Source of the DNA: a virus
IMG/VR virus record: IMGVR_UViG_3300025276_004551
Location: 1 to 30,385 of that record
Length of the DNA: 30,385 nt
Strand: one strand, 5' to 3'
The first letter of the stretch is position 1. Each line of letters begins with the position of its first letter. Shown piece by piece: positions 1-30,385 of this stretch. A program made the position numbers and the translations under genes. The notes beneath the pieces are model-generated. The model was not told the origin of the DNA. It ran no database searches and saw only the letters and a program-made list of their open reading frames with translations.

Positions 1-401
1 AATATATCCGTAGTTATTATTTTAGATATATTATTTAATTCATTTTGAATTTTTTTCTCTTGTAACTTAAATAAGTTCTTTTGATAAAGAGTAATCTCAC
101 AATTCATATAACTTTTCTTACCGTACACAATACCTGACTCACGCATGTCAAAATCGATAATACATTTGTTGTTATGAAATAAGTTTTTGTTTAAGTTTTT
201 AGCTAATGCTTTCTTGATATCCTTAGTAATTAACCTAATTACTGAAGTGTAATTAATATCTTCTTTTATCAATGTTTCACCCCAAGCTGATATTGTAAGG
301 TATAAAGCCTTTGGGTTTTTATTATCTACCGTTCCAGATAAAACTCTGTAATTATTATAATTTTTTGTTGATAATTGCTTTCCGTTTTTTGTAATAATCA
401 T
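1..401 (-). CDS. Hypothetical protein, 3' part cut by the window edge
   Basis: The frame opens at an ATG at 399-401 and stays open to base 1, giving about 133 codons with no stop, so the C-terminus lies outside the window. The protein begins MIITKNGKQLSTKNYNNYRV and is rich in Lys, Asn and Ile. The N-terminal half looks beta-rich (e.g. ALYLTISAWGE); I see no catalytic motif and do not recognise the family. A consensus Bacteroidota promoter lies directly upstream (minus-strand -7 box at 419-426), giving a leader of about 10 nt, which supports this start. It separates this gene from the coiled-coil gene upstream, so it may be an independent unit rather than the end of the head operon. Confidence 0.75.
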   Translation of the reverse strand, partial: MIITKNGKQLSTKNYNNYRVLSGTVDNKNPKALYLTISAWGETLIKEDINYTSVIRLITKDIKKALAKNLNKNLFHNNKCIIDFDMRESGIVYGKKSYMNCEITLYQKNLFKLQEKKIQNELNNISKIITTDI

Positions 402-418
402 AACCTATATCGTTTTGT

Positions 419-449
419 TAAATATAGGTAATATACACAACAAAGTCAA
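419..449 (-). promoter_or_regulatory. Bacteroidota-type promoter for the left-edge gene
   Basis: On the minus strand TTG (447-449) is followed by exactly 20 bp and then TATATTTA (419-426). This is one base from the Bacteroidota housekeeping -7 consensus TAnnTTTG. The predicted transcript would start about 10 nt before the ATG at 401. Confidence 0.6.
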
Positions 450-455
450 ATCATA

Positions 456-791
456 TCACCCCTTAAATAAAGCAATAAACACTCCGAAGGCAACTTGAAC
501 AACAGCCCATACCGTAACCGCTACAGTCTTAAACGTATTCAACGAAGCAACATCAGACTTCATCTCTTTAAGTGTGTTAGGGCTAGCTACATCATCCATA
601 TAACGCTTCCATTTAACCACACCCTCAATCTCTCTTTCAATAGCATCAACCCTACCTAATTTCAAGTTAATTTCATTAAGAATATCTTGAATCTTTTCAT
701 CATTCTCATTAAGTCTTTCTAATTCGTTTAAAACTAATTTAGAATACTCGTTCCATCCGTTTTGCGGTATATTTTTCTGACCCTTGTCCAT
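456..791 (-). CDS. Coiled-coil protein with C-terminal transmembrane helix (holin/XhlA-like candidate)
   Basis: A 111-aa protein with an N-terminal NGWNEYSKLVLNELERLNE segment, a predicted coiled coil over about residues 15-60 and one hydrophobic helix near the C-terminus (about residues 88-108, ending ALFKG). This architecture, charged coiled coil then a single C-terminal membrane anchor, resembles XhlA-type phage membrane proteins and small proteins I recall from other large phages. It sits 1 bp after the PAS gene at the end of the portal cluster. A role in lysis or membrane tethering is only an inference; no holin activity can be read from sequence. Confidence 0.7.
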   Translation of the reverse strand: MDKGQKNIPQNGWNEYSKLVLNELERLNENDEKIQDILNEINLKLGRVDAIEREIEGVVKWKRYMDDVASPNTLKEMKSDVASLNTFKTVAVTVWAVVQVAFGVFIALFKG

Positions 792-792
792 T

Positions 793-1242
793 CTATAAAT
801 CTGTAATATCTATATGTGTCCCAACCATCCTGATTGGTTTATTATTTTTATCCCACTCTATAACACTACCTCTACATAAGATTGTTATTTCGTGACCCTC
901 CTTGTGCGTGTACCTACCTATTGACCTATAAGGCAAAGTACCTTTACTATTAGCATGTTTATCAAACTTATCTAACGCTAATTTTAAATCTTCAGGATGT
1001 ATTAATGACATCCAAGACTCAGGTTTGTTTTCCATTTCGTCAACTTCGTAACCTAATTGTTTTTTAAACGCTGGACTAAGGTATTGGATATTATTAACAA
1101 CATCCCAATCCCAATAACCATCAGTAGTAAGTTCAAGAGTAAGTTCAAGAATTTCCCTCATCTTAAAAACTTCTGCGTCACGAATTGGTAATTTAGTTAC
1201 TAAGTTACGTAACTTTTTTATATTTTCTGACTCCCTGAACAT
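793..1242 (-). CDS. Stand-alone PAS domain protein (PAS_3 type)
   Basis: A 149-aa protein that is almost entirely one PAS fold. Residues about 28-149 carry the family pattern: DGYWDWDV, then a SPAFKKQLGYEVDEM segment, WMSLIHPEDL, and the C-terminal strands with HKEGHEITILCRGSVIEWD and IRMVGTHIDITDL. PAS domains bind small ligands or cofactors, or mediate protein contacts, and are normally fused to kinases, cyclases or HTH domains. No output domain is present here, so it must act as an adaptor or decoy, or on a separate partner. It lies 3 bp after the 271-aa gene in the portal operon, a surprising place for a sensor module. The PAS call is firm; the function is open. Confidence 0.85.
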   Translation of the reverse strand: MFRESENIKKLRNLVTKLPIRDAEVFKMREILELTLELTTDGYWDWDVVNNIQYLSPAFKKQLGYEVDEMENKPESWMSLIHPEDLKLALDKFDKHANSKGTLPYRSIGRYTHKEGHEITILCRGSVIEWDKNNKPIRMVGTHIDITDL

Positions 1243-1245
1243 AAA

Positions 1246-2061
1246 CTACTCAGCTGTCAAATCATCTTTAAGTTCTAACACCTTAATAATATCTGCATCA
1301 AAACTTTCTTTTATGTATTTTCTATCCAATAGACTTTCTTTAAGTGATAAAAGTGTTTCTTTTAAACTATCTGAAGAATCTTCTAACTTAGTATTAACTA
1401 AACTAAGACATTCTGAAATATTAAGATTAAAAAAACCCTCCCTACCATTCTCATCTGATTCTAAGATAATCTTAACAGTTTTTACCTCACTCTCGCTAAG
1501 GTCTGAATATCTATCATTATATTTACTAACCATCAAAGAAGCTAATTCTTTGTTGGATAAAATAACTTCGTCAAGACCTTCGATTATAACCTCATCTTCT
1601 TTTTTATTACTTACTATGTATTGAGCAACTTTCTGCGTAGTCTCAACCAACGAACTAATCGTGCCAGGACCTTTCTTAGTGGTGATTAATTTTGAAATAT
1701 TTTCATGTAATTCTTTAACCCTAACAGTTGCGGAATATAATTTAGCATTTTCAAAAACTAAATCTAATATAAGTTTTTTATTTGCCTCGTTTATCTCTTT
1801 CTCGGTGAAATTATTCATAAGATTAATATTCTCTTTAATGAATTCAATCGCTCTACTTTCGTTTTCTTCAAGTTTATTTTGAATGTTTGAATATATAAAA
1901 AATTGTGATTTAAGAATCTCATTTTCCTTAAGAGCTTTAATATAACCTTTGAAAAGCCCCTTTTTCTTCTTATTACCTGTTGAAATTGATTCAGCAAGGA
2001 GTTCATTATAAACATCCTTAATCTGACCAAAATTCATATGTGTTGTATTTTTCTTTGCCAT
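1246..2061 (-). CDS. Hypothetical helical protein downstream of portal (core/scaffold candidate)
   Basis: A 271-aa, largely alpha-helical and charged protein with no recognised domain. Its N-terminus contains LLAES, an L-x-E-S site of the type cut by T4-like prohead proteases. It follows the portal gene by 47 bp and precedes the PAS gene. In T4 the genes after the portal encode prohead core proteins and the protease. Position and helical composition fit a core or scaffold protein, but that is inference. An ATATTTAT-type box with an AT-rich leader lies just upstream (2070-2090). Confidence 0.7.
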   Translation of the reverse strand: MAKKNTTHMNFGQIKDVYNELLAESISTGNKKKKGLFKGYIKALKENEILKSQFFIYSNIQNKLEENESRAIEFIKENINLMNNFTEKEINEANKKLILDLVFENAKLYSATVRVKELHENISKLITTKKGPGTISSLVETTQKVAQYIVSNKKEDEVIIEGLDEVILSNKELASLMVSKYNDRYSDLSESEVKTVKIILESDENGREGFFNLNISECLSLVNTKLEDSSDSLKETLLSLKESLLDRKYIKESFDADIIKVLELKDDLTAE

Positions 2062-2108
2062 AGTGCGTACTTTATATTTAATAAATATTTAATTTTAAGT
2101 TAAAAAAC

Positions 2109-4148
2109 TTATTCATTAATCATTTTATCAATATCGTCAATCATATTTCCGATATTTTCATTAATCTTAACATTCTTATTAGTAACCTTAACCCTTTCAT
2201 TTAAAACAACATCATCGTCTTTTTTAACCGAATCAAGTAACTTACCAAAGAAATTATCCTTATATCTATTAATTTTTTTATTATAAGCTGTTCTATGTTC
2301 AGTAAGCATGTTTTCAGCCTTCTTATTAATACTCTCCCCGAAACCACCAGCATCATCACCAGCATCACCACCAGCATCATCATCACCACCAGCATCACCA
2401 CCAGCATCGTCACCTTCTTCTTCTCCGAAGCCAGAATCGTCACCTTCTTCTCCAAAGTCAACATCATCACCACCTTCGAATCCACCTCCGCCACCGAAGC
2501 CGCCACCGCCGCCGCCACCGCCGAAGCTATCGCCGCCACCATCGTCACCACCTCCTTCATCACCACCAGAAGCGCCACCACCTTTAGCAATATTAATATC
2601 ACCATATAGTCTATCAACCTCGTCAAAAGTACCAGTATGTTTAATAACTTTACTAGTGTTTTCCATCTCAGCCGCTGCAGCTTTTTCAAGTCTCTGCTCA
2701 AGGAAATCTTGTTTAATTTCATCATCAGACCATTCCAGAATATCTCTTTTACCTTTCATCATAGACATAACCGCAAAACCACCACCAGCATCAACTGTAG
2801 CATCCTTATACAAGGTAACTTTAGATTGCATTTGTTCAATCTTCATCATTTGAGCCTGAGTAGATGGGTTATTAAGTGTAAGTGTAAAGTTATCCAACTC
2901 ATCTTCTAATCCTAATAAGAATAAATGTAAGATAGCAATCTTATTTAATTCCATAATCATAGACTGCTGAATTCTATTAATGGTTCTAGTAAATCTAATA
3001 TCCTGTAATGCCAAGTTTTTACCATCACCCTGCGCTTCTTCATAACCTAAGAAAGACTTAGGTACTCTAAGCGCAGTAAACAACTTTCTTTGTAGATATT
3101 CAATATCTGCAATTTGGTCAAGGTTACTAGCCCCTGGAAGCGTATCAATAGGGTTTGGTGCATCCTCACTCCTAACTGGAATAAAGAAGTCTTGGTCATT
3201 AGCCATTTGGTTATACTGAAGGTCAACCTGCCCCGTTTGAGGGTCAGTAATTGGCGTTCTTTTAAACCTATTGGCAATTTCATCTACGTAAGATGGTACA
3301 TCCTCATCATCGATGTTCCCAACATAAATCTTATATACTCTTCTTTCTGGTGCTCTAGTTACTCTATAAATAAGCATAGCATCTTCTGAAAGAATTAACT
3401 GCTTCCAAATTCTTCTAGCTTTTTCTAATACTGACGTTCCGTAAGGTAGTCTTCTATCATCGCCTAATAACCTAAAGTGAGCTACTTGCCAAGAGTTAAA
3501 CACAATATCCTTACCTCGCCAAACAAACTTAACCTTGGGGTCATCATCTTCTTCATCACTAGTATTCATAATTCTACCGAACACATCACCCTCTCTTCTT
3601 TCTATCTCAAAATTAGGTAATTGTCTAGCTCCAACTACACCAGCTGCATCATCAATATTAAGGAAAACAAAGTTATCCCCATATTTACATGTGTTTCTAA
3701 CCCACATAGGAAGTGTTGTGTGTATGTCAAGCCTGTTAAAGAATAAATCTTCTAAAAGTGTCTTAACTCTCTTAGAATTTGAGTAAATATTCAATACTCT
3801 ACCCTTGTCATTTACAGTAGTAGATTCTTCCATCATTATATCAAGAGTTGCTGATATTTCTGGATAGAACTCCATACTCTCAAAATCTGAGTAAGAACCT
3901 ATACGAGTTGTTTCATAATGAATTGTTTTTTGAAACATCTCATTATCAACCTTCCTCCACATACCACCAACATATTTGTTTTGTTGAGCTTGTAATTTAG
4001 CAGTCTCAAATTCACTCTTATCTGTGGTCTTTAATATTGCATCATTACCGATAGAATACCTATTAGTTTGCGTTCTTGGTGATTGTACGCCAGTTGGTCC
4101 AAATACATTACTTAATTTTTGAAATACTGTTAGTTTTCTTTTAGCCAT
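2109..4148 (-). CDS. Portal protein, T4 gp20 type
   Basis: A 679-aa protein that forms the dodecameric ring at the DNA-packaging vertex and docks terminase and neck. The strongest signature is SEDAMLIYRVTRAPERRVYK around residues 250-275, which closely matches the T4 gp20 EDA-x-IYRITRAPERR core. FSLRVPKSFLG-like wording (LRVPKSFLG) and the later KRDILEWSDDEIKQDFLEQR stretch also fit. Residues about 525-610 are an insertion made almost only of Gly, Asp and Glu. The tail after it is basic/helical and contains LTEH. T4 gp20 is about 520 aa, so the excess is this Gly/Asp-rich arm. The 80-aa gene lies upstream and TerL just before that. Confidence 0.93.
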   Translation of the reverse strand: MAKRKLTVFQKLSNVFGPTGVQSPRTQTNRYSIGNDAILKTTDKSEFETAKLQAQQNKYVGGMWRKVDNEMFQKTIHYETTRIGSYSDFESMEFYPEISATLDIMMEESTTVNDKGRVLNIYSNSKRVKTLLEDLFFNRLDIHTTLPMWVRNTCKYGDNFVFLNIDDAAGVVGARQLPNFEIERREGDVFGRIMNTSDEEDDDPKVKFVWRGKDIVFNSWQVAHFRLLGDDRRLPYGTSVLEKARRIWKQLILSEDAMLIYRVTRAPERRVYKIYVGNIDDEDVPSYVDEIANRFKRTPITDPQTGQVDLQYNQMANDQDFFIPVRSEDAPNPIDTLPGASNLDQIADIEYLQRKLFTALRVPKSFLGYEEAQGDGKNLALQDIRFTRTINRIQQSMIMELNKIAILHLFLLGLEDELDNFTLTLNNPSTQAQMMKIEQMQSKVTLYKDATVDAGGGFAVMSMMKGKRDILEWSDDEIKQDFLEQRLEKAAAAEMENTSKVIKHTGTFDEVDRLYGDINIAKGGGASGGDEGGGDDGGGDSFGGGGGGGGFGGGGGFEGGDDVDFGEEGDDSGFGEEEGDDAGGDAGGDDDAGGDAGDDAGGFGESINKKAENMLTEHRTAYNKKINRYKDNFFGKLLDSVKKDDDVVLNERVKVTNKNVKINENIGNMIDDIDKMINE
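2335..2600 (-). repeat. Low-complexity Gly/Asp/Glu-coding repeat inside the portal gene
   Basis: The plus strand reads as reiterated CCACCAGCATCA-like and CCGCCACC-like units, which the portal frame translates into runs of Gly and Asp with some Glu and Phe. The tract is visibly more GC-rich than its surroundings and creates long spurious open frames on the other strand. Confidence 0.8.
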
Positions 4149-4200
4149 TTTGTTTTAATATTTTGTTTTAATATAGTTAATTTTTAGTAAAATTAAAGAG

Positions 4201-4443
4201 TTACTTAACGTAATCACATTGGAAATATGCACTTCTTGTTAAGTCACTACCAATTACTACTATTACATAAGAATATGTGCTAATGAAGTCATTACCTTGA
4301 GAACCTAAAGGTGTTGAGCAAAAGTAATTAGAAACAGAACTACTCCTTACGTTCTTTTTCACAGACTCATCTGGTGACCACTTATACAAACCAGCACCGT
4401 TAGCACCACTCTTTCTTACAAATACTTTTTTATCTAATCCCAT
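4201..4443 (-). CDS. Small hypothetical protein between terminase and portal
   Basis: An 80-aa protein of unknown family, starting MGLDKKVFVRKSGANGAGLY. The C-terminal half is Ser/Tyr/Val-rich and looks like beta strands (FISTYSYVIVVIGSDLTRSAYF). It lies 18 bp after the TerL stop and 52 bp before the portal start, so it is probably co-expressed with both. Its size and composition suggest a small structural or decoration-type protein, comparable in style though not in sequence to the 89-aa protein at 11244-11513. Confidence 0.65.
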   Translation of the reverse strand: MGLDKKVFVRKSGANGAGLYKWSPDESVKKNVRSSSVSNYFCSTPLGSQGNDFISTYSYVIVVIGSDLTRSAYFQCDYVK

Positions 4444-4461
4444 ATCTATTTTTTTTATTTA

Positions 4462-6279
4462 TTACCTTAAACCACTAAATAACCATGCGTTGGCACCAGT
4501 AGGGTCTTGCATATTCTTACTAACATTCTTATCAAATTTAGGTCTTGGAAGTGCTTTCTTGTTTCTTTGATTCTTAGGTACAAAACCCCCAGTATCGTCA
4601 GCTACTGAACCACTACCAACTTTCCAACTAGATAATATAGCCTTAGTTTGACTTTTAACTTTCTCTAATTTCTTGAAAGAATGTTCTAGTACCCACAATG
4701 GCATACCAAACGCCATAAGAAGGTCATCATGGTAACCCTCCATGTGGTCAGGTCTACCATTTCTATATACGAATGTTTTCATTTCAGACGTGGTCCTTCT
4801 TGACTTAATCACAACACCATTACTTCTAATCATATACTCTAAATGAGTAATCATTGATATTCTAACACCATTGGCATTAAATCCAGGCATTTTATCATCT
4901 TTATTATAAGTCTCAAGTTGATTTCTTTTACTATTAAGTATCTTACCCTTTGGTTCTTCGTAGTGTAAGTACTTATAATCCAATTCAATTAATTTAAGAA
5001 CTGTTGACACCCCCATACCTCCAGCAATATCTACAACAGTATAAGCCTTATACAAGTTACCGTACTCATAAACATATTCAGCAAGTATATCTGGCTGTAC
5101 TTTTCCCTGGTACTCCATAACTTGCTCCATTGTGGTGGTGTCAATTATAACTATTGTAGACGCATCCTTTCCATCACCCCTAGCAACATCAACACCCATA
5201 ATATACCTATGACCATCAATAGGTTTATTCCATATCCAAAACTCAGATTCAATTCCATCTGTCCATTCAGGTTCACAAACATTATTATCTTCATGAAAAG
5301 CAATATCAACATCTTTTATAACATTCCCCCCAGAACCAAGGAAAGAAACATCAAGCTCTTGCGCAATCTTCCTGGTGTTATGGTTAAGCGTACCACACAT
5401 CCCTTCATACCAGTCAGAAGTAGGCTTATAACCATCTTTAATTTTATCACCATACTTAGAATTAAGATACTCAACCTCCCTAATTCTTTCAATTTCCTCA
5501 CCAGAATCATCTTTCTTAATCCAGAATAGACCAGTACCGTCATTTTTACCATTATAACGTGGGTCTTCAAACCAACGCATCTCAATTATATTATAATCAT
5601 TACCCTTACCCTTTATTGTAACTTTAGACTGTTCATATGTTTTATAATACAAGGGGTCCATACCATTTGGTGTGGATATAAGCATTACTCTACCACCAGT
5701 AGCACATGACGACATCGCCGCAGCATATACCGCATCACCATTATCAATAAAAGCAGCCTCATCAAATACCAAGTATGTTGGCGTATAACCCCTAAGAGCA
5801 TCTTCAGACGTCGCAACTGCAATAATTTGAGTACCATTAGGTAATTCAATTTCAATCTTAGAATCAACAACAAATATAGACTTTTTTTCATTTTCAACAG
5901 AACCATAGTAATCTTCCCCCCAAACCCATCTAGGTAATTGGTTTAAGTAGTCTTTAATACCCTTAACAAATTTTTGTGCTAGTTTTAACTTATTGGCAAT
6001 AACCAATATAGTCTCTGGACTACCCTCGTCAGCAAAGGCACCCTTAATAGCCATGTAAGCTTGTGTGGTTGTAGATATACCCGCCTGTCTAGGTTTCGTA
6101 ACTAAATTAAATCTATGTTTCTCATACGCTTTAATAATCTCTTTCTGCCTAGGGAATAAAAGAAACGGGACAAAACCACCTTGAGTTAAATCCTTAGTCT
6201 CCAAATACGTAGTAATTGCGTAGATTGGATTATCTGCACATTTAAAATATTCAGTTAATATTTCTGTACTTGTTAACAT
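4462..6279 (-). CDS. terL: Terminase large subunit (ATPase and nuclease)
   Basis: The DNA-packaging motor subunit: an N-terminal ATPase translocates DNA into the prohead and a C-terminal RNase H-fold nuclease cuts the concatemer. With the ATG at 6279 the protein has 605 aa. Walker A is KPRQAGIST (about 62-70), Walker B LVFDEAAF (about 170-177), and coupling motif LISTPNG (about 200-206). The nuclease acidic residues are in GVDVARGDGKDAS (about 363-375), VVDIAGGMG (about 415-423) and EGYHDDLLMAFG (about 514-525). A longer frame runs to 6330, but that start lies inside the terminator hairpin of the upstream gene and would add an unrelated hydrophobic leader. An 8-bp inverted repeat precedes the chosen start. 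Confidence 0.95.
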   Translation of the reverse strand: MLTSTEILTEYFKCADNPIYAITTYLETKDLTQGGFVPFLLFPRQKEIIKAYEKHRFNLVTKPRQAGISTTTQAYMAIKGAFADEGSPETILVIANKLKLAQKFVKGIKDYLNQLPRWVWGEDYYGSVENEKKSIFVVDSKIEIELPNGTQIIAVATSEDALRGYTPTYLVFDEAAFIDNGDAVYAAAMSSCATGGRVMLISTPNGMDPLYYKTYEQSKVTIKGKGNDYNIIEMRWFEDPRYNGKNDGTGLFWIKKDDSGEEIERIREVEYLNSKYGDKIKDGYKPTSDWYEGMCGTLNHNTRKIAQELDVSFLGSGGNVIKDVDIAFHEDNNVCEPEWTDGIESEFWIWNKPIDGHRYIMGVDVARGDGKDASTIVIIDTTTMEQVMEYQGKVQPDILAEYVYEYGNLYKAYTVVDIAGGMGVSTVLKLIELDYKYLHYEEPKGKILNSKRNQLETYNKDDKMPGFNANGVRISMITHLEYMIRSNGVVIKSRRTTSEMKTFVYRNGRPDHMEGYHDDLLMAFGMPLWVLEHSFKKLEKVKSQTKAILSSWKVGSGSVADDTGGFVPKNQRNKKALPRPKFDKNVSKNMQDPTGANAWLFSGLR

Positions 6280-6282
6280 TGT

Positions 6283-6302
6283 CTTTATATATAAATATAA
6301 AG
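6283..6302. promoter_or_regulatory. Perfect inverted repeat just upstream of terL
   Basis: CTTTATAT, a 4-bp spacer ATAA, then ATATAAAG: an exact 8-bp inverted repeat ending 3 bp before the terL ATG. On the minus strand it also contains TATATTTA, a possible -7 box, but no TTG is found at the right distance. It could be an operator, a leader hairpin or a late promoter element. Confidence 0.45.
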
Positions 6303-6311
6303 AAACTATTA

Positions 6312-6343
6312 AAAAGAAAAAAAGCCCCAAATTGGAGCTTTTT
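6312..6343 (-). terminator. Intrinsic terminator between the 390-aa gene and terL
   Basis: Read on the minus strand the stem is AAAAAGCTCC / GGGGCTTTTT with one mismatch, a 5-nt loop and a long U tract interrupted once (6312-6323). It follows the 6364-7536 gene and precedes terL, so terL probably has its own promoter. Confidence 0.75.
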
Positions 6344-6363
6344 ATTATTTAATCATATAATAT

Positions 6364-7536
6364 TTACAGTAGTTCATCCATTGAAAAATGGTCTGGACCC
6401 ATTTTTTCGTTAAAATCATCCTCAGATAATTCTTTCTTAATACCCTTAATCATCTCGGAAATTCTATGCTTACCCTTTTTTGTACCAGCAATTATCTCTT
6501 TCATTAGATTTGAAAACTCAACTGGTTCCATTGATGCTAAATCAGTATAAACGTAGTGTTTTAATTTAAAATCATCTGCTGGTATAGCATCACAGAAACT
6601 TCTCCATAAACCAGGGCCAAATCTCATATCCCATGGTTCAGCCTGAATGAAATCAGCTTTATCAATTACATACTGAGCAATATTCTCTTGTGTTGGTAAT
6701 CCATTTAAAGATAACACCTCCATAACACCCTTACATAATTCATGTAGAAGTACTGGAAAAACCATTCCTCTAGCTTTAATAACTGATTTAACACCATCTT
6801 CGGTTTCATTATAATCCACCTCACAAGACCCAGCGTCTACAGCATTACTTAAATCAGGAACTATGAAATACATATAATCTGCAGCAGACATCATTTTTTT
6901 ATAAGTTCCAGGTAACCTAGTATTTATATCACTTAATTCTTCATGAACCATATGAAACATATGGTTAACACTTTTTGAAGCGCCTTGAATTAAAGCGTTT
7001 ACAGCTCTTCTCTTTTTTACTTCCGCATTAGCCATCACAATTTCTTCGTGGTCATTAAAATCACTATCTTCACTTTCTATTGGTTTATCATTTGAACCAG
7101 AACGAGTAATATCATTAGTTAATGCAACATCGAATTCAACAGAACCTTCTGGAATATCAAACTCTTCCATAATCATAGAAACAGCTAGTTTTTCTAAGAC
7201 ATCTTTATTTGACTCTTCAAGTGATATAGCATCACGAACTAAATTCATTTGCTCTGACTTTATTACCTTATCGTCAATAAGTTCCATATCGAATGCCTCA
7301 CGACACCTCTTTACTACTTCTTTAAACCTTTTACGAATAATTTTCATTTCACTTGAAATAATATCTCCTTCTGGAAATATACCACAACCAGCTAATGAGT
7401 GAGCGTTTCGTCTCAAGTCTTCTTCTAACTTCGGATGTATTCTTTCAGTAATACCATCAGAATAAAGTATATTTTCATTTAACGGGGTTTTTCTGTTCTC
7501 TAAAGCTTTCTTAGCTAAATCTCTATATTTACTCAT
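6364..7536 (-). CDS. Conserved phage hypothetical protein, structural candidate
   Basis: A 390-aa acidic protein without a domain I can name. The N-terminus is basic and helical (YRDLAKKALENRKTPLNEN). The centre carries PGTYKKMMSAADYMYFIVPD and the conserved-looking VFPVLLHELCKGVMEVLSL, followed by FIQAEPWDMRFGPGLW. The HELCKG stretch is not a zinc-protease HExxH because the second His is missing. Similar wording occurs, as far as I recall, in uncharacterised proteins next to terminase in large marine-type phages. It overlaps the upstream 112-aa gene by 8 bp and ends in a terminator before terL. A virion or assembly role is inferred from position only. Confidence 0.7.
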   Translation of the reverse strand: MSKYRDLAKKALENRKTPLNENILYSDGITERIHPKLEEDLRRNAHSLAGCGIFPEGDIISSEMKIIRKRFKEVVKRCREAFDMELIDDKVIKSEQMNLVRDAISLEESNKDVLEKLAVSMIMEEFDIPEGSVEFDVALTNDITRSGSNDKPIESEDSDFNDHEEIVMANAEVKKRRAVNALIQGASKSVNHMFHMVHEELSDINTRLPGTYKKMMSAADYMYFIVPDLSNAVDAGSCEVDYNETEDGVKSVIKARGMVFPVLLHELCKGVMEVLSLNGLPTQENIAQYVIDKADFIQAEPWDMRFGPGLWRSFCDAIPADDFKLKHYVYTDLASMEPVEFSNLMKEIIAGTKKGKHRISEMIKGIKKELSEDDFNEKMGPDHFSMDELL

Positions 7537-7867
7537 TTCTTAAGTCTTTTACTTTTAACGTCTTAACAACCTTTCTAGGTTTCTTAATATTCTTACCGAT
7601 ATCCTTAACTGATTCAATTAATTCACGCTTAGTCATACTTGGTCTAACCACTTCAGTTAATTGTTTCTCTAACTCGCTAGAAACTATTTCTTTAGCAATC
7701 TCATCCGCATCATCCACTTTAATCCCTAAATCCTCAAGCCCATCACTTGTATTATTTATAGCAACCTCAACCTTCTTAACACCGCTATCTGATGCTTTAT
7801 TAGGGTCTTTATATCCTGATTCTTCATCACCAAAGCCCTCTCTAATATTTTTCTTTTTAATCCTCAC
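7529..7867 (-). CDS. Small hypothetical protein, GTG start
   Basis: A 112-aa charged protein. The only plausible start is GTG at 7865-7867, which overlaps the end of the 138-aa gene by 11 bp, so translation is probably coupled; its own end overlaps the next gene by 8 bp. The N-terminus KNIREGFGDEESG contains I-R-E-G, matching the L/I-x-E-A/G/S prohead-protease site pattern, and the FGDEESG wording recurs in the long acidic gene upstream. The C-terminus is strongly basic (KKPRKVVKTLKVKDLR). This is a candidate small head-core or internal protein; function unknown. Confidence 0.65.
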   Translation of the reverse strand: MRIKKKNIREGFGDEESGYKDPNKASDSGVKKVEVAINNTSDGLEDLGIKVDDADEIAKEIVSSELEKQLTEVVRPSMTKRELIESVKDIGKNIKKPRKVVKTLKVKDLRNE

Positions 7868-8273
7868 TTTTATTTATTTTTTTACTGTTATCATAATTAT
7901 AATCTAAAACTAAATCTTTTTCATATAACCTATCTTCAATGTTAGTTACACTCTCACCAAACTTAAAATAAAGCCTAACCTCAGGGTATTCATCATAATC
8001 TAATAGATTCTCCCACCCAAGAGCTATAACTCCATCTACAGCATCAAAAACAGCAAACGTGTCACTATTCTGTATTAAGTCAAATTTTAAGTCTGTAACC
8101 AACTTACCAACTTTCTTAACAAATTCACCATTTGGTGGTCCTGGATTCCCAGAAGCTGGATACGCATCCCAATCATCACCGTGAATATCTTCTAACGTAT
8201 CTGAGAATAAAAACTCATATATGTTATTACCAGTCCAATCAGAACCTATTTCGTTTATATAAATTAATTTCAT
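7857..8273 (-). CDS. Conserved phage hypothetical protein
   Basis: A 138-aa acidic protein beginning MKLIYINEIGSDWTGNNIYEF and containing DDWDAYPASGNPGPP, LIQNSDTFAVFDAVDGVIALG and WENL. I recognise this pattern (an NIYEF-L/F-SD start, a SGNP-x-PP segment and a QNSD-x-F-V-x-DA-x-D core) from uncharacterised proteins of other large T4-like phages, but no function is known to me. The stop overlaps the GTG of the next gene, and the start overlaps the stop of the acidic gene by 1 bp, giving a tightly coupled series. Confidence 0.75.
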   Translation of the reverse strand: MKLIYINEIGSDWTGNNIYEFLFSDTLEDIHGDDWDAYPASGNPGPPNGEFVKKVGKLVTDLKFDLIQNSDTFAVFDAVDGVIALGWENLLDYDEYPEVRLYFKFGESVTNIEDRLYEKDLVLDYNYDNSKKINKSED

Positions 8274-9898
8274 TACTCTTCATCACTTATAACACTATTA
8301 AAATCAATATCACCATCAAAGTTTATTTCTTGAATTCTAATGTTACTAACATTAAACTTATTTTTTAATATAGCACTAAATCTATCAGCTTGCTCCCTTG
8401 TTGTAATTTTTTTACCTTTAATCTCAGCTAAAACAATTACTTCTTTACCGTCTTCACTATTAGCAGGAACTCCCCAGATAACATACTCATTAGACATACT
8501 AGCAGATTCATTTTCAAACTCTTCCATCTTTATCTTTGGCTTCACAGATGGCTTAGTTTCCCAAATCCTCTTCCTTTTAGGTGAAGCTGGTTTCACACCT
8601 GGCTTAACAACAGGAGGGGCAATACTAGGCTCAACTGTTTCATGTAATCTGTATAATATAAGTTCTTTCATAATGTTACTTTCTACAAACTTACTATTTT
8701 TTTCTGACTCTTGCAAATCCTCACCCACAATATCAGAAACTTTTTTATTGGACCACATTTTACAAGACCAATATCCCGCAGTTGTTTTATCTTTCTTTTC
8801 AGAACACTTATGTCTAGCTCTAAATGATTTTTTAGCTTTAGGATTATCCCTTCTAATTTCCATATTCTTATCACCGAAATTAACCTTAACTACATTCCCT
8901 TTGTCATTCTTAACATATACTTTGTATTTTTTAACATCACCAGGTTTAGGTTTATTCAACTCTACTTTCTTTCCTTTATATTCCCCCTCCATAAGCGACT
9001 CACTAGTTTTCTTTCGGCAAGAACCCTTATCACCCTCTTTAGTTCCAGGTACTCTTTCATACCCATCCCAACATGGACCACCTTCGTTTGTTAAAAAATC
9101 AGCAACTTCTTCAGCATCATCAGCTGATGTTGAAATATGGTCATCTGCCCACTTATGACCTTTTAATTTTTTCTCACGAGCCTCAACATCCATTGACAAT
9201 ATATCTTTAGTATCTTGTTCCATGTTTTTAAGGTTTATTGTCATAGTGTCCTCCTCATATATGCCTTCTTCCAACTCTTCTTCATCACCGAAACCCGACT
9301 CTTCTTCTGAACCACCATCAAGTTCATCTTCTTCTTTGTCTATCTCAGCATCAACATCCTTTTCTAAGCTATCATCATCTTTTTCAACACCAGAGGTCTT
9401 AACCTTTCTAATTATATCCTTCTGGTCTTCCTCATCCATTTCAGAAGTATGTGAAGCAGAAATTAAAGAATTAATCGCATATTTTTCTAAGTCGAAATCA
9501 GGCTCACCTCTTTCGTCACTATACTTTCTAAGTGAGGTACCTATCTTTCCAGCAAGTTGTTGTATATATTTCTCTGGGTCTTCATCTTCATCAGCCTCAA
9601 CTCCAGCATCGAATGGCTCATCGTCAAATGGCTTATCACTACCCTTATCATCTCCAAATGACGAATCACCACCTTCAGCATCACCGAATGCGTCAAGTGA
9701 TTCCTCTTCACCACCAGAAGCACCAAAAGCTGGTTCACTCTGTGGAGCGTCCAGCTTTAGCTTGTACTTTGTTTCTTCTTCTAGATTTTCGGAATTATCT
9801 TCCTTAATATTGTAACCACCATTTTCAGGTTGCTCGTCCTCACCTATTCCGCAACCCTTAACTGGTGCAAAAGCTGGTAAGTTATCTTCAGCTAGTCT
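8273..9898 (-). CDS. Downstream part of a frameshifted acidic head-type protein
   Basis: This frame is open from just after a TAA at 9911-9913 down to 8273. Its first ATG is only at 9439, about 154 codons in, and no GTG or TTG occurs before it. The start-less stretch is clearly protein-like: LAEDNLPAFAP, an acidic Gly/Asp-rich segment, then PEKYIQQLAGKIGTSLRKYS and a YAINSLISA segment that continues past the ATG without change. Later it has CWDGYERVPGT with GSCRKK, and KKYKVYVKNDKGNVVKVNFG followed by SFRARHKC and YWSCKMW, motifs I recall in prohead-associated proteins of T4-like phages. It therefore most likely continues the 435-aa frame by a -1 shift at the A10 run, giving about 975 aa. If unshifted, only 8273-9439 (388 aa) could be made. 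Confidence 0.75.
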   Translation of the reverse strand, partial: RLAEDNLPAFAPVKGCGIGEDEQPENGGYNIKEDNSENLEEETKYKLKLDAPQSEPAFGASGGEEESLDAFGDAEGGDSSFGDDKGSDKPFDDEPFDAGVEADEDEDPEKYIQQLAGKIGTSLRKYSDERGEPDFDLEKYAINSLISASHTSEMDEEDQKDIIRKVKTSGVEKDDDSLEKDVDAEIDKEEDELDGGSEEESGFGDEEELEEGIYEEDTMTINLKNMEQDTKDILSMDVEAREKKLKGHKWADDHISTSADDAEEVADFLTNEGGPCWDGYERVPGTKEGDKGSCRKKTSESLMEGEYKGKKVELNKPKPGDVKKYKVYVKNDKGNVVKVNFGDKNMEIRRDNPKAKKSFRARHKCSEKKDKTTAGYWSCKMWSNKKVSDIVGEDLQESEKNSKFVESNIMKELILYRLHETVEPSIAPPVVKPGVKPASPKRKRIWETKPSVKPKIKMEEFENESASMSNEYVIWGVPANSEDGKEVIVLAEIKGKKITTREQADRFSAILKNKFNVSNIRIQEINFDGDIDFNSVISDEE

Positions 9899-11199
9899 TT
9901 TTTTTTTACTTTAGATTCTTCAGACTCTTCAGGTTCTACTTCGTCAGTATCTATTTGTCCTACAACAGAGTCAAGTTCTGCTTTTTCTTTATCTGTGAAT
10001 GCAGGTTTCTCATGTTTATCTTTGTGAATTTTTTTCTTAAATTCACTATCTTCGTAAATTTCATTTACATTTTTATTTAAAGCTTCCATCATGATAGCTT
10101 TTTCAGACTCACCAAGAGATTCAAGAATATCATTAACTTTATCATCTTCAGTAGCTATTGAATCGATAACTTCATCCATTTCTTGAATTGCTCTAGCTAT
10201 TGAAAATCCTTTCTTGGCTTTAGGAGCTTGTTCTGAAATCGGCTCATTCATAAGTTCCGAATTTATTTTAGCGAAGAATAAACGTAATATTTTTTCGGCA
10301 TCAGGATTAAAGAAATTATTTGGATTAGGTTTAGAACGTAAAAATTCTAATTGACTATCAGCCTCGTTATTAAAAATATATTCAAGCATTGACGAGTCAT
10401 CCTCATGCTCTATCGACTCAATTAATAAATAAATAGCTGGTTTAGCGTACCTAACTAATTCAGGGTGCTCACTGTTAAATTGGTTAAAAATATTAATTAT
10501 TCTACCTTTTAAATCAGAATTCTCACCAGTAATCATTTCTTCAACTACATCTTTACGACACTTACAATCACCATCACACTTACATTCTTTGTATTCAATC
10601 ATTTTGTCGATAGCTGTTTCGTTTTCACTTAACTTAACCTTCTCCACGTCAGCTTCTGCTTTACCTGGTGCAACATTGTCACCAAAACCATCAGCATTAG
10701 AACCCTCTTTATTATCATACTTTAAGTTATCTCCTTTTTTGTCAATAACATACTCGTCACTGTCACCAATTGCCTTACTAGCACTTAATGTAGCGTTTGG
10801 ATTCATACCATGGTGTTCAGTAAGTAATCCATCACTCTTAAATGTGTCAAAACTTCCAGACTTACCTGCAGCTTCATTAATACTCATAAACTTTAAGTTT
10901 AATTGCTTAATTGCCTTTGCGTAAGAAGTATATACTTTATCTTTTTTATTTTGTAAACCACCCATATATTGGAAATCTTCTGTTACTAAGTTACTCTTAG
11001 CTTCAGAAACCTTAATATAATATTCGTGGTTTTCTCTAACAATAGCGTAAACATTTCCGTCAGGACCTTGCTTAGTTAATTCCACTACAGAACGTGTAAT
11101 TCCTTCATTAATAGGTGCACTACCCATTAACTCTCTCATTCTATTAAGCTTATCGTTACCCTTTAAGCCTGTTGGTTTTACTATATTTGAATTCTTCAT
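9892..11199 (-). CDS. Upstream part of the frameshifted head-type protein (zero frame, 435 aa)
   Basis: Starts at ATG 11199 and ends at TAG 9892-9894, a few bases after a run of ten A (9898-9907 on the plus strand as T). The N-terminal region carries LKGNDKLNRMRELMGSAPIN and the conserved-looking VVELTKQGPDGNVYAIVREN, HEYYIKVSEA and YMGGLQNKKD, which I recall from uncharacterised virion-type proteins of large phages. A Cys cluster (CKCDGDCKC) lies near residue 210. The C-terminus is acidic, then Lys-rich. I-N-E-G near residue 33 fits a prohead-protease site. Zero-frame translation gives this product alone; a -1 slip joins it to the 541-aa downstream part. A core, scaffold or internal head role is inferred. 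Confidence 0.8.
   Translation of the reverse strand: MKNSNIVKPTGLKGNDKLNRMRELMGSAPINEGITRSVVELTKQGPDGNVYAIVRENHEYYIKVSEAKSNLVTEDFQYMGGLQNKKDKVYTSYAKAIKQLNLKFMSINEAAGKSGSFDTFKSDGLLTEHHGMNPNATLSASKAIGDSDEYVIDKKGDNLKYDNKEGSNADGFGDNVAPGKAEADVEKVKLSENETAIDKMIEYKECKCDGDCKCRKDVVEEMITGENSDLKGRIINIFNQFNSEHPELVRYAKPAIYLLIESIEHEDDSSMLEYIFNNEADSQLEFLRSKPNPNNFFNPDAEKILRLFFAKINSELMNEPISEQAPKAKKGFSIARAIQEMDEVIDSIATEDDKVNDILESLGESEKAIMMEALNKNVNEIYEDSEFKKKIHKDKHEKPAFTDKEKAELDSVVGQIDTDEVEPEESEESKVKKKD
9898..9907 (-). other. A10 slippery run: probable -1 frameshift or slippage site
   Basis: The zero frame reads GTA AAA AAA AAA GAC TAG. The -1 frame opens only after a TAA at 9911-9913, so the change of frame must occur within about 20 nt that are nearly all A. 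A_AAA_AAA in the zero frame fits the X_XXY_YYZ rule. A 5-bp stem (AGCTG at 9889-9893 with CAGCT at 9872-9876, minus strand) begins 4 nt after the run. A homopolymer sequencing error would look the same. Confidence 0.6.
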
Positions 11200-11209
11200 C
11201 TTCTAATTA

Positions 11210-11226
11210 CTTTATTTATAAATATT
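11210..11226 (-). promoter_or_regulatory. Late-promoter-like box upstream of the frameshifted gene
   Basis: On the minus strand AATATTTATAAATAAAG lies 11 bp upstream of the ATG at 11199 and contains TATAAATA, the T4 late promoter core. No TTG is present 19-20 bp before it. Related ATATTTAT boxes precede several other virion-type or tagged genes. Confidence 0.4.
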
Positions 11227-11243
11227 ATGATTTTAGGTAAAAG

Positions 11244-11513
11244 TTATACTGGTTCAGGATATCTACTTAATGTAGTTGGTCCGTCAGCCACATTCTTAGG
11301 TTCCCCAATAACGTAAACACTTGTTAATGTACCAGTAATAGTCTTTACGTAAACGTCAAGTGTAGAACTTGCAGCCATAGTTACTGATGTACCATTAATA
11401 ACTGGTGCGGCGTTAGCTCCAGCGTATATTCTGAAATATACAAAATTATTAAAATCAGCGTTAGCCGCTTCGTGGATAATACCATATCCGTTATCTGTTC
11501 CTTTTATTGCCAT
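11244..11513 (-). CDS. Small beta-rich virion-type protein
   Basis: An 89-aa protein starting MAIKGTDNGYGIIHEAANAD and ending RYPEPV. Alternating small and beta-branched residues (VNGTSVTMAASSTLDVYVKT, VYVIGEPKN) suggest a compact beta sandwich like phage decoration or tail-fibre-associated proteins. It is the first gene of the long minus-strand virion-type series and lies 44 bp upstream of the 435-aa frame. I recall similar short sequences in other large phages without assigned function. An ATATTTATAATTAAATA box lies upstream (11536-11552). Confidence 0.7.
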   Translation of the reverse strand: MAIKGTDNGYGIIHEAANADFNNFVYFRIYAGANAAPVINGTSVTMAASSTLDVYVKTITGTLTSVYVIGEPKNVADGPTTLSRYPEPV

Positions 11514-11561
11514 CTTTAAATTATTTAACTATGTTATTTAATTATAAATATATAGATAAAC

Positions 11562-11586
11562 AAAAAAAACCCTCATAAAGAGGGTT
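11562..11586 (-). terminator. Intrinsic terminator of the KTSC-thyA unit
   Basis: AACCCTC (11568-11574), loop ATAAA, GAGGGTT (11580-11586). Read on the minus strand, the direction of thyA, the stem runs into a T8 tract. Confidence 0.85.
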
Positions 11587-11612
11587 AATTTTAATTTAAT
11601 ATGTAATAACCC

Positions 11613-12578
11613 TTATACTGCTATAGGGACATTTGCCCAATTAGAGTGATACTGGTAATCCAGTAATTCAAAATCTTCAAATTTGTAATCGAATAGACTG
11701 TCAGCTTTATTAAGAAGCAATCTAGGTTTACACTCTTTAGATTCTCTTTTTAACTGCTTCTCGACATAATCAATATGATTATTATATATATGAACATCAC
11801 CTAAATTACCAACTAATTCACCTGGCACCATATTAGTCTGCTGTGCAAACATCTCAAGTAATAACGCATAACTTGCAATATTAAAAGGTAACCCTAAGAA
11901 AGTATCAACACTTCTTTGATTCCACATTAACGAGATTTCTCTTTTAGGGATTTCTAACCTATCCAATTCTTCACTAGTTTCATCTAATCCTAAATAATGA
12001 GATGTATAATATATATTTCGTTCTTCTAAGGATAATTCTCTAGTATAAACTTGAAAGAAGTTATGACAAGGGACTAACTTCATTTGCTCTAGCTCCCCAA
12101 CATTCCACGCACTTATAACATTTCTACGAGAATCTGGGTCATTTCGCAATAATTCTATTGCGTTTCTAACTTGATTAATTCCAGGATTATGTTTCTTTAC
12201 AAATGGGAAATGACCAGATTCGTCTCTTTCTCTTCTAATTAGCGTTTCATATGTTCCACCCCAATCTACCCATTGTTTACCGTATAATGAACCAAGTTCA
12301 CCCGAATCATCAGCCCACTCATCCCATATTGTAACACCATTATCATTAAGGTATTTAATATTAGTATCACCCTTCAAGAACCAAAGTAATTCATGTATAA
12401 TTGAACGAAGGTGTAATCTCTTAGTAGTTAATAAAGGAAATCCATCCTTCATATTAAACCTAATCTGCCTGCCGAATACAGAAACTGTACCAACCCCTGT
12501 CCTGTCATTTTTTTTACTACCATTATCTAGTATATCTTCTAATAGAGCGTGATAAACCTTGTCTGTACTATTTAACAT
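11613..12578 (-). CDS. thyA: Thymidylate synthase ThyA
   Basis: Converts dUMP to dTMP with methylene-tetrahydrofolate, feeding phage DNA synthesis. The 321-aa protein has the phosphate-binding DRTGVG (25-30), HELLWFLKG with the catalytic-site Glu (about 63), WDEWAD (85-90), SRRN with the paired Arg (151-152), the nucleophile in LVPCHNFFQVY (Cys171), NQRSVDTFLGLPFNIASY (220-237) and GDVHIYNNH (260-268). It ends in PIAV like canonical enzymes. It is about 55 residues longer than E. coli ThyA (264), mainly through segments around 115-135 and 180-213, lengths also seen in other bacterial ThyA. It starts 3 bp after the KTSC gene and ends in a strong terminator, so the two form one unit. Confidence 0.97.
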   Translation of the reverse strand: MLNSTDKVYHALLEDILDNGSKKNDRTGVGTVSVFGRQIRFNMKDGFPLLTTKRLHLRSIIHELLWFLKGDTNIKYLNDNGVTIWDEWADDSGELGSLYGKQWVDWGGTYETLIRRERDESGHFPFVKKHNPGINQVRNAIELLRNDPDSRRNVISAWNVGELEQMKLVPCHNFFQVYTRELSLEERNIYYTSHYLGLDETSEELDRLEIPKREISLMWNQRSVDTFLGLPFNIASYALLLEMFAQQTNMVPGELVGNLGDVHIYNNHIDYVEKQLKRESKECKPRLLLNKADSLFDYKFEDFELLDYQYHSNWANVPIAV

Positions 12579-12581
12579 ATA

Positions 12582-13013
12582 TTATTTATTTTTTAATTCA
12601 TTATATAATTTTACCATATTATTTACCGCATCTAGTAAATTAACATTAAATATTCCGTCATTTTCAAAGTCGCTAACCATAGTTTTCATTGACTTTATAA
12701 TACCATCTTCCATGGAAAAAATCTCGGCGTCATTTAATTCAGTAATTTCCGCTAATATTTTACTCACGTCAACCTTATCGTGTTTAAGGTATGAATATTT
12801 TTTTAAATTATTACTAAGTACTTTTCCTTGACTCTCAGCAGTCTCAAATCTTAAATAATCAGTATCTGGAACATCTTGATATGTATAACTACCACCATAC
12901 TTAAATACTATATTAAGGTCTTTTTTGTTTTTATCATAAGTCGATGCTACGATATTTGACGATTCGTAAAGTGCCTTGACTAAACCATCCTTTTCTACTC
13001 TTTCTAAAATCAT
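12582..13013 (-). CDS. KTSC-domain protein
   Basis: A 143-aa protein. Residues about 15-75 match the KTSC pattern: SSNIVASTYDKNKKDLNIVF, YGGSYTYQDVPDTDYLRF, SQGKVLSNNLKKYSY. KTSC domains are small folds found alone or at the ends of bacterial and phage proteins and have no settled biochemical role. The C-terminal half is helical and unassigned. The gene lies directly upstream of thyA (3-bp gap) and has a perfect Bacteroidota promoter back to back with that of clpC. Co-transcription with thyA does not by itself prove a role in nucleotide metabolism. Confidence 0.8.
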   Translation of the reverse strand: MILERVEKDGLVKALYESSNIVASTYDKNKKDLNIVFKYGGSYTYQDVPDTDYLRFETAESQGKVLSNNLKKYSYLKHDKVDVSKILAEITELNDAEIFSMEDGIIKSMKTMVSDFENDGIFNVNLLDAVNNMVKLYNELKNK

Positions 13014-13039
13014 ATTTTTTCTTTTAAAATGTTATAACA

Positions 13040-13070
13040 CAAAGATACTAATAAAATTTAATTATTTCAA
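13040..13070 (-). promoter_or_regulatory. Bacteroidota-type promoter for KTSC-thyA
   Basis: On the minus strand TTG (13068-13070), 20-bp spacer, TATCTTTG (13040-13047): an exact match to TTG-N20-TAnnTTTG. Transcription would begin about 20 nt before the ATG at 13013. Confidence 0.8.
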
Positions 13071-13073
13071 GGG

Positions 13074-13104
13074 TTGATTTTTTATAAATTGATTTGTATA
13101 TTTG
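13074..13104 (+). promoter_or_regulatory. Bacteroidota-type promoter for clpC
   Basis: TTG (13074-13076), 20-bp spacer, TATATTTG (13097-13104), a full consensus match. The -7 box contains the TTG codon at 13102 that would otherwise be a possible start, so translation must begin at ATG 13123. Its -33 lies only 3 bp from that of the divergent KTSC promoter. Confidence 0.85.
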
Positions 13105-13122
13105 CGTAAAGATATTATTAAT

Positions 13123-15714
13123 ATGAAAGGGAAGAGAGAAGTGGTTAAAAAAGTTAAGGCTATAATGAAATTAGCTCAAACAGAAGCTAAAAACAATGCT
13201 GACAGAGAGTTAAGACCAGAACATATCACATTAGCTATTCTGCAAGAAGAAACTAATAGGTCAAATAAAGTTATTAAAAGTATGGGTATTGACACACTTA
13301 AGTTGTATGACTTAGTTAGTCAACATTTAAGACACAACCAACTTAATAGTACTATATCAGATGTAAAGAAACTTAGAGCACCATTAGATACTAATAGCAG
13401 TAAAATAATGAAAGGTGTTGATGAGGAAGCTGAATCTATAGGTGATTTACATATCGATACAACACATATCATTCTTTCGTTATTAAGAGAAACAAAATCA
13501 CCCCTAACTAAATTGTTAGTTAAGAATAAATTAACTTATACCAAGTTTAAAAAAGCGATAGTTAATTACGAAAATCTTAATGATAAAGATTTAACAGATT
13601 ATGAAAAAGAAAAATTAAAAGACATGGAAAATAGATTGAATGAATTTAAAGAAGATATTGAAAACTCATTACCATTTGACGATGATGATAACGGAAACCC
13701 ACTAGGTGAAAGTGTTGGACCCAACAAAGGTAAGAGTAAACTAAAACGAAAAGAGACTAGTAAAACTCCAGTATTAGATAACTTCTGTAGAGACATATCT
13801 AAAGTTGCTACTGAAGGTGACCTTGACCCCGTAGTCGGTAGAGTTAAGGAGATTAAGAGAGTGTCTCAAATATTAGCTAGAAGAAAAAAGAACAACCCAA
13901 TACTCATTGGTGACCCAGGTGTGGGTAAGACTGCTATTGTTGAGGGTCTCACTATGCTTATTAAAGATAATAAGGCACCCAGAATTCTATTAGATAAAAA
14001 GATTTATTCATTAGATTTAGCATCAATAGTTGCAGGTACTAAATATAGAGGTCAGTTTGAAGAAAGAATGAAAGCTATTCTTGAAGAATTAAAAGAAAAT
14101 AAAGATATTATATTGTTTATTGATGAGATACACACTATAGTTGGTGCTGGAAACGCATCTGGAAGTATGGATGCTGCAAATATCTTCAAACCAGCATTAG
14201 CTAGGGGAGAAATTCAAGTAATAGGTGCAACAACACTTGATGAATTTAGAGAAAATATTGAAAAAGATGGTGCACTAACAAGAAGGTTCCAACAAGTATT
14301 AGTCGAAGAACCTACACTTGAAGAAACAACAGTAATACTTAAAAATATCAAGCAAAGGTATGAAGACCACCATAAAGTTATTTATACTGATGATGCAATC
14401 GAAGAATGTGTTAAGTTAGCAGATAGATATATAATGGATAGAGCTATGCCAGATAAAGCTATAGACGTGTTAGATGAAGCTGGTTCAACTACAAACATTA
14501 ATCATGACGCTCCTGAAAATATAAAGAAACTTGAAGAAAAATGTTTAGAATTAAAAGAAGAAAAGGTCTTTGTAGTTAAGAGTCAGAAATATGAAGAAGC
14601 TGCAAAATTAAGAGATGAAGAAAAGAAAGTTATAGAAACATTGAAAATTGAAAAAGATAAGTGGCTTGACAGTATGGATAAGAGTAGAACTACTGTTGAT
14701 GTTGACTTAGTTGCTGAGGTAGTTTCAATGATGAGCGGAATCCCAATTAATAAAATATCTTCACAAGAAACTAAAAAACTTGTAACAATGGATAAGGAAT
14801 TAACTGGTAGAGTTATCGGACAAGACGATGCCGTTGTTAAGGTTGTTAAAGCTATTAAAAGAAATAGACTTGGAATTAAAGACCAAACTAAGCCAATCGG
14901 CTCGTTCATATTCTTAGGGCCAACTGGTGTAGGTAAAACTTACTTAGCTAAACTACTTGCTGAATCAATATTTGGTGATTCGGACGCTCTAGTTAGAGTT
15001 GACATGTCAGAATACATGGAGAAACACGCTGTGTCTAGACTTATAGGTCCGCCTCCAGGGTATGTTGGTTACGAAGAAGGTGGTCAATTAACGGAGAAAA
15101 TTAGAAGAAAACCTTATTCAGTTATACTCTTTGATGAAATTGAAAAAGCGCATGATGATGTATTTAATTTACTTTTACAATTACTTGATGAAGGTCAGTT
15201 AACTGACGGTCTTGGTAGAAAAGTGAACTTTAAAAATACACTAATCATCCTTACATCTAATGCTGGTGTTCAACAACTTAATAACTTTGGTAAAGATATG
15301 GGTTTCAAAACAAAAGCTACTGTTGTTAATGAAGAAGAGAAAGTTCGTTCAATTATTAGTAAGGAACTTAAGAAGAAATTTAAACCTGAATTCCTTAATA
15401 GGATTGATGATACAATTATATTTAATTCATTAAATCAAAATGATATTCATAAAATTATTCATATGGAATTGGATAAATTAAAAGCTAGGGTTAAAGAATC
15501 TTTAAATATTACACTTAAGATTAATAAAACCGCTATTGAACATGTCGCAGTACAAGGTTACGACAAGGCTTATGGCGCTAGACCGCTTAACAGAGCTATT
15601 CAAAATTATATTGAAGACCCAGTAGCTGATGAAATACTTAGTGGTAATTTCAAGGATGGTGATACAATTAAGATATCATTTGATAAAAAAACTTCAAAAT
15701 TGGTATTATCTTAA
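13123..15714 (+). CDS. clpC: ClpC-like AAA+ protein unfoldase
   Basis: A ring-forming ATPase that unfolds proteins and, in bacteria, feeds them to ClpP. The 863-aa product has a duplicated Clp-N domain (1-150), an acidic linker, first AAA domain with Walker A GDPGVGKT (263-270) and Walker B IILFIDEIH (329-337), a short middle region with UVR-like AAKLRDEEKKVIETLKIEKD (about 493-512), and second AAA domain with Walker A GPTGVGKT (599-606) and pore loop GYVG. The short UVR-like middle region makes it ClpC, not ClpB. MGF (726-728) sits where ClpC proteins carry their ClpP-binding loop. The C-terminal GYDKAYGARPLNRAIQ segment resembles Flavobacterial ClpC, suggesting host origin. It has its own promoter and terminator. 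No clpP is in the window. Confidence 0.95.
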   Translation: MKGKREVVKKVKAIMKLAQTEAKNNADRELRPEHITLAILQEETNRSNKVIKSMGIDTLKLYDLVSQHLRHNQLNSTISDVKKLRAPLDTNSSKIMKGVDEEAESIGDLHIDTTHIILSLLRETKSPLTKLLVKNKLTYTKFKKAIVNYENLNDKDLTDYEKEKLKDMENRLNEFKEDIENSLPFDDDDNGNPLGESVGPNKGKSKLKRKETSKTPVLDNFCRDISKVATEGDLDPVVGRVKEIKRVSQILARRKKNNPILIGDPGVGKTAIVEGLTMLIKDNKAPRILLDKKIYSLDLASIVAGTKYRGQFEERMKAILEELKENKDIILFIDEIHTIVGAGNASGSMDAANIFKPALARGEIQVIGATTLDEFRENIEKDGALTRRFQQVLVEEPTLEETTVILKNIKQRYEDHHKVIYTDDAIEECVKLADRYIMDRAMPDKAIDVLDEAGSTTNINHDAPENIKKLEEKCLELKEEKVFVVKSQKYEEAAKLRDEEKKVIETLKIEKDKWLDSMDKSRTTVDVDLVAEVVSMMSGIPINKISSQETKKLVTMDKELTGRVIGQDDAVVKVVKAIKRNRLGIKDQTKPIGSFIFLGPTGVGKTYLAKLLAESIFGDSDALVRVDMSEYMEKHAVSRLIGPPPGYVGYEEGGQLTEKIRRKPYSVILFDEIEKAHDDVFNLLLQLLDEGQLTDGLGRKVNFKNTLIILTSNAGVQQLNNFGKDMGFKTKATVVNEEEKVRSIISKELKKKFKPEFLNRIDDTIIFNSLNQNDIHKIIHMELDKLKARVKESLNITLKINKTAIEHVAVQGYDKAYGARPLNRAIQNYIEDPVADEILSGNFKDGDTIKISFDKKTSKLVLS

Positions 15715-15742
15715 AATAACCCCTCCACACATATTAATGATT

Positions 15743-15775
15743 AAAAAAGCGAAGACTTATGTTTTCGCTTTTTTT
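15743..15775 (+). terminator. Intrinsic terminator of clpC
   Basis: AAAAAAGCGAA (15743-15753), loop, TTCGCTTTTTT (15764-15774), ending in T7. An ATG at 15759 that would lengthen the next gene lies in its loop and is rejected as a start. Confidence 0.85.
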
Positions 15776-15791
15776 GTATATTTATATCTAT

Positions 15792-16643
15792 ATGAAACAT
15801 CTAATAAAGAAGTTATTACGAGAGGCGTTGGTAAATGAAATTAGCGACGAAGCATACGAGTTGTTAAAAACTAAACATAATAACTCTAGAGTAATAATGA
15901 GTAAAGAAAAAGAAATTTCATTTAGAGACCAATCAAATCAAAAAACAGGGAGAAAACCAAAAGGTTTATGGTATGGAATTGGAGCATCATGGATAGATTG
16001 GGTTAGGGGTGAAATGCCAGAGCGGGAAGAAGATTACACCCATTTAATTGATGTTGACCCTAATAAAATTAAAGTAATTAAAAATTACGATGAATTAATT
16101 GAATTTAATAAACAATATTCCGAAGGGGATAATATTAACTGGGGTGAAGTAGCAAGGACCTATGATGGTATAGAGATAGTACCGCATATAGGTAAGGCTA
16201 GATTTGAACTTGATTGGTATGGCACATGGGATATTGCATCTGGTTGCATATGGGGAGGAAATGCAATAAAGGGGGTTAACAATTTAAATGATAAACAACA
16301 AGACTATAAAAAGGTATATAGAGGTCAACCAAAAGAATATGACGCTATATCACCTTTAGGTTCATTTAGAGTAACTTTTGATTATTACTATTCAAAAGAA
16401 CATGGTGATGATACAGAATACAAACTACCAAAAAGTTTAAAAATAATAGATGTAGGAGACTACAGTACTTGGAGACCACTATTAGATGAGTTTACGGATA
16501 TTGATAATGATGATGATTACTGGGAATACATGGACCGATTTATTCCAAACGAAGAAATTATATTATTCTTAAAATCAAAGGGCTATGAGGGGCTTAAAGA
16601 TGATACTGAAGTTTTAGTCTTTGATAAGAAAAATATAATTTAA
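15792..16643 (+). CDS. ADP-ribosyltransferase-like protein with N-terminal tag
   Basis: A 283-aa protein with three parts. Residues 1-17 (MKHLIKKLLREALVNEI) form a basic amphipathic tag containing L-R-E-A. Residues 55-154 carry KPKGLWYGIG, SWIDWVRGEMP, YDGIEIVP, WYGTWDIASGCIW, a pattern I recall from uncharacterised phage and bacterial proteins with an ART-like look. Residues 173-283 read like a polyvalent-protein ART: KVYRG (Arg177), SPLGSF (Ser191), FLKSKGYEG and EVLVFDKKNI (Glu273), compatible with an R-S-E triad. If correct it would transfer ADP-ribose from NAD to host targets, as T4 Alt does. ATG 15792 is chosen because earlier ATGs lie in the clpC terminator; TATATTTA (15777-15784) lies just upstream. 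The ART assignment is moderately supported only. Confidence 0.6.
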   Translation: MKHLIKKLLREALVNEISDEAYELLKTKHNNSRVIMSKEKEISFRDQSNQKTGRKPKGLWYGIGASWIDWVRGEMPEREEDYTHLIDVDPNKIKVIKNYDELIEFNKQYSEGDNINWGEVARTYDGIEIVPHIGKARFELDWYGTWDIASGCIWGGNAIKGVNNLNDKQQDYKKVYRGQPKEYDAISPLGSFRVTFDYYYSKEHGDDTEYKLPKSLKIIDVGDYSTWRPLLDEFTDIDNDDDYWEYMDRFIPNEEIILFLKSKGYEGLKDDTEVLVFDKKNII

Positions 16644-16649
16644 TATTAT

Positions 16650-17348
16650 TTACTTAATGTGACTCATTCTATTTTTAATACCCACAATATAGTGATGTAA
16701 CATTCCACTTTTTCCAGAACCTAAGTAAGACTTAAGCTGAGAAGGTCCAATATTATAAGATATCAGAGCATTAGTGATAGTTCTAGATTTAAGCTCACTA
16801 CTCATTATCTTACCCCAAAGAGTTATGTTATTAACTTCATTAGATAACCAAGATTTAGCTTTACCCCATTTTTCACTCTTACAATATTTTTTATTATTTA
16901 CAAACGAATAATCAGTAACACCCATATTTTTAAAAATAGAACTATCAGACTTAGTTATGGTTTTTCTTAAATAACCTATAGATGTAGAACGAAGTATTTG
17001 AGCAAATCCAACAGCACCAGTACAACTTAAAACTAAATCACCATCATTTCTATACTGCTTAGCGCCAGACTCAAGGAGAACCTGACCCAGCAACCAATCA
17101 AATATAATTTCACTAGTGTCTAATTTGTAAAATTGACTAACCTTACAAAACGTAATAGCTAACGCTGTGTCATTATGATTGTTGTAATTATTAAATGTTG
17201 AGAAAACCTTATCAAATTTATCAGGTAAGACAACTTCGTCCTTAAGTGATGTAACTTTATATATTAACTTAGGTATTGCTACTTTTAGCGGTAATGCGAT
17301 TAGTATTATTAATACAACCTTTGATATTATTTTTTTCAGCATAGACAT
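16650..17348 (-). CDS. Membrane-anchored lytic transglycosylase (endolysin candidate)
   Basis: A 232-aa protein with a hydrophobic N-terminal helix (about 8-28, KVVLIILIALPLKVAIPKLI) followed by an SLT-type lysozyme-like domain. Visible motifs are the catalytic Glu in GQVLLESGAKQY (Glu93), GAVGFAQIL (111-119) and ALISYNIGP (194-202). Such enzymes cleave the MurNAc-GlcNAc bond of peptidoglycan. The N-terminal helix could be a signal-arrest-release or a plain export signal. It has its own consensus promoter. It converges with the ART-like gene (6-bp gap), and no terminator is visible between the two. Confidence 0.85.
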   Translation of the reverse strand: MSMLKKIISKVVLIILIALPLKVAIPKLIYKVTSLKDEVVLPDKFDKVFSTFNNYNNHNDTALAITFCKVSQFYKLDTSEIIFDWLLGQVLLESGAKQYRNDGDLVLSCTGAVGFAQILRSTSIGYLRKTITKSDSSIFKNMGVTDYSFVNNKKYCKSEKWGKAKSWLSNEVNNITLWGKIMSSELKSRTITNALISYNIGPSQLKSYLGSGKSGMLHHYIVGIKNRMSHIK

Positions 17349-17368
17349 AGTTTTAGTGTGTTCGTATT

Positions 17369-17399
17369 TAAATATACGAATAATAAACTATAAACCCAA
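17369..17399 (-). promoter_or_regulatory. Bacteroidota-type promoter for the lytic transglycosylase
   Basis: Minus strand TTG (17397-17399), 20-bp spacer, TATATTTA (17369-17376). One mismatch to TAnnTTTG. The leader would be about 15 nt. Confidence 0.6.
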
Positions 17400-17405
17400 G
17401 CATTT

Positions 17406-17449
17406 TTAAAAAAAAATAAAACGCCGCAGGTATTAACCCGAAGCATTTT
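17406..17449 (-). terminator. Probable terminator of the 63-aa gene
   Basis: Minus strand AAAATGC ... GCGTTTT stem (17418-17424 with 17443-17449, one mismatch), with an inner GGT/ACC helix, followed by a T-rich run over 17406-17416. It lies 14 bp after the 63-aa gene. Confidence 0.55.
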
Positions 17450-17462
17450 AATTAATTTATAC

Positions 17463-17654
17463 TTACTTTTTAGCTGAAGAGATAGCTCTAACTTTAGCTT
17501 CTAACTTAGCAATCTTACTTTCCAAAATAGTACCTTGAGAAGCTTTTTGCTCCGCTAACCATTCTTTTTTCTTTTCAACTACCGCTTCAGAAACGATGTT
17601 ATCGATTAATTCTACTAATTCGTTTTCTGTGATTTTAACTGATTTCTTTGACAT
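17463..17654 (-). CDS. Small tagged coiled-coil protein
   Basis: A 63-aa Lys/Glu/Ala-rich protein. Its first part, VKITENELVELIDNIVSEA, is a short helical tag that is repeated in form at the start of the 113-aa protein at 20164-20505 (VITENQLKMLTSVLSEN). The rest is a predicted coiled coil (SKIAKLEAKVRAISSAKK). V-S-E-A near residue 24 resembles a prohead-protease site. It is a single gene between terminators, preceded by a TATATTTATATAG box (17684-17700). It may be a packaged head-core peptide; the function is unknown. Confidence 0.65.
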   Translation of the reverse strand: MSKKSVKITENELVELIDNIVSEAVVEKKKEWLAEQKASQGTILESKIAKLEAKVRAISSAKK

Positions 17655-17735
17655 ATTTATTTTTTTTAAAAGTTTTTATTAGTCACTATATAAATATAAC
17701 ACAAAACCATAAAAAACTAAAAATAAATAAATAAA

Positions 17736-17765
17736 ATTAAAAACCCCCATTGAACACAATGAGGG
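17736..17765 (-). terminator. Intrinsic terminator of the LRR gene
   Basis: Minus strand CCCTCATTG, loop TGTT, CAATGGGGG then TTTTT. The stem is CCCCCATTG (17744-17752) with CAATGAGGG (17757-17765), 23 bp after the LRR stop codon. Confidence 0.85.
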
Positions 17766-17788
17766 CCTTACTAGTATTTACTTTACAC

Positions 17789-19273
17789 CTACATCATTGT
17801 TGACGGTAACAACTTCCTTAACTTTTTGTAATTAGCTTCCCCAATCTCTTCACGTCTAAAAGCAATCCTATGTAGACTACCACCGTTAGACTTATCAAGA
17901 TACTTAATATCATCAGGTATCGACTTTATTTTATTCCCAATAAGATTAATAAATATTAAATTCTTTAATTTACCAATCTCACTAGGAATTGTCGTTAAAT
18001 TATTATCTGGTATTAATAATTCCTGAAGAAACTCAAGACTCCCAATAGATGGGTGCAATTCAATAAGTTTAGCTTTTTTTATTATAAGCGTGGTAAGATT
18101 CTTAAATCTAGATACATCAGGTAACTTAGGGACATCTCTGTTAGTGAACCTTATTATAGGAGAGTATTCTTCAATAATATCAAATAAAGCCTCTGTCCAA
18201 CCAAATTTAACTAAGTAATCAATATAAACATTATCAGTTGTGTTTTTGTTTTTCTTCATCTTAGCCATAGTTGTCAATTCTTCATGGATAAAGTTTGATA
18301 TCCCCTCACTATTTAACAATACTGTCTCAAAAAAGTTGTTAGACTTACTCTGTATTCTATCCCTAACCTGCCTACTCTCAAAATGTAATTGGTACAATGA
18401 ATCACTCTTCAAAGTTCCTGTAAAAAATCTATTATCTATTACGATGTAAATATCAGACTTTTCACCATTAGGTTTACGATACTTATTATTCCCTCTATAA
18501 AACTCAAACATATCACCCTTACTCTTAGAGGTACACCACCCAACAAACTCATCAAAAATTAAACTAGCCTCTTCACACTTAGGTACATACAATGTAAATC
18601 GCCTATCTCTAACTGGAATCTCAGCCTTACCACACTCAACAAAACTATTAATTAATTTTTCAATATTAGAAGGGTCTTTTTCAATAAATGGGTCAACAGC
18701 GTCATATAATTGAGATAACGATTTATATTGATTTATATCTGTGGGGTCTTTAACACCCTTTAAAATAAAACTATTTGCCGAAAGTTCTTTAAATTTCTTT
18801 TTTCTCTTATTCTTTTCAAATACATTTAAATAATCTTTAGCTAATGGTAAGTCTTCACTAAAAAATCTTTCAGCTTCATCAATCTCTCCACTCTTAATGT
18901 ATCTAGTGAATGTATTAAGCATCCATTGGGTGTACATCTTATTCTTAGAAGGGTCAGCGTTAACCATCTTATTAAACACATCAAAAGATATATCAACCCT
19001 AGGCTTCTGATTACCATATTGCACATCAATAACGCCAGAATCTTCTTTAGTAGTTTTAGTTATAGTAGGGTGTAATTGATTTCCGTTTAAATCAAAAGCT
19101 TCATTTGATACCAAAGCAAATATGACATCATCCTTAGACGCAAGGTTAGTAAATATACGGCGATTTAGTGTTAAGTAAGCCACAAGTTCACTCATCCCTT
19201 CATCGGTATTATCAAATACATTATACTTTTCAGCTAAAAATGACAACCTATCAATAGACTTATTATTACTCAT
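17789..19273 (-). CDS. Leucine-rich-repeat protein with WCT-motif central region
   Basis: A 494-aa protein. The C-terminus (about 385-465) has at least three 23-residue leucine-rich repeats of the form L-x-x-L-x-x-L-x-I-x-x-N-x-L-x-x-I-P-x-x-I, for example LQELLIPDNNLTTIPSEIGK. LRRs are protein-binding surfaces and are rare in phages. The central part (about 240-310) reads GWCTSKSKGDMFEFYRGN, IYIVIDNRFF, LYQLHFESRQVRDR, a WCT plus Y/F-rich pattern I recall in large-phage and plasmid hypotheticals. The N-terminal 200 residues are helical and unassigned. It is monocistronic, with a consensus promoter and a strong terminator, like a regulated early or host-interaction gene. A host-target-binding role is inference. 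Confidence 0.75.
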   Translation of the reverse strand: MSNNKSIDRLSFLAEKYNVFDNTDEGMSELVAYLTLNRRIFTNLASKDDVIFALVSNEAFDLNGNQLHPTITKTTKEDSGVIDVQYGNQKPRVDISFDVFNKMVNADPSKNKMYTQWMLNTFTRYIKSGEIDEAERFFSEDLPLAKDYLNVFEKNKRKKKFKELSANSFILKGVKDPTDINQYKSLSQLYDAVDPFIEKDPSNIEKLINSFVECGKAEIPVRDRRFTLYVPKCEEASLIFDEFVGWCTSKSKGDMFEFYRGNNKYRKPNGEKSDIYIVIDNRFFTGTLKSDSLYQLHFESRQVRDRIQSKSNNFFETVLLNSEGISNFIHEELTTMAKMKKNKNTTDNVYIDYLVKFGWTEALFDIIEEYSPIIRFTNRDVPKLPDVSRFKNLTTLIIKKAKLIELHPSIGSLEFLQELLIPDNNLTTIPSEIGKLKNLIFINLIGNKIKSIPDDIKYLDKSNGGSLHRIAFRREEIGEANYKKLRKLLPSTMM

Positions 19274-19290
19274 GTTTCACAATATTTAAA

Positions 19291-19321
19291 CAAATATAGT
19301 ATTAAAAAATGTGATAATCAA
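19291..19321 (-). promoter_or_regulatory. Bacteroidota-type promoter for the LRR gene
   Basis: Minus strand TTG (19319-19321), 20-bp spacer, TATATTTG (19291-19298), an exact consensus match. The ATG follows about 17 bp after the -7 box. Confidence 0.8.
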
Positions 19322-19336
19322 TAGGTTGGATAAAAT

Positions 19337-19358
19337 AAAAGCGTAACAAACGCTACGC
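19337..19358 (-). terminator. Probable terminator of the 112-aa gene
   Basis: GCGTA (19341-19345) with TACGC (19354-19358), loop of 8 nt; on the minus strand followed by TTTTATTTTAT. It separates the 112-aa gene from the LRR promoter. Confidence 0.6.
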
Positions 19359-19371
19359 CTCTAATCTACAT

Positions 19372-19710
19372 TTAATAGAACTCATTTTCAAAATCATCAT
19401 TTATGTATTCTTCTATTCGTTTTCTTATGAGCCATAGAAACCCAGATAAGTTGTTCTCTCTATCAATAATGTCAATCATGACTTCATTAGGGTTCTCACC
19501 ATCTGTAAGTCTATACTTTATCTCGTTAAATAATTCGTACTTCCCTAATTGTAGTAGCTCAGTCATAATGAGATTATATGTGTCCCACTTATAAATAATA
19601 TCATCGTCTTTAACACCTCTTAGAGTTTTTTCTAAAAACTTATTATACTCCTTATCGAGATTTGTATACCGACCAGAACCACTATTAATAGTGTAATTAA
19701 AGTTCTTCAT
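19372..19710 (-). CDS. Hypothetical protein, paralogue of the 106-aa neighbour
   Basis: A 112-aa helical acidic protein. Its core aligns with the 106-aa protein at 19840-20160: KWDTYN against KWITYN, then EL, a short helix, NEIKYRLTDGENPNE against KELQYKLTETTNPND, and a final region with NL spacing. The two therefore look like a duplicated small family of unknown function. An ATATTTATGAATATATAAG box (19730-19750) precedes it, and a terminator follows. Confidence 0.7.
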   Translation of the reverse strand: MKNFNYTINSGSGRYTNLDKEYNKFLEKTLRGVKDDDIIYKWDTYNLIMTELLQLGKYELFNEIKYRLTDGENPNEVMIDIIDRENNLSGFLWLIRKRIEEYINDDFENEFY

Positions 19711-19839
19711 AGGTCAAAAATTTACCGTTCTTATATATTCATAAATATCAATAAAAAACGAAATAATCAAAGTTAATCTTAACTTTTTTATCACTTGTAC
19801 TCATACTAAACGTATAGGCTTATTTTAATTAAAATAAAT

Positions 19840-20160
19840 TTAAAAATTACGTATTTTGTTGTACAACCTATCCAACTCAGGCGTTAAATTACTCAAGCTA
19901 CTTAATACTTCAATACAAGTATCGTTTGGGTTGGTAGTCTCTGTGAGTTTATACTGAAGCTCCTTAACTCTTAGCATATCTTTTAAATTATGCTTTAACT
20001 CTAAAATAACCTGATTATATGTTATCCATTTCTTTTTGTTATCGATAGTAGATATGTAAATGTTTTCAGTTAGATACTGTTCGTAGGTATTCTCAAGATA
20101 GGTCTCCATGTCACCGTATGCCTCTCTTAATTTAAATCTTATTTTATCCCTTATTTCCAC
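19840..20160 (-). CDS. Hypothetical tagged protein, paralogue of the 112-aa neighbour, GTG start
   Basis: A 106-aa protein. It starts at GTG 20160, 3 bp after the stop of the 113-aa gene, with no ATG nearby, so it is probably translationally coupled. The N-terminus RDKIRFKLREAYGD contains L-R-E-A, the same site as in the tag of the ART-like protein. The remainder aligns with the 112-aa protein (shared K-W-x-T-Y-N, Y-x-L-T and N-P-N). No catalytic motif is visible. Confidence 0.65.
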   Translation of the reverse strand: MEIRDKIRFKLREAYGDMETYLENTYEQYLTENIYISTIDNKKKWITYNQVILELKHNLKDMLRVKELQYKLTETTNPNDTCIEVLSSLSNLTPELDRLYNKIRNF

Positions 20161-20163
20161 TTA

Positions 20164-20505
20164 TCATTCCTTTAATCCTATATTCTTTGATAACATACCA
20201 TTCTTTATCAACCCCTTAGCCCAGTCGTTAATTACTTGCTTAATGAATTTAGGTCCTTGATTATATTTTAACTTAAAATACTTAAGCAAATCTTCACCAC
20301 TAATCACATTACCATCGAATTTTATCTCAAAAACCTTTCTTTGTTTATATTCATTACCATCCCTGTATGTCTCTACTGCCTTTCTGTAGTTCCTAGTTAA
20401 ATCTTCTTCAATAGTTTTAACCACAATAGAATGGTCAGTATTCTCTGATAATACACTAGTTAACATTTTTAATTGATTCTCAGTTATAACTAACTTCTTT
20501 CTCAT
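20164..20505 (-). CDS. Conserved phage hypothetical protein with ITEN-type N-terminal tag
   Basis: A 113-aa protein. Residues 1-22 (RKKLVITENQLKMLTSVLSE) match the tag of the 63-aa protein. The body has VVKTIEEDLTRNY, FEIKFDGNVISGEDLLKYFK and FIKQVINDWAKGLI with LSKNIGL at the end, a pattern I recall as a conserved hypothetical of large phages. It lies upstream of the GTG-started 106-aa gene (3-bp gap). An ATATTTATTATC box touches the start. A packaged-protein role is inferred from the tag. Confidence 0.7.
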   Translation of the reverse strand: MRKKLVITENQLKMLTSVLSENTDHSIVVKTIEEDLTRNYRKAVETYRDGNEYKQRKVFEIKFDGNVISGEDLLKYFKLKYNQGPKFIKQVINDWAKGLIKNGMLSKNIGLKE

Positions 20506-20528
20506 GATAATAAATATCGTAAAAAGAT

Positions 20529-20840
20529 TTAAAGTCCAACTAATTCTTTTAATTTATCCTTAGATAACGCTCCAGGTAATTTATCAGTAACCTCACCGTC
20601 GTTAAACACTATAGTTGTTGGGATACTTCTAATTGAATATTTAGCAGCAGCTTCAGGTGCTGAATCAACATTAACCTTACCTATTATTACACCTGGGTTC
20701 TCCTTTGAAAAGTCTTCTAATATTGAACCATACATCCTACAAGGCCCACACCATTCTGCCCAAAAATCAATTAGAACTACCTTATCTTTATTTTCTTTTA
20801 AAATTTCTTCAAAATTCGAATCATCAACTTTTACAATCAT
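20529..20840 (-). CDS. trxA: Thioredoxin
   Basis: A 103-aa protein with the complete thioredoxin fold. The active site is WAEWCGPC (Cys31, Cys34), preceded by VVLIDF. The cis-proline is in SIRSIPTT (Pro74), and FNDGEV followed by GALSKDKL completes the C-terminal part. It is a cytoplasmic disulfide reductase; in phages thioredoxins may serve ribonucleotide reduction or act as polymerase processivity factors. ATG 20840 gives a normal length. The longer frame to 20936 adds 32 Tyr/Ile-rich residues translated from the promoter region and is rejected. Confidence 0.95.
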   Translation of the reverse strand: MIVKVDDSNFEEILKENKDKVVLIDFWAEWCGPCRMYGSILEDFSKENPGVIIGKVNVDSAPEAAAKYSIRSIPTTIVFNDGEVTDKLPGALSKDKLKELVGL

Positions 20841-20894
20841 AACTTTTTTTCTTAAACTTAATTTATATTGTTTATTATATTTAATATATATATA

Positions 20895-20924
20895 CAAATA
20901 TATATATTTATATCTAAAAATCAA
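20895..20924 (-). promoter_or_regulatory. Bacteroidota-type promoter for thioredoxin
   Basis: Minus strand TTG (20922-20924), 19-bp spacer, TATATTTG (20895-20902). The -33 element overlaps the ATG of the divergent 83-aa gene. A TATATTTA (20903-20910) points the other way but has no TTG at the right distance. Confidence 0.75.
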
Positions 20925-21175
20925 TGACCGATACAAAAATAATTTTAAACGTCATAAAAACATCAATCCCTAACGACCACCCACACTTATATTTGTACGT
21001 AACTGGTAATAGAAAAGATAAAGAAAGAGCGATTATAAACACTGTAAAATTATTTGAGGGTATATTGACACCACCATACAGTATAGGTCACGTTAGGAGA
21101 GCTGTAAAGACCTTCTTAAAGAGTAAAGAAAGTCAACACAAGAGTGGTGAAATAAAAATATCACCAATTTACTAA
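20924..21175 (+). CDS. Small hypothetical protein
   Basis: An 83-aa basic protein beginning MTDTKIILNVIKTSIPNDHP, with a TGNRKDKERAIINTVKLF helix and a C-terminal SIGHVRRAVKTFLKSKE. I do not recognise the family. It is divergent from thioredoxin and upstream of the PcfJ-like gene, which has its own promoter between them. Confidence 0.6.
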   Translation: MTDTKIILNVIKTSIPNDHPHLYLYVTGNRKDKERAIINTVKLFEGILTPPYSIGHVRRAVKTFLKSKESQHKSGEIKISPIY

Positions 21176-21181
21176 TTTAAT

Positions 21182-21212
21182 TTGGTAGTTTATTTATTAT
21201 TTACTATATTTG
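21182..21212 (+). promoter_or_regulatory. Bacteroidota-type promoter for the PcfJ-like gene
   Basis: TTG (21182-21184), 20-bp spacer, TATATTTG (21205-21212). The TTG is the codon at which a longer frame would begin, so the gene is taken to start at ATG 21236. Confidence 0.85.
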
Positions 21213-21235
21213 ACAATATCTTAAAAATAAATAGT

Positions 21236-22444
21236 ATGAAAGAAAGTCAAAAAGTTAAAGAAAAGTTTTATAAAGATGGTCATGTAATGCTTGGTGAACA
21301 CTACTCAAGTAAGGTTAAAAAATTATATGAACTATACGAGTCTGATAAATTTAAAGCTAGGGTATATTTTATGAACGAAAAATACGACTTTGTTAATAGT
21401 AGACTAGTCTTATTTATGAAAGATAATGGTGATTTTGATATTGTTAACTTTGTTAGAACTTACGGAATTAGTAAAACCAATAGAGTATACTCTAGAGAAA
21501 AAAGAACGTTCCAACTAAAATTTAGTAAGAATAAATTCACACTAATCATAAATAATAGACAAAGTAGAGTTATTGCACCCACATTATCAAATATTCTTAA
21601 TGAAATTATACATTTTGATTCTGTATATGAGTCAAATGGCCCACATGACCCGAATAAAGATATTTTAAATTTACTTAGTGAAAGATTTGCATGGATTAGA
21701 TTTATTAGAGAAAATACTTCATTACATAATATAAGTCTTAATACATTTATAAATAAAAAATTATTTAGTCTTAAAAAAGCACTTAAATACTATTTTAAAT
21801 GTCCCTACCCAGTAGCTAAGTTATTTAATGACTCAAAAACAAGTCATAACGGAATTGCTTATGTCAGACACTACATGGATTATATATCAAATATCGAATC
21901 TTTTAAGTCATCATGGGTTAATGAGAGTTTTGATTTTGTGTACGACTGTTTAAAAATGGCTAAGATTGTAGATAAAAAAATTAATGCATCTTGGTCCGAC
22001 AGGAGACTTAAAGAAGAGCATGATAAATGGAGTAAGACAATAAACGATATAATGTTTATTGATTGTGATAGAGAAATGAATATAAGTGAAATATTCTTAG
22101 ATTTTGAAAAATTTTCTAATTATAAGGTAATAAAAACAACGAAGAGATTAGCACAAGAAGGGTTAAGTATGAACCACTGTGTGGGTAGTTACGTTAGCCG
22201 TATAGAGAGTTATAGTTGTGCTATATACACTTTGAATAAACACACCTTAGAATTAAAAAGAAGCTGGCTTAAGGGTAAACAGGTATTAAGTATTGGGCAA
22301 CTAGTCACATTTAGTAATGGCGCCCCTAACGAAATCCTTAAAAAAGAAGTTATTGAATGTGTGAATAACTTCAACAAAAAACTACACGATATTACTTGCG
22401 TAGAAACTTTGATTGATGAAGATGAAGAAATGTTCCCATTCTAA
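21236..22444 (+). CDS. PcfJ-like protein
   Basis: A 402-aa protein. The C-terminal domain carries the PcfJ signature: RLAQEGLSMNHCVGSYVSRI, then CAIYTLN, TLELKRSW, VLSIGQL and a final helix. PcfJ-like proteins occur on conjugative plasmids and in phages; their biochemical role is not established. The N-terminal 270 residues are basic, helical and unassigned. The gene has a consensus promoter with a 23-bp distance from -7 box to ATG, and a bidirectional terminator. The monocistronic layout resembles the LRR and clpC genes. Confidence 0.85.
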   Translation: MKESQKVKEKFYKDGHVMLGEHYSSKVKKLYELYESDKFKARVYFMNEKYDFVNSRLVLFMKDNGDFDIVNFVRTYGISKTNRVYSREKRTFQLKFSKNKFTLIINNRQSRVIAPTLSNILNEIIHFDSVYESNGPHDPNKDILNLLSERFAWIRFIRENTSLHNISLNTFINKKLFSLKKALKYYFKCPYPVAKLFNDSKTSHNGIAYVRHYMDYISNIESFKSSWVNESFDFVYDCLKMAKIVDKKINASWSDRRLKEEHDKWSKTINDIMFIDCDREMNISEIFLDFEKFSNYKVIKTTKRLAQEGLSMNHCVGSYVSRIESYSCAIYTLNKHTLELKRSWLKGKQVLSIGQLVTFSNGAPNEILKKEVIECVNNFNKKLHDITCVETLIDEDEEMFPF

Positions 22445-22447
22445 AAT

Positions 22448-22476
22448 AAAAAGCTGGCTAGTAACCAGCTTTTTTT
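22448..22476. terminator. Bidirectional terminator
   Basis: AAAAAGCTGG (22448-22457), 7-nt loop, CCAGCTTTTT (22465-22474) with further T. It serves the PcfJ-like gene on the plus strand and the zinc-protein operon on the minus strand. The last codons and stop of the minus gene lie within it. Confidence 0.85.
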
Positions 22477-22712
22477 AGTTCTTCTTTAGTCGGGAACCCT
22501 AAGTCCATTTGACATACCTTACAAATCTTTTTAACCTGTATTGGTGTTCCATAAATAGGTTTAACATCATACTCTAAATGCTTACATTCTTCTTGCATAC
22601 TATTAACCTTTTCATTAAGTTTAACTATTTCAGTCTTAAACTTAGAAACTGATTTACTAACGTCTTCAGGTGACAAATTATCCCCAGGGCTAGCTTGTGA
22701 GTCTTCTACCAT
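22458..22712 (-). CDS. Small zinc-binding protein
   Basis: An 84-aa protein. The C-terminal half has ECKHLEY, then after about 14 residues KICKVCQMDLGFPTKEELKK, a CxH ... CxxC zinc-binding pattern ending in a G-F/Y-PT-x-EEL tail known to me from small phage and archaeal-type zinc proteins. The N-terminal half is a Ser/Asp-rich segment plus a coiled coil. It is last in the operon after the metallopeptidase-like gene, and its 3' end forms the terminator stem. Confidence 0.75.
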   Translation of the reverse strand: MVEDSQASPGDNLSPEDVSKSVSKFKTEIVKLNEKVNSMQEECKHLEYDVKPIYGTPIQVKKICKVCQMDLGFPTKEELKKAGY

Positions 22713-22733
22713 TTTAAAAAATTTTTAAGAAAC

Positions 22734-23102
22734 TTATTGATTATTTGTGTAAATCTCTGGATTTTGTTTTCCGAAAACTCTGATGATTTCTCCAGCCTTA
22801 GCGTTAGCTTCGTTTTCAATAGGTGACCCATCATCACCCTCTTCAGCTAACCCAGTTAAATCACCACGCTCATTTTGCTGGTGGTGAACTAATTCATGCG
22901 CTACTGAACGCATTACGTCCATTATAGCTCTATCTTTTATGTAAATACAAGCGAAATGGTCCTCTATATTGTAATAAGCACTTGTAGTGATATCCTTTCT
23001 ATCAACTGTAAGTTTTATCTTACATGATTTTTCAATACCTAAGAAGTCATTTACAAAAAGTATAAATTTCTCCATTAAATCCCTATTTGACATCATTTCC
23101 AT
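22734..23102 (-). CDS. HExxH zinc metallopeptidase-like protein
   Basis: A 122-aa protein with VAHELVHHQQ (HELVH at 69-73), the zincin active-site helix, and IENEANAKAGEIIR (about 95-108), whose Glu could supply the third zinc ligand. The fold is short, about the size of small phage-encoded peptidases that act on virion proteins. Three in-frame ATGs lie close together (codons 1, 3 and 4); the first is used here. It lies 5 bp after the TM-repeat gene. Possible roles are virion maturation or host-protein cleavage, neither shown by sequence. Confidence 0.75.
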   Translation of the reverse strand: MEMMSNRDLMEKFILFVNDFLGIEKSCKIKLTVDRKDITTSAYYNIEDHFACIYIKDRAIMDVMRSVAHELVHHQQNERGDLTGLAEEGDDGSPIENEANAKAGEIIRVFGKQNPEIYTNNQ

Positions 23103-23107
23103 ATTTA

Positions 23108-23386
23108 TTAGTTTACAGTGTCAAGCATAATAATATCAGGCATATCCATATTATCAAATTCAATAGTATCAAATTCAATAGTATCAACAACCATAGTGTC
23201 AATAACCATAACATCAAATGATGCAGTATCTAAATATTCTGTATTTTCAACACAGATAATAGAATCCTCTTTTTTATTTAAAGCGAATACAAAAGCAATA
23301 ATTAATGCTGTTACTATTAACGCTATCCTAAGTATTAATTTATTCATTTTCTCAGTCTTACCTAAATCTTTATCTATTTTTCCCAT
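23108..23386 (-). CDS. Single-pass membrane protein with pentapeptide tandem repeat
   Basis: A 92-aa protein with a basic N-terminus, one transmembrane helix (about 17-37, LILRIALIVTALIIAFVFAL) and an acidic external tail. The tail is built of five-residue units such as IDTMV, VDTIE, FDTIE, FDNMD. This is not the classical A(D/N)Lxx pentapeptide repeat. The type II topology with a short acidic periplasmic tail is compatible with a spanin- or exclusion-type protein, but nothing specific shows this. It sits in the same operon as the tagged 289-aa protein. Confidence 0.65.
   Translation of the reverse strand: MGKIDKDLGKTEKMNKLILRIALIVTALIIAFVFALNKKEDSIICVENTEYLDTASFDVMVIDTMVVDTIEFDTIEFDNMDMPDIIMLDTVN
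23146..23220 (-). repeat. 15-bp tandem repeat, five units
   Basis: Units begin at 23146, 23161, 23176, 23191 and 23206. The two central ones start CAATAGTATCAA and the outer ones diverge (CCATATTATC, CCATAGTGTC, CCATAACATC). They encode the pentapeptide repeats of the membrane protein. Confidence 0.8.
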
Positions 23387-23390
23387 ATTC

Positions 23391-24260
23391 TTACTTGTTT
23401 TTTAAGTAGACATCTTTGCTACTACCATCGTAATATAATTTTTCTATCTCCTTGTTTAATAATTTTAATTCTTTTTGAATTTTTTTCCTTTCAACCCTAA
23501 CAGATTTATCATTACCCATTAAGCCCTTCAACTTATCAGTTAATCCTTCCTTTTCTCTTTCTAACTCCTTAACCTCAGGAGCTTGTCTCTTAGGTCTATT
23601 AGTCTGCTTGTCAAGTAAGTCCATCTTACCAGCAACCTTATCAGCTAATTCTGGACTATTATTAGCAGCTGCTATCTCAGCACCACTATCATCCGCATCG
23701 GTGTAAGCATCATATCCTTCCATATTCGTCTTTATAAAATCTTCAATAACATCTCCGTAATTAAGATAAGTCTTAATAACAGCATCCGACGCTGGAGAAC
23801 CTGGTTTAGCAACCTTGTATTCAAGTGTTACACCGTCAGATATAGGTATATTCTTAATATCATATTCTGGTCTACCCATACTTCTAGTTACAGCATCATG
23901 GTTTCTATCCTTATAAGTTCCTGGGTGTTCAATACCTCTACCAGCCATAACGTGAAAAACCTTGTAAGTCCCACTCTTATCAGACTGAAGACCTAAGTTA
24001 GATTTAGCTATATCAGCACTAACCTTAGGTGTACTAACTGACGCAACAACACCATACTGGTTTATACTAACCCTAAGTATGGCATCTCCTTCATTATCTG
24101 CCATGAAGTATGACTTATTACCAAATTCTTGTTTATAATCAACAAGAGTGTACTTAAGTTTCTCTAAATCACTCTGAGTTGAATACTTAATAGCTTCAGA
24201 TAAAGTAGTATCAAAATTCTCAAGCATCAACCTAAGTCTATTTTTTATGAAATTTTTCAT
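23391..24260 (-). CDS. Tagged hypothetical protein with C-terminal coiled coil
   Basis: A 289-aa protein starting MKNFIKNRLRLML, which matches the tag of the ART-like protein (MKHLIKKLLREAL) at seven of thirteen positions and is followed by TLSEA, an L-S-E-A site. The middle part is a mixed alpha/beta domain with TYKVFHVMAGRGIEHPGTY and SDGVTLEYKVAKPGSP that I cannot assign. The C-terminus is a charged coiled coil (ELEREKEGLTDKLKGL onward). A longer frame to 24338 exists but its extra codons span an ATATTTAT box (24265-24282), so ATG 24260 is preferred. It is the first gene of a four-gene operon. Confidence 0.65.
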   Translation of the reverse strand: MKNFIKNRLRLMLENFDTTLSEAIKYSTQSDLEKLKYTLVDYKQEFGNKSYFMADNEGDAILRVSINQYGVVASVSTPKVSADIAKSNLGLQSDKSGTYKVFHVMAGRGIEHPGTYKDRNHDAVTRSMGRPEYDIKNIPISDGVTLEYKVAKPGSPASDAVIKTYLNYGDVIEDFIKTNMEGYDAYTDADDSGAEIAAANNSPELADKVAGKMDLLDKQTNRPKRQAPEVKELEREKEGLTDKLKGLMGNDKSVRVERKKIQKELKLLNKEIEKLYYDGSSKDVYLKNK

Positions 24261-24341
24261 ATTTCTTTTATTATAAATATTGACAAATCCATAAAAAAGC
24301 TCTATTCTTATTTTCATAACTAAAAAAGAATCATTCATAAT

Positions 24342-24821
24342 ATGAAAACTGTAGATGATTACAATTTTAATGACGACATTAAAGTCGGAGAAAAAGGGGA
24401 GAAAATAATAGCAGACTTCCTAATAACAAAAGGATATAAGTTTTTATCTGATAATAAAGATAACAAATTTGACCTAAGAATGCTCGAACCAGATGGTAGA
24501 GAAACCACAATCGAAATCAAGACAGATGTATACTGCACACCAGAAAGAGATACTGGAAACATGTTCATAGAAAAACATTCAAGAGGGAAAGACTCAGGTA
24601 TTGCTGTAAGTCAAGCTGAATGGTTTGTAATGTATTTCCCATACTTAAATGAATCATACTTCATTAAGACAGAAACACTTAGAAATCTAGTAGAAAACAC
24701 TTACTTCTATGTGGGTAATGGTGGTGACAAGGGTAGCGACACAAAGGGATATCTTGTTAATAAGGAAAAATACGGGAAAAAATTTAACAAAATACAAATA
24801 GACTATAAATGGGTAAAGTAA
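24342..24821 (+). CDS. PD-(D/E)XK-type nuclease
   Basis: A 159-aa protein. KFDLRM (Asp44) and TIEIKTD (Glu58, Lys60) form the D-x(n)-E-x-K core, and VGEKGEKIIADFLITKGY supplies the N-terminal helix Glu (Glu17). TGNMFIEK and SGIAVSQAEWFVMYF follow, as in small restriction-fold nucleases. It probably cuts DNA (host degradation, recombination or processing); no target-recognition domain is seen. Its 3' end overlaps the HNH gene by 13 bp. Confidence 0.8.
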   Translation: MKTVDDYNFNDDIKVGEKGEKIIADFLITKGYKFLSDNKDNKFDLRMLEPDGRETTIEIKTDVYCTPERDTGNMFIEKHSRGKDSGIAVSQAEWFVMYFPYLNESYFIKTETLRNLVENTYFYVGNGGDKGSDTKGYLVNKEKYGKKFNKIQIDYKWVK

Positions 24822-25306
24822 CAGTAGAATTAATACCTAAGACAGTGTTCTTCTCAAACGTAAGAACACTTCTGAAACAAAAGTATTGGGACCTAGTAAG
24901 AAAAGACTCATACGAAAAAGCAGAACATAAGTGTGAAATATGTGGCGAAAAGGGTAAAGACCAAGGATTCAGGCACGATGTAGAATGTCATGAAATATGG
25001 GACTATAATGATAAAACAAGAGTCCAAAAACTAACGGGGTTAATATCCCTATGCCCTAAGTGTCATCAAGTCAAACACTTCGGTAGAACTAGTGCGATTG
25101 GTAAACAAGCTGAAGCATTTAAACATATGGAAAATGTTAATAACTGGTCACATAGAGACTGTGTTAAGCATGTAGCCGAAGCCTTCGAAGAATGGAACGA
25201 TAGGTCTAAGTATAAATGGAATCTTGACCTTTCATATTTAAGTGATAATTATAAGATACCAGTAAAGATGTTAACAGAAGCACAAAATAAAAGAAAAAAA
25301 TTATGA
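24809..25306 (+). CDS. HNH endonuclease
   Basis: A 165-aa protein. The zinc-bound HNH motif is visible as CEICG (first Cys pair), VECHEIWDYND (active-site His), LTGLISLCPKCHQVKH (second Cys pair plus His). This form, without NUMOD or GIY-YIG DNA-binding modules, resembles small HNH nucleases of T4-like phages rather than homing endonucleases. It overlaps the PD-(D/E)XK gene by 13 bp and the zinc-ribbon gene through ATGA, so the three are probably translated together. Confidence 0.88.
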   Translation: MGKVTVELIPKTVFFSNVRTLLKQKYWDLVRKDSYEKAEHKCEICGEKGKDQGFRHDVECHEIWDYNDKTRVQKLTGLISLCPKCHQVKHFGRTSAIGKQAEAFKHMENVNNWSHRDCVKHVAEAFEEWNDRSKYKWNLDLSYLSDNYKIPVKMLTEAQNKRKKL

Positions 25307-25428
25307 AACATAAACTTATTTCAGATAACGACATAATAAAAGTGTGTAAGTGTGGTGAAACTATACTAGCGTGGCAAACAGTGTGCAGTAAATGTAATAA
25401 AATAAATGTAATAAGTCCAAATAAATGA
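25303..25428 (+). CDS. 41-aa zinc-ribbon protein
   Basis: A short gene linked by ATGA overlaps to the HNH gene (25303) and to the following lipoprotein gene (25425). The product has KVCKCGE (Cys15, Cys17) and VCSKCNK (Cys28, Cys31), a CxC-x10-CxxC zinc ribbon. Its size suggests a nucleic-acid- or protein-binding accessory. The tight coupling and Cys pattern support it being real. Confidence 0.65.
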   Translation: MKHKLISDNDIIKVCKCGETILAWQTVCSKCNKINVISPNK

Positions 25429-25673
25429 AAAAATTAATTATAGTAATTATTTTATTCATGACATCATGTGTTAAAGAATACAATAGTGCACAATTTGACG
25501 TAGGTGATGAAATTACATTTATCCCTGATGAATATAAAGGCTTAGTTGTAGACTATATCGTATATTCCACTTATACAATATATACGATAGAATACATAGA
25601 CTCAACTAATAATATAAAAAAGACTATGATTTATGATACGGATATCATAGAATCAGATACTTTTAAAAAATAA
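25425..25673 (+). CDS. Small putative lipoprotein
   Basis: An 82-aa protein with a hydrophobic signal (KKLIIVIILF) and a lipobox-like MTSC with Cys15, followed by an acidic Tyr/Thr/Ile-rich tail with beta character (YSTYTIYTIEYID). It is probably lipidated and envelope-located. The start overlaps the stop of the zinc-ribbon gene. The -3 lipobox residue is Met rather than Leu, so lipidation is likely but not certain. Confidence 0.65.
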   Translation: MKKLIIVIILFMTSCVKEYNSAQFDVGDEITFIPDEYKGLVVDYIVYSTYTIYTIEYIDSTNNIKKTMIYDTDIIESDTFKK

Positions 25674-25718
25674 TATCATTTTTATAGTAAAAAATTAGGT
25701 TATTACAGTTCTTTAACT

Positions 25719-25726
25719 TATATTTG
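25719..25726 (+). promoter_or_regulatory. Probable promoter (-7 box) for the second lipoprotein
   Basis: TATATTTG, a full -7 consensus, lies 27 bp before the ATG at 25754. The -33 is imperfect (TTA at 25695-25697). The TTG codon at 25724, a possible earlier start, is part of this box. Confidence 0.55.
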
Positions 25727-25753
25727 ATAAACAATAACGTAAAATTATATATT

Positions 25754-26335
25754 ATGAAAAAGTTTATCTACTTATTTTTACTTTCTTTTGGGTTATTCTT
25801 AACTTCTTGTGAAAAAGAACCACTAGAAGAAGAAAAAACTGAAATAATTGACATTACCAACGATACAATAAGTTTGTATGGTAAATATAGACTTATTTCA
25901 GGTAAGATGTACGTCACTAACTTAGTAACTAACGACAGAAAAGTATATGACCACTTCGGTCCTGGAAAAAATACATCCTCATTAAGACACAGCGGAACAC
26001 AATACCCAATAGAAGAAATAATAAGAGGCGTTACGACGTGGGAAATAACACCACCACCAAACGTACCAGGACATGGTGAGTTTATACTTAATGATGACTA
26101 CACAAACCCATATGGGTTTAACGTTACTAGACATAATTGGACCGTAGTAGAACACCCCCTAAGTGGTACACCTAATATTACTCAAAAAATGGGAGGGTCA
26201 GCCAAACCATTAGAAGGGTACTTACTTAATAAGTCTGACAGTACTATCGTTTTTACACTACAACAAGGCTATGAAAATATTGATGGGTATAATTCAACAT
26301 ACCTTTCAGAATTAACATTTAAAATGATACAATAA
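25754..26335 (+). CDS. Lipoprotein
   Basis: A 193-aa protein with a clear signal (FIYLFLLSFGLF) and lipobox LTSC, then an acidic stretch directly after the Cys (EKEPLEEE), which in Bacteroidota can act as a surface-export signal. The mature part contains YGKYRLISGKMYV, WEITPPPNVPGHGEF and VFTLQQG, a lipocalin- or beta-barrel-like composition typical of Bacteroidota lipoproteins. Phage lipoproteins often block superinfection by capping receptors, a plausible but unproven role. The stop overlaps the ATG of the next gene. Confidence 0.8.
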   Translation: MKKFIYLFLLSFGLFLTSCEKEPLEEEKTEIIDITNDTISLYGKYRLISGKMYVTNLVTNDRKVYDHFGPGKNTSSLRHSGTQYPIEEIIRGVTTWEITPPPNVPGHGEFILNDDYTNPYGFNVTRHNWTVVEHPLSGTPNITQKMGGSAKPLEGYLLNKSDSTIVFTLQQGYENIDGYNSTYLSELTFKMIQ

Positions 26336-26484
26336 TGCTATATAAAGCAGGGTTAAACGGAGTCGCTGTATGTCTTCTATACTTAAGCTATAGATATAGT
26401 GATAATATCCCTATATTTACAATATGTATGCTATCTTTAATATATATAATTGTAAAATTATATAAAGCTGATAAAACTACTTAA
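26335..26484 (+). CDS. 49-aa small membrane protein
   Basis: Starts in a TAATG overlap with the lipoprotein stop. The product, beginning MLYKAGLNGVAVCLLYLSYR, has two hydrophobic segments (about 6-18 and 27-41) and a Lys-rich end. Its position suggests coupled expression with the lipoprotein and perhaps a shared membrane function. The 3' end overlaps the convergent 78-aa gene by 8 bp. Confidence 0.5.
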   Translation: MLYKAGLNGVAVCLLYLSYRYSDNIPIFTICMLSLIYIIVKLYKADKTT

Positions 26485-26713
26485 TCTTGTAGAATTTAGT
26501 GATAACTGAGTTAATCTCATCGTCATTAGCGTCGTAGTAGGACTTTAACATATCATAAGTCTTAGAATATACAACTACTGATTGAGATGGTAAAAAATAT
26601 TGACTACCATCTAAATTTACCCCACGCTTAAACCTCCTACCGCTTTTAAACTTAACAACTGGAAAAGAATTTCTTAAGAAATTAATCATTAAGTCTACTA
26701 TTATTATATCCAT
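26477..26713 (-). CDS. Small hypothetical protein
   Basis: A 78-aa basic protein with a hydrophobic N-terminal stretch (MDIIIVDLMINFL), a KFKSGRRFKRG basic patch and a C-terminal helix. I do not recognise it. It converges with the 49-aa gene (8-bp overlap) and is divergent from the 88-aa gene, whose promoter lies just beyond its start. Confidence 0.5.
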   Translation of the reverse strand: MDIIIVDLMINFLRNSFPVVKFKSGRRFKRGVNLDGSQYFLPSQSVVVYSKTYDMLKSYYDANDDEINSVITKFYKIK

Positions 26714-26725
26714 ACTAATAAATAG

Positions 26726-26756
26726 TTGATTATTAACTAATATATATATATCTTTG
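26726..26756 (+). promoter_or_regulatory. Bacteroidota-type promoter for the 88-aa gene
   Basis: TTG (26726-26728), 20-bp spacer, TATCTTTG (26749-26756), an exact consensus match. Transcription would start near 26762, after the GTG at 26761. Confidence 0.75.
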
Positions 26757-26826
26757 ACCTGTGCATATTAATAATATATCAAAACTTAAATACGAAAACC
26801 TTATCAACTATAGGATATGTGAAACT

Positions 26827-27093
26827 ATGTACATCCAAATGAAAAAAACAAACTACAACACATTCTCTAACCTATGCTCAAACCTAAGAGACTCATTAGG
26901 TACAAAAACACCACTGAAGGGCGTACAAAGAAAAGTTATCGTACATACACTAAATGATATGAGAGAACTATACGAATTAAATCACCAAGAGTCAATACAA
27001 TACGTAAGCAACTTTCTAAATAATCAACTATGGGAACACTACCAGGATATAGTAGTTACATTCTATAATAAAACAAAAACATCATACCAGTAA
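26827..27093 (+). CDS. Hypothetical protein
   Basis: An 88-aa basic helical protein. A longer frame begins at GTG 26761, but the promoter places the transcription start at or after that codon, so ATG 26827 with a leader of about 65 nt is preferred. It contains LRDSLGTKTPLKGVQRKVIV and a C-terminal NNQLWEHYQDIVVTFYNK. No domain is recognised. It is followed by a GC-rich structured segment with a terminator. Confidence 0.5.
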   Translation: MYIQMKKTNYNTFSNLCSNLRDSLGTKTPLKGVQRKVIVHTLNDMRELYELNHQESIQYVSNFLNNQLWEHYQDIVVTFYNKTKTSYQ

Positions 27094-27103
27094 AATATCA
27101 ATA

Positions 27104-27171
27104 GAGAACCCTTGAAGGGGCTGGGGATTTGAGGAGAGTTAAAATGACCGAAGGTCGTCGAGCATTTTTTT
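27104..27171 (+). ncRNA. G-rich structured segment ending in a terminator; small RNA or 3' UTR candidate
   Basis: In an AT-rich gap, this stretch holds CCCT-TGA-AGGG, then GGGG-CT-GGGG, then AAAATG(ACC GAA GGT)...CATTTTTTT, which folds as an intrinsic terminator. It could be a processed 3' UTR or a short stand-alone RNA. No match to a known RNA family is claimed. Confidence 0.4.
27141..27171 (+). terminator. Intrinsic terminator after the 88-aa gene
   Basis: AAAATG (27141-27146) pairs with CATTTT (27163-27168) around an inner ACC-GAA-GGT hairpin and runs into T7. Confidence 0.6.
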
Positions 27172-27183
27172 ATACCTAAATAT

Positions 27184-27214
27184 TTGCTTAATTAAAAACT
27201 TATTAGTATATTTA
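27184..27214 (+). promoter_or_regulatory. Bacteroidota-type promoter for the HTH-like gene
   Basis: TTG (27184-27186), 20-bp spacer, TATATTTA (27207-27214), one base from the -7 consensus; leader of about 27 nt. Confidence 0.6.
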
Positions 27215-27247
27215 CAAAACAAAATAATAACTAAAACTAAAATAATT

Positions 27248-27454
27248 ATGGGATACACAAGCAAAGATATCGAAGATATTACATCTGATATAAAATCTTC
27301 TAAGGTGAAGATTAAAAAATTACCAAAATATACTATAGAAGAAACGGTAATAGATAAATATCTAAATCACGGATGTCCAACTACTATTAAGAAAGAATTA
27401 AAAATATCATATAATGATGTTATGAAGATATTAAACGACCACGGTGTTATTTAA
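27248..27454 (+). CDS. Small HTH-like protein
   Basis: A 68-aa basic protein. The second half, VIDKYLNHGCPTTIKKELKI then SYNDVMKILNDHGVI, fits a resolvase-type helix-turn-helix (helix, Cys-Pro turn, IxxxLxIS, recognition helix). It has its own promoter and is followed by an inverted repeat (27474-27491) that could be an operator. A small DNA-binding regulator is likely but unproven. Confidence 0.6.
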   Translation: MGYTSKDIEDITSDIKSSKVKIKKLPKYTIEETVIDKYLNHGCPTTIKKELKISYNDVMKILNDHGVI

Positions 27455-27473
27455 ATACTATAAATGTAGTAAT

Positions 27474-27491
27474 TATGTCGATAAAGACATA
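27474..27491. repeat. Inverted repeat downstream of the HTH-like gene
   Basis: TATGTC, 6-bp spacer GATAAA, GACATA: an exact 6-bp inverted repeat. Only a weak T tract follows, so it may be an operator or RNA hairpin rather than a strong terminator. Confidence 0.45.
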
Positions 27492-27542
27492 TTTATAATA
27501 AGATATACTATTTATATATAATAACTATTATAAAAAAAGAAA

Positions 27543-27761
27543 ATGGAAAATAAAAAAAAAGTAAGAAAGAAACTATGGATGTTAGTTCTTATGTTGAAAA
27601 ACTACCTGGCAGTAATTATAGGTATACACGTAGGTAGATACTTTTCCGATATAGATAACTTTACTTGGGGACTAACACCAAACGAATTAACACTACTTCT
27701 AGGTATATTCGTAGTAATGGAACTAATAGATATAAAAAACCAATTAATAGATAAGGAATAA
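27543..27761 (+). CDS. Small membrane protein
   Basis: A 72-aa protein with a strongly basic N-terminus (ENKKKVRKKLW) and two hydrophobic helices (about 12-28 and 48-62). No recognised family. Its end overlaps the convergent membrane gene by 18 bp. A cluster of small membrane genes at 27543-28549 suggests an envelope-directed accessory function. Confidence 0.55.
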   Translation: MENKKKVRKKLWMLVLMLKNYLAVIIGIHVGRYFSDIDNFTWGLTPNELTLLLGIFVVMELIDIKNQLIDKE

Positions 27762-28211
27762 TATAAGATAAATAATATAACCTAATATACCTAATAGCAT
27801 CTGAATAGTTCTGCTAACTGGAGTCATGAACCTTGTAGTGACAGCAACCGAAGTTGAACTCTGTGACCACCAACCATCTTTGTAAATCCATCTATCTGAA
27901 TTATTAGGGTTAGACCTCATTGACATTATTAACCTCTCTAAGTACATAGAACCATTATGGAAGAATGTGAACACTAGGCTGTTCATTATAAATAAATATC
28001 CCGACCATAATATACTGTCAGTAACTAAGTAGCCTAAGATACCAATACATATAAGCATAAGACCTCTTTGAAGTACAAATAAAGGATGCCTGTCAATATC
28101 CTTAAATATCTCGTAGTCTGATGAATTAATTCGGTGATGCCAGAAATTAGCCTCTCGCTTACCCTCTATAATAGAATAAATAATCCATATTAATAAACTA
28201 ATATATATCAC
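27744..28211 (-). CDS. Polytopic membrane protein, GTG start
   Basis: A 155-aa protein with about four hydrophobic segments: N-terminal IYISLLIWIIYSII, central LMLICIGILGYLV, WSGYLFIMNSLVFTFF and C-terminal MLLGILGYIIYLILFL. EGKREANFWHHRI and HPLFVLQRG after the first helix are patterns I recall from phage-encoded membrane proteins. The GTG (28211) overlaps the upstream stop by 4 nt, so translation is coupled. Function unknown. Confidence 0.65.
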   Translation of the reverse strand: MIYISLLIWIIYSIIEGKREANFWHHRINSSDYEIFKDIDRHPLFVLQRGLMLICIGILGYLVTDSILWSGYLFIMNSLVFTFFHNGSMYLERLIMSMRSNPNNSDRWIYKDGWWSQSSTSVAVTTRFMTPVSRTIQMLLGILGYIIYLILFLIY

Positions 28212-28549
28212 TTCCTGTAGTTCTTGTTTTTCTTATATCTCTTGTACTTAGTTATCAAATACTTTATAGGACGTACAACCCAAGCATAACCAACAAACCT
28301 TATAGTTTGTATTAATATTATAGCAATACCTATAAACATAACCACACACCAGTTATCTACCTCACCTCTATTATACTCTAATAAATCACCTATAATACCA
28401 TCCTCAGATAGCGTCGCACCAATAACCATTAACCCAGAACCTAAGATAAACCTCCCTAATTCAAACTTAAATAAGTAAATTAAAGCAAACCTTATCTTAA
28501 TAATCGCTAGCATTAACATCTCCTCTATATCATCTAGTATATCTCTCAT
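28208..28549 (-). CDS. Membrane protein
   Basis: A 113-aa protein. It has an acidic N-terminus, hydrophobic helices around residues 15-28, 33-47 and 68-85, and a very basic C-terminal tail (KYKRYKKNKNYRK). It overlaps the GTG-started membrane gene, and the two form one unit. A TATATTTA lies a few bases before the ATG, without a -33 element. No family recognised. Confidence 0.6.
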   Translation of the reverse strand: MRDILDDIEEMLMLAIIKIRFALIYLFKFELGRFILGSGLMVIGATLSEDGIIGDLLEYNRGEVDNWCVVMFIGIAIILIQTIRFVGYAWVVRPIKYLITKYKRYKKNKNYRK

Positions 28550-28655
28550 ATATATAAATATATGTATATTATAATATCCCTAAAAAATAATTCAAAAAAT
28601 TTCTAAAAAAATTATAAAAAACTAACCTTAGTATTAACTTCCAAAAAAAATTAAC

Positions 28656-28663
28656 TATATTTG
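28656..28663 (+). promoter_or_regulatory. Probable promoter (-7 box) for the tandem HNH gene
   Basis: TATATTTG lies 5 bp before the ATG at 28668. The -33 region has TTA instead of TTG, about 20 bp upstream. The very short distance would give an almost leaderless mRNA. Confidence 0.5.
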
Positions 28664-28667
28664 TGAT

Positions 28668-30077
28668 ATGAGTGAAATATGGAAAAGAATACCTGGATTT
28701 GAAAATAAGTATGCTGTTTCTAATCATGGTCTAGTGAAATCCTTTATAAATAACCCAAATGGGGAAATCGTTACGTTTGTTATTGGTACCCATGGTTATT
28801 ATCTTAGGAGTATGAGAGATACCAAAGGTAAGGTAACTTGCGTTAAACTACATAGGGTAGTCGCTAAAATGTTTATACCAAACCCTAACAACCTACTAAC
28901 TGTAAATCATATAGACGGAAATAAGTTAAATAACCATGTGGATAACCTAGAATGGGTAACCCTACAGGATAATATACAACATGCAATAGATACCAACCTT
29001 AGAAAGAGAAGTTATGTTCAAAAACTTAATGAAAATTATGTTAGAGAAATAAGAAGTAAATATGAAACTACAAATATTACGATTAAAGAATTAGCTACAG
29101 AATATAAGGTAGCATGGGGTGCTATAAATAAAATATTAAGATATAATACTTGGTTTAATATTGACCCAGATTTAAAGTACACCTATAGGGTGAATAGAAT
29201 AACCAAAAAAGAACACAGAGAATGGAAATACTCAAAAAACACTAAACCTCCAAAGAAAATAATACCAAAAACACCATGGGGTAAATTAGGTATTAGTGAA
29301 GATGAATTAAAAACCCTAGTCATAGAATTTGTTAATGGATTAGAAACCATTTATGAATTCTGTGAAGTAAAAAGCTTAAACGTATACCAATTTAAAAAAT
29401 ATATAAGTGGTATGGTGGAATTACCTATAATATTAAATGAAGGTGAAATTAAATTCAAGTATAGAGCATACATACTAACTACACATGGTCGAGTATGGTC
29501 ACTATTAGGTAAACACAGGGTGAACACACACATAGTCCATAACCAAAGAGTTGGTTCAATTATAGGTGCTAAGTTCTTGGATAAACCTGAAGATGGTAAA
29601 TATATCGGGTTTAAAAATGGTGATATAACTAACACAAATATTAATAACTTATTCTGGATACGAAAGAAAAAAAGAATAAAAATAAAAATAGATACAGTAA
29701 TAATACCTGAAGATACTATTGAAAATATTAAAAGAGATTATATATACGGTGGATTTAGATACTTAGATATAACTGAAAAATATGGATACACAATACACTA
29801 TATAAACAAAACACTTAAGGGGGTTGAAAGAATAGTAAAACCAAAAACTAACACCAAAAAAACTAAGCACCCAAATAGATTTAAATTAACGCAAGATATA
29901 TGTGAAAAAATAAGACATCAGTTTATATATGACAACTTAAATGTAAATAATATGTCTCATAAGTATTCACTAACTAAGACTACCATATATGAAATACTTA
30001 ACAATAAGTTACTTCCTAGTCAAAATCAAAAAAGCGCTATACTAATTAAACGAGATATAAGACACTATAAAAAATAA
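28668..30077 (+). CDS. NUMOD4-HNH homing-type endonuclease with a degenerate second copy
   Basis: A 469-aa protein. The N-terminal module has NUMOD4 (EIWKRIPGFENKYAVSNHG) and an intact HNH (KLHRVVAKMFIPNP, then VNHIDGNKLNNHVDNLEWV), residues 1-100, followed by an HTH-like NITIKELATEYKVAWGAINK. A second copy starts near 260: YRAYILTTHGRVWS replaces NUMOD4, and YIGFKNGDITNTNINNLFWI aligns with the HNH but lacks the catalytic His. Two more HTH-like segments follow (about 345-385 and 410-450). Free-standing NUMOD4-HNH proteins cut DNA to spread their own gene; the second copy may serve DNA binding only. Confidence 0.85.
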   Translation: MSEIWKRIPGFENKYAVSNHGLVKSFINNPNGEIVTFVIGTHGYYLRSMRDTKGKVTCVKLHRVVAKMFIPNPNNLLTVNHIDGNKLNNHVDNLEWVTLQDNIQHAIDTNLRKRSYVQKLNENYVREIRSKYETTNITIKELATEYKVAWGAINKILRYNTWFNIDPDLKYTYRVNRITKKEHREWKYSKNTKPPKKIIPKTPWGKLGISEDELKTLVIEFVNGLETIYEFCEVKSLNVYQFKKYISGMVELPIILNEGEIKFKYRAYILTTHGRVWSLLGKHRVNTHIVHNQRVGSIIGAKFLDKPEDGKYIGFKNGDITNTNINNLFWIRKKKRIKIKIDTVIIPEDTIENIKRDYIYGGFRYLDITEKYGYTIHYINKTLKGVERIVKPKTNTKKTKHPNRFKLTQDICEKIRHQFIYDNLNVNNMSHKYSLTKTTIYEILNNKLLPSQNQKSAILIKRDIRHYKK

Positions 30078-30385
30078 GTCAAAAATTTCCCAAAAAATAT
30101 TTTTTATAAATAGGGTTAATATATATGACTTACCTTTTTACCGAAAAAATTACCAGAAAATTTTTGTTTACAGCATCAACTGGCCATATACGGCACGGTA
30201 CGGGGGGTAGTATAAGAGGGGTTACGGGGGGGACTCCTATGCCCCTTTTTAAGTACCCTCCCCCCCGTTTAGGGTAAGGTAACCCTAAGCCATACCTCAC
30301 AAAAAAAAAGCTCTTAAATAGGCTTAAAACAAGCCATTAATTATTGGCACAAAAAAAAGGTAGAAATTAATCTACCTTTAAAGTT
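30078..30385. other. 308-bp non-coding region with G/C-run island
   Basis: No credible gene. The first 100 bp are AT-rich. From 30183 to 30290 the composition changes sharply: runs of 6, 4 and 7 G (30202-30207, 30218-30221, 30226-30232) and of 4 and 7 C (30242-30245, 30260-30266). ACGGGGGGG (30224-30232) pairs with CCCCCCCGT (30260-30268), and TTAGGGT (30269-30275) pairs with ACCCTAA (30282-30288). After it come GGCTT-AAAAC-AAGCC (30321-30335) and a terminator. Confidence 0.7.
30351..30379 (-). terminator. Intrinsic terminator for a minus-strand gene beyond the right edge
   Basis: AAAGGTAGA (30356-30364), loop AATTAA, TCTACCTTT (30371-30379). On the minus strand the stem runs into T8, so a gene transcribed leftwards probably ends just outside the window. 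Confidence 0.75.

Follow-up and report, generated by a model that had tools for sequence, protein, structure and literature searches.

A conserved run of ten adenines at a probable recoding site in a head-region gene of uncultured T4-like phages

The window analysed here is a stretch of 30,385 bases from a virus record, and all the genes concerned lie on its minus strand (Table 1). Two frames, p1 and p2, overlap by 19 nt (9910-9892), and the overlap contains an A10 run at 9907-9898, which is the only run of at least ten in the window and carries an A_AAA_AAA heptamer in register. Because the -1 frame is closed upstream by the TAA at 9913-9911, any switch from p1 to p2 would be confined to these 19 nt with the A10 run. 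The first ATG, GTG or TTG of p2 is the ATG at 9439. The original prediction had read the locus as one long head-type gene split by a -1 shift at the A10 run; its coordinates, the lengths of 435 and 975 aa and the position of the first start were all correct, and the slippery heptamer that it named is present in the correct register.

Table 1. Features of the p1/p2 locus, in coordinates of the window.
Feature	Position	Strand	Remarks
p1, zero frame, 435-aa product	9892..11199	-	stops at TAG 9894-9892
p1 N-terminal part, about 130 aa	10810-11199	-	kept in every relative
TAA closing the -1 frame upstream of the run	9911..9913	-	confines the switch to 19 nt
A10 run, putative slip site	9898..9907	-	A9-A12 in 113/113 distinct relatives
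TAG closing the 435-aa frame	9892..9894	-	3 nt past the run; same 3-nt spacing in 63/109 relatives
p2, -1 frame	8273..9910	-	545 codons open; would add about 540 aa to give a 975-aa fusion
KYKLKL motif and conserved RNA hairpin	9726..9769	-	starts 128 nt past the run in the window; motif/hairpin also in 95 relatives
Hairpin stem (window)	AAAGCUGG 9758-9751 pairs with CCAGCUUU 9733-9726	-	
p2 best-conserved part, residues 90-174	9389..9643	-	predicted helical; precedes the first ATG except for the last residues
p2 RARHKC-type domain (phrog_7595), residues 304-396	8723..9001	-	present in unrelated phage proteins too

The p1/p2 genes lie upstream of the large terminase and a T4-type portal in the window, with ThyA, small ORFs, terminase and portal as neighbours. 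In L322, a related record of 362 kb (the largest reach 368 kb), p1 and p2 are followed by three ORFs, then by terminase and portal, a further group of small ORFs, the protease, a scaffold-like acidic ORF and finally capsid. All 18 of the larger related records have p1, and portal, S77 protease and gp23-type capsid are all present in 17 of these 18. The placement of p1/p2 in a T4-like head module is thus supported by synteny, which also backs the "head-type" label initially given to the gene. Other features of these records are as follows. The large terminase of L322 (9597-12596, minus strand) is 999 aa long with an apparent intein-like insertion, and that of the window has 622 aa. A 149-aa ORF with a PAS fold stands among the head genes of the window (793-1242, minus strand), and an 870-aa Clp-type AAA+ ATPase gene (phrog_4871; 13102-15714, plus strand) is divergent from them. 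A 494-aa ORF (17789-19273, minus strand) has leucine-rich-repeat-like matches under the Pfam cut-off, and a 469-aa ORF (28668-30077, plus strand) with NUMOD4 and HNH endonuclease domains is homing-endonuclease-like.

Relatives were collected from viral contigs (IMG/VR) by querying with p1 and p2 separately, at first as the frames themselves and afterwards as alignments, at 80 loci per search. This gave 256 loci with both frames, from which 113 distinct junctions were compared; 4 and 6 loci had one frame alone, contig ends being a likely reason. The contig L002, 100% identical to the window and possibly derived from related material, was left out of the independent count. The relatives share ancestry, so that 113 junctions do not amount to 113 independent cases. 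The second frame is -1 relative to p1 at 109 of the 113 junctions, and when the p1 N-termini were clustered at 70% identity, 24 of the 26 clusters were purely -1. The run is A9 in seven junctions, A10 in 95, A11 in ten and A12 in one, and none of the 113 has fewer than nine A. It begins at codon phase 2 in most junctions, with phases 0 and 1 also seen, so it is the run together with the -1 offset that is kept, and no particular series of Lys codons. The searches used p1 and p2 peptides and not the run, and its presence at all junctions is therefore not a product of their construction. As background, the related loci collected first contain, in 568 kb outside the site, only 32 A runs of at least nine, six of them of at least ten. 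On the evidence of this conservation, a chance origin of the run at the junction is excluded.

The only relatives with an uninterrupted frame are L179 and L270, which are nearly identical, and L180, about 95% identical to both, and all three carry A11. In these contigs one A fewer would lead to a TAA 3 nt past the run and one A more to a TGA shortly after, so that they form a mirror image of the A10 arrangement, although they represent one lineage. An alignment of homologues had been suggested as a check on whether they are fused or keep the same run; all 113 keep A9-A12, and the outcome that would have spoken against the proposal, close relatives in a single frame that lack an A run, was not met with, since the uninterrupted ones retain A11. 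A single contig, L049, has A9 with the opposite frame offset, and an error cannot be distinguished there from a true length variant.

We then considered whether p2 belongs to the same protein as p1. Between the window virus and its close relative L004, the first 151 p2 codons, all of them ahead of the ATG, gave a dS of 0.207 and a dN of 0.051 (dN/dS about 0.25), and between L056 and L057 119 p2 codons gave a dS of 0.715 and a dN of 0.079 (dN/dS about 0.11). To judge from these substitution rates, p2 upstream of its first ATG is under purifying selection, in agreement with the earlier observation that the frame looks protein-like before position 9439. In addition, no ATG, GTG or TTG is found between the run and KYKLKL in 77 of the 103 relatives with a recognisable motif. 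Since p2 is conserved without a start and has a low dN/dS, independent initiation can be no general explanation. The idea of two separate proteins, with p2 made from its own start codon by reinitiation, is hardly credible to us: an ATG or TTG does occur shortly past the p1 stop in some relatives, but in the window the first start comes only after about 154 conserved codons, three relatives are fused, and the start-free interval and the dN/dS lead us to reject it for most relatives. Somewhat less improbable, yet still very unlikely, is phase variation, in which the run would change length during DNA replication and the long form would be switched on or off between genomes. A runs are unstable in replication, A9, A11 and A12 variants exist and one lineage is fused; however, switching would be expected to spread the states, whereas 109 of 113 junctions are in one -1 state and changes in run length are offset by flanking changes that restore it, and we reject this as the main reading. 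The suggestion that a homopolymer sequencing or assembly error has broken one plain frame, left open by the original prediction, retains virtually no weight. Some sequencing chemistries are prone to errors at runs of ten and L002 lends no independent support, as it may come from related material, but the same -1 offset and the same run recur in distinct viruses with 43-92% protein identity, which refutes an error for the family; single contigs such as L049 could still be errors. That one gene is recoded to give both a 435-aa protein and a 975-aa fusion, as had been proposed, is strongly supported by the 109 junctions, the three fused relatives and the selection ahead of the ATG, although the products have not been demonstrated.

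A second conserved element lies inside the p2 coding sequence, at the KYKLKL motif. The 66 nt from KYKLKL onwards, compared with synonymous resamplings of the same protein, gave a mean z of -3.31 over 95 distinct sequences, with 75% below -2, against -0.1 to -1.0 for neighbouring segments in the same test. Codon choice reflects this directly: CTG makes up 1% of the Leu codons in the p1/p2 genes, yet it accounts for 32 of 102 codons at the final position of the motif. In an alignment of 28 stems (25 distinct), 93% of the cells pair, and A-U to G-C and C-G to G-C changes occur on both sides; the rows were chosen for pairing, such that this count is biased towards structure, a bias from which the resampling test is free. 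The hairpin is under selection at synonymous sites, with some compensatory changes. It is unlikely to act as a classical frameshift stimulator, because in relatives it lies anywhere from 13 to 260 nt past the run and follows the protein motif.

Programmed recoding at the A10 run, with an RNA polymerase as the most likely agent, is the explanation that we consider probable, the agent being inferred in the absence of RNA, protein or read-level data. Under this proposal, mRNA with ten A would be decoded normally up to the TAG past the run, yielding the 435-aa protein, and a fraction of events would shift by -1 and yield the 975-aa protein, with the same N-terminus followed by the 540-aa acidic p2 region. 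The shift would arise as the polymerase slips on the run and leaves one extra A in some mRNAs. As no Rpb2-type polymerase subunit was found to be encoded in 11 related records, which may be incomplete, the slipping enzyme would be that of the host. The original prediction had offered frameshifting and polymerase slippage side by side; recoding as such has held, and of the two agents the polymerase is favoured but not shown. Within programmed recoding we prefer it to the ribosome with some assurance, though by inference, because the run never falls below nine A, may start in any phase and has no conserved adjacent stem, and because a mirror lineage with A11 exists.

The competing possibility, programmed -1 ribosomal frameshifting on A_AAA_AAA of the kind known from E. 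coli dnaX and lambda G/GT and possibly aided by a weak SD-like word upstream, is a rather unlikely one that cannot be set aside. The heptamer stands in the correct register and open to the ribosome, the offset is invariably -1, and the stretch upstream of the run is enriched in weak SD-like words (37% vs 19% in controls), although strong ones are at control level, without excess. A ribosomal -1 site needs only seven bases, for example A_AAA_AAG. AAG represents 20% of the Lys codons in the p1/p2 genes, yet none of the relatives (113 junctions) uses a shorter or AAG-interrupted run, and since seven bases would suffice for the ribosome, the minimum of nine counts in favour of the polymerase. This minimum equals the length of the RNA-DNA hybrid of bacterial RNA polymerase, which is 9-10 bp, and runs of nine A slip efficiently in vivo (PMC5009743); dnaX genes with A10 have been judged to act at transcription (PMC3711429). 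Neither is structure found next to the run: the 5-bp stem noted originally does form in a fold of the single sequence, but not in the close relative L004, and there was no enrichment of RNA structure at +5..+54 past the run (mean z -0.49, 109 relatives). A further point against the ribosome, from a reading of the frames in the A11 lineage, is that a -1 step there would not yield the short form through its conserved nearby TAA, though it would reach another nearby stop. Stops in the third frame gave no discrimination as a test of polymerase slippage, controls being stop-rich as well. Besides the heptamer and the weak SD-like words, the conserved downstream hairpin and the fact that A11 is one lineage also count against slippage by the polymerase.

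For p1 and the p2 core, Pfam and PHROGs yielded nothing usable, and low-confidence models (pLDDT 62-66) compared with PDB folds fared no better; two BFVD matches are uncharacterised phage proteins. We were unable to find p1 in annotated phages or in GTDB genomes, or the p2 core of a distant relative in annotated phages, where p2 is represented only by the domain common to other proteins. This RARHKC-type domain recurs, for example, in small ORFs near cytidyltransferase genes of HTVC008M and Melnitz. Both products are acidic. [LI]xE triplets occur at three positions of p1, in 83-96% of relatives, and in 101 of 103 also just ahead of KYKLKL; they would suit processing by a gp21-type protease, an inference to be taken with care as such triplets are common in acidic proteins. 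As a working guess, p1/p2 is an internal head or neck protein of two lengths.

Transcriptional slippage in bacteria is known from Citrobacter rodentium tssM1 (A11), Yersinia pseudotuberculosis tssM3 (A9), Thermus dnaX and Shigella mxiE and spa13 (PMC4256274, PMC5009743, PMC3711429). With these genes p1/p2 shares a run of 9-11 A or T, a nearby stop and two lengths with a common N-terminus; unlike them, it is a phage gene of unknown function in which slippage is only inferred. In tssM1 the long form arises via slippage and in tssM3 the short form (PMC4256274), and this pair resembles the A10 and A11 relatives, which show both arrangements. In phages, ribosomal -1 frameshifting takes place in the head genes of T3/T7 (gene 10) and Lactobacillus phage A2 (PMC5009743), where, as inferred here, a -1 shift late in a gene of the structural region extends the protein at its C-terminus; however, p1/p2 is separate from the capsid gene, its extension exceeds the first product, and the shift would occur on a long stretch of A that has no clear stimulator beside it. 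The tail assembly chaperone G/GT of long-tailed phages is likewise a morphogenesis gene with -1 recoding, T4 being named as the exception that lacks it (PMC5009743), but p1/p2 sits with terminase, portal and capsid genes and not beside the tape measure gene, and no search that we made related it to a G/GT protein. By analogy, p1/p2 would work like a recoded gene of the transcriptional tssM/dnaX type; it shares its logic with the phage head-gene and G/GT frameshifts but belongs to neither. In the open-access literature, subscription papers being outside our scope, we found neither p1/p2 described nor a phage morphogenesis gene with programmed polymerase slippage; one phage precedent is Campylobacter phage CPt10, in which slippage has been suggested for a methyltransferase (PMC2853527).

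Automatic annotation splits p1/p2, so that the long protein of a widespread group of environmental phages would escape it. Should the polymerase be the agent, this would be a phage case of a protein ratio fixed at transcription, and the record of run lengths, never below nine A at 113 junctions, would be a natural test of the required length. No role is known for the RNA hairpin at KYKLKL. We regard the chances as evenly balanced that this group of uncultured T4-like phages, some of them larger than 350 kb, uses polymerase slippage on the conserved A10 run to set how much of each of two forms of a head-region protein is made, a control in which the conserved hairpin of the same frame may take part.
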